DNA of 64,000 bases, from assembly GCA_021820525.1 (NCBI GenBank), contig JAKADM010000001.1:248001-312000 (forward strand), written 5' to 3'. The stretch comes from Thermoplasmata archaeon (GTDB taxonomy: Archaea; Thermoplasmatota; Thermoplasmata; Thermoplasmatales; Thermoplasmataceae). The notes under the pieces were generated by a model that saw nothing but the letters and a program-made list of their open reading frames with translations, did not search any database and was not told where the DNA came from. Below are positions 1 through 64,000 of the stretch, one piece after another. How positions within the stretch are numbered: the stretch's first letter is position 1; every line of letters begins with the position of its first letter. Both the position numbers and the translations under genes were made by a program.

Positions 1-48
1 GTCCTTGAACAGGTTGCAAACGATTTACAGGAGCGCTTCTCTGATTGA
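1..48 (+). CDS. C-terminal end of an unidentified protein (partial)
   Basis: The first 15 codons are open in frame 1 and end at TGA 46-48. They encode an acidic, amphipathic tail (Val-Leu-Glu-Gln-Val at the edge, ending Phe-Ser-Asp). The reading looks coding and ends 7 bases before a tRNA on the same strand. Too little is present to name a family; it could also be a chance open frame. Confidence 0.4.
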   Translation, partial: VLEQVANDLQERFSD

Positions 49-55
49 ATGGAAT

Positions 56-138
56 GCGAGGATGGCCCAGTGGTACGGCGGCAGCCTGCTAAGCTGTTTC
101 TTGTTTAGAGAGCGTGGGTTCGAATCCCACTCCTCGCG
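56..138 (+). tRNA. tRNA-Ser (anticodon GCU)
   Basis: The 7-bp acceptor stem pairs 56-62 with 131-137. The D loop contains the usual GG. The anticodon stem pairs 81-85 with 93-97 around a 7-base loop carrying GCT at 88-90. A long variable arm (about 98-113), the class II hallmark of Ser/Leu tRNAs, precedes a perfect 5-bp T stem with loop TTCGAAT (114-130). The discriminator is G138. CCA is not encoded and no intron is seen. It reads AGC/AGU serine codons. Confidence 0.95.
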
Positions 139-388
139 CTAAATAAAACAAATCGCTTTTAGACTCATTTAATAGTTAGATATCTGGAAAAAGTTATGTT
201 TCCAATTATTTGAAGTTCCTTTCTCAATATTAGAGCATTCAGGATCAGTTAAAATTGTTTTTGTTAAATGTGTGGCATTTTCAATATAATCTAATATTAA
301 ATCATGAAAATTTTAAAATTGTGGGAAGTTAAATGTATTATTATAAGTATTTTTTTCATAAAAAATATTGATTATATTATTTTAGAAA

Positions 389-922
389 TTACCCCTTTAC
401 CAATGCCATATTATGTTTTAGAAATTTTTTAACCTTGGGAGAGATTACAATTCTGCAGTACGGGTTATTCTGGTTTCTTTCGAAGTATTTCATGTGATAG
501 GATTCTGCCGGATAGAAGTTTTTAAACATCTCCACCTGTGTGACAACAGGCTGCCTGAACCTTCCAGATTCCCTTAGTTCTTTCATATAATTTTCAACAG
601 ATTCCCTCTGGGCAGGACTCATCGCAATAATAATGGATCTGTATTGAGTTCCAACATCTGCCCCCTGCCTGTTAAGTGTAGTTGGATCATGGATTTCGAA
701 GAATATATCCAGTATTTGATCAAGAGATATGGCATTCTCATTAAATTTCAATTTTACCACTTCCGCGTGCCCTGTTTTATCCGTACATACATCCTCATAG
801 GAAGGATTGGGGAAGTCTCCACCGGAATATCCGGGGATCACTTCATCCACGCCCTTAACCATTCTAAATATGGCCTCCGTGCACCAGAAGCAGCCTCCGC
901 CAAGAATGATTTCACTGCTCAT
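389..922 (-). CDS. msrA: peptide methionine-(S)-S-oxide reductase MsrA
   Basis: Reduces the S epimer of methionine sulfoxide in proteins and free methionine in the cytoplasm. The N-terminus has the family motif GGGCFWC with the catalytic Cys in GCFW, followed by the conserved blocks GYSGG, YEDVC and HAEVVK and, near the middle, [21 protein letters not shown]-type sequence; length is about 177 residues, normal for the family. I choose the ATG at 922 over the TTG at 940 because a GGAGG ribosome site lies a few bases upstream of 922. The start overlaps the end of msrB by 11 bases, so the two are translationally coupled in an msrB-msrA operon. Confident identification. Confidence 0.95.
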
Positions 923-1286
923 TTTGATCCTCCGGCACAAAAATTAACGAAATAGAATTTACACAATGTCTCGTATTCTTTGGTGTAAATCCTTCGCCAA
1001 GAAATACATGTCCAAGATGAGCCCCACAGTTTGCACACTGTATCTCGGTTCTGTATCCGTCCCTGTCAGGAAGTCTCTTCACCGCCCCGGGTATTTCCTG
1101 GTCAAAGCTAGGCCATCCGCAGTGTGCGTCAAATTTGGAATCTGATGCGTAAAGTGGGGTTCCACATCTTTTGCATACATATTTGCCCTTTCTAAAGTTC
1201 TTTTCATATTCTCCGGAAAAAGGTCTCTCTGTACCTTTGTACAATATTACCCTTTCCTCTTCCTTTGTAAGTTTTCTATACTCCAT
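912..1286 (-). CDS. msrB: peptide methionine-(R)-S-oxide reductase MsrB
   Basis: Reduces the R epimer of protein-bound methionine sulfoxide. At 124 residues it is a compact stand-alone MsrB. Two CxxC pairs (CKRC near residue 40, CANC near 85) form the structural zinc site. GWPSFD, HLGHVF and the active-site block RHCVNS with the catalytic Cys are all present. It is the first gene of the pair and overlaps msrA by 11 bases. Together they repair both sulfoxide epimers. Confidence 0.95.
926..933 (-). promoter_or_regulatory. Shine-Dalgarno site deciding the msrA start
   Basis: On the minus strand GGAGGATC ends a few bases before ATG 922. It lies inside the end of msrB and supports the downstream ATG as the true msrA start. 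Confidence 0.6.
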
Positions 1287-1369
1287 AATTTTACCTATTT
1301 AAACAAAGTAGATTAACACTTATAAAATAATTTTTAAAAATTGCCCAGTTCAAATTTCCCAGAAATGAA

Positions 1370-1558
1370 TTATATTTTTTCGACAATCTGATTCTTCATC
1401 TCTTCAAGTTTTGGATCATCTTCCTGAAGATTGTGTTCATGCTGGGCATGAAGTCTAATGTGATGGAAGAGATCTTCCTTGCTGTCAGCCTCTACGTGAA
1501 ATCCGCACTTAAAACCTGTGTCCTCACATTTATACCTGAATTTTCCCATTTCTATCAA
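1370..1558 (-). CDS. DUF1059-like small protein
   Basis: A 62-residue protein with the DUF1059 layout: an N-terminal beta strand with two cysteines (CEDTGFKCGF, about residues 11-20), then a helix carrying HH and the His-rich HAQHEH. This Cys/His arrangement could bind metal, but no function has been established for the family as far as I know. It may start at Met1 or Met4. It stands alone, with a TATA-like AT-rich stretch just upstream (1560-1600). Confidence 0.65.
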   Translation of the reverse strand: MIEMGKFRYKCEDTGFKCGFHVEADSKEDLFHHIRLHAQHEHNLQEDDPKLEEMKNQIVEKI

Positions 1559-1613
1559 TATATGATACTAAAAGGAGATAAAAAGCTTTATGGATTTTAA
1601 AATAAAAATAAAA

Positions 1614-2504
1614 TTAATTTACCATTTCCAGATATTTTCTTTCGATCAGATTTGTTGGCTCTGCCCATTTTAACCTTATCCCATTTCTTTGGATAAGGGA
1701 AATAACACCATCATTATCCATATCATCGGGTAGAGTTAAATTTACATACTCTTTTCCCTCATATTCAACCCTGACACCTGATCTTTCCAGAAATGAAAAG
1801 TCTGACATTACGTAGGGTGTGACCCTCATCATTTTTGCATCCGTTTCATTCTTCATTTCCAGCTTTTTTTCCCCTCCATTGATTATGACCACTCGGTTTG
1901 CTATTTCTCTTGCTTCTGAAATTAGATGTGTGCTGAAAAGTATGGTCTTTCCATGCTTCCTGTTGAGGTTTCTTATGATCTCCACAAATTCCCTCATTCC
2001 TCTGGGATCAAGTCCAAAGGTTGGTTCATCTAGAATCAGAATCTTTGGATCCATTGCCATGGAACAGGCAAGAGCAAGCCTCTGTTTCATTCCCCTGGAA
2101 TACTGCCCTGTTTTTCTATCCATGAAATTATTCATTCTAAGAAGGTCGGTGAGCCTGTTTACCTCACTCTTTATCATTTCCCTGTCTGCTCCCTTAACTT
2201 TGCAGACATAAGAGAGAACTTCCTTTCCATTTAAATAAGGATAAAATTCCGGCAGTTCTATCAGGGGCCCTACTGAAGATAGTGCGCCCATTGGATCCTC
2301 GTCAACCCTCTTTCCATTGATCTCAACAAAGCCAGACGAAGGGTGTACAACGTTGGTCGAAATCTTCAAAAATGTGCTTTTTCCTGCCCCATTTGGTCCT
2401 AAAAGGACGACACAATCTCCTGAATTGATCTCAATCTCAAAGTTTTTGAGTGCTTCGAGCCTTCCATACCTTTTGGAAAGACCTTTGGCTTTCATTTCTA
2501 TCAT
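1614..2504 (-). CDS. ABC transporter ATP-binding protein
   Basis: The nucleotide-binding subunit of an ABC-2 type exporter. The Walker A loop GPNGAGKST is at residues 36-44, the signature YSRGMKQ near 135, Walker B ILILDEP near 156 with a D-loop GLDPRG, and the H-loop STHL near 190. A C-terminal extension of about 80 residues follows the ATPase core, as in CcmA/DrrA-type proteins. It begins directly after the stop of the permease gene, with no gap, so the two are one operon. The substrate cannot be told from sequence. Confidence 0.92.
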   Translation of the reverse strand: MIEMKAKGLSKRYGRLEALKNFEIEINSGDCVVLLGPNGAGKSTFLKISTNVVHPSSGFVEINGKRVDEDPMGALSSVGPLIELPEFYPYLNGKEVLSYVCKVKGADREMIKSEVNRLTDLLRMNNFMDRKTGQYSRGMKQRLALACSMAMDPKILILDEPTFGLDPRGMREFVEIIRNLNRKHGKTILFSTHLISEAREIANRVVIINGGEKKLEMKNETDAKMMRVTPYVMSDFSFLERSGVRVEYEGKEYVNLTLPDDMDNDGVISLIQRNGIRLKWAEPTNLIERKYLEMVN

Positions 2505-3347
2505 TTATTTCACCTCTTTTCGTTCAAACAGAATAGCTGTTATTCCCAAAGATATAAGGAAATAAAGGAACATTATGAGCGCATTGCTGACCATGGAAGA
2601 ATAGCCTGCAGGCGCAGGATTAACCGCGACCGTTGTTATACCAAATGTAAGGTTTATAAATACCCTGTATGTTATGGATGCAGCCTGATTCAGAAGATAG
2701 TAAGGTACAGTCTTGTAAAGCAACTCTATGACAATGGTTGCAGCGTTCAATACGAGAAGGTAGATGATTAAAACTGATATGTACGCATATGTATTCTTAT
2801 TAAAGATGCTGCTTATCAAAAAGGTGACTGCGGATATGGCAAATACAAAGACAAAAGTCAGCAATATACTATAAAATATCTGCGGTATTATCCCCCCAAA
2901 CAGGTAGTAAAAAACCGATAATTGAATAACGGAATAGGTTATTACAATAAGGATTGTTACTGAAACTGAGGCGAAAAACTTTCCTAATAGCAGTACTATT
3001 CTGGGAATGGGAAGAGTGAAAATATGGAATGCCGTTTTACTCTCAATCTCACTTGATATGGCAGGTGATCCAAAAAATACTGAAGCGAAGACAGGGAGGT
3101 TGGAAAGAATGAACCCCCATAAATACGCAAGTGCCAGCTCATTTACGTGGGAGCCTGTAAGATTCAAATGAGCCCTACTTATAAATGTTGATAAGTCGTT
3201 AATATATCTGAATGAAAGGTATGTAAGGAGGATTGCCACAACGACTGAAATAAAGAACATAAGGTAGAAACTCTTTGACCTATAGTAATTTCTTAAATAG
3301 TATAGATATGTGTCTTTCATTAAAACTGCTCTATTTACCATTACCAC
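2505..3347 (-). CDS. ABC-2 type transporter permease
   Basis: A 280-residue integral membrane protein with about six hydrophobic segments: the first near residues 25-48, then a loop, then five more between about 90 and 275. The pattern and the block SSEIESKTAFHIFTLPI before a membrane helix are typical of ABC-2 permeases, where this amphipathic segment precedes TM2-3. It ends in RKEVK and abuts the ATPase gene, which is translated from the next base. It forms the membrane channel of the exporter. It could also carry a sodium/drug-export function; the sequence does not say. Confidence 0.85.
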   Translation of the reverse strand: MVMVNRAVLMKDTYLYYLRNYYRSKSFYLMFFISVVVAILLTYLSFRYINDLSTFISRAHLNLTGSHVNELALAYLWGFILSNLPVFASVFFGSPAISSEIESKTAFHIFTLPIPRIVLLLGKFFASVSVTILIVITYSVIQLSVFYYLFGGIIPQIFYSILLTFVFVFAISAVTFLISSIFNKNTYAYISVLIIYLLVLNAATIVIELLYKTVPYYLLNQAASITYRVFINLTFGITTVAVNPAPAGYSSMVSNALIMFLYFLISLGITAILFERKEVK

Positions 3348-3427
3348 TTTATGGGAAAAAACTATTTAAAAATAAAACAAAATATTTTTAATTTAATGAA
3401 CCTGAGAAATAAAGAAATCATCACAAA

Positions 3428-4363
3428 TTATGAGGATTGACTGGAAATCAGAAGATGGTTCAAAGCCATTTTCAGGTTGCCATTCTTCAAGCCTATATTG
3501 AAATAGAAGGCAACTTCATGGCCACCGTTATATGTGCCTCCAGATATTATGTAATTTTTAAATTCATGGGTAACCAGATCAAGTACATCAGTTAGGAATG
3601 TCGTGTTGCTCGATTTTATTGTAAGATTAGATGTTTGATATGTAATATTTCCGTACATGGAGAAATTTAGATTCCTGAAGAAATGTGTAAAGTTAGAATT
3701 TAGATTATTAATTTCCAAAGCCTTTTTATATAGGGTCTGATTGGATGAGAAATTAAGGTAAAAACTATCATAAACACCTGCACTGGACATAATTAAACTG
3801 TCATTTTTCAAATACGTATTATCGTGGAATGCATTAATGGAATAGAGCACTGAGTTTAAATTTCCAACTGTAACGTACGATGATGCTATTGAGGCCATGA
3901 ATATTTTTGTGGTGTTTAAGGAATTGCCATTTAAGATTGTCTTCCCGGCGGATGTATTACCATGGAGCAATGATATGTTTGAAAGATTATCAGAAATTGA
4001 GTAAATACTGTAGCCCAGATAGTTCTCATAGAATTGTATAGATACATTTGAAGAAACTTCACCGTGGTTCCTGGAGGTGGTTGAAACATTTGAACTATTC
4101 GAAGCATTTGAGATGGTATTTAACCTTCCTGTAAATGTATTCATGCTATAGTTGAAAATTCCACCAATAAAATTGGACCCACCAAATAAATATATATTAC
4201 TTGTATTATTTTGAATGTGTATAATACCAGTTACATTATCGGGTATAAAGTGTGTTATTTCCACAGGAGGTGCATTCAAATAATTATAAGCAAAATAAGC
4301 TGTTGGGGCGGCAACGCCTATAACAATAACTGCCACAATTATAGTCTTTACAGCTGAAATCAT
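3428..4363 (-). CDS. secreted or membrane-anchored Asn/Ser-rich protein
   Basis: Not assigned to a family. Residues 6-28 form one hydrophobic segment (an uncleaved anchor or signal peptide). The remaining 280 residues are rich in Asn, Ser, Thr and Tyr and lack cysteine. I count at least 14 N-x-S/T sequons (for example NNTS, NVST, NLSN, NFSS, NLTI), so the exported part is probably heavily N-glycosylated. It is flanked by the ABC exporter and tRNA-Arg and is probably a surface protein. A TATA-like stretch lies just upstream (4385-4400). Confidence 0.6.
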   Translation of the reverse strand: MISAVKTIIVAVIVIGVAAPTAYFAYNYLNAPPVEITHFIPDNVTGIIHIQNNTSNIYLFGGSNFIGGIFNYSMNTFTGRLNTISNASNSSNVSTTSRNHGEVSSNVSIQFYENYLGYSIYSISDNLSNISLLHGNTSAGKTILNGNSLNTTKIFMASIASSYVTVGNLNSVLYSINAFHDNTYLKNDSLIMSSAGVYDSFYLNFSSNQTLYKKALEINNLNSNFTHFFRNLNFSMYGNITYQTSNLTIKSSNTTFLTDVLDLVTHEFKNYIISGGTYNGGHEVAFYFNIGLKNGNLKMALNHLLISSQSS

Positions 4364-4562
4364 ATTGATCTAATTAAAGAGTGTAAAACCGTATAAAAAC
4401 TTAAGTACAAAAAATTTTATTGTCCATTGAAATTCGAGAAAGTTTAGGTTTACTTTTAACCATTTTATGGCAGGATTTTTTGATCGCCAAAGTTAAATCT
4501 TTAGTAAAAGAGACACTGACAAATTAAATATACTCAAGACCATTATGCTCCCATCTCGAATT

Positions 4563-4636
4563 GCCCGAATGGGGTAAGCTGGATATCCTGAAGGCCTGCG
4601 GAGCCTTAGATCCGGGTTCAAATCCCGGTTCGGGCG
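4563..4636 (+). tRNA. tRNA-Arg (anticodon GCG)
   Basis: A 74-base class I tRNA. The acceptor stem pairs GCCCGAA (4563-4569) with TTCGGGC (4629-4635), discriminator G4636. The anticodon stem AAGGC/GCCTT (4591-4595 with 4603-4607) encloses a 7-base loop with GCG at 4598-4600. The T arm is CCGGG-TTCAAAT-CCCGG. CCA is not encoded and there is no intron. A TATA-like sequence AAATTAAATATA lies about 35 bases upstream. Confidence 0.93.
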
Positions 4637-4705
4637 CTTTAATAAAAGCCAGGCAAATATTAACTCTTCTCAGCATATTTAAAAATTATGATATTTTTTT
4701 CGCTT

Positions 4706-5704
4706 TCATAACTGAAAGGCAATAACTCCATTTAAATTTGTATATCCATACCTTATATCTAAAAAGTATGCACCCACGCCACTTAACAGAAAACTCTTCA
4801 GGTAGAAACTGCCATTATTATCACTGATATGAGAAATATCTTCTGTCTCAGTATGATTTTGTATCATTATGGAGGTGCTCTCTGTTGAGAGTATGGTAAG
4901 GTTTAGATTCTGTCCTCTGCTGATAAATATGGGAATCTGAATTTCCATAGATAAATTGCTGTTAATATCTGCATTACTGTTTAATAAACTGAAGGGGAAT
5001 GAGTCATTCTTTGACGTTAAATTGTTATAGAATTTAGACTCGTTACTGTTCATTCCCGCCTCTGAAAAGTTGGTAACATTGAATTCCTTGTTTCCTCCAA
5101 TTCCTGTAACTACAAGAGTGTTTTTTAATGGAGTGTCGTTTTTCAGACACAACAGATAAACAGGGAAATTAAGGGAATTATGGGAAGAAGAAATGGATTT
5201 TACGGGAGTCTGAGCGATAACCGAATTGATATTCTTGTCAATGACCGAAACATAGGCAAGAGATATATTTTCTGGCGTATAAACCTGAAACCCTGTGGAA
5301 GTATTGGCCAGGGTGATTGTCGACTGGTCATATATTCCTGTATTTATAACTTTGAGCATTATGGGATATTGAGAATAGTTAGTGGCACCATTAAAGCCAA
5401 CGATTACCGGAAGGGAGTAATTGTGGAGGACCATATCTATCTCAATCTGATCAAGTTTAATCCTTTCTGTAACCTCATCAATCAAAATCAGATATTCGTT
5501 TAAACCCCCATCAGAAACTTCCTTTGAGGATATTTCCATCTGAGCCCTAACAGGATTCCCACTTGGCAGATTGGTAATTAAAAACAGGCCAAGAGTGGCC
5601 ATTAGAACGACGGTTATGGCAATTAGCAATATTGTGCCAACTAATTCTGAAACTCCATCATCTGCTGTTCTTACAGGCTTCAATGTTTCTATAATATTTT
5701 CCAT
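4706..5704 (-). CDS. large archaeal type IV pilin-like protein
   Basis: The N-terminus has a class III (prepilin) signal: a charged leader, then DDGVSELVG followed by a hydrophobic helix (about residues 22-46) of the archaeal pilin N-terminal domain (DUF1628-like). The rest, to residue 332, is a beta-rich, Asn/Ser-rich exported domain with many N-x-S/T sequons. It is longer than ordinary pilins (about 120-180 residues), so it may be a minor pilin or adhesin. It lies between tRNA-Arg and a divergently transcribed DUF929 gene. No assembly ATPase is in the window. Confidence 0.6.
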   Translation of the reverse strand: MENIIETLKPVRTADDGVSELVGTILLIAITVVLMATLGLFLITNLPSGNPVRAQMEISSKEVSDGGLNEYLILIDEVTERIKLDQIEIDMVLHNYSLPVIVGFNGATNYSQYPIMLKVINTGIYDQSTITLANTSTGFQVYTPENISLAYVSVIDKNINSVIAQTPVKSISSSHNSLNFPVYLLCLKNDTPLKNTLVVTGIGGNKEFNVTNFSEAGMNSNESKFYNNLTSKNDSFPFSLLNSNADINSNLSMEIQIPIFISRGQNLNLTILSTESTSIMIQNHTETEDISHISDNNGSFYLKSFLLSGVGAYFLDIRYGYTNLNGVIAFQL

Positions 5705-5928
5705 CTAATTAACTTGATCTTGATTACTTTAAAATTAAAGACGATTGAGTTAGCAGGAACAATAAATTTGAAAAATTTTCCACCTGTTAACCTCATTATA
5801 ATTTATTTATATAAACAAAATTCAGTATAAAAACCTAATTAGATCGAGATGAAAAAATTGTTTTTGAGATTCACTTTGTGAGGTGTGATCAAAAAATATT
5901 AAATAGGTAATTTTGATCGAAGACTGTT

Positions 5929-6807
5929 ATGGGGAATAATAATTCTAATAATAAAAAGGAAACACCAAAAAATACAAAGAATCCAGTAGCGGGAATTATG
6001 GTTGTAATTGTCGGTGCTGTTCTTGTAGTTGCTGTTTTATTTTCAAGCGGTATAATCTCATTTCCCTCAAGCAGTTCAACACCCCAAAATAACTTTTCCG
6101 CCCCAAATTATGACCCGTGGGGGAGTTTTGCTAAGGTAAGCACTTCAGATTATGCACCCTCAGGTTCAACAAACGTGTATTTTATTTCCTGGACTGGTTG
6201 CCCCATAGGAGCTGCTGATTCATGGGTTATATATGGAGCGCTTTCTCAGTATGCAAACATAAATTCCCATATTTATACACACCATTCGGATCCGAATGAG
6301 GGTTCCTATGCCTGCATTCCTGGGCTAATCTTTAAGAATAGTTTTAGCGTGGACAAATATGGTACAACGATAAACTTCGATCCTGTTTATATGTATAACT
6401 GGACACTCTTTGGTGAAGAGGGCAACAACTATTTAAACCCCAATGGAACGGGCGTTCTGATTGAAAAGCCAGGTTCCCTGAGGGATATGACCATGGTAAA
6501 TTATGGTCTGAGTGTGGCACAGAGCAACCTCCCTGCACCCATATTCAACATTCTAAAGAATTATGAGACAGTATACCCTGCAACAGGTGCTGGAGGAGCC
6601 CCTGGAGCAGTTTCTGCAGAACTCACAAGCGTATACCACCTTACAACAATTATGATAATAACGGGTCAAAATGGCACTTACATTTTTAATGGACCATTTT
6701 TCAACCCCCCAAGTCTGGATCAGTATGAACCCATATATATCGCCAACAACTTCCCACAGATTACGGAAATTCACAATTCTATAGAGGAACTAATACCCTA
6801 TCTATAA
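5929..6807 (+). CDS. DUF929 family membrane-anchored protein
   Basis: Residues 20-43 form a membrane anchor after a short, polar, Lys/Asn-rich tail, leaving a domain of about 245 residues outside. The sequence YDPWG, followed by a strand and WTGCPIGAADSW (Cys near residue 91) resembles DUF929, known from Sulfolobales and Thermoplasmatales; a second Cys occurs in YACIPG near residue 129. The arrangement resembles a thioredoxin-like fold with one Cys in the usual place, but no function is established. A TATA-like AAAAATATTAAATAGG (5894-5909) sits about 25 bases before the ATG, which suggests a leaderless mRNA. Confidence 0.7.
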   Translation: MGNNNSNNKKETPKNTKNPVAGIMVVIVGAVLVVAVLFSSGIISFPSSSSTPQNNFSAPNYDPWGSFAKVSTSDYAPSGSTNVYFISWTGCPIGAADSWVIYGALSQYANINSHIYTHHSDPNEGSYACIPGLIFKNSFSVDKYGTTINFDPVYMYNWTLFGEEGNNYLNPNGTGVLIEKPGSLRDMTMVNYGLSVAQSNLPAPIFNILKNYETVYPATGAGGAPGAVSAELTSVYHLTTIMIITGQNGTYIFNGPFFNPPSLDQYEPIYIANNFPQITEIHNSIEELIPYL

Positions 6808-6837
6808 ATAATTTATCAATAAAATTTTAAAGATATT

Positions 6838-7905
6838 CTATATTTTGATTCTTTCGACTTCGATGGCATCCCACGTTGGATACTCTTCAATCTCATACAT
6901 TTCATATTTAACATATTGCTTAAGGTCTTCAAGTATCCATGGTGGAACCTCTACCCTCTTCTTTCCATAGTTAATATGCATCTGCTCTTTTGGTACGCCT
7001 ACTGAAATTAATTCCGAATATATTCTGTCTGGGTCATCCCCTTCCACAGCACCTCTTATTATGGTGCCATCTTTCGTTACCGAGTCAAAGGGCCTTGCAA
7101 TGCTTTTTGCTCTCCTCTTGAGCCTGTTTTTTAATTGAACTGAGTCCTTGAATGATGCGGAACAGTAATGCACAGTGAAATCTGGGTTTTCTCGGACCAT
7201 TTTTATGGCCAGTTCCTGACTCCCCTTTGCCCCGGATTCAACATCATTCTTTACCTCGTAATTCCTTCCAAGAAGATTTTTAAAATTAGTCTCCGAAAAT
7301 TCCAGTTCATTAAGATTGATAAAATCCAGATCCATTCTTCTGGAGAAATCAATTAATGACCTCATGTCATCCTCCCTGCCAGGCAAGCTTGGAACCTCAA
7401 TTCCAACGCTCATCCCTGCATCTCTGGCCCATTTTATCCTCTGTTTAAATATGGATTTATCCATAACGCTCCATATCTCTTCCGGAGGGTGGAACCTTAT
7501 TTCATCAAGTCCAGCCCTGGCAACAGATTCTATGGCCTCTTTAGACCCACTGATTGTATACAAATGTATATGATGCCCGGGACCAAACTCCTCTTTCAAT
7601 ATTTTAATGTACTCAGATGTTCGTTCATAAAATTTTAATGGGTCTCCACCCGTAATTCCGGTCCCTGTGGCCTGAATCATGTTAGCCTCAAATATGGCGT
7701 CTCTCATATTCCTCAGAGGCATTTCATCTGCGAACATCACATCCTTCATCTTTTTTGGCTCTGATATGGGGCAGTAAAAACATTTAGCATCGCAAATGCC
7801 GGAGACAAAGAGAACCATCTTTGCCCCCTTTGCACACATTTTGCAGCCAAGGGGAAGTTCCCCTGTATAATAGGATTTGCCCGGTAATGATTTCATTATA
7901 AGCAT
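6838..7905 (-). CDS. radical SAM protein, COG2108 type
   Basis: Carries the radical SAM cluster motif CxxxCxxC as C38-C42-C45 (ICDAKCFYC), then GGDP and the predicted TIM barrel. An extra pair C21 and C24 (LGCKMC) precedes the motif, as in archaeal COG2108 proteins, which are described as related to pyruvate formate-lyase activating enzymes but are uncharacterised. The last 80 residues form a separate C-terminal domain. It stands alone between the DUF929 gene and a winged-helix gene. The substrate is unknown. Confidence 0.8.
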   Translation of the reverse strand: MLIMKSLPGKSYYTGELPLGCKMCAKGAKMVLFVSGICDAKCFYCPISEPKKMKDVMFADEMPLRNMRDAIFEANMIQATGTGITGGDPLKFYERTSEYIKILKEEFGPGHHIHLYTISGSKEAIESVARAGLDEIRFHPPEEIWSVMDKSIFKQRIKWARDAGMSVGIEVPSLPGREDDMRSLIDFSRRMDLDFINLNELEFSETNFKNLLGRNYEVKNDVESGAKGSQELAIKMVRENPDFTVHYCSASFKDSVQLKNRLKRRAKSIARPFDSVTKDGTIIRGAVEGDDPDRIYSELISVGVPKEQMHINYGKKRVEVPPWILEDLKQYVKYEMYEIEEYPTWDAIEVERIKI

Positions 7906-7989
7906 ATTAATGGGTAATATATAAGAATTTTAACCAGTTCAAATTTAGTGTTCCCCTTTAATTTAAGGACACTGATGATAAATTATAGA

Positions 7990-8568
7990 TTATGTCCCAA
8001 AATCAAGTGTTTTTTGATCTCCATCCACCATTTCTTCAATAAATTCAATACCGTTAGATATGAGAATCAAATCTTTCATCATATTCATTGTGGCACCCAC
8101 ATCTGTGAAAGAAGGCTCGATCAGCCTTTCTGATTCCGTGATTCTGATGCCCAAAATCCCAAGCTTCTTGATATAAAGGTCCTTTCTGGCACTGGACGAC
8201 TGCCTGTAGGCCCTTGGTAAGTCTGAATTGCAAAGATCTATTTCCCTTAGAAAAACTGGCCTGTTAAAAAGATTGAACAGAAGCAAAAGGGACATATCCC
8301 CAGTTCTGTCAGGATATCTTTTTTTAACCACATCTCCAATGAGATAATATATGGACCTTGCCCGGTTATCGTCTATGGAATATACCTTTGCCGGCTTTAT
8401 ATCCTTAAATTTAAGCAGACCCATATCCACCATTGAACTTAAATAACCCGAAAGAGTAAGTCTGTGAACTGGAATATTCCTTGAATCAAGTTTTTCCTTT
8501 ATTCCTGAAATCGAAAGTTCCTCATCCTTAAGGACTTCCATTATCTGTTTGGAAATTCCGTCAATCAT
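7990..8568 (-). CDS. winged-helix DNA-binding protein
   Basis: The N-terminal 70 residues read as a winged helix-turn-helix (IMEVLKDEELSISGIKEKL, then SGYLSSMVDMGLLKF as recognition helix and wing). The rest, to residue 192, is mixed helix/strand with no family I can name. Its start overlaps the 3' end of purB by 8 bases, so it is probably co-transcribed after purB. Whether it regulates purine genes is an inference from position only. Confidence 0.6.
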   Translation of the reverse strand: MIDGISKQIMEVLKDEELSISGIKEKLDSRNIPVHRLTLSGYLSSMVDMGLLKFKDIKPAKVYSIDDNRARSIYYLIGDVVKKRYPDRTGDMSLLLLFNLFNRPVFLREIDLCNSDLPRAYRQSSSARKDLYIKKLGILGIRITESERLIEPSFTDVGATMNMMKDLILISNGIEFIEEMVDGDQKTLDFGT

Positions 8569-9913
8569 TCAGTTTACCTCTCATTTCAAGTGTATTTTTA
8601 ACCACATTCTGGCACATATACTCTGCCGAACCTGTGAAATTTTCAGGATTGAGAATCTCTTCCAGTTCATTTTCCTTGAAGATTTTTCCAAATTCTGTCT
8701 TTTTAATAATATCCATAAGAGTTCCGCCCTTTTCATAATATTCCATCGAGATCTTTCTTACTATTTCATGGGAAGATTGTCTGTCCACACCCTTAAGCGT
8801 AAGTTCACTTGTAAGCCTTTCTGAAATACACAGGGGTGATGACTGGAGATTTCTTTTCATAACATCCACATTGACACGCAAATTTTTCAATATCCTGTTC
8901 ATCTTTACGAGAATATAATCAATCAGGATGCAAGAATAGGGGATGGTAAACCTCTCAAGGGCACTGTTTGTCAGATCCCTCTCATGCCAGGTCACAGCTG
9001 ATTCCGTTTCTGGGACAACCATTGCTCTTATTAATCTGGAAAGGCTGCAAACATTCTCAGACTCTATGGGATTCCTTTTTGATGGCATTGCTGACGATCC
9101 CACCTGTTTTTCGGAATCAAAATATTCCATTACTTCGTTGATTTCCGGCCTCTGCAAATTCCTTATCTCTGTCCCTATTTTGTCCAGTGTCACAGATATT
9201 CCCGCAATGATTTGCAGAAGCTCCACATATCTGTCCCTTGCCACAAGCTGGCCCGTGGCAAGTTCGCTCTGGAGACCGAGCCGTTCCATGCATTTCCTCG
9301 ATACATCATAACCTTTCTTTCCCATGGATGCAGCCGTTCCAACCGGCCCCAAAACCTTACCTACCAGAACTCTTGGTTTTGCCTCTCTTAACCTTTGAAG
9401 ATGCCTGTTGAACTCTTCCAGCCATGATGCCAACTTAAGGCCGAAGGTAATGGGACTTGCGTGTTGACCATGAGTTCTGCCCAGCATAGGAGTCCTTGCA
9501 TACATCTGAACCTTCTCTATTAAGGTCTCCTGAATTTCATAAATGTCCTTTAGTAGAATATCATAAAAATCCTTTAATTGGAGGGCCATTGATGTATCAA
9601 TGAGATCGTTGGAGGTTAACCCAAAATGGAGAAAGGGCGTATTGTTGCCGGATTGCTCAGAAACAGTTCTGATGAAGGCCATAATATCGTGGTGGGTTTC
9701 CTTTTCAATCTCACCTATTCTTTTTATATTGACGCCCTCCTCAAGAATTCTTTCCATATCATCTATTTTGATATTTGGTATTATTTTTTCCTCCATCTGT
9801 GCCTTCATAGTCTCAATTTCCACCTTGAGCATCAGATTGAACCTGTTTTGAATATCAAAAATTCTTTTGACCTCCTCCCTTCCATACCTGGAATCGATCG
9901 GTGAAACTATCAT
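8561..9913 (-). CDS. purB: adenylosuccinate lyase
   Basis: Catalyses two fumarate-releasing steps of purine synthesis: SAICAR to AICAR and adenylosuccinate to AMP. At 450 residues it is full length for the archaeal/Bacillus type. It has the N-terminal SPIDSRYG block, HHDIMAF, TSNDLIDT, GRTHGQHASPITFG and the superfamily signature SSAMPSKRNP (about residues 262-272) with the catalytic serine loop. It begins MIVSPIDSRYG. The winged-helix gene follows with an 8-base overlap. Confidence 0.96.
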   Translation of the reverse strand: MIVSPIDSRYGREEVKRIFDIQNRFNLMLKVEIETMKAQMEEKIIPNIKIDDMERILEEGVNIKRIGEIEKETHHDIMAFIRTVSEQSGNNTPFLHFGLTSNDLIDTSMALQLKDFYDILLKDIYEIQETLIEKVQMYARTPMLGRTHGQHASPITFGLKLASWLEEFNRHLQRLREAKPRVLVGKVLGPVGTAASMGKKGYDVSRKCMERLGLQSELATGQLVARDRYVELLQIIAGISVTLDKIGTEIRNLQRPEINEVMEYFDSEKQVGSSAMPSKRNPIESENVCSLSRLIRAMVVPETESAVTWHERDLTNSALERFTIPYSCILIDYILVKMNRILKNLRVNVDVMKRNLQSSPLCISERLTSELTLKGVDRQSSHEIVRKISMEYYEKGGTLMDIIKKTEFGKIFKENELEEILNPENFTGSAEYMCQNVVKNTLEMRGKLND

Positions 9914-9989
9914 AACAGTTTATATGGAATTATTTAAAAATCTTTATGATAATATTTGGCTGAAAACAGATTTAAAATGAATAAATCCC

Positions 9990-10622
9990 CTAATCATGGA
10001 ATCTCAAATATCCGGAAGTACCATTCCAGATCTTTTCGAACCTTTCAACCGGGATAGAATTTCTAAACCATCCCATGACAAGACTTTCATATTCACCACC
10101 TTCACCCGATATGTTAATTTTGTATCTCTGCCACAGTCCTGTGAGTTTTTCAAGCAATACCTCATCAATCACCTTGCCGAGCATATCCTCACCCAGTCCT
10201 TCTGCTGATACCGAAACTAAGGCGGCCTTAATTCTTGAAGAAATCACTTCCCTGACTTCTCTTATCTGATCAACCATCCACAGGGGTGTGTATGAAATGA
10301 GCCTGTTTTCAGTGCACATCCTTTCAATTCTCGTCTTCTGGAAATTAGATGCGATTGCACCACTTACCAAAACTTTTGCATCATATTCCCTTGCTATTTC
10401 AGGAACCTGTGTGTAAAATTTATCTTCTTCTATCTGTATATTTTTAATTCCAAGAAGAGAAGATACATAACTGCTTATATCAACATTTGGAAAATGAAAC
10501 ATTTCAGAATACTCCTCAGGTTTTACTGTGATCGAGAGAACCACATCCATACCTTGATCCATTGCAAATAGGGCTGAAAGGAAAGAATCCTTTCCACCTG
10601 ATAATAGAGAAATAGCACGCAT
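9990..10622 (-). CDS. diphthine-ammonia ligase-like ATP pyrophosphatase
   Basis: The N-terminal PP-loop SGGKDS (residues 8-13) and the late motif GEGGEYES (about 175-182) are diagnostic of the DUF71/Dph6 family, which carries out the last amidation of diphthamide on elongation factor 2. At 210 residues it is the short archaeal form without the C-terminal UK114 domains of eukaryotes. It is divergent from the peroxiredoxin gene across only 43 bases. The Dph6 assignment is by family; other DUF71 members have different amidation roles (for example in B12 biosynthesis). Confidence 0.85.
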
Positions 10623-10640
10623 GTTAATCTTAAATAGTCT

Positions 10641-10652
10641 CCTTTTATATCA
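10641..10652. promoter_or_regulatory. shared TATA region of divergent dph6-like and peroxiredoxin genes
   Basis: The AT-rich CCTTTTATATCA lies in the 43-base gap between starts at 10622 (minus) and 10666 (plus). Its centre is about 20 bases before the plus ATG and about 25 before the minus ATG, the spacing of archaeal TATA boxes in leaderless genes. One element may serve both directions; a second weak box (10633-10638) could serve one side. Confidence 0.4.
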
Positions 10653-10665
10653 AATTGGTGTTAAT

Positions 10666-11139
10666 ATGGTATTAAAAGAAGGAGATAAGGCCCCAGATTT
10701 TGAGCTTGCAGATACGTCAAATAAGATTGTTAAGTTGAGCGATTTTAAGGGACAGAAAGTGGTTCTCGCTTTCTTTCCAGGTGCATTTACAGGCGTTTGT
10801 ACAAAGGAGATGTGCACATTCAGAGACTCAATGACTGCTTTCAATGACATGAAGGCTAAGGTCATAGGAATAAGCGTTGACACACCCTTCTCCCTGAAAA
10901 AGTTCCAGGATGAAAACAAGCTCACTTTTACACTTCTAAGCGACCATTCCAAGGAAACAATTAAAAAATATGGAATTGTCCACTCAAAGTTCATAGGCAT
11001 ACCCGGACTGGATGTGTCCAAGAGGTCAGTTTTCATAGTTGATAAGGATGGAAAGATTGCCTATGCATGGGTTTCCGAGGACCCGGGAAAGGAGCCCAAT
11101 TACGAGGAAATAAAAGAGAAACTAAAAACAGTAAAGTAA
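10666..11139 (+). CDS. peroxiredoxin (AhpC/TSA, BCP-like)
   Basis: Thiol peroxidase of about 157 residues reducing hydrogen peroxide and organic peroxides. The peroxidatic Cys45 lies in [10 protein letters not shown], with a second Cys50 five residues on, the pattern of atypical two-Cys BCP/PRX5-like proteins. [14 protein letters not shown] and the ending [15 protein letters not shown] also fit. I choose ATG 10666, since it begins at the usual family start ([12 protein letters not shown]) and lies about 20 bases after a TATA-like box; an upstream in-frame ATG at 10621 is unlikely. Confidence 0.92.
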
Positions 11140-11229
11140 ACCTTTTAAATCCCTTATCTTTTTTTAACTTTATATTTAAAACTACGAAAATTAAGAGATA
11201 TTTAATATTTCTTATTATTCTACTGTATT

Positions 11230-12837
11230 ATGACCTACGTAAAGTATGAACTTACCATAGGCAATTTATTGAGAAGCGCTGTGAAAAGAAATCCCAATCA
11301 GGTAATTGTTGACCCTGAGAAGGGTGCATATACATATGCTGATTTTGAGTTAAGAGTCAATGCACTTGCGAGATCGCTTGTGAAAATTGGGGTAAGTCCC
11401 CATGACAATGTAGCAGTCCTGGACTGGGATACCAGGCAATATCTGGAGAGTTTCTATGCCATTCCAATGGCTGGTGCTGCTATTCATACTGTAAATATCA
11501 GATATCCCGTTGAATTGATCTATTATACCATACAGCACGCGGAGGATTCTTTCATAATAATAAGGGATGAAATAGCAAAGATGTTCATAAATTACAAAGA
11601 ATTGTTTGGTTTTGTAAAGGGATGGATAATTTACTCCTCTACCGATGAGAAAATTGAATTTCCCTTTGATAATGTCTATTATTATGAGGATCTCATTCAA
11701 GAAAATAACAATTCTCCCCTACCTGCAGTTATAGAAGACGATATTGCAACGATTTTCTACACATCTGGGTCCACAGGCATGCCCAAAGGAGTTACATTTA
11801 CCCACAGAGACCTTGTGATTCATGCCTACGGTTTGATAAGTACACTTTCAGATGAACCCGTTTCACTTACTTCCAGGGATGTAATTATGCCACTGGTTCC
11901 AATGTTTCACGTCCACGCATGGGGACTTCCCCAGAGTTTTCTATTAAAGGGATGCAAATATGTACTGGCAGGCAGATACAACCCTGCGCAGGAATTGAAG
12001 CTCATTAAGGAAAATCAGGTTACCACAAGTGCGATGGTTCCTTCAATTCTGTATATGCTTCTAAATGAGCCTGGAGCATCGGAGATATTGCAAGACAGAA
12101 ACCTAAAGGTAGTTGTTGGAGGAGGTGCACTTTCCCAGGGCCTTGCTGAAGCTGCGTCAAAAATGAATGTCAGGACAATAGGAGCTTATGGAATGTCAGA
12201 AACAGCACCTCTACTTACAGCCGCAATATTCAATTCAGACGTAAGAAATCTTGAGGAATCAGAAAGAAAAAAATACCAGATTAAGGCGGGACTTCCTGCA
12301 AGCATGGTGGAAATACGCATAGTAGATAAGAGTGGAAAGGAGATTCCAAGGGGTGTGGAGAAGATAGGAGAAATAACCGTCAGGGCACCCTGGCTAACAA
12401 AGGAATATTACAAGGATCCTGAGTCCTCAAAGAAACTCTGGCAGGAAGGATGGTTGCATACAGGCGATCTGGGATATCTTGACTCAATGGGATATTTGAC
12501 CATAGTTGACAGAGAAAAGGATTCTGTAAAATCAGGTGGGGAATTTATCCCAACACTCATACTGGAGGACGTCATAAGCCTTTACGGCAAAATAGGAGAA
12601 GTTGCAGTTATAGGAAAACCTGATGAAAAATGGGGGGAGAGGCCTGTGGCCTTTTACACTGCAAAGGAAAATATTAATGAAGAGGATGTGAGGAATTTTC
12701 TCATGAAATTCGTTGAGCAGAGAAGAATAGAAAAGTTCTGGATACCCGATGAGTTCATAAGGGTTGAAAATTTTGTAAAGGGATCAACAGGAAAAATCGA
12801 CAAAAAAGCTTTGAGACAAAGATACGAAAAACAGTGA
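11230..12837 (+). CDS. acyl-CoA synthetase (AMP-forming)
   Basis: Activates a carboxylic acid, probably a medium- or long-chain fatty acid, as acyl-AMP and then acyl-CoA. The AMP-binding P-loop YTSGSTGMPKG is near residues 176-187, YGMSETAP near 318, TGDLGYLD near 413 and REKDSVKSGGEF near 428; the C-terminal lysine motif is STGKIDKK near the end. 535 residues is normal length. The substrate class cannot be settled by eye. TTTAATATT (11201-11210) lies about 25 bases before ATG, suggesting a leaderless mRNA. Confidence 0.92.
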   Translation: MTYVKYELTIGNLLRSAVKRNPNQVIVDPEKGAYTYADFELRVNALARSLVKIGVSPHDNVAVLDWDTRQYLESFYAIPMAGAAIHTVNIRYPVELIYYTIQHAEDSFIIIRDEIAKMFINYKELFGFVKGWIIYSSTDEKIEFPFDNVYYYEDLIQENNNSPLPAVIEDDIATIFYTSGSTGMPKGVTFTHRDLVIHAYGLISTLSDEPVSLTSRDVIMPLVPMFHVHAWGLPQSFLLKGCKYVLAGRYNPAQELKLIKENQVTTSAMVPSILYMLLNEPGASEILQDRNLKVVVGGGALSQGLAEAASKMNVRTIGAYGMSETAPLLTAAIFNSDVRNLEESERKKYQIKAGLPASMVEIRIVDKSGKEIPRGVEKIGEITVRAPWLTKEYYKDPESSKKLWQEGWLHTGDLGYLDSMGYLTIVDREKDSVKSGGEFIPTLILEDVISLYGKIGEVAVIGKPDEKWGERPVAFYTAKENINEEDVRNFLMKFVEQRRIEKFWIPDEFIRVENFVKGSTGKIDKKALRQRYEKQ

Positions 12838-12876
12838 ATCACTTTTTTTCTTTTCACGTATTTCTCAGGCACTGCA

Positions 12877-12890
12877 AATATATTAAATAT
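12877..12890 (+). promoter_or_regulatory. ftsZ promoter (TATA box)
   Basis: AATATATTAAATAT is centred about 26 bases before the ATG at 12910, which fits an archaeal TATA box with transcription starting at or next to the start codon. Confidence 0.5.
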
Positions 12891-12909
12891 CCATTCTCCA
12901 TATTCTTGT

Positions 12910-13986
12910 ATGCCTTCTGAAAATAACGATCTTTCTGAACTGTCAGGTATAGGGTTTAGCGAAGAAGAACTTGAAAATATAATTAATCAGAATAAACTCA
13001 AAATAAAAATCGTTGGAGTCGGAGGAGCAGGAAGCAACACAGTTAACAAAATGATGGAAAAGAACCTTGAAAATGAGGTTTCAGATGTGGAATTAATAGC
13101 TGTGAATACTGATGCCGTTCACCTCAGTGGTATTAATGTTCAAAAAAGGTATGTTATAGGGAAAGCCCTCAGTAAGGGAAGAGGTGCAGGGGCAGATCCA
13201 CTTAAAGGAGAACAGGCAGCAAGGGAATCCGTAAATGTAATAGACAAATTTCTAGAGAACTCAAAAATTACAGTGATTGTGGCAGGAATGGGTGGTGGCA
13301 CTGGTTCTGGCGCAGCACCATTCATAGCATCCAGGGCCAAAAAATTAGGTTCCATGACCATAGGCATATGTTCCTGGCCACTTAGAGGAGAGGGTAAAAT
13401 CAGGGAGGAAAATGCGAAACTTGGATTGAGGAATTTTATGCGAGCTGCCGATTCTGTTATTCTATTCCATAATAACAAGATAGTGGAACTTGTTCCTGAG
13501 GAAAGAATAGACGCTGCCCTTGCCTTTGCAGATTCCATAATGATGCAGGCCATAGTCGGACTCATAGAAACAGTTACGAAGACAACTCAGGTAAACACAG
13601 AAATGTCCGACCTTGAAAAGGTGATGTCAAAGAAGGGGCTTGGAACTTTTGGTGTTGGAGTCTCCGATTCTCCTCCGGGACAGAGAGTTGAAGAGGCTTT
13701 CGAACAAGCAATCAATTCCCCTTTCAGCAGCATAAGTATGCAAGATGCAAAGGCTATGTTGATAAGCATTACAGGAGGAGAGGACCTTAGGATGACAGAA
13801 CAGACAGATGCCATGGAACTGGCCAGGAGAAAGATAGGAAGGGATGCCATAATTATTCCAAGGCTTGGAATAGATAAACAGTTAAACGGTAAGATTAAGA
13901 TACTTCTATTTGCCACTGGCATACCCAGTGAATTTGATGATGCAAGCAAGGATGATTCAACCTTTTCAGAAAACACCATTGAATAA
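12910..13986 (+). CDS. ftsZ: cell division protein FtsZ
   Basis: Tubulin-like GTPase that forms the division ring. An acidic tail of about 30 residues precedes the core, then GVGGAGSNTVNKM (near residue 37), the NTDAVHL block and the GTP-binding tubulin signature GGGTGSG (about 128-134), then PRLG and a short acidic C-terminus. It is 358 residues long. The tubulin T7 region (near NTEMSDLEKVM) is present. It stands alone between the acyl-CoA synthetase and the transketolase operon, with its own TATA box. Confidence 0.96.
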   Translation: MPSENNDLSELSGIGFSEEELENIINQNKLKIKIVGVGGAGSNTVNKMMEKNLENEVSDVELIAVNTDAVHLSGINVQKRYVIGKALSKGRGAGADPLKGEQAARESVNVIDKFLENSKITVIVAGMGGGTGSGAAPFIASRAKKLGSMTIGICSWPLRGEGKIREENAKLGLRNFMRAADSVILFHNNKIVELVPEERIDAALAFADSIMMQAIVGLIETVTKTTQVNTEMSDLEKVMSKKGLGTFGVGVSDSPPGQRVEEAFEQAINSPFSSISMQDAKAMLISITGGEDLRMTEQTDAMELARRKIGRDAIIIPRLGIDKQLNGKIKILLFATGIPSEFDDASKDDSTFSENTIE

Positions 13987-14053
13987 ATTGTAGAAGTATT
14001 CACAAAAACTTTTAATTCAAATTCAAATAAAGGTATATAGGGGAATATAATTA

Positions 14054-14905
14054 ATGGAAAAATCGATGCCTGATAAAGATTTTAAAGGAATGGACAGGGA
14101 AACGCTTGAAAAGATTGCAAAAAAGGCCAGGTCTCTTATCATCAAGATGGTTTACAGTGCCAAAAGCGGACATCCGGGAGGTTCTCTAAGCATCATCGAC
14201 GTTTTGACATACCTGTATTTCAATGAAATGAATGTTGACCCCTCAGATCAAAATCTTTCTTCCAGGGATAGGCTTATTATGAGCAAGGGCCACGCCTCTC
14301 CAGCATTATATTCAATTCTTGCTCTCAGGGGATATTTTCCCTCAGAGCTTTTAATGGATTTCCGTAAGATCAATTCCAAGCTTGAGGGCCACGTTCACAG
14401 AGGTGTACCTGGAGTGGAGACATCCACAGGATCCCTTGGTCAAGGGCTCGGCATAGGTGTTGGGATGGCACTTGCAGCAAAAATAGATAAAAATCCTTAC
14501 AGAGTTTACGTTGTTCTTGGAGATGGCGAGATAGAGGAGGGAAATGTTTGGGAAAGCCTGATGGCAGGTTCCAAATATGGACTCAGCAATCTAGTTGCTA
14601 TCCTTGACAAAAATGGTGTTCAGCTTGACGGCTTTACACGGGATATAATGCCCATGGGAAACGTGGCAGAGAAGGTAAAATCCTTTGGATGGGAGGTCAG
14701 AGAATTTAACGGCCACGATTTTGATGATATAAAATCAGCCTTTGACTTCGCCAGGTCAGTTACGAACAGACCTGTATTTTTGATCGCAAACACAGTTAAA
14801 GGAAAGGGTGTAAGTTATATGGAAAATAATTATAAATATCATGGATCACCGCCTGCAAACGATGAGGAATATGAAAATGCATTAAGGGAGATTGAGGGCA
14901 TATGA
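14054..14905 (+). CDS. transketolase, N-terminal subunit
   Basis: The thiamine-diphosphate-binding half of a split transketolase. GHPGGSLSIIDVLTYLYF, the catalytic region SKGHASPALYSIL, HVHRG and the ThDP/Mg motif GDGEIEEGNVWES are all present. Length 283 fits the archaeal split form. The C-terminal half overlaps it by 4 bases (14902-14905), and transaldolase follows, so this is a non-oxidative pentose-phosphate operon. A TATA-like AATAAAGGTATATA lies just upstream (14026-14039). The start could be the ATG at 14054 or the ATG at 14069. Confidence 0.93.
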   Translation: MEKSMPDKDFKGMDRETLEKIAKKARSLIIKMVYSAKSGHPGGSLSIIDVLTYLYFNEMNVDPSDQNLSSRDRLIMSKGHASPALYSILALRGYFPSELLMDFRKINSKLEGHVHRGVPGVETSTGSLGQGLGIGVGMALAAKIDKNPYRVYVVLGDGEIEEGNVWESLMAGSKYGLSNLVAILDKNGVQLDGFTRDIMPMGNVAEKVKSFGWEVREFNGHDFDDIKSAFDFARSVTNRPVFLIANTVKGKGVSYMENNYKYHGSPPANDEEYENALREIEGI

Positions 14906-15861
14906 GACCTGCGGAAAGTTTAAGAGAAACATACGGAAAAAAGCTTGTTGAAATAGGTCAAAGAAAGAAAGATGTGGTTGTTCTTGATGCTGATCTTTCA
15001 TCATCCACAAAGACCTCCGAATTCGGAAAGGTCTTTCCTGATAGATTCTTCAATATGGGAATATCGGAGCAGTCAATGGTTACGGCTGCCGCAGGTCTCG
15101 CCCTGGCAGGAAAGCAGGCCTTTGTTTCAACCTTTGCGGTCTTCCTGATGAGGACCTATGAGCAGATAAGGCAATCGGTTTGCTATAACAATATTGACGT
15201 GAAATTTGTCGTAACCCACGCAGGCATTACAGTGGGCGAGGATGGCGCTACCCATCAGATTGTTGAGGATGTTGGCATTATGAGCGGCCTTCCCAATATG
15301 AAGGTAATAGTACCGGCTGACAGCATAGAAACTGCTTCGGTAATAGATTATCTTGTAGAGAAGACAAAGACTCCTTATTATGTAAGGCTTACAAGAGAAA
15401 AATTTCCTGTTGTAAATGATGATTCATATAAATTTAAGGAGGGTCAGAATACCGTCCTCAGGGATGGTTCTGACCTGGCCATATTCTGCAACGGTTCCAT
15501 GGTGGGTTTTTCCCTTCAAGCTGCGGAAGAACTGAAAAAGCAGGCCATAGACGCGGCGGTTGTAAATGTTTCATCCATAAAACCCCTTGACAGAAACGGT
15601 ATAATTTCGTATGCTAAAAAAACAGGTCACGTAGTGACTGCGGAGGAGCATTCCATTTACAATGGCCTTGGGAGCAGAGTGAGTGAAGTTCTATCAGAAG
15701 AATATCCTGTTCCAGTTGTCAGAGTGGGAATGAGAGATACTTTTGGTAAATCTGGAAAGTCATGGGAACTCTTCGATTACTTTCATATGGGGATTAAGGA
15801 TATAGTATCCGCAGGAATCAAAAGCTTTAGAGAGGTGAACAAGTATGAAACTATTTCTTGA
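14902..15861 (+). CDS. transketolase, C-terminal subunit
   Basis: The pyrimidine-binding and C-terminal domains of split transketolase. [10 protein letters not shown], the [19 protein letters not shown] block, GEDGATHQ and the C-terminal domain ending near [13 protein letters not shown] are recognisable; 319 residues. The protein partners the preceding gene to transfer two-carbon units between sugar phosphates. The reading begins with ATGAGA overlapping the previous stop by 4 bases, and ends inside the start of the transaldolase gene (overlap of 17 bases). Confidence 0.93.
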
Positions 15862-16516
15862 TACGGCAAACATAGATGAGATAAGGCAGGCTAGAGACTG
15901 GGGTTTACTTGATGGCGTAACAACTAACCCGAGTCTTGTGGCCAGGGAAATGGCCAGGGGAAAGGATTTCAAGGAGGTAATTTCAGAAATCATTAAAGAA
16001 ACTCCAGGCCCTGTAAGCGTTGAGGTAATCGCTACTGATTATGATAATATGCTTGCTCAGGCCATTAAAATAAGTTCTCTTGGGAACAATGCTGTGGTAA
16101 AAATACCGTTCACCCTTGATGGCCTGAGAGTGACCAGGGTGCTTAAGGAAAAGAGAATACCGGTAAATTCAACCTTAATATTTAATGGAATCCAGGCACT
16201 CTTTGCAGCCAAGGCTGGAGCTGAATATGTTTCTCCATTCGTTGGAAGGCTTGATGATATTGGAGACGATGGAATGGCTGTAATTGAACAGATAAAGACA
16301 GTGTTCAACAATTATGATATAAAGACCAAAATATTGGTAGCATCCATAAGGAACCCGCTTCATGTAGTAAGATCAATGATTATAGGTGCCGATGTTGTAA
16401 CTCTGCCCTTTGACGTGCTCAAAAAATTGCCTGAACATCCAAAGACATCAGAAGGCCTTGAAAAATTCCTGAGCGATTGGGAAAAGACATTTGGCAGCAA
16501 GGAGTTTCCTCTTTAA
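15845..16516 (+). CDS. tal: transaldolase (TalC/MipB type)
   Basis: Transfers a dihydroxyacetone unit between sugar phosphates, or is a fructose-6-phosphate aldolase-like relative. The start [15 protein letters not shown] and [12 protein letters not shown] are diagnostic of the small family; the Schiff-base lysine lies in VVKIPFT (near residue 86). 223 residues is the expected size. It overlaps the transketolase C subunit by 17 bases, so the three genes are tightly coupled. Confidence 0.93.
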
Positions 16517-16549
16517 ATAAGCTTTTATATATTTATCCTATAACTTTTT

Positions 16550-17506
16550 GTGGAATTATTTTTTTACATCATATCCAATATTTCTATTCTGTTTGCATCA
16601 ATGATTATTTATGCTATCAGGGGAAGGAATTTTAACTATGTGTCCATAATCGTTTCCCTCTTCTTCTCCATACCCTTTCTCATATTTTTTCCCTATTCCT
16701 TTTCCATGGCACTGGAACTCCTGACAACCATGGCTGCCAATCTACTCTACAGCCTGAGGTCTTTCCTCTTTATTGTTTTGACAATTTTCCTTATCCTAAC
16801 CACATTTGCTTTACATGCTTCCCTCAATATTTCAACGGGGACATCCCTTGCAGTTGGAGTCGGATTATCTATATCACTTATTGTGAGCAATGATATGAGA
16901 AAAAAGGAATTGGAAAATAACTCAAAAAGGGGGCAAATAACATCCATTGAGGTTAAGAGGGATGTATTGCAGATTGCCTCCGGAGTTGCATTAATCCTTT
17001 CCTTTTACATATTGAGAGAGATGTATATCAAATTTATTCTGGTCTTTCTCATAATAATTGCCCTGTTCATACTCAGCTTTGCAGGCATATGGAGTTCCAA
17101 CAAATTTTCAGCCTTTATCCTTTCCTTTGAAAGAAAAAATGTGCAGCCCGGCATAGGCTCTTTATGGTACATGGCAGGTATTCTTCTTTTAATGGGCCTT
17201 ACAGGAGGTTCAGGGGCACTCCTTGTAGGCGTTTTTGCCATGGCCATTGGGGACAGCCTTGCAACCATAGTTGGAATGAACATAAAATCCTTTAAACTCC
17301 CATACAACAGGAAGAAGAGCCTTGCAGGTTTCCTTGGAATGCTAATAAGTACTTCCCTTTTTGCAGTCATAGTTTTTGGGCCACTTTACATTATTTATGC
17401 CATTGTAGCAACATTTGCCGAATCTCTCTCAGGATATCCGGTGGATGATAATTTCTCAATTCCTGTAAGCATAATAATCGTCAGAGCTTTAAATTCCCTG
17501 ATTTGA
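16550..17506 (+). CDS. dolichol/phytol kinase-like membrane protein
   Basis: About nine hydrophobic segments in 318 residues. The C-terminal third carries the CTP-dependent lipid kinase motif GDSLATIVG (near residue 236) followed by KKSLAGF (near 257), typical of the SEC59/DGK1/VTE5 family (COG0170-like). It probably phosphorylates a polyprenol or isoprenoid alcohol, a substrate for archaeal N-glycan or ether-lipid pathways; the exact substrate is inference. It starts at GTG 16550, with TTTTATATATTTA (16522-16534) about 25 bases upstream. Confidence 0.65.
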   Translation: MELFFYIISNISILFASMIIYAIRGRNFNYVSIIVSLFFSIPFLIFFPYSFSMALELLTTMAANLLYSLRSFLFIVLTIFLILTTFALHASLNISTGTSLAVGVGLSISLIVSNDMRKKELENNSKRGQITSIEVKRDVLQIASGVALILSFYILREMYIKFILVFLIIIALFILSFAGIWSSNKFSAFILSFERKNVQPGIGSLWYMAGILLLMGLTGGSGALLVGVFAMAIGDSLATIVGMNIKSFKLPYNRKKSLAGFLGMLISTSLFAVIVFGPLYIIYAIVATFAESLSGYPVDDNFSIPVSIIIVRALNSLI

Positions 17507-18451
17507 TTCACGGAAATCTTTCATATATGTGATGTTTTCATCCTTTTCCCTCTGAAAACCCTTTTTCGTGTAAAAATTATATGCAGGTGAGTTTTCATTG
17601 ACCCATAACTGGGCTTTTTTAAATCCAAGAAGAAAAAGATTTCTTAAGGAGTTGTAAAGGATGAAGGAACCCGTTCCTGAATTTCTGTAAGAGGGATGGG
17701 TGAAAAAATCCACAATAAGAGGGATGTTTTTCATTGTTACCTCTTCGGAGCCATCACTTACAAGAATGGAACCCAATATACCTTCACTGGAAACAAGCAC
17801 AAAGGATGGTGAAGAAAGGATTTTTCCATAGTATCCGCTCAAAAGGATATTATAGGTTATATTTTTAATACCGTCCCTGAACAGCAGAATTCTGTCTGGG
17901 TTGGACGCATAGGCTTCTTCCTGTATCCTGGAAATGAGATCTGGGTTTATATTTACCGAATTTACCATTTCTGTACTTTCCTCTATCTTCCCAATGTTTT
18001 GCTCATCCAGAATAGTTTTGTATTGGTCTGTGGGAAAGGACATCTTTACTCTTTTGATTTTAATATAATTTTTTTTAAGAAGATCATACTCAAGAAATGA
18101 AGCGTTGTATATGCCATCCAAAATGAGGAGTTTCTTTTCCGCTCTTGCCTTGCCTTCAAGCCATTCCATCATATTCTCAGCCCTGCTAACATTGCCATCT
18201 TCATCCTTCAAAAATCCAATGGAACTGACCATTCTGTCCCTTATCCCCACAGGTGGCAATATATAGGAATAGGCGGCAATTTCACCCTTATTCAATATTA
18301 CCTTTGATGGAACCCTGTTTGAATTTAACATTTCTATTAAGGGCCAGAATAACCTCCTCACATCTGTACCCTCATAATCCTTCTGAATGGAACTTATTTG
18401 TGGTTCTAGTATTATCTCCCAGTTTAATTTCACATTATCAATCTTATCCAT
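17489..18451 (-). CDS. GNAT-family N-acetyltransferase
   Basis: 320 residues, much longer than a single GNAT domain. The C-terminal part has the acetyl-CoA pyrophosphate loop region near YRNSGTGSFIL and the family ending ENSPAYNFYTKKGFQRE. The N-terminal half may be a degenerate second GNAT fold (it ends MSFPTDQ near residue 190 and is otherwise unrecognised). The 3' end overlaps the convergent kinase-like gene by 18 bases. The ATG at 18451 abuts the start of malic enzyme (CATATG, 18449-18454). Substrate unknown. Confidence 0.75.
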   Translation of the reverse strand: MDKIDNVKLNWEIILEPQISSIQKDYEGTDVRRLFWPLIEMLNSNRVPSKVILNKGEIAAYSYILPPVGIRDRMVSSIGFLKDEDGNVSRAENMMEWLEGKARAEKKLLILDGIYNASFLEYDLLKKNYIKIKRVKMSFPTDQYKTILDEQNIGKIEESTEMVNSVNINPDLISRIQEEAYASNPDRILLFRDGIKNITYNILLSGYYGKILSSPSFVLVSSEGILGSILVSDGSEEVTMKNIPLIVDFFTHPSYRNSGTGSFILYNSLRNLFLLGFKKAQLWVNENSPAYNFYTKKGFQREKDENITYMKDFRESNQGI

Positions 18452-18467
18452 ATGGCAGTTAATTTTC

Positions 18468-18480
18468 GAAGTATATTTAA
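18468..18480. promoter_or_regulatory. shared TATA region of GNAT and malic enzyme genes
   Basis: The near-symmetric GTATATTTAAACG core is centred about 24 bases from the minus start at 18451 and about 28 from the plus ATG at 18503. Both strands read as a plausible TATA box, and no other AT-rich box lies between the starts. One element for both directions is inference. Confidence 0.45.
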
Positions 18481-18502
18481 ACGATCTTATCCTACCCTGT
18501 TG

Positions 18503-19837
18503 ATGGATGATGCGGATCGAACTTCCAGATTCAACAGGCTTGCTGTTGAATATTCAAGATTTTATAAGGGTAAGATAAAGACCTTTCCCAATGTGCCCAT
18601 AAGATCCCTGAAGGATTTTTCCTATTGGTATACGCCAGGAGTTGCCGAAGTTTCAAAAGTTATAAATAAGAATCCGGATGAATCCTTTGATCTTACTGGG
18701 AGGTGGAACTCTATCGGCATTGTCACAGATGGAACGAGGGTTCTAGGTATTGGAAATGTGGGACCCGAGGCTGCAATGCCAGTGATGGAGGGAAAGGCCA
18801 TGCTATTCAACCTACTGGGAGGAGTAAATGCCATCCCTCTTCCCCTTAGGACCTCAACAGGAGAGGAATTTATAAATGTGGTAAAGGCTCTGGAACCATC
18901 CTTTGGCGGCTTTAATCTTGAGGATATTGAAAGTCCAAAATGCTTTTTTGTTTTGCGTGATTTGCAGAAGGAACTCAAAGTACCTGCATGGCATGACGAC
19001 CAGCTGGGAACCGCATGCATTATCCTTTCAGGTTTGATAAATTCTCTCAGGATAACCGGCAGAAAAATGGCCGATACAAGAGTTACCCTGGTGGGTTCAG
19101 GAGCTGCAAATATTGCTGCGGCCAATCTTATGATTGAGGCAGGATTTAAGCCCGGCAACATTATCATGGTTGATTCCAGAGGTATTCTTCATCCTGAGAG
19201 GGAAGATCTGGATAAGTTAATGATCTCAAACCCATGGAAATATGAACTGGCATTGAAAACAAATGAGGAAAGGAAACAGGGTGGAATATGCGAGGCCCTT
19301 AAGGGTTCTGATGCGGTTGTTTCAGCGTCAAAATCCGAACCGGGCGTTATTAGAAATGAATGGATAAGCTCAATGAATAAGGATGCCATTGTTTTTGCCC
19401 TCGCCAATCCCTTGCCTGAAATATGGCCTGAAGATGCAATCGCCAGTGGGGCAAAGGTTGTTGCAACAGGAAGGAGTGATTTTCCAAACCAAATCAATAA
19501 TAGCCTTGTTTTTCCGGGCATATTCAGAGGAGTACTGGATGCCAGGTCCAGAGGGGTTAATTTCAGAATAATGGTTAAGGCCGCATATGAGATTGCCAAC
19601 TATATTAACAATCCTGAACCGGAAAGGATTGTACCAACTATGGATGACTGGGAACTATTTCCCCAGGTCGCCTCAGCTGTGGCCAGGGCGACCGTGGATG
19701 AGGGCCTTGCAAGAAAGAATGACAGCAGGGAAGGGTTCCTGAAAACTGCAAGGGAAATAATAAGCTCAAACAGGGAGGCAATAGAAAAAAATATGGAGAT
19801 AGGACTCATAAAGAGATTGCCGGAGGTAAAGTTATGA
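18503..19837 (+). CDS. malic enzyme (malate dehydrogenase, decarboxylating)
   Basis: Oxidatively decarboxylates malate to pyruvate. The family blocks YTPGVAEV, the catalytic region near GMAMPVMEGKAMLF, AWHDDQLGTA (metal ligands) and the nucleotide-binding VTLVGSGAANIA are present. The ATG at 18452 gives 17 more residues, but the family usually starts near LAVEYSRFYKGKI, and ATG 18503 is about 28 bases after a TATA-like box, so I prefer 18503. The gene runs straight into a GNAT gene (4-base overlap at 19834). Cofactor (NAD or NADP) is not decided. Confidence 0.9.
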   Translation: MDDADRTSRFNRLAVEYSRFYKGKIKTFPNVPIRSLKDFSYWYTPGVAEVSKVINKNPDESFDLTGRWNSIGIVTDGTRVLGIGNVGPEAAMPVMEGKAMLFNLLGGVNAIPLPLRTSTGEEFINVVKALEPSFGGFNLEDIESPKCFFVLRDLQKELKVPAWHDDQLGTACIILSGLINSLRITGRKMADTRVTLVGSGAANIAAANLMIEAGFKPGNIIMVDSRGILHPEREDLDKLMISNPWKYELALKTNEERKQGGICEALKGSDAVVSASKSEPGVIRNEWISSMNKDAIVFALANPLPEIWPEDAIASGAKVVATGRSDFPNQINNSLVFPGIFRGVLDARSRGVNFRIMVKAAYEIANYINNPEPERIVPTMDDWELFPQVASAVARATVDEGLARKNDSREGFLKTAREIISSNREAIEKNMEIGLIKRLPEVKL

Positions 19838-20328
19838 AAGGGGATGAGATTATAATAAGAAAGGCAGAGGAGAAGGACATTGATCAGTTTATATCACTCA
19901 TAATGAGAATGAAAAGGCTGAACGGGGAATTTGATCCAATTTTTAAGGCAAATGAGGAAAATATTGAAGGAATAAAGCAATATTATCTAAGCTGCATCAA
20001 GGACAGGGAGAACTACCTTACCCTTGTGGCAGGCTCAGGTGACAAAATTGCAGGCCTGGTAAAGGCCGAAATTAGAAACAGGGTATCTTATTATCCGGTC
20101 AAGGAGATGAGAATAGTGGATCTATACATAATGCCGGAATTCAGGAGAAAGAACCTTGGAAATCTTTTCCTGAACTTCATATATGAAGAGATGAGAAAAA
20201 GAAATATAACAATTATTACAGCCGAATTCCCGTCTCTGAATATGATAGCCCTGAACTTCTATAAGAAAATCGGTTTCAGGAATGTTACAAGCGTATATGG
20301 AAAGGTCATAGAAGAAACTAAGGAATGA
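19834..20328 (+). CDS. GNAT-family N-acetyltransferase
   Basis: A 164-residue, single-domain GNAT. VDLYIMPEFRRKNLGNLFLNFIYE is the acetyl-CoA-binding beta4/helix3 region (near residues 92-115), and LNFYKKIGFRN the usual end. The ATG overlaps the stop of malic enzyme by 4 bases, so they are co-transcribed. The end meets a convergent gene at 20331. Acceptor unknown; a protein or small amine are both possible. Confidence 0.85.
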   Translation: MKGDEIIIRKAEEKDIDQFISLIMRMKRLNGEFDPIFKANEENIEGIKQYYLSCIKDRENYLTLVAGSGDKIAGLVKAEIRNRVSYYPVKEMRIVDLYIMPEFRRKNLGNLFLNFIYEEMRKRNITIITAEFPSLNMIALNFYKKIGFRNVTSVYGKVIEETKE

Positions 20329-20330
20329 AA

Positions 20331-21266
20331 TTATTGGAAAAGTGGGGTATTTTTCCACTTTCTGATGACTGGAAGGGATTCTATTCTCATTTCATCTATT
20401 TTTGTATTTACATCTTCCATATTTTTTCCTTCAACAAGTATCAGTGTGTTTTCAGTTGCTTCGAACAAACCGGTTTTTTTAGCGAACTCAATCTCCTTTC
20501 TTGTCCATAGTGAAAGGCTCACCGGTTTTCCCTTTTTTGCCACGTATTTATTTCTTATATTTTTGAGCATTCTGTAATCTAAATATTCCTGAAATTCTTC
20601 TGTGCCTGAGAAACTATCAAATGCCTTTGCGATGGCATCAAATAATCCCTTAAATGTAATGGACGCATCCATTTTTATCCTGGCAGGATAGGCCGAATAA
20701 GGAAGGATTACGTCTCCATTAATGTAATAATAAATATAGTAAACCCTCAAGCCCTGAACCCTCCCATAATTGACCAGACTGCTCTGACTGTTTTTTGTGG
20801 GCGTTGAAATAGGGACCGTTGGAAATTCATTAAAGAATTCGTCAGGAAACTTTAAGGAATTTTTAAGTTCATAAGAGAGCGCTATTATATTTTGTGGAAG
20901 ATTATGCTCTGATATTCTTTCATGCATCATCATATTGTATGCAATATCCATACCCTCAATGACATTAAGTTGTTTCAGTTTTATTTCTGGACTTTCATAT
21001 TCTTTGTCGAAATTATCCTTTATAATTCTGTAAACCTGATCCTCATAAATAAGATCACAGCCATTTGATCTCAGAAATTCTACCAGATTTTCGTCGTTCT
21101 TAAGGTTAAAATTAAGTGTAATCTGATTAACATCTCTGGGTGTGATCTTTCTCTCATTCTTTCCACTTTGAGTGAAATAGGATTCAGCTTCAACAACGAA
21201 CTCCGAATTCCATATGGGTGAAACATCCCATACATACCTTAAAAGAAGCTCTTTCTCTGTTACCAT
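20331..21266 (-). CDS. protein of unknown function (311 residues)
   Basis: I do not recognise this gene. The protein is soluble, with no membrane segment and only one Cys. It starts MVTEKELLLRYVWDVSPIW and is mixed alpha/beta, with a central Tyr-rich stretch (RVYYIYYY near residue 176) and a basic helix near residues 250-265. The codon use looks normal for the neighbourhood. It ends 3 bases after the GNAT gene on the other strand. A hydrolase or nucleic-acid-processing role cannot be argued from what I see. Confidence 0.55.
   Translation of the reverse strand: MVTEKELLLRYVWDVSPIWNSEFVVEAESYFTQSGKNERKITPRDVNQITLNFNLKNDENLVEFLRSNGCDLIYEDQVYRIIKDNFDKEYESPEIKLKQLNVIEGMDIAYNMMMHERISEHNLPQNIIALSYELKNSLKFPDEFFNEFPTVPISTPTKNSQSSLVNYGRVQGLRVYYIYYYINGDVILPYSAYPARIKMDASITFKGLFDAIAKAFDSFSGTEEFQEYLDYRMLKNIRNKYVAKKGKPVSLSLWTRKEIEFAKKTGLFEATENTLILVEGKNMEDVNTKIDEMRIESLPVIRKWKNTPLFQ
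20335..20357. terminator. possible hairpin between convergent genes
   Basis: TGGAAAA (20335-20341) pairs with TTTTCCA (20351-20357) around a 9-base loop at the meeting of two convergent genes. It overlaps the last codons of the minus-strand gene, so it may just be coding sequence. Archaeal termination depends mainly on T-tracts. Confidence 0.25.
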
Positions 21267-21366
21267 AAAGGATAATATGAAACAACATATTATAACTGTA
21301 GTGATTTAATGTTCAGATCCGTTCTAATTTGCATAACTAAATTTATCTGATTGCAATTTACAATCC

Positions 21367-21657
21367 ATGTATAGAGTTTTTACCTATAAGGGTTCAGATG
21401 AGGCAAAGGTTGATAAACTTATAAGCGACGACAGAGTCCAGACTCTGAGCGTAAGCAGAATTGATGGAAAGAGCATTGATATTGATGGAAAAATAATCCT
21501 CTTTGAGGGAAACCCAGAAAATCTTGAAAAAGTGCTGAAACAGGTTGATATAGGATTCCTGGATGAAGTTAAGGGAGATAGGGCAGGTGCTGCTTATAAG
21601 AAAATTAAGGATGATGAAAATGAGGCCGCCGGAGGCCTTGGATTTGTTTTTCAATAA
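21367..21657 (+). CDS. small conserved-looking protein of unknown function
   Basis: A 96-residue acidic soluble protein, MYRVFTYKG at the start and GGLGFVFQ at the end, with a beta-alpha-beta pattern and no Cys. It has a TATA-like TAAATTTATC upstream (21339-21348) and clear codon bias, so it is probably real. I do not recognise a family. It lies alone between an unknown gene and the large MMPL gene (which ends 31 bases away, convergent). Confidence 0.55.
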   Translation: MYRVFTYKGSDEAKVDKLISDDRVQTLSVSRIDGKSIDIDGKIILFEGNPENLEKVLKQVDIGFLDEVKGDRAGAAYKKIKDDENEAAGGLGFVFQ

Positions 21658-21688
21658 ATTTTATAAGAAACTAAAAAATTTTTATATT

Positions 21689-24600
21689 TTAGCTTTTGTC
21701 CATGAGTTTTGAGGGCCACCAGTTGTATTTCTTAATCAACAGCATGACTGCTGGAATAAAGAATGGCCAGCTTATGAAAGTATCAATAAGAACTCCGAGA
21801 CCGACTCCTATTCCTATTTCCTGTATTAAGGGTATGGCGCTGAGATAAAGGGCTGCAAAGGTGACAAACAGAAGAAGACCAAGAAGCATTATGACTGAAC
21901 CATTTTCTGAAACGCTAGTTATGAGGGCATCTCTCAGGCCCCTTCCCTTCATAACCTCTTCCCTTACCCTTGTAATCATGAATATATCATAGTCAAGGCC
22001 CACAGCCAGCAACGTTATGAATACAAATACGGGCATGAAAATTACAACGGGGAATCCCTGGATGTAATGGAATATTACATAAGATACGGAAAGTGAAACA
22101 AGAACAGCAGCTATAACCATAAGGATTAATCTAAGAGGAGTAAGAATTGAACTGAGCTGTATCAGGAGAATTATGAATATGGTAATGGTAAGTATGGGTA
22201 TAAGTTCTGAAAATGAACTCTGGGTGCTGGAAAGGGCATCGGAAAGAGATTGAGTCAAACCACCTATCTCAACGGTATAGGATGATGTGCCTGCTGGTTT
22301 GATATGAGAGTAAAGTGTATTCACGGTATCTATAGCCTTTGTACCCCATCCAAGGTAATATGTCTGGAATACAATCTCCACATATCTCGAATTAGATTTG
22401 CTTACGAATGTAAGTGACTGGTTTACATAAGTAGATGACATTTTCGAAGGTACTGAACTTGGATATAAACCTGTATAATATCCATAGGGCCTTCCAGGGC
22501 CTAAAACCATGGATATGCCCTTTGTGTTCAAAGTTTCATTTTCAATATTGGTAACAACAGCCAGTTCGCTCATGTTAAAAGTTCCGTTGTTTACGAGAGG
22601 TGATTGCAAGCCAACTACTATGAAATTCCTGTCAAAGAAGTCACCATTGAAACTATTATTTACTGCCTCTATGGCAGATATGGCCTGGCTCTTTGGAAGC
22701 AATTTAAGCATATCAATTCCTGTTGGTGTTACCTCGTATACTGTAAGACCAACAAGTGCGAAGACGATGAAAATTGCAATCATTGCATTTTTGTGAGTGG
22801 TGGAGAACTTTCCAACACGGTTCATCACCCTGTGATCTGTCTCACTATATGGTCCGTTTGCAGATCTCTTAAATATTTTCTTTCCGAACCGGTGAAGTAT
22901 GGAAAGCAGGAAGGTTGTTGCGAGGGCAAGGGTTACTGCAACACCTATTGTATTGGCAAGACCAGCATCGCTGAAGAATGGTATATTTGCAAGCCAGAGA
23001 ACAAACTCAGATATGATCACAGTTAGACCTGAGGTGAAAACTGCATGACCAGCCCACCTTGATGAGGATATGGTCGGGTGTTCCTCTCCATGCCTCAGTT
23101 CTCTTCTGTATCTGGCCATTAAATATACAGAATAGTCGCTGCTCAGTCCAAGAATAAATATGAAAAGTAGTGTTGGAGTTATGAAAGAAACCCCTGTGTG
23201 GAATACATATGTGTATAAATATCCCACAATTCCCAGTGAAACTATGGCAGATATAATGAATAACATGATTGGAATGAATGCAGCGCGGACAGATCTGAAA
23301 AAGACTCCCACAACAATTATGGACAGAATTATTCCTGTCCCCAAAGCACTTACAAGTCCCGTAGTGATCTCGCCTTCCAGCTGGCTTGCAAACTCCTCTG
23401 TTCCGGCTATGAGGAATGATCCGTTTACGAACTTCTTCTCGTAATTCCTTGATGTGTGAGTGATATTATTTGCAACACTTGTGGTATAATTTCCATTAAA
23501 GGTATATATGAATATGGTAGTTGAATTGTTTACGCCAACGAAATTGTGAAGAAGGTAAGGTGTGGGCTGGACTGGCATATTGAACAGGGACATTGAATTC
23601 ATGTAGGAATCTGTTATGGCCACAGGCGTTGAGTTATTTAATTCAGTAACGAAGTTTGGAAGAGCTGATTTGTCCACGAAAACCAGAGGATTTCCATTGA
23701 ACTGGGAAATCATGGCATTGATTGTGAGATTCTTTGATATGGAATCTATCTGCAATGGATTTAGAACAATTCCTTTACCGAACTGTCCATATATGCTTGT
23801 TAAAACTGACGTAAAATTTGAATCGTCAATCTTATATATGAGATAATAGAACTTTTCGTAAAGTGAATGATTTTGATTATTTATTACGTTGAGCCACTGA
23901 GAAGTCAGATTAATTGTTGAATTTTTTTCGGATAAAATGAAGGCTGAGAGATTCTGCCTGCCTATGGTAAACTTTAGAAGAGGGTAAAGGTTTTTGAAAA
24001 CAGGATTAACTAAAAGGGTTGAATTGAATTTCGAATTTAATGATGCTATTATTCCTCCAGTCTGGATTACCGGGATAGTGTTATTAATATTCACAAGAGA
24101 ATAGTTGACATAATCAGCAGTTAAATTGAGGAATAATGCAAATGCATTTGTGTGGAATTCACTGTCCAGATAAATGGCTTTAATCATTGCACCCCGATAT
24201 GCAATCATCTTGGATTGAGTAATATTGTGGTTATTATTAAATGAGTTGTGGATCATTGAGTTATAGCAGGCTTCCACCCCTACAAAGTACCTGTTGCCCA
24301 CAAGAACTCCTGATTCAAAACAGGAAAGCCCCGAAACTATTCCATAATTCCCATTTAGTATTTTCTTGGTCCCATTTGCGAATGCATTCAGAGACTGGTT
24401 TTCTGTAGTTACAATACTTTCAACACCTTTGAAATTCTTATCATTTGACAGGGATCTGAGGGTAGAATCCTGATATTTTACAAGATTTTCAAAGTCAGGG
24501 GTTGAATTTACATAAGTGTTCTGAGTAACAACAATTAATTCTGAAAATGACCCTGTGCTTCCTGTACCTGCAGAGGAATTGAAATATCGTGACAGTTCAT

Positions 24601-24784
24601 TGGATGCCTTTTCTGACATTGAGTTGGATGAACCAAATCCGCTCTGGATATTGAAGTTTGTATTGGAAAATACAAGGAGGGCACCATAACCCATCAAAAC
24701 TACAAGGACGATCCAGATCACTATTATCTTTCCACTGTGTCTTGTGACCTTTCTGCCCAGTTTTTCGAAAAACGATTCAAACAT
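21689..24784 (-). CDS. MMPL/RND-family membrane transport protein (1031 residues)
   Basis: A two-times-six-helix RND protein with TM1 near residues 13-37, a long Asn/Ser/Thr-rich outer loop (about 40-475), helices 2-6 near 480-620, TM7 near 655, a second outer loop (about 690-855) and helices 8-12 to the end. The TM4-like motif GLSSDYSVYLMARYRRE and the later GLDYDIFMITRVREE match the MMPL group (HAE/YdfJ-like). It likely moves lipids or hydrophobic molecules using proton flow. Many N-x-S/T sequons indicate glycosylation. A related but diverged copy lies at 57418-60045. Confidence 0.88.
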   Translation of the reverse strand: MFESFFEKLGRKVTRHSGKIIVIWIVLVVLMGYGALLVFSNTNFNIQSGFGSSNSMSEKASNELSRYFNSSAGTGSTGSFSELIVVTQNTYVNSTPDFENLVKYQDSTLRSLSNDKNFKGVESIVTTENQSLNAFANGTKKILNGNYGIVSGLSCFESGVLVGNRYFVGVEACYNSMIHNSFNNNHNITQSKMIAYRGAMIKAIYLDSEFHTNAFALFLNLTADYVNYSLVNINNTIPVIQTGGIIASLNSKFNSTLLVNPVFKNLYPLLKFTIGRQNLSAFILSEKNSTINLTSQWLNVINNQNHSLYEKFYYLIYKIDDSNFTSVLTSIYGQFGKGIVLNPLQIDSISKNLTINAMISQFNGNPLVFVDKSALPNFVTELNNSTPVAITDSYMNSMSLFNMPVQPTPYLLHNFVGVNNSTTIFIYTFNGNYTTSVANNITHTSRNYEKKFVNGSFLIAGTEEFASQLEGEITTGLVSALGTGIILSIIVVGVFFRSVRAAFIPIMLFIISAIVSLGIVGYLYTYVFHTGVSFITPTLLFIFILGLSSDYSVYLMARYRRELRHGEEHPTISSSRWAGHAVFTSGLTVIISEFVLWLANIPFFSDAGLANTIGVAVTLALATTFLLSILHRFGKKIFKRSANGPYSETDHRVMNRVGKFSTTHKNAMIAIFIVFALVGLTVYEVTPTGIDMLKLLPKSQAISAIEAVNNSFNGDFFDRNFIVVGLQSPLVNNGTFNMSELAVVTNIENETLNTKGISMVLGPGRPYGYYTGLYPSSVPSKMSSTYVNQSLTFVSKSNSRYVEIVFQTYYLGWGTKAIDTVNTLYSHIKPAGTSSYTVEIGGLTQSLSDALSSTQSSFSELIPILTITIFIILLIQLSSILTPLRLILMVIAAVLVSLSVSYVIFHYIQGFPVVIFMPVFVFITLLAVGLDYDIFMITRVREEVMKGRGLRDALITSVSENGSVIMLLGLLLFVTFAALYLSAIPLIQEIGIGVGLGVLIDTFISWPFFIPAVMLLIKKYNWWPSKLMDKS

Positions 24785-25005
24785 TAAACCCTGATTTAGT
24801 TAATGTATTAATCTTTTATTAGGTAAAATATCCATAGCAATTTATTGTATTCAAGTGAATTTAATTATATATGATATATAAAGAAGATTTCAGACATACA
24901 TTATGTTTTAACGTTTATACAGTTATTAAATGATATTCATGGTTTGATTCCTGTAAACTCTGAATATTTACAGCACCCTTTTCCTTTCCATTTCATTAAG
25001 AATGC

Positions 25006-25866
25006 TCATGCAATAAGCCCGATTGAAAGGAAAATCCCATAAATCAGATAAATTACTGATGATATTTCCACACCATATTTCCATCCTCTTTTGAAAAGTA
25101 TGCTCAGTAACCATATGGTAAAGGGTAGAGTGATAAATACAATAAATACATGGATTCTTGTGGTGTAACGAAATACTATGAATACCCAAAAATAACAGAA
25201 AGCAATTATGGAAATTGAAAGGGCTTTGGCCCATTTCGAGCCTATCAGAACTGCGATGGTCTTCCTGCCGGCTTCTCTGTCCTTTATGATATCACGGATA
25301 TTATTTCCGTTAAGTACATTGGCAACAAGAAGTGATATGGGAACAGAAATCAGATAGACACCATTTGTTAAATGGCCACAGGCAGCAATTTCACTTCCCG
25401 AAACTTCAATCAGACCCATGGTAAGCCCGACCATAACCTCCCCAAGAGGTGTCATTGAAATTGGGTAAGGACCCTCAGAGTATATTATACCCACAATAGC
25501 GGCGATCAAACCCAGTATCAGTATGATAAAACCCCTGTACAGTATTAGAGGAATAGCAAGAATTCCTGCCATCGCATAAAATACCACAGCAATTGCCAGA
25601 ACTTCCCCCGGGGTGGCTTCCCCTTTAACAATGATGCCTGCAAATCCGTGAGAAGCTTTCCTGTCCGTGTTATTTACAAAATCACCATGCTCATTGAATA
25701 CATTAGTACCAATTTGCAGGAACAGGGCTGCAACAAACATCACTGACCAAAGGATAGTGTTGAAATGACCTGTTTCAATTGCAAGTGATGCCCCTGCAAG
25801 GAGTGGAACTACCGTTGCCGCCAGGGAGGGCACTCTGATAAGTTCTAAAAATTGCCTGATATTCAT
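25006..25866 (-). CDS. UbiA-family prenyltransferase, MenA-like
   Basis: A 286-residue protein of about eight membrane helices. The first polyprenyl-diphosphate motif is a variant, N55-F-N-E-H-G-D62, and the second is NNIRDIIKDREAGRKTIAV near residues 186-203, which is typical of 1,4-dihydroxy-2-naphthoate prenyltransferase. It probably makes a menaquinone/thermoplasmaquinone precursor, but UbiA relatives (for example digeranylgeranylglyceryl phosphate synthase) are hard to exclude. Starts at ATG 25866 with TTTAATATT upstream on the minus strand. Confidence 0.85.
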   Translation of the reverse strand: MNIRQFLELIRVPSLAATVVPLLAGASLAIETGHFNTILWSVMFVAALFLQIGTNVFNEHGDFVNNTDRKASHGFAGIIVKGEATPGEVLAIAVVFYAMAGILAIPLILYRGFIILILGLIAAIVGIIYSEGPYPISMTPLGEVMVGLTMGLIEVSGSEIAACGHLTNGVYLISVPISLLVANVLNGNNIRDIIKDREAGRKTIAVLIGSKWAKALSISIIAFCYFWVFIVFRYTTRIHVFIVFITLPFTIWLLSILFKRGWKYGVEISSVIYLIYGIFLSIGLIA

Positions 25867-25999
25867 ATTTCCCTGGTCAATTAAGACCGCAATTTAATAT
25901 TTAGTGATTCTTTTTTTGCCATTCCTCAGTTCACCCTGATGTGATGTATTAATCCCAAAATTATTAAATTATCAAATAATGACCTTGCGGAGTCCATGA

Positions 26000-26084
26000 G
26001 CGGAGGTTGTCGAGTATGGTCAAAGGCGATGGATTCAGGGTCCATTCCCGCAGGGGTTCGCCGGTTCGAATCCGGCCCTCCGCA
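26000..26084 (+). tRNA. tRNA-Leu (anticodon CAG)
   Basis: An 85-base class II tRNA. The acceptor stem GCGGAGG (26000-26006) pairs with CCTCCGC (26077-26083), discriminator A26084. The anticodon stem ATGGA/TCCAT (26029-26033 with 26041-26045) encloses TTCAGGG with anticodon CAG. A long variable arm and the T arm GCCGG-TTCGAAT-CCGGC follow. No intron or encoded CCA. It reads CUG leucine codons. The AT-rich AAATTATTAAATTATC lies about 30 bases upstream. Confidence 0.95.
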
Positions 26085-26234
26085 TATTTTCTAATTTATT
26101 AGGTAAAAGGTTGAGAGTTAGGAAAAACAGCCATAAGATTAAATTATCAATGAGTTAGCATTCAAAAAATTTGGAATTACAATGATAATGTTTATTTGAT
26201 AAAACCCGATGTTTTCGAATTAAATTTATTCTGA

Positions 26235-26453
26235 TATGCCTGTCAGGAGGCTTCAAACCTTAATGCGTTCCCTTACATTTCAGATAGTTTCTTATTGATG
26301 ATTCCCACAATTTCAGAAATGAATATTGAAAAAGCATGCGATTTTTTAAAATATCCAGATATAAATAGGGGATTGCATGCAATGAAAGAAAAATTACGAC
26401 AGAACAGAAAATATTTACTAATTTTATCCCTGCTCTATTCAGATTATAATTAA
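26235..26453 (+). pseudogene. remnant open frame of unidentified gene
   Basis: Frame continuous from 26235 to TAA 26451-26453. The first ATG is at 26298 (51 codons). The translated part has the pattern of a real protein (SEMNIEKACDFLKYPDI, then a basic segment and KYLLILSLLYSDYN), with helical, amphipathic character. I do not recognise it; a transposase fragment is one possibility. No typical start or promoter is seen, so this is a fragment or chance frame. Confidence 0.3.
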
Positions 26454-26559
26454 GTGTGTTATTAAAATCACGTTACCTTCATTTTTGTTATTTCATACAT
26501 AACTAACATTATTTGGATAAATCTTAGATATTAGAATTCACGTTGCACGGGGTTTTACA

Positions 26560-26667
26560 ATGACACCAAAAAGTAAACCCAGAGAAAATATAACAGAAAT
26601 AAGATAAAGACTCCCTGAAATAGCTGACGGGGAGCCCTTAGCAAATTTTGCAAAATGGATAGAATGA
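26560..26667 (+). pseudogene. short frame with an internal stop
   Basis: Starts ATG 26560 (MTPKSKPRENITEIR), hits TAA at 26605 and continues in the same frame to TGA 26665 (RLPEIADGEPLANFAKWIE). Both halves look protein-like with the same style, so a single nonsense change in a decayed gene is plausible. No family recognised. Confidence 0.25.
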
Positions 26668-26757
26668 AAACTGATACATTAAATACCCCCATTAAAGTGG
26701 AGAACCGCTGTACATTAAGGAATTAATTTTTTATTATTTTCAATTAAAAAAATGATT

Positions 26758-27729
26758 TTAAGAAGCAACCACAAAATTGGATGGGCCATAAAAGGAGTAT
26801 GTGTTTCCATTACCTGTAAATGTTATGGGATTCATTGACTGATAGTCTGCAAGACTGTATGAGTAGCCCATATAGGAATCCCCGCTAGTTATGGAATATA
26901 AGAATGCTCCAAAGTTAGAATCCGTTGAAAAGGATATGGACGAAAAATCTGTAAGTAATGTGTCTGAAAGTGCAAGAACAGAATTCAGTGTTTCAAGTGA
27001 TGTATCTACGATTAAGGGTTCCGATGCATCCGCATTGGCACCATTCAATGCAGCCTGAAGCGAAATAAATGCCAGTGCAACTCCAAGTCCTACGGCGAAT
27101 GTCTTCAAGGCTGAATTTATAAATGTCATTTCGGTGGCCGCACTGGAATATCCAGTCGTCTTTCCCCAAATTGTACCTCCTTGAATTGCAGATCCAGGGG
27201 ATAAATAACCCAGTGATGTCTTTTTTTCATTTTCTGTGACATTTTGCATAATATAATAATACTCTATTGGAACATATCCATATCCCATTCTAAAACTATT
27301 TCCGTCTAAGTATATTGATGTTAAGGCCACTGAGGTTGAATTACCAAGATATTTATCCTGACATTGCCCCCATCTATTTTTCCACGAATAATATATATTG
27401 TAGTGTGTCACAGTAAAGGTTGCATTTGAAATATACAAAACGGCTGTTGTTTCATTTACTCCTCTGCGCATTATGGTTCCATTTGGTGCAATAAATCCAT
27501 AATTTAAGGGATAAGCGTGCCACTCAGCAATGCCACCAGCCGCTTGAAATGAACCACTCCCTGCCCAGGACGGGCTGGTAGACATCTGATCAGTTATCTC
27601 TCCTCCTGCGGTAACACCTGTCTGATCTGAATCCATGCACAGGGTGACATCAGAAGTGGCCAGACTTGCTGAAATTAGCAGGGAATTGGATGTCAAATTG
27701 ATTGTTGCGTTGTCGTGAATACTGATCAT
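26758..27729 (-). CDS. 3' portion of an interrupted surface protein gene
   Basis: Starts at an internal Met, but the frame is open upstream back to the A8 tract near 27861, joining the neighbouring gene with a shift of one base. The sequence is secreted-type: Asn/Ser/Thr-rich, many aromatic residues, CMDSDQTG near the start, and one hydrophobic stretch (FAVGLGVALAFISL, about residue 214). With the first part it would make a protein of about 602 residues. No known family. Frameshift, slippage or sequencing error are all possible; see the finding on 27854-27861. Confidence 0.5.
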   Translation of the reverse strand: MISIHDNATINLTSNSLLISASLATSDVTLCMDSDQTGVTAGGEITDQMSTSPSWAGSGSFQAAGGIAEWHAYPLNYGFIAPNGTIMRRGVNETTAVLYISNATFTVTHYNIYYSWKNRWGQCQDKYLGNSTSVALTSIYLDGNSFRMGYGYVPIEYYYIMQNVTENEKKTSLGYLSPGSAIQGGTIWGKTTGYSSAATEMTFINSALKTFAVGLGVALAFISLQAALNGANADASEPLIVDTSLETLNSVLALSDTLLTDFSSISFSTDSNFGAFLYSITSGDSYMGYSYSLADYQSMNPITFTGNGNTYSFYGPSNFVVAS

Positions 27730-27821
27730 CGGGAATGGACCATGAAGAACAGTTGTTTGGGTTGCTATATATTTCGTTCCAATGTAGCATGGAGGAGGTG
27801 CAATGCCATAGGATGATTCTT

Positions 27822-28568
27822 TTACATTTTCATTGTAATTCTGCCCTGAGGCATTTTTTTTGCCACATACATTGGCTTTCCAAGATTAAATGATGGCGTC
27901 AAATTAAAGTAATAGGGTATATATGACAGCACTGAGTTAGATGGAGGATTAATTCCTGTATTATTCAGCCATTGATATGGAGATGAAATTTGTTTGAAGG
28001 AACTGATGGCAGTGTTTTCAACTTTAAATGAACACGAAAGAGGATTGAATGGAATATTGTTGTAATAAGGGTATACAGAAAGATTCCCATTACGGACCAA
28101 TGATAGAGTTGCTTCAATCTCCAGTGAGACCTCCTGACCTTTATCTCCCAGAGAATAGCCCTCTTTCTCATAATATGTCTGCCAGCCCTTTAAAATTGTT
28201 GAGAATCCTTTAAAACTCATAAACCCTGAGAACGACTTCTGTACATTTTTCGGAAAGATTGTTGCATTGAAAAGATCAATATACCCCTGTTTTTGACTGG
28301 AATGAAGTGCGATCATAGATGTGCTTTGAGATTTTACACAGGATGGATTAACACTAAATATCTGAATGCTCTCTGTCACATTGGAGCTTCCAGCTGAACT
28401 AATATTCTGTGGCAGGGCCACGTTAACCTTTGGTCCCAAACTTATAACCTTAGCATATTGATTACTGGAATACATTTCAAGGCCTGCGAAGGAAAGTAAA
28501 ATCATAGATGTGGCCAGGACAATTGAAAGAATGATTTTTTCATTTCGCTTCAATTGTATTTTACTCAT
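27822..28568 (-). CDS. 5' portion of an interrupted surface protein gene
   Basis: Begins with a membrane anchor/signal (basic MSKIQLKRNEK, then a hydrophobic helix at about residues 12-28). It has two Cys after the anchor (residues about 77 and 179) and N-x-S/T sequons. It ends in MKM right after an A8 run; inserting one A joins it in frame to the next part (gives AKKNASGQNYN). Lies in the accessory patch after tRNA-Leu. No family recognised. TATA-like TATATATTTATAA precedes the start. Confidence 0.55.
   Translation of the reverse strand: MSKIQLKRNEKIILSIVLATSMILLSFAGLEMYSSNQYAKVISLGPKVNVALPQNISSAGSSNVTESIQIFSVNPSCVKSQSTSMIALHSSQKQGYIDLFNATIFPKNVQKSFSGFMSFKGFSTILKGWQTYYEKEGYSLGDKGQEVSLEIEATLSLVRNGNLSVYPYYNNIPFNPLSCSFKVENTAISSFKQISSPYQWLNNTGINPPSNSVLSYIPYYFNLTPSFNLGKPMYVAKKMPQGRITMKM
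27854..27861 (-). other. A8 homopolymer at the frameshift (T8 on plus strand)
   Basis: A run of eight adenines (minus strand) is in the place where the frame of the upstream half ends and the other half begins. A -1 step or one extra A restores one frame. Confidence 0.6.
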
Positions 28569-28731
28569 AATAAGATAATCAGTATATATTTATAAACATT
28601 TCCTGGCAAGATCGATGAAACGATCCTATTTAAGTGGTAAAGGAAGGTTTCTGCAATAACTTACCATTTCCAATTCTTTTGATTAGCATCAGATTCTTCA
28701 TCTCTGTTCATTTCTTAGATCATCAATAACA

Positions 28732-28902
28732 TTACCCTGTTCTTCTTGGTTTTGCCCTTATAATCTTTTCATCATTGATCGCTCCAATTCTGGTATAAGC
28801 ATTATGGGATATTTTTGCCATCATTCCTAAAAAACACTTAACCGAAATTTTCCCTGAACCATCAAATTCAGAACGGATTGAGATGGGAAGCGTAATATTT
28901 TT
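28732..28902 (-). pseudogene. degenerate coding fragment (56 codons)
   Basis: Open from a stop at 28905 to TAA 28732-28734 with no ATG near the 5' end. The translation contains PISIRSEFDGSGKISVKCFL and then MMAKISHNAYTRIGAINDEK, which looks like genuine protein with mixed beta and helix. No family recognised. Probably the 3' end of a decayed gene. Confidence 0.35.
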
Positions 28903-29035
28903 TCAAATTAAATTATAATTATGTAAAGGCAGTTTAATTTTACGTGAGTTCTATGCTTATTTTAATAAAATTTCGTATCTTACCATAGCCCGTCTGGAGA
29001 TCCTAACCTTGCCCTAAAAAAAATTATAGAAAATG

Positions 29036-29188
29036 TCAATAAAATATTACTTCAATCTCACCCTCTATACGGAAATCACCATTACATGAAAGAAGTGGGG
29101 CAACCTCTTCACGAATAATATTAAAGATCTCAACATTTTTCTGATTCTGAACATTCTGGACCGTTGGAGACTGTAGAGAAAATATTTT
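29036..29188 (-). pseudogene. degenerate coding fragment (50 codons)
   Basis: Open from a TAG (29189-29191) to TGA 29036-29038. The translation includes NQKNVEIFNIIREEVAPLLS and GDFRIEGEIEVIFY, which reads like a real helical/strand segment. No start codon. It is just upstream of the 28732-28902 piece on the same strand and may be an older part of the same gene. Confidence 0.35.
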
Positions 29189-29193
29189 CTAAC

Positions 29194-29271
29194 TTAAATA
29201 AATGAAATGCCCAACTTGCCTTGTTTGGCCAATTTCTCTAAAACGTCAGAATCAAATTTGATGAACTTTTT
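29194..29271 (-). pseudogene. short minus-strand coding remnant
   Basis: A 25-codon open frame ending TAA 29194-29196, with protein-like KFIKFDSDVLEKLAKQGK and GISFI. No start. It directly follows the stop of the ABM-family gene and shares its strand. Perhaps the C-terminus of a lost gene. Confidence 0.25.
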
Positions 29272-29578
29272 ATTCAAGTTTTTCTGTGCTGATTATTATT
29301 TCATGGATAGTGAGATGAGATTTTCCTGAAAACATCCCCTCTGGGATCTTCTTTGAATGGGCATTATGAAAATCCTGGGAGTTTGTCCATGCCCTGAAAT
29401 CTTCCATTGATTTCCAGAACGTCATTACAATATATTCATTTCCTTCAACTGGCTTCAAAATATCATTTCTTATGAACCCGGGGAATTTATCCACGTCCCC
29501 ATTCCTTTCCCTGAATCTCCTTTCAAATTCATCCCTGAATTCAGGATTAACAGGTATATGATTCTGCACAACAATCAT
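29270..29578 (-). CDS. antibiotic biosynthesis monooxygenase (ABM)-family protein
   Basis: A 102-residue ferredoxin-like ABM fold: MIVVQNHIPVNPEFRDEFERRF at the start, GFIRNDILKPVEGNEYIVMTFW in the middle (family core), then WKSMEDFRAWTNSQDFHNAH. Members include heme-degrading HmoA/IsdG-like proteins and quinone monooxygenases; the residues here do not distinguish these. Stands alone, with a TATA-like TTTTATTATA about 30 bases before the start on the minus strand. Confidence 0.8.
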   Translation of the reverse strand: MIVVQNHIPVNPEFRDEFERRFRERNGDVDKFPGFIRNDILKPVEGNEYIVMTFWKSMEDFRAWTNSQDFHNAHSKKIPEGMFSGKSHLTIHEIIISTEKLE

Positions 29579-29718
29579 GTTTTGTTTATTGAGTTATGCG
29601 TAATAAATCTTTCATTTTTATTATACCTGCATTCAATATTATAAATTTTTTTTAAAATTATTGAATTGGAAGAAGGAAACAGTTTATAATTTTGATCACA
29701 TAGGGAGAATTGATTGTT

Positions 29719-30174
29719 ATGAAAACAGCAATATTTGAGACTACCATGGGAACATTTAAGGTTCAGCTCGATGAGGAGAATATGCCCATAACAGCCGGTA
29801 ATTTTATCAAACTGGCTCAAAAGGGATTTTATGATGGCACAATTTTCCATAGAGTCATAGACAATTTCATGATTCAGGGTGGCGACCCCACTGGAACAGG
29901 AATGGGTGGACCAGGGTATTCCATAAAGGATGAGTTTTCAATGGATAACCACAATAAAAAGGGCACAATTTCAATGGCAAATGCCGGACCTAATACGGGC
30001 GGTAGCCAGTTCTTCATAAATCTTGTAGACAATCTATACCTGGATGGAAAGCACCCGGTTTTTGGAAAGGTTGTCGAGGGAATGGAGGTTGTCCAGAAGA
30101 TCGGAAAGGCAAAAACAAATAAAAATGACAGACCCCTTATTGATATAAAGATATTGAAATGCTCAATCCAGTGA
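29719..30174 (+). CDS. cyclophilin-type peptidyl-prolyl cis-trans isomerase
   Basis: A short cyclophilin domain speeding prolyl isomerisation in the cytoplasm. [15 protein letters not shown] (active-site Arg), GGSQFFINL and [14 protein letters not shown] are the conserved blocks; about 152 residues. I prefer ATG 29719 ([11 protein letters not shown], the family start) over TTG 29710; a TATA-like TTTATAATTTT lies around 29681-29691. Confidence 0.93.
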
Positions 30175-31329
30175 CATCATTTTCTGGGCAGATTTTATGC
30201 TTCTGCCTCTGATTTCATCTATTTTTTCTCTTTTCAAAACCGTTCCATTTTCAATATATTTTACCAAAATGCTTTCCATATTCCTCTCGTGGCATTTTCT
30301 GGTTTCCCCGTACCTCACAATGGTAGTTGTGCCGCATACTTCACATTTCAGCACATCCTTCTTACCTGAATATTTGCCCTTCTTGGCTAAGGGAATTTCC
30401 CCAACCTGAACAATATCCATCGCGAAGTCCTGTGTTTTTCCGGAAGCGATTGATGTTCCTATCCCAAAGGATTCCGCTCCTGCGTCTTTCAATTCCTTAA
30501 TCTGTTCTCTCCTTATGCCTCCGGAAACCATTATTTTTATATTTTGGTGACCCCTTATGTCCAGTTCCCATCTTACTTCCCTTATTATAGCCGCAAAGTT
30601 CCCCCTTCTGGATGAATGGGTGTCCAGTCTTATAAAATCAATATCCGGGAACATTTCAGCAGCCTCTATGGCCTTTATTTTCTCATCCCCAAAGGTATCT
30701 ATGAGAAGTGTTCTTGACCCTGCTGTAAAATGATCATGAATATATTTCCAGGCCTTTTCCTCACCCATTAATATGGCCACAGAATGGGGCATAGTTCCCA
30801 CGGCATCCTTTCCGATTGCCTCACCACCAAGAATGCCTGAAACTCCTGCTGCACCCCCTATGTAGGCAGCCCTGTCAATCATGGGTGAAATTCCAGGATG
30901 CATTCTTCTTATTCCGAAAGACATGAATGTTTTTGGATAACATTCCATGTAAACCTTTGTTGCCTCTGTGCTGATGCCTGTTGACTGGCATATAAAACCC
31001 AATATGGAAGTTTCGTAAACCATTATATCGGAATAGTTTCCCTCAAGTACAATGAAGGGTATGGGCCTTCCCTGTGAATCCCTTGGTGAAACTATGGATC
31101 CCTCCGGGATTGCCCACATATGAATATCTTTTCCCTCCAGGAGATTTATGATCTCTTCAAGGCCTGTGAAATTAACCCATCCTTCACTGGATGATAGGGT
31201 TATTTCAGCAACCATCCTTTCTCCCTTATCATTTCTAACAAGATCCATATTTCTGCTGAAATATACATCACTTGCCCTGCCCTCCAGAATGTCCGCTTCC
31301 GTAGCAATAAAAAACCTATTTTTCCACAT
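30163..31329 (-). CDS. pncB: nicotinate phosphoribosyltransferase
   Basis: Makes nicotinate mononucleotide from nicotinate and PRPP in NAD salvage. The N-terminal [18 protein letters not shown] and the core [30 protein letters not shown] and [14 protein letters not shown] match the archaeal NAPRTase family (Thermoplasma type); a CxxC-containing C-terminal stretch (CEVCGTT, then CHE, CxxC zinc-ribbon-like) is visible. 388 residues. Overlaps pncA by 14 bases. The 3' end overlaps the cyclophilin gene by 12 bases (convergent). Confidence 0.93.
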
Positions 31330-31891
31330 AAATATCCTCTAATTCCTTATAACTTAATTCTCTGGCCCCATACAGCACCTTCATCCTTTTAACTGCATCT
31401 TCATGAGCTCTTATATCCAGGCTTGCACAAAGATCTGATATGATATTTACCTCATATCCCCTGAAGAAGGCACCGCATAGTGTATGCTCTACACATATAT
31501 CAGTGCTGATTCCACATATATACACCCTGCTTATCTTTCTTGCTCTGAGGTAGCCGTCAAGATCTGAATCGAAAAAGGCGTCATAATGTCTTTTTGAAAT
31601 TATCCTGTCGGAAAATTTTGCAAGATTTCCGTATAATTCTGCACCGGGAGTCCCATCAATACAGTGTGGTCCCCAGATTTTAAACTCCGGATCATCTTCA
31701 ATGTGGGCATCTCTCGTAAGAATCACATTAAGCTTTTTGGAAACCTTTTCCAGAAACTTTTCGGTGTTTCTGGCTACCTCCAGGGATCTTTCTGTTTTGA
31801 AAATACCATCAACAAAATCGTGGACAAGATCCACGACAATTATGGCACCTCTATCTTCTGTGCCAGACAACCTTTCCACCCTTATCCTCAA
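31316..31891 (-). CDS. pncA: nicotinamidase (isochorismatase fold)
   Basis: Hydrolyses nicotinamide to nicotinate, feeding the pncB product downstream. The cysteine hydrolase triad appears as Asp21 (IIVVDLVHDF), the Lys in ISKRHYDAF (near 98) and Cys in STDICVEHT (near 132). 191 residues. Overlaps the upstream cysS by 41 bases and the downstream pncB by 14, so cysS-pncA-pncB is one transcript. An internal GTG at 31879 would not remove the overlap. Confidence 0.9.
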   Translation of the reverse strand: MRIRVERLSGTEDRGAIIVVDLVHDFVDGIFKTERSLEVARNTEKFLEKVSKKLNVILTRDAHIEDDPEFKIWGPHCIDGTPGAELYGNLAKFSDRIISKRHYDAFFDSDLDGYLRARKISRVYICGISTDICVEHTLCGAFFRGYEVNIISDLCASLDIRAHEDAVKRMKVLYGARELSYKELEDIYVEK

Positions 31892-33212
31892 TTACTACAT
31901 GGGACTGGAAAAGTGCGTCCCTGATGGCATCTGATTGCTCATACATCTTTCTTTCCCTCAAGTCTTTCCGGAGGTCTAGCAGCTTCTCCACCGTTGCACT
32001 GCTCAAGGAGGAATCCTCATCCTCAGGCAAAATCCCAAAAACATCTCTTGCAGCTGAGAACAGGTTGGCTGCATTATCAATGTCTTCCTGTGAAAGATTG
32101 GATGATTTGAATATCTCTGAGGCAAGTTCATTAAGTGTTATAAGGGCCATCCTTGAGTTGAAATCCTCTTCAAGATAGTTGTAAAAGGTCTTTTTGTATT
32201 GTTCCACGTGGATTCTTTGCTTCCCCGGTTCCATATTCCTCAATGAGGCTTCTGCCCTCTTAAGATAGGACACTGCTTCTCTGGAATCATCCAACATCTT
32301 CCATGTAAAATCCAGTTCAGAACGGTAATTCACACTTAGAAATGCATATCTTATCTCCTCTGTGGAATATTTTTCAAGAAGTTCTCTTGCCGAAATCCCG
32401 TTGTTAAGAGATTTTGACATCTTCTCACCATTTATTTTTATGATTCCCGAATAGGTCCAGGCTCTGCATGCATTTGAATTTCCCTTCACTGAACGTATGA
32501 GTGAAAATTCAGATTCATTATGTGGAAATTTCAAATCTGCCCCGGCACCATGAATGTGAAAACTCCTGCCCAGATATCTCATAATTATGGAAGTATCTTC
32601 AATATGCCATCCAGGCCTGCCCGGTCCCCATGGAGAATTCCACGAAGGCTCGCCTTCCTTCTGGAATTTCCACAGGACAAAGTCCCTTGGATCCTCCTTT
32701 AAGTCTGAAACCTGGGCCCTCTTTCCTGCCACCTGCTTTTCAGATATCTGATGGGAAAGAGCTCCATACTCCTTGTCCATCCACACCCTGAAATATATCC
32801 CATCTGGCAATCTGTACGTGAAACCCTTTTTCTCAAGTGACCTTATTCCCCTTATAATATCATTGATTGAAAGTGTGGCCCGGGCATAGAAACTTACTGA
32901 ATCTATTCCCACACTTTTCATCACGTCCATATACTCCTTGGTAAATTTTCTGGAAAGAACCATGGGGTCTTCTCCCGTTTCCAGAGCCCGGTTTATGATC
33001 TTATCGTCTATATCAGTTATATTCTGAATATAAAATACAGAGAAACCTCTATGCCTGAGATACTTTACAATGGAATCATATACGATGTATGTTTTCAGAT
33101 GACCCAGGTGTGGAGTGTCATAAACAGTAGGACCGCAAACATAGATCCTTAATGTCTCATTCATATTGTTGAACTCAACATATTTCCCTTTCAGTTCATC
33201 CCAGATTTTCAT
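31851..33212 (-). CDS. cysS: cysteinyl-tRNA synthetase
   Basis: Charges tRNA-Cys with cysteine. 453 residues, with C26 in VCGPTVYD (zinc ligand), class I HIGH-type HLGH (35-38), and GEKMSKSLNN (about residue 265). WHIEDTSIIM with the zinc-site Cys/His blocks is present. The C-terminus runs 41 bases into pncA. Upstream on the minus strand a TATA-like stretch precedes ATG 33212. Confidence 0.96.
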   Translation of the reverse strand: MKIWDELKGKYVEFNNMNETLRIYVCGPTVYDTPHLGHLKTYIVYDSIVKYLRHRGFSVFYIQNITDIDDKIINRALETGEDPMVLSRKFTKEYMDVMKSVGIDSVSFYARATLSINDIIRGIRSLEKKGFTYRLPDGIYFRVWMDKEYGALSHQISEKQVAGKRAQVSDLKEDPRDFVLWKFQKEGEPSWNSPWGPGRPGWHIEDTSIIMRYLGRSFHIHGAGADLKFPHNESEFSLIRSVKGNSNACRAWTYSGIIKINGEKMSKSLNNGISARELLEKYSTEEIRYAFLSVNYRSELDFTWKMLDDSREAVSYLKRAEASLRNMEPGKQRIHVEQYKKTFYNYLEEDFNSRMALITLNELASEIFKSSNLSQEDIDNAANLFSAARDVFGILPEDEDSSLSSATVEKLLDLRKDLRERKMYEQSDAIRDALFQSHVVIEDKGGKVVWHRR

Positions 33213-33285
33213 GCATGGGAATTAACAAATAAGTTAAAGACTGTTTCCATTTTATATTAATTTATGAAAACAATGAACAGGTGAA

Positions 33286-33882
33286 TTGACTCTTTATCAG
33301 AAAAAGTTTAATATTGACAATTGCATGAAAATATGCATGGATGGAAATCAGGGCAATGATATCAGAAGCAGGGTTGAGGATGACAGGTCAATCCTGAAGA
33401 AGATTGAACTTGCCATACCCGGCTTCGCAGGTTACAGAGAAAAGGAAGATATCAGGACCTCCGATGAACTGCTCAGGTCCCAGATATCCGGGAAGATAGA
33501 CAGATACCTTCATAATCTTAAGGAGGCAAGACAGAATCTGGCGACATGCTTCAAATTAAATAATTTAAATCAACTTGCGATGGCAATTTCCAATATGGAG
33601 TCTCTAAAAAACAAAATATATGACGCAGAGCAGGGATATTCAGGCATAGCCTTTCCAGTAAATGTGGATGATTCTGTTCTTGACAGGATATATGAGTTTG
33701 ATTATTCCTTTATAAATTCTGTGGAGAGCGCAGGAAAGGAATGCGACAAATTAAATGACCCCTGTTCCATGGATGATAATACTGTTATGCAGATAATTGT
33801 CAATATCAACAACGCAATAAAAAAAAGTGAATCTGCGTGGCAGGAAAGAATTGAAACTGTTGAAAATATAAAGGTGAAATAA
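33286..33882 (+). CDS. alpha-helical protein of the SPFH/zinc-ribbon operon
   Basis: Not a named family to me. After the start the sequence reads PGFAGYREKEDIRTSDELLR (near residues 44-63), then a long helical stretch with heptad character and an acidic/basic C-terminus. I recall similar pieces (GYxxKExxRxxDxLLR) in bacterial proteins next to SPFH-like genes, but I cannot verify that here. The start may be TTG 33286 or ATG 33325; TTTTATATT lies at 33250-33258. Its stop overlaps the next ATG by one base (TAATG), so it is the first gene of a three-gene operon. Confidence 0.6.
   Translation: MTLYQKKFNIDNCMKICMDGNQGNDIRSRVEDDRSILKKIELAIPGFAGYREKEDIRTSDELLRSQISGKIDRYLHNLKEARQNLATCFKLNNLNQLAMAISNMESLKNKIYDAEQGYSGIAFPVNVDDSVLDRIYEFDYSFINSVESAGKECDKLNDPCSMDDNTVMQIIVNINNAIKKSESAWQERIETVENIKVK
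33871..33877 (+). promoter_or_regulatory. ribosome-binding site of the SPFH gene
   Basis: AAGGTGA ends 4 bases before ATG 33882; with the one-base stop/start overlap it supports translational coupling of the first two genes. Confidence 0.6.
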
Positions 33883-35033
33883 TGTTTGGGAAGAAATCCA
33901 AGGATATACCCTATTCAGGAGGAAGTGTTGCAGGCTCAATTACAATAGCGTGGGAAACACAGTTTAAGGAAGGAAACTCCATGTGGAAGGTTCCCAGGCT
34001 TATCAGGCTCAATGATAACATAGTTGTGAGGGAGGATGAAACTGCGGTTTTTTTCAGAGACGGAAAGGTTTTGACATATTTTGACAAGCCTGGAAGATAT
34101 GCCCTTACTGATTTCAATGCCCCCGTAGTGGGTGAACTTCTGAAGTTCTTCACGGGTGTACAGCAACAGGCAGAAGTTTATTATATCCAGAGAAGGGTTA
34201 TGGATGGGAAGTATGGAAGCACGTCACCATACCAGTTTATGGATCCAACCTTTGGCATTGTCAATCTAAGAGTATTCGGGGAATACAGGTGGAAAATTTC
34301 TGATCCGGGACAGTTCATAAACCAATTCGTGGGAACATTCAATGCCGTGACATCAGCCGACGTTGAATCGCGCCTGAGAGATCAGATCGTTCTTTTAATA
34401 TACACAACCATTGGAAAAATTAAGGAGAATGGAATCAAGGTAACCGACCTTCCTGCAAACTTGACAAACATTGAGCAGGCAGTTTTGGGCCTGGCCCCGG
34501 CAAACTTCCAGCAATATGGAATCGAAATAGAAAAACTTCAGGGCATTAACATTTCCCTTCCTGACGACGTACAGAAAGCCATAGATACAAGATCGGAAAT
34601 GTCCGTTCTTGGAGTGAACTACCTGCAATACCAGGCGGGGCAGGCAATGGTCGATGCTTCCAAGAATCCTAACGGTTTTGCAGGGCTTGGAGCAGGAATG
34701 GGTGTGGGATTGGGTGCAGGTGCAGGCATGGGATATGCCATGTCTGGTCCAATGATGCAGGGATCCCAGATGCAGACCAAAACATGCCCAAAATGCGGTT
34801 CTGCAGTTCCCGCTAATTCCTCTTTCTGTCCCAATTGCGGAAACGACATTCGTACACAGGGAAATCAAATGATTAAATGCCCAAAATGTGGTGCAGAAGT
34901 TCCTTCAGGTTCCAAATTTTGCCCTGAGTGTGGAAATTCCTTGATGGCCCCATCTGTGGTAAAATGCCAAAAGTGTGGAAAGGAATGGCCAGCCGGAACA
35001 AAGTTCTGCCCGGAATGTGGAGAAAAATTGTGA
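33882..35033 (+). CDS. SPFH-domain protein with three C-terminal zinc ribbons (YdjI-like)
   Basis: Residues about 30-235 form an SPFH/Band-7-like domain (FFRDGKVLTYFDKPGRYALT at the beginning; DVESRLRDQIVLLIYTTIGKI near the middle), of the type annotated as virion-core protein or YdjI. A Gly/Met-rich linker (about 262-290) is followed by three C-x2-C...C-x2-C zinc ribbons (about 301-325, 331-353, 360-381). No membrane helix. It probably assembles on the membrane or on a partner. Bacterial YdjI-like proteins are tied to PspA membrane-stress recruitment; transfer of that role here is inference. Confidence 0.8.
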   Translation: MFGKKSKDIPYSGGSVAGSITIAWETQFKEGNSMWKVPRLIRLNDNIVVREDETAVFFRDGKVLTYFDKPGRYALTDFNAPVVGELLKFFTGVQQQAEVYYIQRRVMDGKYGSTSPYQFMDPTFGIVNLRVFGEYRWKISDPGQFINQFVGTFNAVTSADVESRLRDQIVLLIYTTIGKIKENGIKVTDLPANLTNIEQAVLGLAPANFQQYGIEIEKLQGINISLPDDVQKAIDTRSEMSVLGVNYLQYQAGQAMVDASKNPNGFAGLGAGMGVGLGAGAGMGYAMSGPMMQGSQMQTKTCPKCGSAVPANSSFCPNCGNDIRTQGNQMIKCPKCGAEVPSGSKFCPECGNSLMAPSVVKCQKCGKEWPAGTKFCPECGEKL

Positions 35034-35038
35034 GGTGA
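35032..35038 (+). promoter_or_regulatory. ribosome-binding site of the zinc-ribbon gene
   Basis: GAGGTGA lies in the 9-base gap before ATG 35043. A clear SD before an internal operon gene contrasts with the leaderless style of first genes in this window. Confidence 0.6.
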
Positions 35039-35042
35039 AAAT

Positions 35043-36080
35043 ATGTATTGTATAAAATGTGGAAATCAACTTCCAGATGATGCAAAGTTTTGTTCTAAAT
35101 GCGGCGCGCCTGTTACAGGAACGAACCAGAACCAGCAGGTTCAGGGAAATGGCCAGACACAGGGCGATAACAGATCTGTAATCGCCTCCTCCACTGTAAC
35201 TGAACTGAAATGTCCCGGATGTGGAGCACCCATAAAACCTGTTCAGGGAGAGACTGTGGTCACATGTGAATATTGTGGCACAAGCGTGAGCCTTAATGTT
35301 CAGGGATGGCAGAATGTTCAAAAGCATTCCATGCTGCCACTTACTGTGGAGGATACATCTGCACTGAAGCAGATAATTAAAAAACATTTGGACCACGGGC
35401 TCCTTTCAAGGCACATATTTGAGGAATCAAAGGAGGAAGAACTGACCCTTTCCTATGTTCCCTACTGGATTGTTCCTGTGTCTGCAACAACAAACTTCAG
35501 ATATCTCAGTGTGGCCTCAGAGATTGGTACCCTTGCAATGGACGCCGCCATAATGGGTGCCATGGATGAAGGCATGAACAGAGGTGGAATGGGTGGTGGA
35601 CTTGTGGATGGTATGATGATTGGTGGAATCATGGGTGGCGGAATGATGGGAAATAACAATTCCGTGAGAGGTGGAAGCCTTGGGCACAACTATAATTATC
35701 CCGTGGTTGCAATCAAAGGAGAGGGAAAACTTCAGCCGTCCAACTATAAATTCGATCTTGAAAAAAGAGTATCCTATGATCCTAATAGGATAATGAAAAG
35801 CATCAAGGTACTTAACGGAGATATAGATGAAGAGACTGCAAAGCAAATGAGTAAAAGCTATGTGACAAATGCTCAGGAAAGCTTTGTAAGGCAAAAATAT
35901 CATCATATTGAATCCATAAATACCCAATGCATTGCATCAACCCCAGAGCTTTTACACGCTCCGGTATGGATTGGAAAGTATTCCTATAAAAAGAAAGAGT
36001 TTTTCGTTGCTGTGGATGCTTCCAGTGGAGAAGTGATGAATACGGACATTGAGAAGAATAGTGGGGTTATGAAAGAATAA
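35043..36080 (+). CDS. double zinc-ribbon protein (YdjG-like)
   Basis: Two zinc ribbons: one at residues 3-20 (MYCIKCGN, then FCSKCGAP), and a second at about 57-78 (CPGCGAP, then CEYCGTS), resembling TFIIB-type knuckles. A Gly/Met-rich loop (near 165-215, GGMGGGLV and GGIMGGGMMG) separates a middle alpha/beta part from a C-terminal domain that ends with VAVDASSGEV. No clear membrane helix. It follows the SPFH gene by 9 bases; its 3' end overlaps a convergent hydrolase gene by 14. Architecture recalls Bacillus YdjG, by memory only. Confidence 0.65.
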   Translation: MYCIKCGNQLPDDAKFCSKCGAPVTGTNQNQQVQGNGQTQGDNRSVIASSTVTELKCPGCGAPIKPVQGETVVTCEYCGTSVSLNVQGWQNVQKHSMLPLTVEDTSALKQIIKKHLDHGLLSRHIFEESKEEELTLSYVPYWIVPVSATTNFRYLSVASEIGTLAMDAAIMGAMDEGMNRGGMGGGLVDGMMIGGIMGGGMMGNNNSVRGGSLGHNYNYPVVAIKGEGKLQPSNYKFDLEKRVSYDPNRIMKSIKVLNGDIDEETAKQMSKSYVTNAQESFVRQKYHHIESINTQCIASTPELLHAPVWIGKYSYKKKEFFVAVDASSGEVMNTDIEKNSGVMKE

Positions 36081-36675
36081 AATCTGATACAATTTTAAAA
36101 AATTCTTCAGTTTTTTCAAGATAAACCGGATGGCCTGATCCCTGAACCATCACAAGTTTATTTTCTCCATCCTGAGGGACCATATCCTTTACGGCATCAT
36201 AGGGCACAACCTTATCCTCTGTTCCCCAGATAAACAATTTTGGTATTCGTATATTTTTAATATTTATCTGACCAAACCATGCAGGGGCCACAAGAATAAG
36301 CTTTGAGAAATATTCAGGATATTCAGATGAACTAAGAAGAGACATACCGCCACCCATTGAAGGCCCAACTAGAATTACTTTCTTAAGTTTTAATTCGTCT
36401 AACACTACTCTCACAAAGTACCTGGAATTTTTGAGATCTCCCCTTTTAATGCTAAATTCTGCAATATCTTCAGATTGCCCAAACCCAGGATAATCTACAG
36501 CATATGCATTATATCCCATCTTGTTGAATCTTTCAAAAGCATTTATATCCTCCCAGTTCTTTGACGAGAACGAATATCCATGAAGAAGAAATATGTTCCC
36601 CTTGCTCCTTTCTATCTCTGAAAATCTTATGAATACCTTCTTTCCCTTTATTTCAATAAATTTTTCCTTTGCCAT
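36067..36675 (-). CDS. alpha/beta-hydrolase family protein
   Basis: 202 residues with the canonical order: oxyanion FLLHGYSFSSKNW, YAVDYPGFGQS, nucleophile elbow GPSMGGG (Ser near 103), acid Asp in WGTEDKVVP, catalytic His in GSGHPVYLE. It could be an esterase, lipase or dehalogenase relative; the sequence does not decide. Overlaps the end of the zinc-ribbon gene (convergent). No signal peptide. Confidence 0.85.
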   Translation of the reverse strand: MAKEKFIEIKGKKVFIRFSEIERSKGNIFLLHGYSFSSKNWEDINAFERFNKMGYNAYAVDYPGFGQSEDIAEFSIKRGDLKNSRYFVRVVLDELKLKKVILVGPSMGGGMSLLSSSEYPEYFSKLILVAPAWFGQINIKNIRIPKLFIWGTEDKVVPYDAVKDMVPQDGENKLVMVQGSGHPVYLEKTEEFFKIVSDFILS

Positions 36676-36711
36676 CTTTTACACCCTTCCATGTTATGGC
36701 TAATTATTTCA

Positions 36712-37686
36712 TTATCTTTTCCTGATTCTGTATCCATTTAAATAAATCATTTTCAGAATTGATCTTCTAACTATTTCAGGAGCCTTTATCGCTGACCTTA
36801 TGAGGAAATTCATTCTTTTCCCAAAGGGTACCCAGGAATAACTTTCAGGCAAATCCACATATTTAACATTCTTAAGATCCATACTGAAAAGAGAAACCGA
36901 GTTTTCGAGAAATATTGACCATGCCCTGGAATACTGTTCAGTGGAAGTCCCTTTCGAAAGCCTTAGTGAAACAAGGGAATCTTCATATGCTATCTTAAAG
37001 AAATTCTTTGCCTTTGATATAAAATCGTCAAAGTCTTTTCCAGATATATTTGATGCGCTTTCATGAACCGTATAATTTGTAAATGGAGTTGCGTCGTTGA
37101 AAAAACTCCCTCCTGCAAGAAGGGAGATCTGAAAGAGAAATGTATCCATTACAAGTTTCACATCCCTGAAATGATCCATATAGCCCATTATTGGTTCCTT
37201 TCGAAAAGCCATAGAACTTGTATTATAGTACATCTTGAATTTGTGCATCATCTCCAGTTCTTCTGAACTTGCAGGCATCTCATAAATTCCCTCTTTAATT
37301 TTGATCCTGTTTTTCATTATACCCAGGCTTATTCCCATTTCATTCACATTTAAGGCCCTGTTATGATAAAAGTTAATGGCTGAATTCTCGAATATTTCCT
37401 TTACTCTATCAATCTTCCCCTCGGCAAAGGTATCATCATCTTCGAGGATACATATCACATCTCCCGCTGATTCAATGAATCCTCTTCTTATTTTTTCCCC
37501 AAGAGGGTTGCTGTTCTCCACTATATTTATTGCACCCTCCCTTTCGATTGATTGATCGATATTGTTATCAGAGTAGTTTTTTACAACAATTATCTCTGCC
37601 TCAGAGGATGATTTCTTCACTGATCTTATTGCCCTCAAAACGTATTCCTTTCTATTATGCACAGGAATTATGACCGAAACCTTCAC
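36712..37686 (-). CDS. family 2 glycosyltransferase
   Basis: Starts MKVSVIIPVHNRKEYVLRA, the GT-A fold start; the metal/sugar-binding ILEDDDTF is near residues 76-82. 324 residues, with a basic C-terminus. It probably adds a sugar to a lipid-linked oligosaccharide or surface glycan, which fits the sequon-rich surface proteins here, but the donor and acceptor are unknown. A TATA-like AAAATTATAA precedes ATG 37686 by about 25 bases. Confidence 0.8.
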   Translation of the reverse strand: MKVSVIIPVHNRKEYVLRAIRSVKKSSSEAEIIVVKNYSDNNIDQSIEREGAINIVENSNPLGEKIRRGFIESAGDVICILEDDDTFAEGKIDRVKEIFENSAINFYHNRALNVNEMGISLGIMKNRIKIKEGIYEMPASSEELEMMHKFKMYYNTSSMAFRKEPIMGYMDHFRDVKLVMDTFLFQISLLAGGSFFNDATPFTNYTVHESASNISGKDFDDFISKAKNFFKIAYEDSLVSLRLSKGTSTEQYSRAWSIFLENSVSLFSMDLKNVKYVDLPESYSWVPFGKRMNFLIRSAIKAPEIVRRSILKMIYLNGYRIRKR

Positions 37687-37921
37687 TGCCGGACAATAAA
37701 CTTAGACCTTATAATTTTGTTTAATTTATTGCTCTTTATTTTTGTCATAACATAACGTGTACACATATGTTTAAAAGATCTCTGGGCACCTTAAAACAAT
37801 AAAATTCCAGCGAACTTTATTTTAAATCTTAAAGAAAAAACCTCAAAATAAGAAATGTTATGGCAATGAATATGAATTTAAGCACATAAAAGGTTTTATT
37901 TCATTTTCAAATGATTGAATT

Positions 37922-39229
37922 ATGAAACTTTTGGTCATAGGGGGAGGTGCTTCTGGAATGTCTGCTGCCTCAAAGGCGAAAAGGCTTAAACCGGAACTTG
38001 AAGTAACTGTTATTGAAATGGGAAATTTTGTCTCCTATGCGGAATGTGGCATTCCATTTTACCTTGCGGGCTATTTTGATGATTTTTCAAAACTTCTCCA
38101 TTATCCAGTAAAGGAATTTACAGAAAAAAGGGGAATTGACATTGAGGCAAATAGAAGAGTCAAATCTGTAGATACTGGAAATAAAAGGGTGCTGCTTGAA
38201 ACCGGAGAGGTATTGGATTATGATTATCTGGTGGTTGCAACCGGTGCGTCTCCCAATAAAACAAAGTATGATTCTCTCAAAGGAGTTTACTCAATCCGAA
38301 GCCTGGAAAGTGCCATATCATTGAAGGAAAAGATGAATGGAAATAGGGTTTGCATAGTGGGTGATGGTGTTCTTGGGATGGAACTTGCCTCGGAAATGGC
38401 CATTTCTGGAAAGGAAGTTACCCTGATTTCAAAGCATAATAGACTATTCCCAAAGATGGATGAAAAGATTATTTCCAAACTCTTGGAGGATTTTTCGGCC
38501 AAGATTAATGTAAGATTAAACGAGGAAATACGGGATGTCCAGAGTTCGGATAAGGGATTGGATATAATATTGAAAAATGAAACTATCAATTCAGATATAC
38601 TGATTTTTGCAATTGGAATCGTTCCAAACACAGCATTTCTTAGAGATTCAGGGATAAAAATGGACAATAGAGGCCTTATTATGGTTGATCGCTTTATGAA
38701 AACAAATGTGGATAATGTTTATGCTGTTGGTGACTGCGCAAACAGCTTTGACAGAATAAGCGGAAAAAAGGAGTGGCATCCCCTTGCCCAGGTAGCAAAC
38801 AAAATGGGCAGGGTGGCAGGTTCAAATATTGGCGGGTCACCAATGGAGTTTAAGGGGGCCCTGGGAACTACACTGGTGAAAATATTTGATTACGAAGTTG
38901 GCTTTACTGGATATTCTGAAGAAAATGCCAGAAAGGAAGGGTACGCTGCAAAAAGCGTCATGGTTAAGGCTAAAAGCAGGGCAGCCTATTATCCCGGAGG
39001 TCAGGATGTTATGCTCAAGATTGTTTACGATGAAAAAACCCTTAGAATCCTGGGTGCAGAAATTTCAGGAAAGGATGGAGCTGCGTGGAGGCTCAATAGC
39101 GTTGAAACAGCCATATATGGAGGTATGACCATGGAGGACCTCTTCTTTAACGATCTTGGATATACGCCCCCCTTTGGTCCCGTATGGGACCCAATTGTCA
39201 TAGCTGGAAGCCTTTCCATGAGGGATTGA
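37922..39229 (+). CDS. CoA-disulfide reductase / NADH oxidase-like flavoprotein
   Basis: A 435-residue pyridine nucleotide-disulfide oxidoreductase. FAD-binding GGGASGMSAA (near residue 7), single active Cys43 in YAECGIPFYL, the NAD-binding loop GDGVLGMELA (about 143), the second FAD site VYAVGDCANS (near 264), and the dimerisation ending YTPPFGPVWDP. The single Cys matches CoADR/NADH oxidase. Which it is cannot be told. TATA-like GTTTTATTTC is about 27 bases upstream. Overlaps the 3' end of the convergent phosphatase by 32 bases. Confidence 0.9.
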   Translation: MKLLVIGGGASGMSAASKAKRLKPELEVTVIEMGNFVSYAECGIPFYLAGYFDDFSKLLHYPVKEFTEKRGIDIEANRRVKSVDTGNKRVLLETGEVLDYDYLVVATGASPNKTKYDSLKGVYSIRSLESAISLKEKMNGNRVCIVGDGVLGMELASEMAISGKEVTLISKHNRLFPKMDEKIISKLLEDFSAKINVRLNEEIRDVQSSDKGLDIILKNETINSDILIFAIGIVPNTAFLRDSGIKMDNRGLIMVDRFMKTNVDNVYAVGDCANSFDRISGKKEWHPLAQVANKMGRVAGSNIGGSPMEFKGALGTTLVKIFDYEVGFTGYSEENARKEGYAAKSVMVKAKSRAAYYPGGQDVMLKIVYDEKTLRILGAEISGKDGAAWRLNSVETAIYGGMTMEDLFFNDLGYTPPFGPVWDPIVIAGSLSMRD

Positions 39230-39869
39230 AATCTGAAAACCAGTCCTCCCTCATATTCACAGAAATTGTCGGGGTAAAATTTTCCCCATCCCTTTTCATT
39301 CCCAGTAAGGCACAATTTTGAAATGTTTTACTCTTTATCCGATCCATATGCAGATAAATTTGTAAAAAGGCCCACATTACTCCGCCATGGGTAACAACCA
39401 GAACCCTTTTGCCCTGTGATTCTTCAAGAATAAAATCAAAGACCCTTTTAACCCTTGCCCTGAACTGCTCCGAGGTTTCAGCCTCAGGAAGATGATCTAT
39501 TCTTCCTGTTATGGGATTGTCCATTTCTATTCCATACTTTTCCATAATTCCTTTGCTATCAAGGCCTTTAAGAGGCTTGAGATTCCTTTCAGCCAGTTCT
39601 GGCATTACCACATAATCCCTTGGATTTACACGTTCAAGAACCAACTCTGATGTCTGGATGCACCTTCTTAAGGGGCTCACATAAAAGATTTCCGGTTGTA
39701 TTTTTTCGATTACTCCCGATATCTCCCTGGCCTGAGATATTCCGGTTTCATTTAAGGGCTCTTCGTCATCGTTATACCAGTAACCAAGAGAATTTGGGGT
39801 GGTCTGGCCGTGCCTTAAGATAAAAATACTTCCATAGTCAGTCAATAAAGTCCCTAAGGTTTCATACAT
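39198..39869 (-). CDS. histidine phosphatase (phosphoglycerate mutase-like)
   Basis: RHG motif LRHGQTTPNSLG near residue 20, ISQAREISG, SPLRRCIQTSE (Arg near 64) and later VVTHGGVMWAF (second His near 153). 223 residues. Substrate could be 3-phosphoglycerate, a sugar phosphate or alpha-ribazole phosphate. The end overlaps CoADR by 32 bases. Confidence 0.85.
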   Translation of the reverse strand: MYETLGTLLTDYGSIFILRHGQTTPNSLGYWYNDDEEPLNETGISQAREISGVIEKIQPEIFYVSPLRRCIQTSELVLERVNPRDYVVMPELAERNLKPLKGLDSKGIMEKYGIEMDNPITGRIDHLPEAETSEQFRARVKRVFDFILEESQGKRVLVVTHGGVMWAFLQIYLHMDRIKSKTFQNCALLGMKRDGENFTPTISVNMREDWFSDFNPSWKGFQL

Positions 39870-39906
39870 TTAATATTTGCGATCACACACTGATTAGAAA
39901 TTTAGA

Positions 39907-40281
39907 TCAGATATAGTTCCACAGTTTATCCTGCCAGAGATCATATTCCTCCTTGATTTCCTTAATCTTTTCTGCCTTAAAGGAATCGGCTGCCGATTCC
40001 TTTCTGTAGTAGTCCATAATAGTTGAATAATCCATATGTGCCAGTTCGTCAAATTTTCTCTTGATTTCGTTCTCATATTTCGGATGCAATTTATTCAATC
40101 TTTTGCCCGTGAATAATACCTTATAAAATTTCTTGTCTTCCAGTGTTACGTGAAATATCTGCCATTGGAGATCTATTTCTTTAGCAAAATAATTTCCTGT
40201 CAGATTGCCGAGAGCCTCGACAAGAGCCTGATCTTCCCGGGAACTGTTTAACTGGAATGAGATTTCAACGCCCCTATCCAT
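39907..40281 (-). CDS. protein of unknown function (124 residues)
   Basis: A soluble, charged protein: it starts MDRGVEISFQLNSS, has a beta-rich first half and a helix near the end (KRKFDELAHMD, then KAEKIKEIKEEYDLWQ). No Cys. I do not recognise it. It is separated by about 40 bases from a J-domain gene upstream on the same strand and may share its transcript. Confidence 0.55.
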   Translation of the reverse strand: MDRGVEISFQLNSSREDQALVEALGNLTGNYFAKEIDLQWQIFHVTLEDKKFYKVLFTGKRLNKLHPKYENEIKRKFDELAHMDYSTIMDYYRKESAADSFKAEKIKEIKEEYDLWQDKLWNYI

Positions 40282-40322
40282 TTATATCAATTGGAAATGG
40301 AAATCAAAGTAATTAAATATGG

Positions 40323-41051
40323 TTAATCCTGATGCTTTGACTCATATTTGGAACTTAAATATTCATAGGCTTCATTTATTTCCTGCATTTTTCTCATATA
40401 GTATTCTCTTTCATTTTCAGGGTACGCATCGGGATGATTCTTTTTTACAAGAAACCTATACCTCTCCTTTATCTTATTGAAATTGTCCGCATCCGGAATT
40501 CCGAGCAGTTCCAGATATTTCTCTTCGATCCTGCTCCTCCCGGATTCCCCGTAATTTTTCAATTCCTTCCAGTAATCTGGATCGGTTCCGTCATACATAA
40601 AAGATAAGGAATCTGCATCAAGGGGCATACCAATGTTTTCCATTATCTCCCTTAGAACTGTTTTTTTCATCCTCCTTTCCTTTCTGCCATCATTTTTGTC
40701 TGCAAATACGAAATATTTTCCTCTCTTCATTGTCTTTCCCTGCGCGTAGGCACATATGAGGAAACTTTTCATAAATTCCTGTCTTTTAAAGGTAAACTCC
40801 AGTGTTCCAAAACTGTTGAAAACCCCACCACGATAGAAGGTTTTCTTAAAAATCATGGAACCCCCAATCATGCATTTATTTACTTTTTTCTTTCCAAATG
40901 AAATAGATTGATCTTCAATCCAATAGATAAAAATAGTTTCAATTACCTTACTGTCACGAAAATCGTTTAGATTTTCCAGAATGGCTATCCTTTCATCGGA
41001 AACCTTTACCTCTCTTAACTCTGAAAATTCAACGATTGAAACCCAATCCAT
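40323..41051 (-). CDS. protein with C-terminal J domain
   Basis: The final 60 residues have the J-domain helix-loop-helix with HPD (KKNHPDAYPENER, near residue 205) and DNFNKIKERYRFL before it. The preceding 170 residues are of unknown type and resemble no canonical DnaJ region; there is no Gly/Phe or zinc-finger domain. It probably recruits an Hsp70-type partner to a particular client. 242 residues. No Hsp70 gene is in the window. Confidence 0.8.
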   Translation of the reverse strand: MDWVSIVEFSELREVKVSDERIAILENLNDFRDSKVIETIFIYWIEDQSISFGKKKVNKCMIGGSMIFKKTFYRGGVFNSFGTLEFTFKRQEFMKSFLICAYAQGKTMKRGKYFVFADKNDGRKERRMKKTVLREIMENIGMPLDADSLSFMYDGTDPDYWKELKNYGESGRSRIEEKYLELLGIPDADNFNKIKERYRFLVKKNHPDAYPENEREYYMRKMQEINEAYEYLSSKYESKHQD

Positions 41052-41165
41052 GCAGATTTAGTATGATTTCATTGGTTATAACCATATTTTTATCATCAGG
41101 CATTTTCAAGTTGAGAGTAAGAAAAGGCATAGTTTTTTTAGTTTTACCCACATATCTAAAATGCA

Positions 41166-41684
41166 ATGATTGTAAGAGATCTGGACAGAGCACAGGAGTA
41201 TGGCACAACAACCGTAGCTATGGTAACATCTGCATTTGAAGGGGTTGTAAACGTAATGGCGGCGGAATGGACAATCAGATCATCCATAGATCCCTTTCTC
41301 ATATCCCTTTATGTGAGCTACCAGAGAAGGACCTATGAAATAATAAGAAATAGCGGTGAATTTGGCCTGAGTTATGCCTCAGATGAACAGGCCGAACTTG
41401 TAAATATTTCAGGAAACTATTCCAGAAGGGATATGGATAAGATAGGAAGTGGGATATTCCCAACCTTTAAGTCCAGCCAAATCAAGGCCCCACTTATAAG
41501 TGGAAGCATATGCAACTTTGAGTGTAAGGTCATAAATGAATATGAATGTGGTGACCATGCTATTTTTATAGGCCAGGTTCTTGAAGGCTACTACGATTCT
41601 TCAAAGAAGCCCTTAGTCTATCACGGCGGGAAGTTTTTCAGGATTGGGGAGAGAATACCTAAGACGAAAAGCAATGGAAATTGA
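41166..41684 (+). CDS. flavin reductase-like FMN-binding protein
   Basis: 172 residues of the split beta-barrel flavin reductase type: TTTVAMVTSAFEGVVNVMAAEWT at the beginning, FLISLYVSYQRRTYE, GEFGLSYAS, and the later CDHAIFIGQVL-like block near 130 (GDHAIFIGQV). It binds FMN and may reduce flavin or serve a partner enzyme. ATG 41166 is about 27 bases after TTTAGTTTTA (41137-41146). Confidence 0.8.
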   Translation: MIVRDLDRAQEYGTTTVAMVTSAFEGVVNVMAAEWTIRSSIDPFLISLYVSYQRRTYEIIRNSGEFGLSYASDEQAELVNISGNYSRRDMDKIGSGIFPTFKSSQIKAPLISGSICNFECKVINEYECGDHAIFIGQVLEGYYDSSKKPLVYHGGKFFRIGERIPKTKSNGN

Positions 41685-41834
41685 ATAATGGTTATGAAGA
41701 TTAAAATTAAAATCGAATCATATTTTGGAATCTTCCGGAAAAAATTCAATCCTTTATAAGGAATACATAAAGTTCAGAGGAAATTGATGAAACTTTTTAG
41801 AATCTCATAAATACCCATAAGAAATAATGGCGCT

Positions 41835-42866
41835 GTGAAGCATATCCAGCTGACTCCCATACAGATATTCCCTGCCATAATAGGCACTCTATCCCTGGGC
41901 CTGTCTTTTTTCGTGATCTCACAGGTTTTCAACATAAACATATTTTACAGACTTGGAGAGATCATTTTTTTCCTGGTCCTCATAATTTACCTGTTTAACA
42001 TAATTTTAAGCTTACTTTTTTACTCGAAAAAAAGGAACAGGAATTTAAGATTATTTTCCAATCCCGGAAGTTTAAGCCTGATGTCCTTTGCTGGCGTAAT
42101 TTATTATGCACTTGTTTTTTTCTATTATACGTATATTGGCCTTAACCAGTTTTCCATTAATATTATTTCATGGCTTTTTTTTGCAGTGTGGACATTTGTT
42201 TTTATTATTAACGTAAGACTCAACTATTTGATCTACAATGGAAAAATTAAGATTGACGATGTCACATATCTTTTGAATATCCCATCCATAGTTATGGGTG
42301 GAGGTATTATCATGACATCTGTATTGATACCATCAGGCCTTTTTCCAGACGGCAGCCAGATATTATTTTACCTTTATTTTGCCACAGTTGTGGGATTTGG
42401 TATTTCACTGATCCAGTTCTTTCTGGTATCCAGTGCCTCACTTACATCTCACTTCATAAATAACCAGAAGGAGGGAAAGAAAGGTACCACAATGATTCCA
42501 CTGGGTGCAGCAAGCATTATCGTCTTTAATCTCCTTTTGCTTCCATCTTTTAACAAACTGGGAATTTTTATTTTTCCTAATCGCATATTTTTTGATCTTG
42601 CAATGCTTTTCTGGAGCTTTGAAGTTCTAATATTAATAACAGGAGCATTTACAGTCATAAATTCCCGTTATGAAGAACATGACATTACAGTATGGGCATA
42701 TGTTTTTCCTGTAGGTATATCCATATTTAGCGATTTTCTTCTTTACCTTGAAACAAACGATATAATTTTTAAAATAGATATTGTTTTATCGTCCATACTT
42801 CTTTTCTTCTTATACTGCTTCTCTCTATATCAGTCCTTTTTAAAAAATAATTCAGTCAGAGGATAA
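41835..42866 (+). CDS. multi-pass membrane protein, TDT/TehA-like
   Basis: About ten hydrophobic segments in 343 residues, ending shortly before the C-terminus. The N-terminal FPAIIGTLSLGLSF and the later PLGAASIIVFNLLLLP blocks recall the TehA/Mae1 (TDT) transporters of ten helices (substrates: organic acids, anions, sulfite). The assignment is by pattern only. Starts at GTG 41835 with TATA-like CATAAATACCC at 41807-41817. Confidence 0.5.
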   Translation: MKHIQLTPIQIFPAIIGTLSLGLSFFVISQVFNINIFYRLGEIIFFLVLIIYLFNIILSLLFYSKKRNRNLRLFSNPGSLSLMSFAGVIYYALVFFYYTYIGLNQFSINIISWLFFAVWTFVFIINVRLNYLIYNGKIKIDDVTYLLNIPSIVMGGGIIMTSVLIPSGLFPDGSQILFYLYFATVVGFGISLIQFFLVSSASLTSHFINNQKEGKKGTTMIPLGAASIIVFNLLLLPSFNKLGIFIFPNRIFFDLAMLFWSFEVLILITGAFTVINSRYEEHDITVWAYVFPVGISIFSDFLLYLETNDIIFKIDIVLSSILLFFLYCFSLYQSFLKNNSVRG

Positions 42867-42944
42867 TTTTCATAATTATTTATTTAATAACATATTTCTT
42901 AAGTTATTACTACAAATTTAAATAATACCTGTTAATTTGTCCAT

Positions 42945-45314
42945 ATGGGAAAATTATCAGCTTATATTTTAGGTCTGGGCTTTGCCCTTGCCATTTCATT
43001 TTATTATCTAATTTCACTCTTTGATCCAATCCTGAACTGGTTGATGCCTGTGTTTGGCACACCATTGATCTTCCTGATCACATTGCTTTACCTTTTAATG
43101 GGGGACCCTTTAAGGAATCCAGTACTATTTTTGATACTTGTCTTGCTGGGACTTTTGATAGGTGTTTCGGCAAGAAAGGGTACAAGGGCAATTGGAGCAG
43201 GCATACTTGTATATGGTTCCCTCTGGTCATTTGCCGGCACTTCCATCTTTTCCATTATCCTTAACAAGGGATCTTTAAGTGGAGTTTCCAATTTAACATC
43301 TGCCTCTTCTCTACCCCCTGTGCCGCAGGGTTCCAACCTCTCTCAGATAGTTGGTGAACCCTTTGTGGGGAGAATTGCTTCAGCGCTGGAAACCATTGTT
43401 TCCCAAAGCGCCAAATCAGGTGCAACAGGTACCGGAATCCCGCCCGGAATTAATATAAGGGGATTGCTTTTTCAGTTTTTGCCTTACATAGTAATGGATT
43501 TGGCCATAATTCTTGTTGTTGCTGGCCTTACAGGATATTTTATCCATAAGAAATTCAGGACCAGGCCTAAGAGCAGGCCAACTCCAGTTGAAAATCCAGG
43601 TACAGAGATTGATGGAAAGGTCGTTATAACATCCTTACTTATTATTGCTCTCCTTGTATTTTCATTTTTAATGGTCCCCATTTATCAGAATCCCACCGGG
43701 CAGATGGAAAGCGGAAACCACGCAGAGCCTTTAATGATTGACTTTCCATCGATTTCAAAATTTGTGGCCAATTCAAATTCAACCAATTTTTCAATCAATA
43801 ATGCTTCCATTGGTGGTGCCATTGTCAATAAGCAGGGAGATCTTTACAATATTTATGGGATGTACAGTTCAACCGGGAATTTTGGTAAACCATGGAACTC
43901 TGGTCGATCTAATATATTTACACTTGTATTTATAGGTGATAATCTCACAACGCTCCTGAGTTCCCTTGGTGTGCCCAATGGAATCATCCATAATCCCATC
44001 ACTGGAAATGGAACGGATAACTATGGTAATATAATTCCTGATGGACTGGTATTGATGGCCTATAATGGCAGTCTGAACAATACTTCGGCAGTTGCAACAA
44101 GCCAGATTTTAGCTTTCTCCTCACTTGGTGTAACCAATCCAGTCAAAATTATAGGAATTGCGCTTTCTGATGTTTCTATAGGGGGTATTTCCCTGTCTGG
44201 CAGATATATGTCATTATATGTTTACGGCTTTACCCCGAACGTTTACAATTCAGAAAGTTTAATGGTTAATTCAACACAGCCATACTTTGAAAACCTGTGG
44301 GTTCAGAAAGCCCTTTCCAGTGGTATAAGAAATGGCTATCTCGTTCCCGGTTATTCACCCAACAGCATGAATTCATCCCTTATGATCACCGGATATGTCA
44401 ATGAACCCCAGCTATTGAAAAAGGTAAGCCAGAGTTTTGCCATTGATTCTTACCATTCTGGACCGATAATGTTTGAGGGTGGTCTTTTTGAAAGACAGAA
44501 CTTCGCTCACTCTTCCTCAACCTTGCACATTTTCAACATATCCTCCCTCATGGATCTGAAGAATAGTATTCAGATTATGCCCGGGGTCGGTTTTAACGGT
44601 ATTTTTATTGGAGCTCCAGAGAGAAACAGCACATCATCCTATTATGATTTTTCTCTTTACGCGAATAAAAATATGCTTAAAACTTCATCAGGGGCACAGG
44701 TTTCTTTCCACAATATATCCAGTCTGGATAGTCTGAATCCATATGATATCGCCGTGAATTCAAACTACCAGTTCCCGGCCAATATTTCAATGACCTATGG
44801 CATAAGGGAAATTTCTTCAGGGGAATTCATGATTAATACTACCCTGACCAATCACGATTCAGAAAACATCAGCAATATAATCATAAATGAAAACAATATT
44901 TTCAGTCCTTACAGCAAGTCAATCAGATTGGTTTCTGGCAAACCATACTTACAATCTCCAGCTCCCCTCGGATCAAATAAGTCTATTACCTTTAGCTATG
45001 TCATAAGTGTTGTCAATCCGGGAATTTATACAACAGAGCCTCCAGTTTTAAACTACACCATGAATGGAACCAATTACAATTTTAATGCACAGCCCATAGA
45101 GATTAAAAACAAGGTAGGATCATTCACAGGTGCATTAAATCAGGTATGGTATTCCGAATTTTCATTTTTTGGAAATCAAACCGGATTTAAGGAAATTTAC
45201 ACCGAAATATCCCCCGGTTTCTATGTTTTTGACCTCATCCCCTTGCTTTTGATCCTTCTGGATATATTCATAGAATACAGGGCATATAAAAGATGGAAAA
45301 ATAACCGGCAATAA
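42945..45314 (+). CDS. large membrane protein with exported domain (789 residues)
   Basis: Not a family I recognise. The N-terminal 240 residues hold about five or six helices (LGLGFALAISFYYLISL, FLILVLLGLLIGVSARKG, ILVVAGLTGYFIHKKF, then a segment near 224-244), then a beta-rich outer domain of about 510 residues with many N-x-S/T sequons, and one final helix (FDLIPLLLILLDIFIEY) with a basic tail. TATA-like ATTTAAATAATA lies about 25 bases before ATG. Confidence 0.6.
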   Translation: MGKLSAYILGLGFALAISFYYLISLFDPILNWLMPVFGTPLIFLITLLYLLMGDPLRNPVLFLILVLLGLLIGVSARKGTRAIGAGILVYGSLWSFAGTSIFSIILNKGSLSGVSNLTSASSLPPVPQGSNLSQIVGEPFVGRIASALETIVSQSAKSGATGTGIPPGINIRGLLFQFLPYIVMDLAIILVVAGLTGYFIHKKFRTRPKSRPTPVENPGTEIDGKVVITSLLIIALLVFSFLMVPIYQNPTGQMESGNHAEPLMIDFPSISKFVANSNSTNFSINNASIGGAIVNKQGDLYNIYGMYSSTGNFGKPWNSGRSNIFTLVFIGDNLTTLLSSLGVPNGIIHNPITGNGTDNYGNIIPDGLVLMAYNGSLNNTSAVATSQILAFSSLGVTNPVKIIGIALSDVSIGGISLSGRYMSLYVYGFTPNVYNSESLMVNSTQPYFENLWVQKALSSGIRNGYLVPGYSPNSMNSSLMITGYVNEPQLLKKVSQSFAIDSYHSGPIMFEGGLFERQNFAHSSSTLHIFNISSLMDLKNSIQIMPGVGFNGIFIGAPERNSTSSYYDFSLYANKNMLKTSSGAQVSFHNISSLDSLNPYDIAVNSNYQFPANISMTYGIREISSGEFMINTTLTNHDSENISNIIINENNIFSPYSKSIRLVSGKPYLQSPAPLGSNKSITFSYVISVVNPGIYTTEPPVLNYTMNGTNYNFNAQPIEIKNKVGSFTGALNQVWYSEFSFFGNQTGFKEIYTEISPGFYVFDLIPLLLILLDIFIEYRAYKRWKNNRQ

Positions 45315-45398
45315 CCGACAGCAGAACTAATTTTCATAAATAATTCCATACTTTCTCTTTTTATGAATATATTAAATATTTGTTCATAATCATGGCAT

Positions 45399-45968
45399 AT
45401 GAGCAAAGTCAAGGATGTTGTCAAAAATATTGTCAGAGATAATCCACTTTATGCCATCCTTATTTCATCTGGTCTGGTTAATTACACAAGTTTGGCCAGA
45501 CAGATTCAGGAGCAGGTTGTAAAATCTGTGTCGAAGGATGTTAAAATAAATACCATTGTAAAGGCTCTTACGGAGGAAAAGATTAACACAGATTCATGGA
45601 ACAGGCAAATGGAGGTGCTGTCAAGATGCGACCTTTCACTGGAATACAGATATGAGGAAAGGGAGGTTTCAGAGCTCCCTACAAATTGCAAGGAATTTGC
45701 CTTCGCCTACAACTATGATGGAAAGATAAGAATTGTTGGCCATAATTCTGAGACCGGAAATCTGGCCTGCATTAAAGTTAAACTTCCAAATGATGGCTCA
45801 GACGTTCCAGGTTTGACCTTTTTCATCGTCCAGCATTTGTCCATTAACGGTACCAAGGTTGAAAGAATTTACAGGCTCGACAGGGAAATACTCCTTATAA
45901 CAAACCAAAACAGCGCCGCCAGGGTTATGACCCTTCTGAGTGACCTGATTTTAAAATCACATATGTGA
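45399..45968 (+). CDS. winged-helix/ACT-like protein of unknown role
   Basis: 189 residues. The N-terminal 55 residues (SKVKDVVKNIVRDNPLYAILISSGLVNYTSLARQI) read as a helical DNA-binding-like domain; the second half has an alpha/beta pattern (CIKVKLPND, VPGLTFFIVQHLSING, IYRLDREILLITNQ) similar to ACT or regulatory folds. I cannot name the family. ATATATTAAATAT lies about 27 bases upstream. Confidence 0.5.
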   Translation: MSKVKDVVKNIVRDNPLYAILISSGLVNYTSLARQIQEQVVKSVSKDVKINTIVKALTEEKINTDSWNRQMEVLSRCDLSLEYRYEEREVSELPTNCKEFAFAYNYDGKIRIVGHNSETGNLACIKVKLPNDGSDVPGLTFFIVQHLSINGTKVERIYRLDREILLITNQNSAARVMTLLSDLILKSHM

Positions 45969-46022
45969 GTTAAAACTCATGAATGTGATTATATATCCTT
46001 AAGTAATGGGGTATCGATAAAT

Positions 46023-46835
46023 GTGTCAATAGAATTAATCCAATATCTATTATCTGTGATTTCAGGTGTACTTGTAGGTTTTTCTCTGGGTCTAATAGGG
46101 GGAGGAGGTTCAATTCTTGCCATACCTCTCCTTCTTTATTTTGTGGGATATGATCACCCACATATAGCCATAGGGACAACAGCACTTGCTGTCGGAATAA
46201 ATTCATATCTTAACCTCATACCTCATGCCCTGAGGCATAATGTTATCCTGAAAAATGGCCTCTTCTTTACGATTCCAGGAATATTCGGTGTTCTTCTTGG
46301 TACAGAGCTTGGCCTGCTTACTCCTGGAAAGAGCCTTCTGTTCCTCTTTGGGATATTGATGATAGGCGTGGCCATCTTGATGATTGTCCGGCTCAATGGA
46401 AAAACAAGAAATAAAAATGCTCTGGAAGATAGAAAAGATAACCAAAAAATGGAAATAAATGTCCCAAAAATAATTTCCATTGGTGCAGTGGTGGGCTTTG
46501 CTTCCGGTTATTTCGGCATAGGAGGAGGTTTTTTAATCGTTCCAGGGCTTCTGTTTTCAAGCAATCTGCCCTTAATCCAGGCCATAGGCACCTCACTTAT
46601 GTCAGTAGGGACCTTTGGAGTTGTTACAGCCATAAGGTATGGAATTGCTGGGAAATTAAATATCCTTATATCCGTACTTTTTGTGCTTGGTGGGATCAGT
46701 GGAGGTTGGATTGGAGCTAAAATATCAAGCCAGATGCCAAGAAGAACACTGACATATGTGTTTTCCGGGATAATAATCGCAGTCGCCATATATGTGATGA
46801 TCCTGAATGCAAATTACTTTTTCAGTTCCCTTTAA
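46023..46835 (+). CDS. TauE/SafE-family membrane protein
   Basis: 270 residues, eight hydrophobic segments in two repeated halves. GLIGGGGSILAIPLLLYFVGYDHPHIAIGTTALAVG in the first half and GFASGYFGIGGGFLIVPGLLFSSNLPLIQAIGTSL in the second are the two family repeats. It probably exports a sulfur-containing anion (sulfite, sulfoacetate) or takes it up. Starts at GTG 46023. Confidence 0.85.
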   Translation: MSIELIQYLLSVISGVLVGFSLGLIGGGGSILAIPLLLYFVGYDHPHIAIGTTALAVGINSYLNLIPHALRHNVILKNGLFFTIPGIFGVLLGTELGLLTPGKSLLFLFGILMIGVAILMIVRLNGKTRNKNALEDRKDNQKMEINVPKIISIGAVVGFASGYFGIGGGFLIVPGLLFSSNLPLIQAIGTSLMSVGTFGVVTAIRYGIAGKLNILISVLFVLGGISGGWIGAKISSQMPRRTLTYVFSGIIIAVAIYVMILNANYFFSSL

Positions 46836-46927
46836 GCACAATAAATTTTTCAAATATTTTTTTCTCATTCCCGGGAATCCAGATATGTAATGATAAACCT
46901 TATTATATGTAATAACAATCAAAACAA

Positions 46928-47344
46928 ATGAAATATGCAATAGACGGTGAATTTATAATAGTAAAGATGGAGGCAGAGGATGACCTTCTAGCCTCCATAG
47001 AGAAGGTCGCAAAGGAGACAGAAATTAAGGCTGGCTTTGTCATGTCAGGGATTGGAGGTGTGAAGAACCTGGAGATTGGTTCGCTGAAAGGAAAGACCCA
47101 TGTGAGGGAGAGAATAGATGAGGTTCAGGAAATAGTTTCCCTTTCCGGTTCCATATCTGAGGATGACCCCGTATTGCACATTCATATTTCAGTGGCCGGA
47201 ATTTCCCATCATGCCTTTGGCGGTCATCTCTTTATGGGAACTGTTTACCCCTTCGCAGAAATAGTGATTAAAAAGTTCCCCAATATCAAAATGAAGAGGA
47301 AGTTGAATGAGAACAGCTCCTTTAAGGAGCTGGAATTTTCATAA
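46928..47344 (+). CDS. PPC/DUF296-domain protein
   Basis: 138 residues. VMSGIGGVKNLEIG and LHIHISVAGISHHAFGGHLF are characteristic of the PPC domain; the His-rich motif (H-x-H and GGH) may bind zinc. Family members in plants bind DNA; in archaea and bacteria the role is unclear. TTATTATATG lies about 25 bases before the ATG. It meets the dehydrogenase gene (2-base gap) convergently. Confidence 0.85.
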   Translation: MKYAIDGEFIIVKMEAEDDLLASIEKVAKETEIKAGFVMSGIGGVKNLEIGSLKGKTHVRERIDEVQEIVSLSGSISEDDPVLHIHISVAGISHHAFGGHLFMGTVYPFAEIVIKKFPNIKMKRKLNENSSFKELEFS

Positions 47345-47346
47345 AA

Positions 47347-48396
47347 TTACTCATCATTTATAATTGACAGGATAAGTTCCCTGTGCCATTCTTTCTTTTC
47401 CCTTAATTTCGAAAGTATATAATCCACATCCTTCTGTCCCACATTATAATCCTTCAGGCTCCTCTTCAGACCCAGGGAATTGATGAACGACCTTACAAGA
47501 AAGGCTGCATTTTCAGGGTCCTCCTTTTGAGGATTATTTCCGGTGATTGTTGCAGCAATCATGCTCATCTCCTCTGGGTACATCTTCGCATAATATTCCA
47601 TAACCTTTGGAAGTGTTATGCACGATGTTATGCCATGGGGAATCTCAAATTTTGCCCCAAGAACCTTTCCAAGATTATGGCTCACACCCATAGGTGAATC
47701 ATAAACCTGGAAGTAGGAATACCAGGAAGCAATTTGACACCTGAGCCTTGATTCAAGATCGCTGGATGAAAGGTTGTTGAAAAGAATCCTTATGGCCTCA
47801 AGTGCAGCAGTCCTTGAAATATCCAATATGTTTGGCTGTATGATTGTTTCCACTGCGTGATCAAGCGATCTTATACCGGTGGATCGCCACAGAACGTCGG
47901 GAGTTTCTCTTGTAAATTCAGGATCGAGAATGACCATATTTGGAGTTATTCTCTTATCTCTTATGCCCTCCTTCTCTCCCCCTATGGTGTATCCTGCAAT
48001 ATGGGAAAATTCTGAGGCCGATAGGGTGGTAGGAATGGCTATGTGCAATATATTCAGATCATAATAGTATTTTATAACCTTGGCCGCGTCGGTAACGCTT
48101 CCTCCCCCAATAGATATGATGCCGTTGCATCCCCTGTTCCTGTAAAGTTCAGTTGCGTGTTCAATTTCTTCCATTGGGGAATGCTGTGTAATCTGGTTCA
48201 TTATGGCATATTCAACCCCCAGTGTATTAATGAATGCATTGAACGATTTTGTTTCGGAAACTGATTTGCTTGTTAATATGAGCACATTCCTTATCTTATG
48301 CTGGCTCAATATGGAGTTGATCTTTGATGACGCATTCTGTCCGTACAGGATTTTATCTATGGGAAGATAGTTAAATTCTTCAATCAAGAGTACCAC
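47347..48396 (-). CDS. maleylacetate reductase-like iron-containing dehydrogenase
   Basis: 349 residues of the Fe-dependent alcohol dehydrogenase superfamily. GGGSVTDAAKVIKYY binds NAD(P); metal-binding His occur in RSLDHAVETI and SHNLGKVLGAKFEIPHG. IPTTLSASEF, then ILDPEFTRETP and STGIRSLDHAVE are close to maleylacetate reductase. The gene overlaps the homogentisate dioxygenase gene by 13 bases and is last in a four-gene aromatic operon. It might reduce the ring-cleavage product; that is inference. A GldA-type role is possible but its TLSASEF block argues for MAR. Confidence 0.75.
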   Translation of the reverse strand: MVLLIEEFNYLPIDKILYGQNASSKINSILSQHKIRNVLILTSKSVSETKSFNAFINTLGVEYAIMNQITQHSPMEEIEHATELYRNRGCNGIISIGGGSVTDAAKVIKYYYDLNILHIAIPTTLSASEFSHIAGYTIGGEKEGIRDKRITPNMVILDPEFTRETPDVLWRSTGIRSLDHAVETIIQPNILDISRTAALEAIRILFNNLSSSDLESRLRCQIASWYSYFQVYDSPMGVSHNLGKVLGAKFEIPHGITSCITLPKVMEYYAKMYPEEMSMIAATITGNNPQKEDPENAAFLVRSFINSLGLKRSLKDYNVGQKDVDYILSKLREKKEWHRELILSIINDE

Positions 48397-49526
48397 GACT
48401 TCATATAGTTTTTATCATCAATAATCTTTCCCACATCTGTAAGAAGCAATGGGTCATAGGTTTCAATCATCACTGCAACCTCATCTGTGCTGTCCTTTCC
48501 GATGGAAGATTCCACAGCTCCGGGCTGGGGTCCATGGGTTAAGCCCCTCACATGCAATGTCACCGATCCTGGTTCAATACCTTTCCTGCTCATGAAATTT
48601 CCTGAAGAATAAAATAGGAACTCATCCACGTCTATATTGTTGTGGTAATAGGATATGGGTATGCTCCTTGGATGGAAATCAAAAAGCCTTGGGAGAAAGG
48701 TTGCAACCATCATGGATTTGGATGAAAATGTTTCATGGACAGGTGGTGGCTGGTGAAGCTTTCCCACAATTGGAGCCATTGATTTTACATTTATGGCAAA
48801 TGGGAAAAGGTAGCCATCCCACCCAACCACATCCATTGGACTTCTATCAAACTCCTCAACCACATACCTGTCTGAATATTCCACATAAAGATTGAACTTC
48901 CCTTCCGATATATGGGGCTTTCCAAGAATTGGGTGGCGGATGTCCCTTGTATAATAGGGCGTGCCCTCTTTGAGCTGGCCATATCTGTTTATGTACCTGT
49001 CTGGTATTTTGAGATCATCCATTGTATTTAAAATCAGGAAATATGAATCCTTTGTGTATTCCATTTTGAACATCAGGCCTTTTGGAACATAGACATAGTC
49101 GCCCTGTCTGAATTCCAGTTCCCCTATTGGGCATATCAATTTGCCTTCCCCTACATGGACAAAAAACAGCATTTCGTAAAGAGCGTTTCTGTAAAAATCT
49201 TGATTTGTCTTTTCTGGCCTGAAAATCTGTATCTGCACTCTACTGTTTGCAAGTATGGTTTTTCTACCATCGATCAGATCGCCATATGGTTCCAGATTTT
49301 GAGTTTTCAAATGGCGATGTATTGACGGTTCGTCCAACAATCTGTATCCCTGCTTCTGTTCTGTCCTGTAACCCCTTATCCTGGTGGGTTCATTGAGATG
49401 ATATATTAACGAATATACCCCCTCAAAGCTGTCCTCCCCAAAAAGCTCCTCCCTTCTTAAATTTTCCTTACTGTCATAGGTATGCCTGCTCTCAGGCACC
49501 TCTCCCTGCTTAACATAAAACACCAT
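48384..49526 (-). CDS. hmgA: homogentisate 1,2-dioxygenase
   Basis: Opens homogentisate to maleylacetoacetate with Fe(II) and oxygen. 380 residues, somewhat shorter than bacterial forms (about 430). The iron-binding block YYHNNIDVDEFLFYSSGNF (His and Glu near 285-296) and the His in LTHGPQPG (near 331) are present, with PPPVHETF before them. It follows the FAH gene by one base, with SD-like GGTGAT before its ATG, and overlaps the dehydrogenase gene downstream. Placement between HPPD/FAH and MAR strongly supports the call. Confidence 0.92.
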   Translation of the reverse strand: MVFYVKQGEVPESRHTYDSKENLRREELFGEDSFEGVYSLIYHLNEPTRIRGYRTEQKQGYRLLDEPSIHRHLKTQNLEPYGDLIDGRKTILANSRVQIQIFRPEKTNQDFYRNALYEMLFFVHVGEGKLICPIGELEFRQGDYVYVPKGLMFKMEYTKDSYFLILNTMDDLKIPDRYINRYGQLKEGTPYYTRDIRHPILGKPHISEGKFNLYVEYSDRYVVEEFDRSPMDVVGWDGYLFPFAINVKSMAPIVGKLHQPPPVHETFSSKSMMVATFLPRLFDFHPRSIPISYYHNNIDVDEFLFYSSGNFMSRKGIEPGSVTLHVRGLTHGPQPGAVESSIGKDSTDEVAVMIETYDPLLLTDVGKIIDDKNYMKSWYS

Positions 49527-49527
49527 A

Positions 49528-50382
49528 TCATATCACCCTGTTTTCCAATACACCAATGGACTCTGATTCTATTCTCACCAGATCTCCTTTTTTAATCCAG
49601 TCCTGATCACCATTATTCCTTTCGAACTTGCACCCACCAGGAAATGTTCCCGTCATGATTACATCTCCCCTTCTTAAATTTGATTCCATAGATGCATGGG
49701 AGATCAGTTCTGCAATTGACCAGTATATCTGGTTAAGGTTAGAATCTGAAAAGGGCTGACCATTAATGTATGATCTGACCCTTATGTTAAAAGATTTCCC
49801 ATCATAAAAATTCATTATCTCTTCAATGGGTGTAATATAAGGACCCATGCTCGTTGCAAAATCCTTTGATTTCGATGGCCCAAGATTCAGCTTTGATTCA
49901 GTGATCCATATATCCCTGGCACTCCAGTCATTCATTATGGTGACACCTGCAATGAACTCCAGTGCATCTTCCTTTCTTATATTCCTCCCGTTCTTACCAA
50001 TTATGAAACCAAGTTCAACCTCCAGATCCATTCTTCTGGTAAAGGATGGATAGGGTACATCCATCTTTGAACCGTAAAGGCTGGAATTGCTGGTATAGTA
50101 GTATACCGGAATTTCATACCATTCCTTAAGCATCTCCAGGCCCCTGGTTTTTCTGGAATTTTTTGCATGCTCCTCAAAGGCATAGAAGTCACGTATCTGT
50201 CCCGGTGAGTCGAGAGGTGGCATGAAAAATTCCGGATCTCCCAGCCGATCCATGCCTCCATTATCCTTTAGATTGAGGAGTTCTATGGTATCCTCCTTTC
50301 TGTCAGATGCGTCGAAGAAATTATTTCCATCGTAAATGAATTTTTTAACTTTTCCCTCGAATGAAGCTATGCCTGCCTTCAT
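49528..50382 (-). CDS. fumarylacetoacetate hydrolase (FAH) family protein
   Basis: 284 residues. The FAH-fold acidic core LEVELGFIIGKNG (Glu), then MNDWSARDIWITESKLNLGPSKSKDFATSMGP and GDVIMTGTFPGG are all characteristic. It is expected to split fumarylacetoacetate or a related 3,5-diketo acid. It directly abuts the HPPD stop (TAAATG) and precedes hmgA by one base. The exact substrate in this operon (maleyl-, fumaryl- or succinylacetoacetate) is open. Confidence 0.9.
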   Translation of the reverse strand: MKAGIASFEGKVKKFIYDGNNFFDASDRKEDTIELLNLKDNGGMDRLGDPEFFMPPLDSPGQIRDFYAFEEHAKNSRKTRGLEMLKEWYEIPVYYYTSNSSLYGSKMDVPYPSFTRRMDLEVELGFIIGKNGRNIRKEDALEFIAGVTIMNDWSARDIWITESKLNLGPSKSKDFATSMGPYITPIEEIMNFYDGKSFNIRVRSYINGQPFSDSNLNQIYWSIAELISHASMESNLRRGDVIMTGTFPGGCKFERNNGDQDWIKKGDLVRIESESIGVLENRVI

Positions 50383-51468
50383 TTACAGATTTCCCCTTCT
50401 TGCCTGATCTCTCTCTATGGACTCAAAAAGTGCCTTAAAGTTCCCCTTTCCAAAGGATGTTGCCCCCTTTCTCTGAATTATCTCATAGAAGAAGGTTGGC
50501 CTGTCACCTGTTGGTTTTGTAAATATTTGCAGCAAATAACCGTCGTCATCCCTGTCCACAAGAATGTTATATTTTTTCAATTCGTTGAAATCCTCATCGA
50601 TTTTTCCTACCCTCTCTGCAAGATTGACATAGTAGCTTTCCGGTGTTGACTGAAACTCGATCCCCATTGCCTTCATCTGCTTTACAGTGCTTATAATATC
50701 ATCTGTGTGAAGGGCAATGTGCTGTACCCCAGGCATATGATAATAATCAAGATATTCCTGAATCTGTGATTTCTTCTTTCCCTTTGCCGGTTCATTTATG
50801 GGAAAAACGATCTTTCTGTTGTTATATTGCACCACCTTTGACCTCAATGCTGTATATTCTGTACTGATATCCTTATCGTCAAAGCTTATCAAAGGTTCAA
50901 AACCCATTCCGTCCACATAATAGTTTACCCAGCTATCCATCTTATTCTCTTCCACGTTTCCCACAATGTGGTCAAATCTCCTGATGCCCGCATCCTTCTG
51001 GGTTTCATCATCAACCTTTACAAACCCTGGCAGATATTCTCCATCATATTCCCCAGTGTCAATTAAAGAATGTATGGTTTCCCCATATGTATATGCGGTT
51101 GATCTATATATTGATCCATTGTCGGTCTTAATCCTTTGAGGTTCGTCAACCCTCACAATCTTTCTTTCCCTAAATTCTGATATGGTTTCGTTCAGGTCAT
51201 TAACCTTTATGGATATGTCCTTCACGCCGTCGCCGTGAAGTTTAACGTGTTCTGCAATGAGTGAATCAGGCATTAAGGAGTTTGTAACCATCACTCTAAC
51301 CTTCCCCTGTTCAAGCAGGTAGGATACCCTGTCCCTCACACCAGTCTCAGGCCCTGCGTAAGCCAGAACCTTAAAACCCAATCCGAATTTATGGTAATAG
51401 GCCCATTGCCTGGCTGATCCGACATAAAATTCCACATAGTCTACCTTTTCCAAAGCCTTGGCACTCAT
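50383..51468 (-). CDS. hpd: 4-hydroxyphenylpyruvate dioxygenase
   Basis: Converts 4-hydroxyphenylpyruvate to homogentisate. 361 residues of two VOC folds. Iron ligands are the His of FDHIVGNV (about 165), the His of GVQHIALHTDD (about 246) and the Glu of FFYEIIQRKG (about 329); the C-terminal FEIIQRKG-GNFKALFESIERDQ pattern is diagnostic. First gene of the operon; a TATA-like GATAATAT lies at 51490-51499, about 27 bases before ATG 51468. Confidence 0.95.
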   Translation of the reverse strand: MSAKALEKVDYVEFYVGSARQWAYYHKFGLGFKVLAYAGPETGVRDRVSYLLEQGKVRVMVTNSLMPDSLIAEHVKLHGDGVKDISIKVNDLNETISEFRERKIVRVDEPQRIKTDNGSIYRSTAYTYGETIHSLIDTGEYDGEYLPGFVKVDDETQKDAGIRRFDHIVGNVEENKMDSWVNYYVDGMGFEPLISFDDKDISTEYTALRSKVVQYNNRKIVFPINEPAKGKKKSQIQEYLDYYHMPGVQHIALHTDDIISTVKQMKAMGIEFQSTPESYYVNLAERVGKIDEDFNELKKYNILVDRDDDGYLLQIFTKPTGDRPTFFYEIIQRKGATSFGKGNFKALFESIERDQARRGNL

Positions 51469-51489
51469 AATTAATAATGACTAAAACAG

Positions 51490-51499
51490 TATATTATCA
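51490..51499 (-). promoter_or_regulatory. promoter of the homogentisate operon
   Basis: On the minus strand ATGATAATAT is about 27 bases before the HPPD ATG, the spacing of a leaderless archaeal TATA box. No other box is nearer. Confidence 0.45.
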
Positions 51500-51733
51500 T
51501 TTCCATACCTCATATGGGAATAAATCAGTATGTTACTGAATGGCAGAGTGGGTTATTAAAAAAAATTTTTTTTCGAATATAATTAATCTTTTTTTATGAT
51601 GTTTAAGGGATGTCCACAATGAAAATCTTCTCCTTAATGCATTCATTATACTGAAGAGTTGTAATTTTACCAACGTGGATCAAAGCTTCTTAAACCGAAA
51701 GAGATTTTAGTTAGATGGCATTATAAGTCCGTT

Positions 51734-52186
51734 ATGAAAGATGTATATAAACAGGATAGGGGTGTTACTCCCATAATTGCAACTATCCTCCTGATTGGAA
51801 TTACTGTAATCCTTGCAGCAACACTCATAGCCATCCTTTCAACATTCAACAATTCATCACACATACACAACCTTGATTCCCAGGAATATCTTTCAGGGCC
51901 TTACAATAGTACGGGTGCCAATACATATTATCTCAATGTTACAAGTACCAGCCAGCTTGTTCCCCTTGGGCAGGTAAATGTAGAAATATTTAACGGATCG
52001 ACCCTGGTTTATTCAGGGAATCTTCTTAACAAATCTTCAAAAGGCATAACCATAACTGATACAGTTTCAGATCAACTGTCTGCAGGTAATTCCATAATTA
52101 TAGAAATGAGTGGAAAACAAAATAAAATTACAAGCATGACCCTTATCTATGCATCTACCGTTTTTGCAACAGTAACCCCAACATAA
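51734..52186 (+). CDS. archaeal type IV pilin-like protein
   Basis: 150 residues, class III signal: KQDRGVTPIIA, then hydrophobic ILLIGITVILAATLIAIL (residues about 15-37) with DUF1628-like features; the rest is beta-rich with N-x-S/T sequons. It is the size of a usual pilin. Stands alone between the aromatic operon and the YyaL gene. The prepilin peptidase and ATPase must be elsewhere. Confidence 0.75.
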   Translation: MKDVYKQDRGVTPIIATILLIGITVILAATLIAILSTFNNSSHIHNLDSQEYLSGPYNSTGANTYYLNVTSTSQLVPLGQVNVEIFNGSTLVYSGNLLNKSSKGITITDTVSDQLSAGNSIIIEMSGKQNKITSMTLIYASTVFATVTPT

Positions 52187-52190
52187 AAAA

Positions 52191-54197
52191 TTAATTTTTT
52201 GTTTCTTTCAATAACCTCTCTGCAAGTTCTTCAAATTGGACATTCTCCATGAGACAGGATTTGCTGTTGCACAATGAATATTTACCCTTTTCTGAGCCTT
52301 CTTTTATAAATATTATGCTGCCCCTGTATCCCATTTTTCTTAAAGCATTCCTGAATACTCTGGCCTTTTCTCCATCCATATCCTCTCCCTTTATGGAAAA
52401 GGTATTTTCCTCCATAAGGTAATTCTCTGTCCTGAATGTGAAATATGCAGGATATTCCCTCATGTTTTTCTGGCCCTCCTCTGTAGCCGGGACATTGAAT
52501 GGAAGAAATATGCCATAAAATTTCAATATGGACAGAACTCTTTCGTAGGCTGAAAATTGAGATGGGAAGGCAGAATCTTCCTGTGACTGTATATTTCCTG
52601 TGAACTTTGCAAAACCCTCCCTCTTCAATTGTTCCATTTCCCTGATTATGTTCTCATTAGCCTCATTCATAATTTGCTCAACTATTTTGGCATTTGAATT
52701 CTCAGGAAATACCATGGAATAGGCAAGAAGTCCCAGGGATATGAATACGTAGTCTGAGAGAAATCCATCGATCTTCCTGCCATTTTCGTATTTTAGGTGA
52801 AGAATTTTATTGGAATCCATGAGGTTTTCGGTAATATATTTGTAAAGAGATTTTATCTCGTCTCTGTAATCTTCCCGTCCTGTGGCCATATATGCTCGGG
52901 AAAGGGCATAAAGAAGGAAACCGTTAATATCAGCGCATATCTTCATGTCTGTTTGTGGATGTTTCCTTGCCATCCTTCTTTCCCTCAGTGTTTCAAGGGA
53001 ATCCTTTATATCACGGCTCAGCCAGAATAATCCATGTTCAATAAACTTGTCTGTGCTCTTTCTTCCATTGTCAAGATAGAGTATATTTCTTCCATTTGAC
53101 AATCCCCTTGGCTCTTCGATATAGTTCCCATCCTCAGATATGTTAAATCTTATGGCAAAGTTTTCATAATCTTCTCTCAGGATGTTCTTAAGTTCAACAG
53201 AACTCCATGTATAGAATTTTCCCTCAATGCCTTCGCTATCTGCATCTATTGCGGTATAAAAGGCACCATCCCCGGACTTCATATTTTCTCTCAAAAATGA
53301 GACAATTTCCATTATCATTTCATCATATACTTTCTTCCCTGTGACCTCAAAGAGAGAAGAAAGGCCATTTATGAAGGATGCCTGATCATAGAGCATTTTT
53401 TCAAAATGGGGAATCTTCCATCCTGTATCTGTTGCATATCTGTGAATTCCTTTCCCGACATGGTCGTAAATTCCACCCATTCTTATGGCAGCCACAGTCC
53501 TCTCACTCATTTCAAGAGCATCTTTATTCCCATATTTTTTGTAATAGCTTGCGAGGAATGATAGATTGTGAGGGGTTGGGAACTTTATACCTCTTCCAAA
53601 GCCCCCATATTCGGGATCATACATTCTTGATAACTGCCTGAATGCTGTTTCAACCGATTCCATACTGGCTCCCTGAATGGTCAGGAGTTTTTTTGAACTT
53701 CCACCCTTCTCGTTCTGCCTTGCTGTGGAAATTATATTTTGAGGATCATTCTTCCAGATATCCCCGATGCTCGTGATAAGCTCCACAAGGCCCATGTTTC
53801 CATTCCTGCTCTCCCTTGGGAGATAGGTAAATGCAAAGGCAGGCTTCAGTTCCGGTGTCAGGATTATATTGAGAGGCCATCCTGCTGACCCTGTTGTCCT
53901 CTGTGCAAAATCTATGAAATAAGAATCCACGTCAGGCCTCTCCTCCCTGTCTACCTTAATGCATACAAATATGGAATTCATCAGTTCTCCAACCTCAGGC
54001 ACACTGAAGCTTTCCCTCTCCATAACGTGGCACCAGTGGCATGTGGAATATCCCACACTTACAAATAACAGTTTATTTTCTTTCTTAGCTTTCTGAAAAG
54101 CCTCCTCACCCCATGGATACCAGTCAACTGGATTTGTAGAATGTTGCTGTAAATAGGGGCTCATTTCACCCTGAAGATGATTCAGTTTTGCACTCAA
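52191..54197 (-). CDS. YyaL/DUF255-type thioredoxin-fold protein
   Basis: 668 residues. The N-terminal thioredoxin-like domain has the CxxC pair C53/C56 in STCHWCHVM, followed by [18 protein letters not shown] and [24 protein letters not shown]; a six-hairpin/alpha-toroid part follows ([39 protein letters not shown]). Homologues (YyaL, human SPATA20) have unknown function. I use the TTG at 54197, because family proteins begin about 12 residues before SPYLxQH. It is divergent from the phosphatase gene. Confidence 0.92.
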
Positions 54198-54251
54198 AAT
54201 ATCACAGTCTTAGATATACTCAATATTTATATTATTTTATTATCTCCAGTC

Positions 54252-54842
54252 GTGACAAAAACAGGTATATTTATAAGGCACGGAGAAAGCACCGCTAATT
54301 CAACAGGAGTTGTTTCCCATGATCTTGAGGGATATCCCCTGACAGAAAAGGGGCGAAAGCAGGCAAACCATACAGGCCAGGTACTTTCAGATATCAGGGA
54401 TAAAATAGATAATATTGTGGTGAGTCCCCTGCAGAGAACAATACAGACAGCTGAAGAGGTTATGCGGGGAATGGAGTATTCAGGAAAATACATCATAGAC
54501 AATGACCTTAGGGAGACTTTCCTTGGGCCATACAACAATGGACCGGTTTCGGCCCTTCCTAAAATCCATTCTTCCAAATATGGAATTGAACCTTTTGAGG
54601 AGAATGGGGAAAGGCTCTTCCGGTGCGCAATGAAATATGAGGGGCTTTCCATATTTGTTTCCCACAACCTTCCCATTAAGGCTCTGATCTGCAAATTAAT
54701 TAACTTGCATGAAGAGGATGCAGGAGGCATAGATATTAAAAATGCAAGCATGACAGTTATTGACTTTGATAATTTAAGGATCCTTTCCATCGGTTCTCTC
54801 AGAATCTCTGAGGATTTATTGAAGAGGCTTTCCTCCTATTGA
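54252..54842 (+). CDS. histidine phosphatase (second copy)
   Basis: Starts with VTKTGIFIRHGESTANSTG; the RHG is at the N-terminus, then SPLQRTIQTAE and ISHNLP-like FVSHNLPIKAL carry the second His. About 196 residues. I choose GTG 54252, since the frame upstream (from 54177) overlaps the YyaL start, and a TATA-like ATTTATATTATT lies at 54223-54234. It ends 27 bases into the convergent MFS gene. Confidence 0.75.
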   Translation: MTKTGIFIRHGESTANSTGVVSHDLEGYPLTEKGRKQANHTGQVLSDIRDKIDNIVVSPLQRTIQTAEEVMRGMEYSGKYIIDNDLRETFLGPYNNGPVSALPKIHSSKYGIEPFEENGERLFRCAMKYEGLSIFVSHNLPIKALICKLINLHEEDAGGIDIKNASMTVIDFDNLRILSIGSLRISEDLLKRLSSY

Positions 54843-55982
54843 TGCATATATAAATATCAAGGTTCCCGCCAGGCTTACCAAAAATCCACACATTCCAAGA
54901 ATTATGGCGGAATTTTGAGTTATGTCAGAGCCCCCTATTAAACCGCCTATTAATGAACCTGAGGCATTTCCCATGAACTGAAGGGCATAAAAAAATCCTA
55001 TGTTTGAACCATAGGATTGCTTCCTTATTGCCCTGGTCAGTTCTGGAACCGTAGATATTTCATACAGTGAGAAACCGACAAAGAAAGGTATTAAGAATAG
55101 GGAAATAACCGGAAAGGGTAACTTTAGTGCGATTCCTGCAAATGTAATAACCATGCCTGCAGTTATGCTCAGAGACGATGATTTTAAAAAGTTTATTTTT
55201 CTCTTTCTGCCGTAAACTTCCGAAACATAGATGGCTATTATCCCCGATAATAACACAGGGATTATGAGTATTATTCCATAATCCAGAATCCCAAAGTTCA
55301 CGCCTGCGTAGATCTGTATTGTATAAATTACCAGAAAACTTGCAATGCTGAATAAAAATGAGCCTAAAGATATGACTAAAGTGTTTCTTGAAATGTTTAT
55401 CTTTTCAAGAAACGATGCTCTCCTTTCTTCCTTAAATCTGCTTATCATTGCAATGGCCAGGATTGCCATTATGGAAGATAAGAGGAATATATTCCTGATA
55501 TGGATTGCATATCCAAGAAGGGGAGAAAAGGCTGTACCAGAAAGAAAGGCGATCCCGATTCCACTTCCCACTATGGCCATGGCTGTATTTTTTCTTTCCG
55601 GGGGTACGATTTCCTGAGAAAGGGCTGTAACAGGTGAACTTACGGCCCCAAGACCAGCTATAAACCTGCTGAATATGAGTTCGTAAATATTTGTTGAAAA
55701 AAAACTCATAAGATTTCCAATAAAGAATATGGATAATCCGATTCTGATAGTGTTTATTCTTCCTATCCTGTCAGACAACCTTCCAGAAGGAATTTGCATT
55801 ATGGCCATGGATATTTCATAGGCCGCAATTGCCATTCCTATCAGGAACCCTGAGGATGTAAATTTGGAGGCGTATATGGCCAGCACCGGAATCACAAAGA
55901 AAACGCCGCTCAGCCTCAGAAACTGTATGGCTGATAAAATAGTTAATTTTGTGAATATATCCCTATCTAAGGTTCTTCTCAT
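54816..55982 (-). CDS. MFS transporter
   Basis: 388 residues and about twelve helices. The MFS loop 2-3 motif occurs as GRLSDRIGRINTIRIG (near residue 63). FIPFFVGFSLYEISTVPELTRAIRKQ is a C-half helix end. It belongs to the drug/sugar efflux type by eye; substrate unknown. Its start overlaps the end of the GAF-type fRMsr gene by 20 bases, so they share a transcript. Confidence 0.88.
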   Translation of the reverse strand: MRRTLDRDIFTKLTILSAIQFLRLSGVFFVIPVLAIYASKFTSSGFLIGMAIAAYEISMAIMQIPSGRLSDRIGRINTIRIGLSIFFIGNLMSFFSTNIYELIFSRFIAGLGAVSSPVTALSQEIVPPERKNTAMAIVGSGIGIAFLSGTAFSPLLGYAIHIRNIFLLSSIMAILAIAMISRFKEERRASFLEKINISRNTLVISLGSFLFSIASFLVIYTIQIYAGVNFGILDYGIILIIPVLLSGIIAIYVSEVYGRKRKINFLKSSSLSITAGMVITFAGIALKLPFPVISLFLIPFFVGFSLYEISTVPELTRAIRKQSYGSNIGFFYALQFMGNASGSLIGGLIGGSDITQNSAIILGMCGFLVSLAGTLIFIYASIGGKPLQ

Positions 55983-56445
55983 GCTGATCGTATATTAATT
56001 TCACAAGTGGAGATATTTTTTCCGCAATCTCTTCCACGAATTTTTCGTCATCCTGATCAAATGCACCCTTTTCATCTGAATCAATATCGATTTCGCCTAT
56101 GGGTTTATCTCCATATCTTACAGGTACAACTAATTCCGCCTTTGTGTTTAAAAAACATGCAAGGTATTCCCTATTTGACTTTACATCCTTCTCGTTTACC
56201 GTCTCATTCCTGCTAATGGCCAGGCTGCAAAGACCCTCCCCGAGAGGTATAAGAACATGTTCTGTTGCAGCCCCCTGGAATGAGACAAGCTTCAGGTGAT
56301 CTCCAACAACCACATAAACTCCTGTCCAGTTGTACCTATGATTTCTTTCACTCAAAACATGGCATATATTACTCAAAGACTTCTTTGCTGATTCTAAAAT
56401 TATGCCGTCAATCTCAGATTTCTGAAATTCAGCTGCTGTGACCAT
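55963..56445 (-). CDS. free methionine-(R)-sulfoxide reductase (GAF-type)
   Basis: A single GAF domain of 160 residues. NWTGVYVVVGDHL (residues 39-51), IPLGEGLCSLAISRNE with Cys73, and REYLACFLN with Cys97 match fRMsr (YebR); the latter is the catalytic Cys position. The third, upstream Cys of YebR is not conserved here (TEHVLIP instead). It reduces free Met-R-sulfoxide. It overlaps the MFS gene. Confidence 0.8.
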   Translation of the reverse strand: MVTAAEFQKSEIDGIILESAKKSLSNICHVLSERNHRYNWTGVYVVVGDHLKLVSFQGAATEHVLIPLGEGLCSLAISRNETVNEKDVKSNREYLACFLNTKAELVVPVRYGDKPIGEIDIDSDEKGAFDQDDEKFVEEIAEKISPLVKLIYDQHEKNLR

Positions 56446-56569
56446 ATTTACCCGTAAGTTAATTTCACTAATTATCCTTTTTTAGTTTTGAAATATAATT
56501 TTACTTAAAACTGTCTCTTCCCCAACTTTTACTTGCTTTCAATCACCATTCTATTAAAATATGGGAATA

Positions 56570-57373
56570 TCAATTTTTACGGTAAATATATATAATAGAA
56601 ATATTATCACGCCCCCCATTTTTAAGGGCTTCCTGTAGCAAATTGCTACATACAACCTCTGGATCTCTCTGATTCGCCTTAACTATATTTTTAATTACTG
56701 CATCCTCAAGCATATCTGTTAATCCATCCGAACATATGAGAATGGACTGCCCTTTTTCAATTGGAGAATAACCGGAGTCCATCTCAAACTCCCTTTCAAT
56801 GCCAAGGCACGAATATATCTGGTTTCCCTTGGGAACCCTGTGGGATTTATTAATAAAATCCATTTTTTGACCGAATTTTATTATCCTGCAATCACCAGAA
56901 TGGGAATAATAAAGCGTGTCCTTAAAAACAAGCCCTATTGTAAGGGTTGAAGCCATCATATCATTTTTGTCTTTCTTACAGTTAATTTCATCGATAGCGC
57001 TGGAGGCTCTCCTCATTGCCTTTTCAAGAACTCTGTGAGGTTCGACCCCGTCACCCAGAAAAGATATATTTTCCACAAAATATGCAAAGGCTCTGGTTGT
57101 GGCGAGATAACTTGCCTTTTCTCCATTTTTTAGCCCTCCCAGACCATCGGCAACTGATGCGTAAATATATTTAATATCCTTCCCTGAATAAAAGATTGAG
57201 GATTGACTGGCAAGAATGCTGTCCTCATTTTTTTCTCTCACATTTCCAGTATGGCTTATGGAACAGAAAACATAGTCAGAAGAAATATCCGGATGGCCAT
57301 CGTTTGAAATTGCACTTTCACCCCTTTTACTCCTTCCAATAAGTTTATTAAAAGAATCAATACCGTTTTTCAA
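56570..57373 (-). CDS. PP2C-family serine/threonine phosphatase
   Basis: 267 residues. Motifs REKNEDS (50-52), ASVADGLGGLKNGE (Asp76 and Gly77 bind metal), YSHSGDCRII, ILICSDGLTDML and GGRDNISIIYI appear in order. It removes phosphate from Ser/Thr in the cytoplasm. No kinase, FHA or anti-sigma partner lies nearby, so its targets are unknown. An N-terminal 34-residue tail of unknown role precedes the catalytic core. Confidence 0.9.
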   Translation of the reverse strand: MKNGIDSFNKLIGRSKRGESAISNDGHPDISSDYVFCSISHTGNVREKNEDSILASQSSIFYSGKDIKYIYASVADGLGGLKNGEKASYLATTRAFAYFVENISFLGDGVEPHRVLEKAMRRASSAIDEINCKKDKNDMMASTLTIGLVFKDTLYYSHSGDCRIIKFGQKMDFINKSHRVPKGNQIYSCLGIEREFEMDSGYSPIEKGQSILICSDGLTDMLEDAVIKNIVKANQRDPEVVCSNLLQEALKNGGRDNISIIYIYRKN

Positions 57374-57417
57374 TATTTAGTAATAAAGATAATGGTTAAT
57401 TATTTTTTCTCTCTATC

Positions 57418-60045
57418 TTACTTTTTTTGAAGTTTGCTTGTAGATGGTTTTAGTTTTTCAAAGAGTGTTAGCATTGATGGGAAGTAAAATGTTCTGATTA
57501 CAAAGGTATCTATGATTAGTGATATTATGAAGGATATTCCAAGCTCCTCAAGGAACGCTACGGGAATAAGAGAAAGTGCACCCAGTGAGAAGGCAAGAAT
57601 TAGACCTAGAGCCGTTATTGTTTTACCACCATTTACCATTCCTCTTCTGATTCCTATTTCGAACCCATCTTTTTTCACCTCTTCCCTTATGTTTGATGAA
57701 ATGAATACAGTATAATCATTGCCCAGGCTGAACAGTATTATGAATAGAATTATGGGTATGAGGTATATAAGGGCTATGTGAAGCACATAATTTGAAATTA
57801 GATAGAGAATAAAGGTGCTCCATGAAATACTGAAGAATGTTCCGGATATGGCGATTAGGGGATATCTCAGCTGTCTGAACGCAATCAGGAGAATTGCAAA
57901 TATGGCCACTATGATAAACGCTTCCAGACTTCCATATATCCTGTCGTTTTGTGCCCTTTCATCTATTATTTGGGATGTTAATCCTCCTACAACAAAGGAA
58001 TTGTTCGCCCTTAAATTATTCACTGCATTTATGGCCTGGTTTGTGTATGGTCCATACTTCAGTGTAACAATATAGAGAAAATACTTTCCATGATCTATAG
58101 AAAAACTGCTGGGTGAAATGGCAGTGGATATATTCTTGCCCGATATGAATGGCCCCTGTATGCCGGAAACATAACCTAAACTTTTAAGGCCTGATGCAAC
58201 TTTCATGAGGGTATTGTTCTGGCCATGGGTAAGATTGGAACTGCTGAAATTTGCCCGGTATATAAGAAATACGGGGAAAAGATGACCCTCGCCGAAGTTA
58301 TTGTATATGGAATTCAAACCTTTCACCGAAGATATGGTCTGAGGAAGGCCTGTGTTGAAGTTATAGGTTGTTGGCACTGTATAGAAGAAATAAACGCCTG
58401 CAGAACCCAATACAATTAGGAGTATTGCAACCACGGAAGCCTTTCTCACAGAAAGGTCTGTTGTTCTGTAAAATATTGATCCCTTGTAGGAATTCTCGTT
58501 TGTAGCTGAAAGACCCCTCATCATGATGAGCCTTTTTCTGAGGAAGTACATTGTTATGGGCAGGAGTGTGACCTGAATCAAAACAGTATATATTACAGCC
58601 TGAAACAGGACCAGCCCCCAATCAAGGAAGGATGGCACAAGAGAAAATGTCAGGAGTGTTACAGCAACAGTTACACCGCTTATGATTACTGCCTTTCCTG
58701 CGGTATCTATGGCCCTGTAGACGGCCTCATCGGGAGATGTACCCATCCTGACTTCCCTTCTGAATCTTGAAATGATAAAGACGAGATAATCTGTAGATAT
58801 ACCAAGTATTACTGCTGTTAAAGTATAATTTACAATAAAAGACACATTTCCTATTATCAACCCTGTTATGAAAATGGAAACGTATCCTACCAGAAGGGAA
58901 AGACCAACCAGAAACAGAGCAATTATGGAAGACCAGTATGAAACAAGGGTTATGAATATGGCGATGAGCAAGACTATGAAAATGAGCCCAAAGGCAAAGC
59001 CTGACTTTGCGGTTACCTGAGATGTCTGGACTGTTATGGCTCCTGTTCCGGTTACGATGGAACTGTTCCCTAATATGTCAGTTGAAGCTTTTAAAACCTT
59101 GGGATAGGCTATCTGGGATGGAGAGGAACCATTATTATATGAAAAACCTGATGGAACATTGAAATTTACTGTAACAATAGATATTTTGTGATTTGGGCTG
59201 ACCGAGTTTGTTATGAGGAAACCGGGAACACCTGCCAGGCCATAATGATTGATGTAATATATTCCAGGGTTCTGGGATTGTTCCACAGATTGCACAAACT
59301 GGGCACTCAAATTAAAACCTACTGTTGCACTTATATATATGGACGTTGCCTTGCTGATCGAAGAATTAGATGAGAAGTTGAAAAGGCCCAAATAATCCAT
59401 AACAGGTCCGACATAAGAAAAATTACTTATCAAAACGGAGTTAACTGATTGATCTATGGAAATGTTCACTGCCTCGAGACCTGTAATGGTCGAATTTTTA
59501 ATATCGTTTATGAATGCCCTTTCATAATCAGTTCCATTATATCCGCTTTCCTTTGCAACGCTCATTATATTAGACTTACTAAAATTGGAACTTTTCCAGT
59601 TATCATAGAAAGCAAGTGGAAATCCATATATCATTTTGGATGTGTTTTTGAACATTTCATAGCACGCTTTGACAAGATTCCCAGTACCATTGCTCTCTTG
59701 ATTTATAAATTTGGCATACTGGCTTGCAGGAGATATAACATTTTTTAAATCAATAATTTTATCATTTTCCAGAAAATTGCTGAAATTTAACATATTTCTG
59801 GCAATGGATAGATTTGAAATTACATTTCCATCCACGACTATCTGCAGACTTTGATTCCTTGCACTGGTATTTGCAAGAATTTGGGAAGCCATGTAAGACT
59901 CAGTTCCATGGGGTGCGGTTGTAGAATTTGAATAATTTATATAGGAACCGTAACCCATTACTGCGGGTACAGCCAAGATTATGGCAACGACCCATACTGC
60001 AAGAACCAGCCATTTCCTCCGTATTAGAGATTTTCCACTTAACAT
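57418..60045 (-). CDS. MMPL/RND-family membrane transport protein (875 residues)
   Basis: TM1 near residues 12-32, outer loop to about 340, helices around 345-510, TM7 near 540, second loop to about 690 and helices to the C-terminus. GISTDYLVFIISRFRRE and SLGNDYTVFISSNIREE are the two TM4/10-type motifs. It is shorter in its first loop than the 21689-24784 protein. Many N-x-S/T sequons. Divergent from an Lrp-like regulator across 109 bases. Confidence 0.88.
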   Translation of the reverse strand: MLSGKSLIRRKWLVLAVWVVAIILAVPAVMGYGSYINYSNSTTAPHGTESYMASQILANTSARNQSLQIVVDGNVISNLSIARNMLNFSNFLENDKIIDLKNVISPASQYAKFINQESNGTGNLVKACYEMFKNTSKMIYGFPLAFYDNWKSSNFSKSNIMSVAKESGYNGTDYERAFINDIKNSTITGLEAVNISIDQSVNSVLISNFSYVGPVMDYLGLFNFSSNSSISKATSIYISATVGFNLSAQFVQSVEQSQNPGIYYINHYGLAGVPGFLITNSVSPNHKISIVTVNFNVPSGFSYNNGSSPSQIAYPKVLKASTDILGNSSIVTGTGAITVQTSQVTAKSGFAFGLIFIVLLIAIFITLVSYWSSIIALFLVGLSLLVGYVSIFITGLIIGNVSFIVNYTLTAVILGISTDYLVFIISRFRREVRMGTSPDEAVYRAIDTAGKAVIISGVTVAVTLLTFSLVPSFLDWGLVLFQAVIYTVLIQVTLLPITMYFLRKRLIMMRGLSATNENSYKGSIFYRTTDLSVRKASVVAILLIVLGSAGVYFFYTVPTTYNFNTGLPQTISSVKGLNSIYNNFGEGHLFPVFLIYRANFSSSNLTHGQNNTLMKVASGLKSLGYVSGIQGPFISGKNISTAISPSSFSIDHGKYFLYIVTLKYGPYTNQAINAVNNLRANNSFVVGGLTSQIIDERAQNDRIYGSLEAFIIVAIFAILLIAFRQLRYPLIAISGTFFSISWSTFILYLISNYVLHIALIYLIPIILFIILFSLGNDYTVFISSNIREEVKKDGFEIGIRRGMVNGGKTITALGLILAFSLGALSLIPVAFLEELGISFIISLIIDTFVIRTFYFPSMLTLFEKLKPSTSKLQKK

Positions 60046-60089
60046 TAATTTTTAAATAAACTGAAACTAATTAAACAATGTATGAAAAA

Positions 60090-60117
60090 TTTTGATTTCT
60101 TTATTGGAATTTCAAAA
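60090..60117. promoter_or_regulatory. possible operator between MMPL and Lrp-like genes
   Basis: TTTTGA (60090-60095) and TCAAAA (60112-60117) form a perfect inverted repeat with 16 bases between. It is in the shared gap; centre-to-centre 22 bases, about two helical turns. In such AT-rich DNA a 6-base repeat by chance is not rare. Confidence 0.3.
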
Positions 60118-60154
60118 CGTAAATATTTTAAACAGTAAGCCTTAACTGTATTGT

Positions 60155-60931
60155 ATGGATGAAGTTGACAAAAAAATACTTTTCTATCTGCTAAAAGACG
60201 GAAGAATGCCTCAAAGACAGATAGCAAAATCACTGGGAATATCCGCGCAGACTTTGAACTACAGGATGTCCAAAATGATTGATGATCAGATCATAGAGGA
60301 TTTTAAGGTTCATGTCAGCCCTAAAATCTATGGGAAGGTAGAGGGTTTTGCAGCCTTTGTCTCCGATAAGGAAGTAAAGAAGAATTTTACCTCCAGGCTC
60401 AGATGTCTGGAAAAAATAACGCTATATGGTGTGGAGGGAAACAACGAAGAAGAGGTAAACAGGCTGATTGATGAATTTTCAGCTGAACTCGGCGATCCCG
60501 TTATGAGATATATCCCTCCAGCCGATAATTATTCTGGGAATTCCAAGGATATTGACATGGTAATAATTGAGCAGCTGAGAAAGATGCCAAGAGCCAAAAT
60601 TTCTGAAATTGCAAAGGCCATAAATGAACCTGTCATACGTGTAAAGAGGCGATATAACTATCTTGCAAAGAACCATTTGCTTGGGGTTTTCGCAAAGATC
60701 GATCTTTCAAAAACTGATGTGGTTCTATTCAGCATTTTCTCCGAAAAGCAGGAATTGCTACAGCCCATTCTCTCTGAAATTTCCATTTTCCAGATAAAGG
60801 ATGAAAAATCAGGTGTTTTTGTATGCTTTGCTGAAAATATGGTCAGTGCAAGGAACATCATCAACACAGTCAGGGAAAGGGAGAAAGATTCAGACGTTAT
60901 GGTAATTTATGATTATGAATTTCTCAGATAG
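60155..60931 (+). CDS. Lrp/AsnC-like regulator with two DNA-binding domains
   Basis: 258 residues. The N-terminus MDEVDKKILFYLLKDGRMPQRQIAKSLGISAQTLNYR is a typical Lrp-type HTH. A second HTH (DIDMVIIEQLRKMPRAKISEIAKAI, about residues 130-155) follows, so it resembles two repeated regulators. The final part is alpha/beta (VVLFSIFSEKQ, GVFVCFAENM). ATG about 27 bases after AAATATTTTAAAC. It likely regulates itself and the divergent MMPL gene. Confidence 0.8.
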   Translation: MDEVDKKILFYLLKDGRMPQRQIAKSLGISAQTLNYRMSKMIDDQIIEDFKVHVSPKIYGKVEGFAAFVSDKEVKKNFTSRLRCLEKITLYGVEGNNEEEVNRLIDEFSAELGDPVMRYIPPADNYSGNSKDIDMVIIEQLRKMPRAKISEIAKAINEPVIRVKRRYNYLAKNHLLGVFAKIDLSKTDVVLFSIFSEKQELLQPILSEISIFQIKDEKSGVFVCFAENMVSARNIINTVREREKDSDVMVIYDYEFLR

Positions 60932-61037
60932 TTAATAATAGAAAATTTTTCATAATTTGAGATTACATATTTTTAATTGATCTAATTTCCACATACATTA
61001 TTGAAAAATGTTAATAACGGATTTACAATAAAACATT

Positions 61038-62192
61038 GTGCTTTCGAAGAGAGTTTCAGAAGTATCAGAATCGGCAACTGTTTCTATGTCTAATTTAGCG
61101 GCAAAAATGAAGTCAGAGGGTAAGGAGATTATCAACTTTGGAATAGGTGAGCCCGATTTTCAAACGCCTCCGGGAATTATTGATTATGCATTTCAGAAGG
61201 CCAAAGAGGGCTTTACCCATTATACACCATCAAAGGGTTACGCCGAATTAAGGAAGGGAATCATAGGTTCCCTTAATATTGATCAGAATAGCAAAATTAC
61301 GCATGAAAATGTAATTGTAACACCTACAAAGTTTGCGATTAATCTTTCCTATCTTTCCATAGCTGATGCGGGAGATGAGATAATTATACCTGAACCGTAT
61401 TTTCTTTCATACCCGGAAATAGGGAACCTTTATGGGATCAAACCGGTGGGTGTGAGGAGTAATGATGATTTTTCACTCAATATGGAAAATATTCAGGATG
61501 CCATAACTCCAAAAACAAAGGGCATAATTATTTCAAACCCTGCAAATCCTACAGGAAAAGTATATTCAAGGGAACAGATAAAGCAATTGCAAAAACTTTG
61601 CATCGATGAAGATATTTACCTTATCACTGACCAGATATATGAAAAACTGGTTTACGAAGGTACAATTCAGAATCCTTTTGAAATTGATCCAGAAATGGAG
61701 CACACCATACTGATAAGCGGTTTTTCCAAAAGCTATGCCATGACAGGTTGGAGAATAGGTTATATGATATCTAACCAGGAACTGATCAAGGCTGCTGATA
61801 AGTTCCAGCAACAGACCGTTACCTGCGCCCCATCGATTTCACAGATGGCTGCAATCCAGGCCCTGAAGGACAGAGAAAGTCCTGAAAAAATGAGGGAAGT
61901 ATTCCAGAAAAGATTGGAAAAGGTTGTGTCTATGATAGAAGAAATAGATGGACTCAAACTGAATAGGCCGGAGGGTGCATTCTATGTATTCCCTGAATAT
62001 GATCTCAATCTATCATCAGTGGAATTTTGCCAGAAGGCACTGGAAAAGAAGGGGCTTATCCTCACGCCCGGTTCAGTCTTTGGCAGTCAGGGCGAAAAGC
62101 ATTTCAGAATATCCTATGCAACTGACGAACACACCATTGAGAAAGGCATGGTAAAGCTCAATGAATTTGTAGGGGAGATGAGCAAAATCTAA
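61038..62192 (+). CDS. class I aminotransferase (aspartate/aromatic type)
   Basis: 384 residues. GIGEPDFQTPPGI, FTHYTPSKGYAELRKGI, ISNPANPTGKVYS and the PLP lysine in SGFSKSYAMTGWRIGY (Lys about 231), then a C-terminal FRISYATDEHTIEKG block. Substrate could be aspartate or an aromatic amino acid; the latter would feed the homogentisate operon. The GTG start lies about 25 bases after a TATA-like GTTAATAAC. Its stop overlaps the next ATG by one base. Confidence 0.92.
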   Translation: MLSKRVSEVSESATVSMSNLAAKMKSEGKEIINFGIGEPDFQTPPGIIDYAFQKAKEGFTHYTPSKGYAELRKGIIGSLNIDQNSKITHENVIVTPTKFAINLSYLSIADAGDEIIIPEPYFLSYPEIGNLYGIKPVGVRSNDDFSLNMENIQDAITPKTKGIIISNPANPTGKVYSREQIKQLQKLCIDEDIYLITDQIYEKLVYEGTIQNPFEIDPEMEHTILISGFSKSYAMTGWRIGYMISNQELIKAADKFQQQTVTCAPSISQMAAIQALKDRESPEKMREVFQKRLEKVVSMIEEIDGLKLNRPEGAFYVFPEYDLNLSSVEFCQKALEKKGLILTPGSVFGSQGEKHFRISYATDEHTIEKGMVKLNEFVGEMSKI

Positions 62193-63163
62193 TGTCAATC
62201 ACGACTCTTGTCATTTTAATTCCAGTATTTGCCATTCTTGTGTTTGTATCGGACTATTTAATATTCAGGAAGATAAATTATAGCAACATGATGATTATGG
62301 ATAAAATAAAGGAAAGCCAGCAAATCGAAATAATAGGGGAACCGGAAATTGAAGAAGAATATAAACAGGACGATGAAGGGGAAGAGGATGAGGATGAATC
62401 GGCCGATTTCAGGGAAGAGCTGAATGTGGAGATAAATAGGGAAGTTGAAAAAATTACAGAGGAAATGAGGCACCATGAACAGATGAGAGAAAAACTTGAG
62501 AAGCATTACGTGACTTTGAGAAAAGTGGCAAGAGACATGCTTGAGAGCCTCGTTATGCCTGAACCATTTGTATCAATATCCGAAAGCCATGTTGCCATAC
62601 CAGTTATGGATGAAAGGCCCCTCTGGATAGATCTGGCCAAGAATCATATTCCCCCCAGCAGAGGTGAGATGTATTCAAAATGGTCATCCTATATTGAGAA
62701 GATGAACAGGATCACGGAAATGAAAGTTAAGGTTCTGAGGGCTGCGGAAAATTACCTTTTTGCTGGTTTAGGATATGAAAGAGTGAATGGTCAGGATTCT
62801 GAACCTGGGGATAAGTACTATTCGGTTGAAGGTTCTTTTGAAATTCTGAATTCTATCTTCTATGGTAGGCCGCTCTTAATGGATACGATTGACGGCAGGA
62901 AACAAAAAAAATCATCAAAATATCTGTCATTGATTGCCAATGGAAAGAAGTTCGCTGAAGGAAGGAGTGAGGAAATTCTGGCTATAAAATCAAAGGTTGA
63001 ATCTCTTATAAATGCAAAGGACTTTGAAATTGCTGAAATGAAAGAAATGAGAGAGTTGATTTCAGGGGTGAAAGAGATAAAGGGTGAAATGGAAGCCACG
63101 CTTAACTGGTTTATTTTCGACAACGCCGAAATGAAGATGTGTGAGATGGTCAGAAATGATTGA
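62192..63163 (+). CDS. membrane-anchored acidic coiled-coil protein
   Basis: I do not recognise this. Residues 5-24 form a hydrophobic anchor (LVILIPVFAILVFVSDYLIF). A very acidic linker (EEEYKQDDEGEEDEDES, near 55) and a helical/coiled stretch (EVEKITEEMRHHEQMREKLEKH) follow, then alpha-rich cytoplasmic sequence, with a coiled C-terminal part. 323 residues. TAATG overlap with the aminotransferase and 8-base overlap with nadM place it in a three-gene operon. Confidence 0.6.
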   Translation: MSITTLVILIPVFAILVFVSDYLIFRKINYSNMMIMDKIKESQQIEIIGEPEIEEEYKQDDEGEEDEDESADFREELNVEINREVEKITEEMRHHEQMREKLEKHYVTLRKVARDMLESLVMPEPFVSISESHVAIPVMDERPLWIDLAKNHIPPSRGEMYSKWSSYIEKMNRITEMKVKVLRAAENYLFAGLGYERVNGQDSEPGDKYYSVEGSFEILNSIFYGRPLLMDTIDGRKQKKSSKYLSLIANGKKFAEGRSEEILAIKSKVESLINAKDFEIAEMKEMRELISGVKEIKGEMEATLNWFIFDNAEMKMCEMVRND

Positions 63164-63680
63164 TGGTTCAAGGGCATTTATTGTGGGAAGATTTCAGCCA
63201 TTCCATCTGGGCCATCTTGAAGTGATCAAGGAGATCCTGAAGGAACATAAATCTGTCATCATAGGCATAGGCAGTGCCCAATATTCTCATACTCTGGAAA
63301 ACCCTTTTACAGCAGGGGAAAGGCACATCATGATCTCAAACACCCTTGAAAGCGAAGGCATATTCAATTTCTATATTATCCCCATAGAGGACGTAAATTC
63401 CAATCCACTGTGGGTAGCCCATGTCGAATCACTCACCCCAAAATTCAATGTTGTATACAGCAATAATCCAATGGTAAAAAGGCTATTTTATGAGAAAAAC
63501 TATTCCGTAAGATCCATGGAACTCATAAACAGGGTTGAGTGGTCCGGCACAAAGATCAGAAGAAAGATGATTTCCGGTGAAAACTGGGAAAAAGATGTTC
63601 CTGAAAAAGTTATAGAAATTATAAACGAAATAGATGGAGTCCAGAGAATAAGGGACCTTTCAAAAAGTGATGAAAATTAA
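63156..63680 (+). CDS. nadM: nicotinamide-nucleotide adenylyltransferase
   Basis: Adenylates NMN to NAD. RAFIVGRFQPFHLGHLE near the start is the archaeal NadM nucleotide-binding (HxGH) block, and GTKIRRKM (near 135) the ISSTxxR-like block. About 174 residues. I choose ATG 63156, just before the conserved strand; GTG 63141 would add 5 residues and overlap the previous gene more. The operon has no other NAD gene. Confidence 0.9.
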   Translation: MIDGSRAFIVGRFQPFHLGHLEVIKEILKEHKSVIIGIGSAQYSHTLENPFTAGERHIMISNTLESEGIFNFYIIPIEDVNSNPLWVAHVESLTPKFNVVYSNNPMVKRLFYEKNYSVRSMELINRVEWSGTKIRRKMISGENWEKDVPEKVIEIINEIDGVQRIRDLSKSDEN

Positions 63681-63686
63681 TTATAA

Positions 63687-64000
63687 TTAATATATCATTA
63701 ATTCAATGGTTTCCCTGTCCGAAAGAATGTGATCTATTATGCAGTACTCATCTGCCTGATGGGCAACGTCCGGCATGGTTGTACACCAAACCACTGCATT
63801 CATGCCCTTTCTCCTGAAAAATGCTGCACATGTTCCACCACCAATACCCACAACTCTGGGCGTTCCACCTCTCTTTGCCAGTGCATCCATCAGCAATTTC
63901 ACAGCTTCAGACTGGGGAGATGTGGGATGGGGCGCCTGTTCTCTCTGTACGAACTCCATTATGACCTTTGACTTATGAGACTGCTCGAACTCTGCTATTT
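63687..64000 (-). CDS. M20-family metallopeptidase, C-terminal part
   Basis: The frame runs off the right edge of the window, so the start is missing. The end shows GIGGGTCAAFFRRKG and AVVWCTTMPDVAHQADEY, the C-terminal signature of M20 deacylases (DapE/ArgE type) including the metal-binding His of AHQADE. It would hydrolyse an N-acyl amino acid. A related role such as carboxypeptidase cannot be excluded. Confidence 0.85.
   Translation of the reverse strand, partial: IAEFEQSHKSKVIMEFVQREQAPHPTSPQSEAVKLLMDALAKRGGTPRVVGIGGGTCAAFFRRKGMNAVVWCTTMPDVAHQADEYCIIDHILSDRETIELMIY

What the first reader, a model, noticed from the sequence alone, without database searches (positions are those of the whole stretch)
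33286..36080. Three-gene SPFH/zinc-ribbon module: candidate uncharacterised envelope system
A helical protein, an SPFH protein ending in three zinc ribbons and a protein with two more zinc ribbons and a Gly/Met-rich loop are translated as a coupled block (TAATG, then a 9-base gap with a strong SD). The set recalls Bacillus ydjGHI around PspA. Here there is no PspA in the block, and the host has no cell wall, so the module may guard a naked membrane.
Basis: partly seen in the sequence, partly recalled or inferred. Interest (0 to 1): 0.72.

Follow-up and report, generated by a model that had tools for sequence, protein, structure and literature searches.

The report
Archaeal membrane-scaffold gene trio without PspA
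Three linked genes encode a soluble scaffold protein of the kind a soil bacterium uses to bring its membrane-repair protein to the membrane, a zinc-binding helper and an unnamed helical partner; scaffold and partner travel together across two archaeal phyla that rarely have the repair protein, which makes the unnamed partner worth testing.

Summary
The three genes are real and coupled as described; gene 1 probably starts at 33337, not 33286. Gene 2 (p2) is a soluble SPFH protein of the B. subtilis YdjI type: PF13421, E=3e-39, three C-terminal zinc ribbons, no transmembrane segment. Gene 3 (p3) belongs to the zinc-ribbon family beside bacterial SPFH genes and looks like YdjG, but lacks the membrane anchor. 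Gene 1 (p1) matches no Pfam family; it is a predicted helical bundle, distantly related to the unexplained Leptospira family LIMLP_15305.

New here: p1 is a near-obligate partner of this SPFH type in archaea. In 151 genomes of a second archaeal phylum, all 78 with p2 also carry p1, 65 directly upstream. The trio recurs in Thermoplasmatota and Nitrososphaerota. PspA is absent from the held genome and clear in only 1 of 194 genomes of the phylum. Some Methanomassiliicoccales also carry a TPM (YdjH-type) gene nearby.

Best reading: a PspA-free archaeal relative of the YdjGHI scaffold with p1 as dedicated partner, probably peripheral at the membrane. The "naked membrane" idea is not supported: 13 of 19 sampled genomes of the host's family lack the module, and walled archaea have it. 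Function is untested.

The parts
33337..33882 (+). p1: 181-aa helical protein, near-obligate partner of the SPFH gene; no Pfam family; similar to NCBIfam NF047596 (LIMLP_15305) below its cut-off
33286..33336 (+). Upstream in-frame extension from TTG; probably not translated
   Evidence: the same-genus homologue starts at the ATG matching 33337
33391..33456 (+). Conserved motif of p1 (window ILKKIELAIPGFAGYREKEDIR; family consensus LKKIQ..IPG[YF]rGYR..ED.R), moderately amphipathic (moment about 0.41)
33882..35033 (+). p2: soluble SPFH (Band_7_1) protein, YdjI type, 383 aa
34002..34604 (+). SPFH domain of p2 (residues 41-241)
   Evidence: PF13421 E=2.8e-39
34674..34742 (+). Gly/Ala-rich low-complexity segment of p2 with four Gly invariant in 18 homologues
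34770..35024 (+). Three C-terminal zinc ribbons of p2
   Evidence: of 137 homologue sequences 88 have three and 46 have two
35034..35038 (+). Shine-Dalgarno GGTGA of p3; a second one at 33873-33877 precedes p2
35043..36080 (+). p3: 345-aa protein with two zinc ribbons and an alpha/beta domain, homologous to zinc-ribbon proteins beside bacterial SPFH genes; no transmembrane segment
35517..35654 (+). Gly/Met-rich disordered insertion of p3 (residues 159-204) between two long predicted strands

Best explanation
The block is a PspA-free archaeal relative of the bacterial YdjGHI scaffold module. p2, a soluble SPFH protein, assembles into an oligomeric platform (inferred from its family). p3 is a YdjG-type adaptor whose zinc ribbons and YpeB/NTF2-like alpha/beta domain contact the platform (homology shown; contact and fold class inferred). 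p1, a helical-bundle protein made just before p2, binds p2 directly as its dedicated partner (co-occurrence and adjacency shown, binding inferred) and does the job that PspA or YdjH does in B. subtilis, as effector or membrane recruiter (inferred). Zinc ribbons, found on p2, on p3 and in some lineages on p1, probably hold the parts together. In related archaea p3 is anchored by C-terminal transmembrane helices. In the window's lineage the anchor is missing, so the complex would meet the membrane only peripherally, through Gly/Ala-rich p2, Gly/Met-rich p3 or the amphipathic front of p1. Likely role: membrane homeostasis or stress response.
For: p2 is YdjI-type: PF13421 E=2.8e-39 with C-terminal zinc ribbons and no TM segment, the layout published for YdjI (PMC8581546). 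p3 profile hits SPFH-adjacent zinc-ribbon proteins of Comamonas (E=2.7e-21) and Paracoccus (E=8e-18), both ending in a TM helix; hhalign 97.7%, E=2e-12. PMC11237479 describes YdjG as two zinc ribbons, a YpeB-related NTF2-like domain and a TM segment. p1-p2 linkage: all 78 genomes with strong p2 have p1, 65 directly upstream, 71 of 151 have neither; p1 upstream in 49 of 56 survey loci and 79 of 80 p2-selected loci. PspA rare: 1 of 194 over cut-off; 1 of 32 module-bearing genomes. Some Methanomassiliicoccales carry p1, p2, two TM-anchored p3-like genes, a further zinc-ribbon gene and a TPM gene on one strand. The trio probably passed between phyla with its order kept.
Against: No experiment links the window's proteins to a membrane and none has a TM segment. 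YdjG itself could not be fetched, so p3 = YdjG rests on a published description plus homology to other bacterial SPFH-neighbour proteins. The p3 model matches no solved structure and its YpeB link is a non-significant Pfam hit (PepSY, E=0.16). p1 shows no detectable kinship to PspA or ESCRT-III, so equivalence would be functional only. The own genome is 86% complete.
Confidence: 0.5

Rival explanations
1. Cytosolic SPFH particle: without TM anchors p2 forms a soluble ring or cage (as the SPFH-like shoulder of the major vault protein does), p1 and p3 are its cap or cargo adaptors, and the role is protein quality control or storage rather than membrane upkeep.
For: No TM segment in any of the three proteins nor in any of 137 p2 homologues; soluble SPFH subfamilies (SPFH8, SPFH9) are recognised in PMC2636767. 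The vault parallel is recalled, not tested.
Against: Relatives in Methanomassiliicoccales and bacteria keep TM-anchored p3 forms, and YdjI, also TM-less, is membrane-bound through partners (PMC8581546).
Confidence: 0.2
2. Zinc-ribbon proteins acting on nucleic acid: the ribbons bind RNA or DNA and the block is a regulatory or RNA-handling complex.
For: Five zinc ribbons in two proteins, some resembling ribosomal or transcription-factor ribbons at weak E-values; a zinc-ribbon DNA-binding role was suggested for YdjG (PMC9239133).
Against: Short ribbons match many families by composition; the neighbours that recur near the block in several families are further zinc-ribbon, TPR-like or membrane proteins, not recognisable nucleic-acid genes.
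Confidence: 0.12
3. p1 is a highly diverged PspA/ESCRT-III protein, making this an ordinary PspA-SPFH system in disguise.
For: p1 sits beside the SPFH gene as pspA sits beside ydjGHI in B. subtilis, is all-helical, has an amphipathic front, and PspA itself is missing.
Against: hhalign probability 2% against PspA and 0.6% against an archaeal Snf7 (single target sequences); no PspA or ESCRT-III among the 50 best fold matches; predicted helices of 23-34 residues are short for the long ESCRT-III hairpin; no Pfam PspA match in 65 members.
Confidence: 0.08

Closest known systems
Bacillus subtilis pspA-ydjGHI (PSP) system
   Same: Soluble SPFH protein with C-terminal zinc ribbon (YdjI); YdjG-like partner with two zinc ribbons; genes in one block; some Methanomassiliicoccales add a TPM gene like YdjH
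   Different: No PspA in the held genome and almost none in the phylum; no TPM in the own genome; p3 lacks the TM anchor here; p1 is not known from the B. subtilis system (NF047596 rings in none of the 14 control genomes, which include B. subtilis)
Bacterial SPFH / TFIIB-type zinc-ribbon pairs (Comamonas and Paracoccus plasmids)
   Same: SPFH gene followed directly by a homologue of p3
   Different: No p1 detected; p3 homologue has a C-terminal TM helix; Paracoccus has a TelA gene upstream instead
NCBIfam NF047596 LIMLP_15305 family (Leptospira)
   Same: 64 of 65 archaeal p1 proteins match it, best E=4e-17
   Different: Far below the curated 210-bit cut-off; neighbourhood in Leptospira not examined; function unknown
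Archaeal Meth_adaptin ESCRT loci (PMC10936438)
   Same: Contain an SPFH protein with coiled-coil and zinc ribbon
   Different: No Vps4, adaptin or ESCRT-III gene was seen beside the window's block; no Snf7 found in the held own genome

Membership tests
PspA-YdjGHI (PSP) system | PspA/IM30 present | tested here: not met
   none in own genome (86% complete); 1 of 194 in phylum over cut-off; 1 of 32 module-bearing genomes
PspA-YdjGHI (PSP) system | Soluble SPFH protein with C-terminal zinc ribbon (YdjI) | tested here: met
PspA-YdjGHI (PSP) system | YdjG: two zinc ribbons plus YpeB-related NTF2-like domain | tested here: inconclusive
   homologous to bacterial SPFH-adjacent zinc-ribbon proteins; YdjG itself not available; YpeB link only E=0.16
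PspA-YdjGHI (PSP) system | Transmembrane anchor in YdjG | tested here: not met
   none in window p3; present in Methanomassiliicoccales and bacterial forms
PspA-YdjGHI (PSP) system | TPM-domain protein (YdjH) | tested here: not met
   none in own genome; present near the cluster in some Methanomassiliicoccales
PspA-YdjGHI (PSP) system | Membrane localisation and envelope-stress induction | not testable with these tools
   needs cells
YdjI-type SPFH family (PF13421) | Band_7_1 domain above curated cut-off | tested here: met
   135 bits against 24
LIMLP_15305 family (NF047596) | Score above curated 210 bits | tested here: not met
   48 bits, E=1.2e-12; distant relative only
PspA / ESCRT-III (for p1) | Detectable profile or fold similarity | tested here: not met

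The most novel reading that the evidence does not exclude
p1 founds an unnamed archaeal protein family that stands in for PspA: an SPFH-bound, membrane-acting effector, so that archaea without PspA kept the SPFH half of an ancient membrane-repair system and gave it a different working part.
Probability: 0.3. Interest if true: 0.8.

Novelty: new variant of a known kind. Interest (0 to 1): 0.58.

Why it matters
SPFH proteins are everywhere but what they work with is often unknown. A partner gene present in all 78 genomes that carry this SPFH type in one archaeal phylum gives a direct handle on its function, and shows that the YdjI/YdjG half of the phage-shock system exists, widely, without PspA. 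That makes it testable whether SPFH scaffolds have their own ancestral membrane role and what replaces PspA in archaea that lack it.

Tried and rejected
Plasmid and phage searches for p1: no hit. Viral contigs for p2: no relative. p1 against TelA, found upstream of the Paracoccus SPFH gene: hhalign 2.7%, rejected. p1 against PspA and Snf7: rejected. Solved-structure searches by sequence gave only zinc-ribbon or coiled-coil chance hits; fold searches gave nothing at E<=0.001. PADLOC: no credible defence match. The stomatin of the Cuniculiplasma cold-shock proteome (PMC7285479) is taken to be the genome's other SPFH protein, since its closest relatives there are Thermoplasma and Acidiplasma stomatins; it was not used as evidence.

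Full report
What is there. Window 33286-36080 (+) holds three ORFs: p1, p2 (33882-35033) and p3 (35043-36080). p1 and p2 overlap by TAATG; p3 follows after 9 bases; GGTGA precedes both p2 and p3. The same-genus genome G093 and the family alignment place the start of p1 at the ATG at 33337, not the TTG at 33286. The block is flanked by genes on the other strand, so it is probably one transcription unit.

p2. Pfam gives Band_7_1 (PF13421, E=2.8e-39, residues 41-241) and three C-terminal zinc ribbons. None of 137 p2 homologue sequences has a hydrophobic transmembrane window. This is the layout of B. subtilis YdjI: SPFH, low-complexity segment, C-terminal zinc finger, no TM segment, membrane-bound only through YdjG/YdjH (PMC8581546). 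A Paracoccus SPFH protein aligns with it at 100% hhalign probability.

p3. Two zinc ribbons and an alpha/beta domain (model pLDDT 82), with a disordered Gly/Met-rich stretch at residues 159-204 between two long strands. Its profile, built without the zinc ribbons, finds the genes directly downstream of SPFH genes on bacterial plasmids: Comamonas E=2.7e-21, Paracoccus E=8e-18; hhalign with the ribbons included gives 97.7%. Ravi et al. describe YdjG as two zinc ribbons followed by a YpeB-related NTF2-like domain and a TM segment (PMC11237479). p3 fits that, minus the TM segment. Bacterial and Methanomassiliicoccales forms end in one or two TM helices; the Thermoplasmatales and Nitrososphaerota forms do not.

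p1. No Pfam family. 64 of 65 relatives match NCBIfam NF047596, the unexplained Leptospira LIMLP_15305 family, best E=4e-17, below its curated cut-off. AlphaFold2 gives a helical bundle at pLDDT 84.7 with no significant fold match. Sequence profiles show no link to PspA, Snf7 or TelA. In 13 loci p1 itself carries an N-terminal zinc ribbon.

Linkage. In 194 Thermoplasmatota genomes, 50 of 55 with strong p2 also have p1 (read); p1 lies directly upstream in 49 of 56 loci. Of 80 loci found with p2 alone in the genome collection, 79 have p1 directly upstream, the other at a contig end; 71 have p3 downstream; a few of these contigs are the same as in the first survey. In 151 genomes of the Nitrososphaerota-containing phylum, all 78 with p2 (E<=1e-7) have p1, 65 immediately upstream and 12 within 6 kb, while 71 have neither. 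The genomes are related, so the Fisher p-value is not meaningful as a probability, but the pairing survives deep divergence. On the p2 tree the Nitrososphaerota form one clade inside Thermoplasmatota (midpoint-rooted, quick tree), so the trio probably moved between phyla as a unit.

PspA and other partners. PF04012 finds nothing in the held genome, one match over cut-off in 194 genomes of the phylum and one in 32 genomes bearing the module. TPM is absent from the own genome, but in six Methanomassiliicoccales-type loci (two of them probably the same contig) a TPM gene with a Gly-rich tail lies on the same strand downstream of p1, p2, two TM-anchored p3-like genes and a further zinc-ribbon gene. 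So archaea exist with YdjG-, YdjH- and YdjI-type genes together and p1 in front; those of them in the survey show no PspA.

Wall-less host. The host is a Thermoplasmatales archaeon, probably near Cuniculiplasma (inference: G093 has one 1.94-Mb contig, the top of the published size range in PMC5155288, where cells lack an S-layer). But 13 of 19 sampled genomes of this family have neither strong p2 nor p1, and the module is common in Nitrososphaerota. Its presence does not track the missing wall.

Mechanism. Shown: gene order, homology, co-occurrence, absence of TM segments and of PspA. Inferred: p2 oligomerises, p1 and p3 bind it, zinc ribbons join the parts, the complex works at the membrane. 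I put 0.5 on a peripheral membrane scaffold, 0.2 on a soluble SPFH particle, 0.12 on a nucleic-acid role and 0.08 on p1 being a disguised PspA.

Verdict. A real and widespread module; a new variant of the YdjGHI kind with an unexplained near-obligate partner. Interest 0.58.

Noticed in passing
L078:6085-7953, L079:7939-9679: In another Thermoplasmatota family (f22) a diverged p1 is followed directly by a 400-aa protein with one C-terminal zinc ribbon but no detectable SPFH domain, then (L079) a PAP2-type gene; possibly a diverged p2.
   Followed up: partly
L055:5226-6770 and 14 other loci, mostly of family f5: Where p3 is missing, p1-p2 are often preceded by a conserved zinc-ribbon protein of about 514 aa and, further up, a 310-aa protein that looks TPR-like; both on the same strand.
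   Followed up: no
L101:9872-10459 and about 30 other loci: A conserved zinc-ribbon protein of about 195 aa follows the two p3-like genes in Methanomassiliicoccales-type loci.
   Followed up: partly
L161:3683-8401 (Paracoccus plasmid CP038202.1): Bacterial SPFH plus p3-like pair preceded by a TelA-type gene, which is helical but not detectably related to p1.
   Followed up: partly
L072-L075 (genomes G140, G162, G156): A longer SPFH variant (about 440 aa) of the same family without p1 beside it, in one genus.
   Followed up: no
window 36067-36080: p3 overlaps the convergent hydrolase-like gene by 14 bases at their 3' ends.
   Followed up: no

Follow-up and report, generated by a model that had tools for sequence, protein, structure and literature searches.

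A homogentisate operon with a maleylacetate reductase-like fourth gene in an acid-loving archaeon: a candidate reductive bypass of the glutathione-dependent isomerase

A Cuniculiplasma-like archaeal genome carries a compact tyrosine-degradation operon, hpd-fah-hgd-FeADH, whose last gene encodes a protein of the metal-free maleylacetate reductase (MAR) branch of the iron-containing alcohol dehydrogenases (FeADH), and which may take the place of the glutathione-dependent maleylacetoacetate isomerase of the textbook pathway. In the reading considered best supported, at a probability of about 50%, this protein is a maleylacetoacetate reductase producing succinylacetoacetate, which the fumarylacetoacetase (FAH) homologue would cleave to succinate and acetoacetate; both activities are inferred from sequence alone.

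Architecture of the operon

The operon occupies positions 51468-47347, on the minus strand, of the window, i.e., the whole 64,000-nucleotide stretch of DNA that was analysed, and comprises four open reading frames joined end to end. The first-pass annotation had described HPPD, FAH and homogentisate dioxygenase genes followed, with a 13-base overlap, by a gene resembling maleylacetate reductase, with no isomerase seen, and this observation is confirmed. The first gene, hpd (50383-51468, minus strand, 361 residues), encodes a 4-hydroxyphenylpyruvate dioxygenase scoring 405.7 bits against TIGR01263, above the cut-off of 277, and is the first gene of hpd-fah-hgd in 19 of 20 loci mapped, the twentieth, in genome G018 (50% complete), being frameshifted.

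The second gene (49528-50382, minus strand, 284 residues) encodes a short hydrolase of the fumarylacetoacetase fold (PF01557, 177.6 bits) that lacks the FAH N-terminal domain (PF09298 not found). The protein remains far under the NCBIfam cut-offs for both fumarylacetoacetase (TIGR01266, 84.7 against 375.3 bits) and the HpaG-type isomerase/decarboxylases (TIGR02303/TIGR02305, 101.7 against 276.4, the HpaG-C-term score, and 71.0 against 228.65 bits), scoring higher against HpaG than against FAH, with HpaG 1gtt as the best PDB match (3.4e-26). Nevertheless, the catalytic and metal-site residues of FAH are preserved: His72 aligns with mouse FAH His133, Asp152 and Arg156 with Asp233 and Arg237, and Lys173 with Lys253, whereas Glu254, located beyond the end of this alignment, is taken to correspond to Glu364; these residues are invariant in 17 of 17 aligned rows. 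Position 170 of the hydrolase (Ser or Ala) seemed to follow the presence of the FeADH, but this was rejected because G015 (FeADH present) has Ala, G017 and G035 (FeADH absent) have Ser, and only two independent pairs lie on supported branches of a FAH+HGD tree that left out G018 (frameshifted hgd) and G033, G054 and G056 (hgd cut by contig ends). A PADLOC search of the FAH homologue returned nothing.

The third gene, hgd/hmgA (48384-49526, minus strand, 380 residues), encodes a short, divergent homogentisate 1,2-dioxygenase, with the HgmA_N and HgmA_C domains above the Pfam cut-offs (36.5 and 22.0 bits) but a score far under the TIGR01015 cut-off (59.2 against 510.75 bits). The two PDB matches are the homogentisate dioxygenases 3zds and 1ey2, and His295, Glu302, His325 and His331 are invariant in 14 of 14 sequences, with His295, Glu302 and His331, the Fe ligands, aligned with 3zds.

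The fourth gene (47347-48396, minus strand, 349 residues from the GTG at 48396) encodes an FeADH (PF00465, 104.7 bits; PF25137, 83.8 bits). The 13-base overlap with hgd exists if the GTG is the start, whereas a TTG at 48387 gives a 4-base TTGA overlap; because the NTGA overlap is what is conserved, in 19 of 21 loci, the TTG is the likelier start and 4 bases the likelier overlap. The best solved relatives are 9ph0, named MAR1 (E 1.8e-44), followed by 3jzd, 3w5s and 3hl0, the last two named maleylacetate reductase, whereas the best NCBIfam hits, all far under cut-off, are ErcA and lactaldehyde reductase. An AlphaFold2 model (6 sequences, pLDDT 84.8) aligns best with FeADHs, with the MARs (Z 30.7-32) below lactaldehyde reductase (Z 35), so that the predicted fold does not separate MARs from other FeADHs or tell the substrate; the absence of 9ph0 from the 50 rows of this comparison carries no information.

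A metal-free FeADH linked to hgd

MARs work without metal, probably because the ligand Asp is replaced by Asn or Arg (PMC5125639). In the window protein this position is Arg176, and Arg is found in all 19 intact operon proteins aligned (of 24 found; G004, G008, G031, G054 and G056 were not in the alignment, and the G019 homologue is decayed) and in both proteins of a distant family of the phylum, here f42, whereas 8 of 9 other archaeal FeADHs aligned keep Asp. A tree of 38 rows, without G018, places these proteins in a MAR-like clade, split from the metal-dependent FeADHs at 100/99; one unlinked archaeal FeADH (G038, with Lys at the Asp position) also falls on the MAR side, and the grouping with MAR1 and f42 reaches 91/92 and is not starred, MAR1 being a long branch. 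On the other hand, the resemblance to the TfdF/PcpE type is incomplete. His residues occupy the positions of PcpE His172, His237 and His251, mapped through 3jzd, but the signature LHHKLCHTLGG reads VSHNLGKVLGA and the LSTPEQ coenzyme motif is absent from the window protein. Of the residues tested in PcpE (PMC5741723), the essential His172 is conserved but the essential Lys238 is not, the position being variable (N, T, R, L, Q, K, A) although Lys in both f42 proteins and Gly in MAR1; a Lys/Arg at the His241 position may or may not compensate.

A survey of gene order and of GST-type isomerases, proposed in advance as a check, comprised the window's own genome (86% complete) and 60 relatives, 31 of the 61 being at least 90% complete. 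Orthologues of the fourth protein (E below 1e-60 to the window protein) occur in 24 of the 61 genomes, all 24 among the 35 that have hgd; 22 of the 24 lie directly next to it, and in G031 and G056 the two genes are on different contigs, with hgd at a contig end. Among 389 genomes of the phylum, all 15 strict orthologues (E below 1e-100) overlap or abut hgd and none occurs without hgd. The order hpd-fah-hgd-FeADH is conserved in two families of the order, and hgd-FeADH pairing recurs in f42, a third family, where G105 has hgd followed 60 bases later by a MAR-type FeADH and G091 has the two genes 6.5 kb apart on one strand, the proteins being 30-35% identical to that of the window. The gene is under purifying selection, with dN/dS of 0.04-0.08 in five pairs. 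A scan of genome contigs found five close relatives only.

The absence of an isomerase holds for the families searched: maiA (TIGR01262), GST_N_3 (PF13417) and MDMPI_N each matched 0 of 61 genomes, whereas of 14 control genomes 3 matched maiA (1 over cut-off) and 7 matched GST_N_3 (6 over cut-off). Nevertheless, of the 35 hgd-bearing genomes, 9 lack the FeADH with hpd-fah-hgd intact (G017, G020, G021, G024, G025, G029, G030, G035 and G036), G019 keeps only a decayed homologue, and G033 cannot be judged because of a contig end; the 10 genomes without an intact fourth gene have no match to any isomerase family searched. Five of the nine have a distant FeADH elsewhere (27-30% identity) and four have none at E 1e-10. 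In the phylum survey, 15 of 39 hgd genomes have neither an FeADH match nor a match to the uncharacterised family X discussed below. So maleylacetoacetate can be handled without this reductase.

A proposed reductive route and its alternatives

The operon is best explained as a glutathione-free homogentisate pathway with a reductive detour. In this view, HPPD makes homogentisate and HGD opens the ring to maleylacetoacetate; the fourth protein, as a metal-free NAD(P)H-dependent enzyme, reduces the cis C=C of maleylacetoacetate, since maleylacetate and maleylacetoacetate share the cis-4-oxo-2-enoate head that MARs reduce; and the FAH homologue hydrolyses the resulting 3,5-dioxo acid, so that no cis-trans isomerisation, and so no thiol cofactor, would be needed. 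The first-pass annotation had proposed this same route as one possible solution, and its interpretation is partly supported. What the analysis establishes is the gene content, the MAR-like nature of the last gene, its linkage and coupling to hgd, and the absence of maiA and GST_N_3 genes; what remains inferred is every catalytic step, those of HPPD and HGD from family and conserved residues, together with the premise of that annotation that most archaea lack glutathione. In support of the reading, FUM7, a MAR-subfamily protein, is proposed to reduce another alkene (PMC5125639). Against it stand the FeADH-free genomes, the variable Lys238 position, the higher HpaG score of the hydrolase, and the wider context of the subfamily described below. 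In agreement with the annotation, which knew of no such variant route, literature searches disclosed no description of a maleylacetoacetate reductase, nor of a Thermoplasma homogentisate pathway, judged by titles and the beginnings of abstracts.

How organisms without glutathione get past maleylacetoacetate in tyrosine and phenylalanine catabolism is not addressed in the papers retrieved. A reductive bypass would add a branch to a textbook pathway, make succinylacetoacetate, discussed as an unstable by-product when mammalian tyrosine breakdown is blocked (PMC6669923), a normal intermediate in an archaeon, and give a substrate to a branch of the MAR family now annotated mostly as iron alcohol dehydrogenase. 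In a broader version, held at somewhat less than even odds, archaea without glutathione would bypass the isomerase in this manner as one of at least two independent non-GST solutions to the same step in prokaryotes, the other being family X.

Among the alternatives, the one that survives best, although unlikely, is that the FAH homologue hydrolyses maleylacetoacetate directly to maleate and acetoacetate, or acts after spontaneous isomerisation, with the FeADH in an auxiliary role such as removing an excess or side product. This is favoured by the nine genomes with the intact three-gene core, which have no FeADH orthologue and no match to maiA, GST_N_3, MDMPI_N or X. In addition, a cited title states that maleic acid marks human maleylacetoacetate isomerase deficiency (van Vliet 2023, as referenced in PMC11457941), which hints that FAH can cut the cis form, and a glutathione-dependent non-enzymatic isomerisation is described in mammals (PMC6822483). 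However, this reading does not explain the linkage and translational coupling of a MAR-type enzyme to hgd, and maleylpyruvate hydrolase 6jvv is a much weaker match to the hydrolase than mouse FAH (8.5e-5 against 1.7e-18).

Somewhat less likely, the FeADH may reduce a carbonyl or C=C of another pathway compound, such as 4-hydroxyphenylpyruvate, fumarylacetoacetate, acetoacetate or an overflow aldehyde. FeADHs as a whole are mostly alcohol dehydrogenases, and both the NCBIfam hits and the acyl-CoA gene context of four plasmid relatives point this way; nevertheless, loss of the metal ligand argues against ordinary carbonyl reduction in this family (PMC5125639), and the coupling is to hgd, with no hpd or fah recognised beside hgd and FeADH in f42, although the selection of reading frames there also missed hgd in G091. 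A third possibility, that the FeADH is itself a cis-trans isomerase using NAD(H) catalytically and thus keeping the classical fumarylacetoacetate route, is doubtful: it would fill exactly the missing step and suits the FAH-like catalytic residues of the hydrolase, but MARs carry out net reduction and no isomerase is known in this superfamily. Least likely, an unrecognised isomerase unlinked to the operon would serve all Thermoplasmatales with the FeADH as an accessory, which would explain genomes with and without FeADH alike, X showing that undescribed families can lie in these clusters, but X itself matched 0 of 61 genomes (the same query matched 7 of 389), and FeADH presence at the same slot in two families of the order suggests that it is old there, with losses. 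The convergent PCC-domain gene at 46928-47344 was rejected as a replacement isomerase, since its family lies near the operon both with and without the FeADH (11 of 20 loci).

Relation to known pathways and to family X

Compared to the homogentisate pathway with zeta-class GST (MaiA/GSTZ1) and fumarylacetoacetase, the operon shares HPPD, HGD, an FAH-type hydrolase and the entry substrate, but displays a MAR-type FeADH joined to hgd in place of the isomerase, a short single-domain FAH, and a proposed end product of succinate rather than fumarate. Compared to the maleylacetate reductases of hydroxyquinol and chlorocatechol pathways (cd08177; TfdF, PcpE, MacA, GraC; 9ph0 MAR1), the operon partner is hgd and not an intradiol dioxygenase. 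Fungal MARs, including FUM7, are said to contribute to the catabolism of tyrosine among other aromatics (PMC5125639). The tyrosine link in fungi probably runs through hydroxyquinol and maleylacetate, not through homogentisate.

Plasmid relatives do not provide evidence for maleylacetate reduction. Of 1293 records matched, 30 of which were listed, five were viewed: those of Novosphingobium, Cupriavidus, Rhizorhabdus DC-6 and Rhodococcus koreensis lie mainly among acyl-CoA genes, so the subfamily is wider than maleylacetate, although a muconate/chloromuconate cycloisomerase gene lies about 6 kb away in Novosphingobium and the DC-6 gene is annotated maleylacetate reductase, whereas the TfdF-type hit of Paraburkholderia terrae lies beside hydroxyquinol dioxygenase.

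Finally, an unrelated, uncharacterised family, X, lies beside fahA in the homogentisate clusters (hgd-X-fahA) viewed in actinobacteria, Priestia and another archaeal family, here f25, as an extra gene at the same pathway position and with a full-length FAH. X is a candidate for a second, unrelated, non-GST isomerase. In f25, 0 of 5 genomes tested match maiA, and no genome of the 389 has both X and an FeADH match. One member of X shows a weak Pfam match, and GST matches occur in genome G131.

Organization of the operon and features of its fourth gene

The operon lies in a 1.54 Mb assembly (23 contigs, 86% complete) whose nearest named relative found is a Cuniculiplasma MAG, with a 96% identical FeADH. 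Four genes run end to end on the minus strand of the window, comprising (i) hpd (51468-50383), (ii) fah (50382-49528), (iii) hgd (49526-48384), and (iv) the FeADH gene (48396-47347). Family searches confirm the names given in the first-pass annotation; nevertheless, the HGD and the FAH homologue are divergent, short forms well under their equivalog cut-offs, and the FAH homologue scores higher against HpaG-type isomerase/decarboxylases (NCBIfam, 101.7 bits; PDB code 1gtt, 3.4e-26) than against fumarylacetoacetase (84.7 bits; mouse FAH, 1.7e-18). The expected catalytic residues are in place, with His295, Glu302, His325, and His331 of HGD invariant in 14 of 14 aligned homologues, whereas His72, Asp152, Arg156, and Lys173 of the FAH homologue align with His133, Asp233, Arg237, and Lys253 of mouse FAH, these four and Glu254 being invariant in 17 of 17.

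The best PDB matches of the fourth protein are 9ph0, named MAR1 (155.5 bits), 3jzd, and the maleylacetate reductases 3w5s and 3hl0. MARs are metal-free enzymes, probably because the metal-ligand Asp is replaced by Asn or Arg (PMC5125639). In the window protein this position is occupied by Arg176 (numbered from the GTG start), and Arg is found in the 19 intact operon proteins aligned, of 24 found, whereas 8 of 9 other archaeal FeADHs aligned keep the Asp and the ninth, from the genome G038, displays a Lys. A 38-row tree places the operon proteins in a MAR-like clade, which also takes in the G038 protein, separated from the metal-dependent FeADHs (100/99); the grouping with MAR1 and with the proteins of f42, a distant family of the same phylum, has a support of 91/92, MAR1 being a long branch. 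Of the residues probed in the MAR PcpE (PMC5741723), mapped here through its published motif and 3jzd, His172, His237, and His251 are conserved, His241 is Lys or Arg, and Lys238, essential in PcpE, is variable. MAR1 also lacks Lys238, while both f42 proteins have it. The enzyme is thus MAR-like but not of the TfdF/PcpE type.

Linkage to hgd and genomes without the fourth gene

In 61 genomes, comprising that of the window and 60 relatives, hpd over the cut-off and hgd occur in the same 35. A FeADH orthologue (E below 1e-60) occurs in 24 genomes, all of them hgd-bearing; in 22 it lies directly next to hgd, and in the relatives G031 and G056 the two genes are on different contigs, with hgd at a contig end. 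The FeADH start codon overlaps the hgd stop as NTGA in 19 of 21 loci, with G015 and G019 as the exceptions, so the true overlap in the window is probably 4 bases (TTGA) and not the 13 bases proposed in the first-pass annotation. The dN/dS ratio is 0.04-0.08 in five pairs, two of them with near-saturated dS. In addition, a second, fragmentary hpd-hgd-FeADH cluster is found in the same-genus genome G006 (contig C66, about 317-3098), its FeADH being 45% identical to that of the window.

The conservation of this linkage and the lack of a GST-type isomerase, which the annotation had set as points to be checked, were surveyed further. In a phylum sample of 389 genomes, hgd occurs in 39 and FeADH matches (E up to 1e-35) in 29, 18 of them in hgd genomes and all 18 on the same contig as hgd (Fisher p 3e-13; the genomes are related, so this is not a strict probability). 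The 11 FeADH matches without hgd are weak (E 1e-46 to 1e-36), whereas all 15 matches below 1e-100 overlap or abut hgd. Of the other three, that of G019 is decayed, and those of G105 and G091 belong to the distant family f42 and are only 30-35% identical to the window protein; in G105 the FeADH gene follows hgd after 60 bases, and in G091 the two are 6.5 kb apart. Profile searches for maiA (TIGR01262), GST_N_3, and MDMPI_N each returned 0 of 61 genomes, with matches in 3, 7, and 4 of 14 control genomes, respectively. In 20 further genomes of the phylum, maiA gave no match over the cut-off and sub-cut-off matches in two, G131 (4.4e-15) and G119.

On the other hand, nine of the 35 hgd-bearing genomes lack an orthologue of the FeADH with the three-gene core intact, and G033 is cut by a contig end. 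G019 keeps a decayed FeADH in the fourth slot (locus L051, 5339-6376), with a reading frame open for 345 codons although the nucleotide-binding (glycine-rich), Arg, and His motifs are lost. Five of the nine have a distant FeADH elsewhere in the genome (27-30% identity), and four have none at E 1e-10. In two relatives, G021 and G030, the convergent PCC gene that flanks the FeADH gene elsewhere lies directly beside hgd. In the window, this PCC-domain protein (PF03479; 46928-47344) is encoded convergently with the operon, 2 bases from the FeADH stop, and its family lies near the operon in 11 of 20 loci, with and without the FeADH. On an FAH+HGD tree of 31 rows, FeADH presence needs 3 changes, at least 2 of them on supported branches; presence at the same slot in two families suggests loss more than gain. 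The genomes without the fourth gene show that the step can be met otherwise, and the FAH homologue acting directly on maleylacetoacetate, or spontaneous isomerization, are taken as the main possibilities there.

Two other families occur around the operon. A haem-oxygenase-like iron redox protein (PF14518, 91.7 bits for the member in the relative G013, locus L066, ORF 12) has family members near the operon in 12 of 20 loci, and in the relative G051 (locus L062, ORF 7) it is encoded directly upstream of hpd in the same direction. A chlorite-dismutase-family protein (PF06778, 138 bits for the G013 member; L066, ORF 5) is encoded divergently and upstream of hpd, the family being present in 12 of 20 loci.

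Proposed reductive route

Maleylacetoacetate carries the same cis-4-oxo-2-enoate group as maleylacetate. Reduction of that C=C bond would give succinylacetoacetate, a 3,5-dioxo acid that an FAH-type hydrolase could cut to succinate and acetoacetate. The linkage, the residue pattern, the phylogeny, and the absence of the isomerase families searched are shown by the present analysis, whereas every catalytic step of this scheme is inferred. The observation made in the first-pass annotation, a tyrosine-degradation operon ending in a maleylacetate reductase-like gene with no isomerase seen, is real, and the arrangement is conserved and, on sequence evidence, probably functional. Its interpretation, the reductive bypass of the isomerase, is supported only in part, remaining the best single explanation at about even odds.

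The annotation knew of no description of such a route, and literature searches on maleylacetoacetate in archaea, on maleylacetate reductase together with homogentisate, succinylacetoacetate, or maleylacetoacetate, and on a maleylacetoacetate reductase disclosed none either, as judged by titles and the beginnings of abstracts in a collection poor in subscription journals. Fungal MARs are said to contribute to the catabolism of tyrosine, among others (PMC5125639). This contribution probably runs through the hydroxyquinol route. A study of a Thermoplasmatales co-culture reports tyrosine loss and enzymes for the conversion of tyrosine to 4-hydroxyphenylpyruvate, with no mention of homogentisate (PMC8975820), and a study of a Cuniculiplasma co-culture gave nothing on the point (PMC5498576).

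Family X and other homogentisate clusters

A second solution to the same step may exist in the archaeal family f25, which displays the order hpd-hgd-X-fah in G148, G222, and G322, X being an uncharacterized protein family of about 280-340 residues, whereas G136 shows hgd-X-fah at a contig end and in G063 X lies about 8 kb from hgd. The FAH of these clusters is full-length (TIGR01266, 610 bits in G322). X has no Pfam match at E 0.001 in 9 of 9 members (one member matches PF02475 at 0.025), no NCBIfam match at 0.001, and no PDB match below 0.02. In plasmids, X was found in 24 records. Of the five annotated records viewed, X is encoded between hgd and fahA in Rhodococcus rhodochrous, Streptomyces sp. 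Alt3, Pseudonocardia, and Tsukamurella, and between hppD and fahA in Priestia; a sixth record, from Kovacikia, carries no annotation. The members in actinobacteria, Priestia, and f25 lie at L080:2678-3688, L078:6597-7607, L079:5824-6831, L088:8407-9417, L093:6947-7963, L094:4986-5837, L095:4950-5828, L096:4968-5846, and L098:6191-7036 of the stretches viewed. X occurs in 7 of 389 genomes of the phylum, 6 of them among the 39 with hgd and none among the 29 with an FeADH match, and in 0 of the 61 genomes comprising the window's own and its relatives. Invariant residues include Lys185, Arg187, Lys217, His223, Arg227, His238, and Cys321. A role as a non-GST maleylacetoacetate isomerase is suggested for X, by inference, the invariant Cys being one feature of this candidate.

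In plasmids of Rhodococcus oxybenzonivorans and R. opacus (L099:5007-7334 and L100:5001-7320), the gene for an HGD-like cupin dioxygenase is followed at once by that for an α/β hydrolase, with no fahA or X in the incomplete gene table of the stretch shown, perhaps a third way of dealing with the ring-cleavage product. Finally, four plasmid homologues of the FeADH (loci L070-L073), one of them annotated as maleylacetate reductase, lie mainly among acyl-CoA synthetase, CoA-transferase, or acyl-CoA dehydrogenase genes, so that annotation is doubtful.
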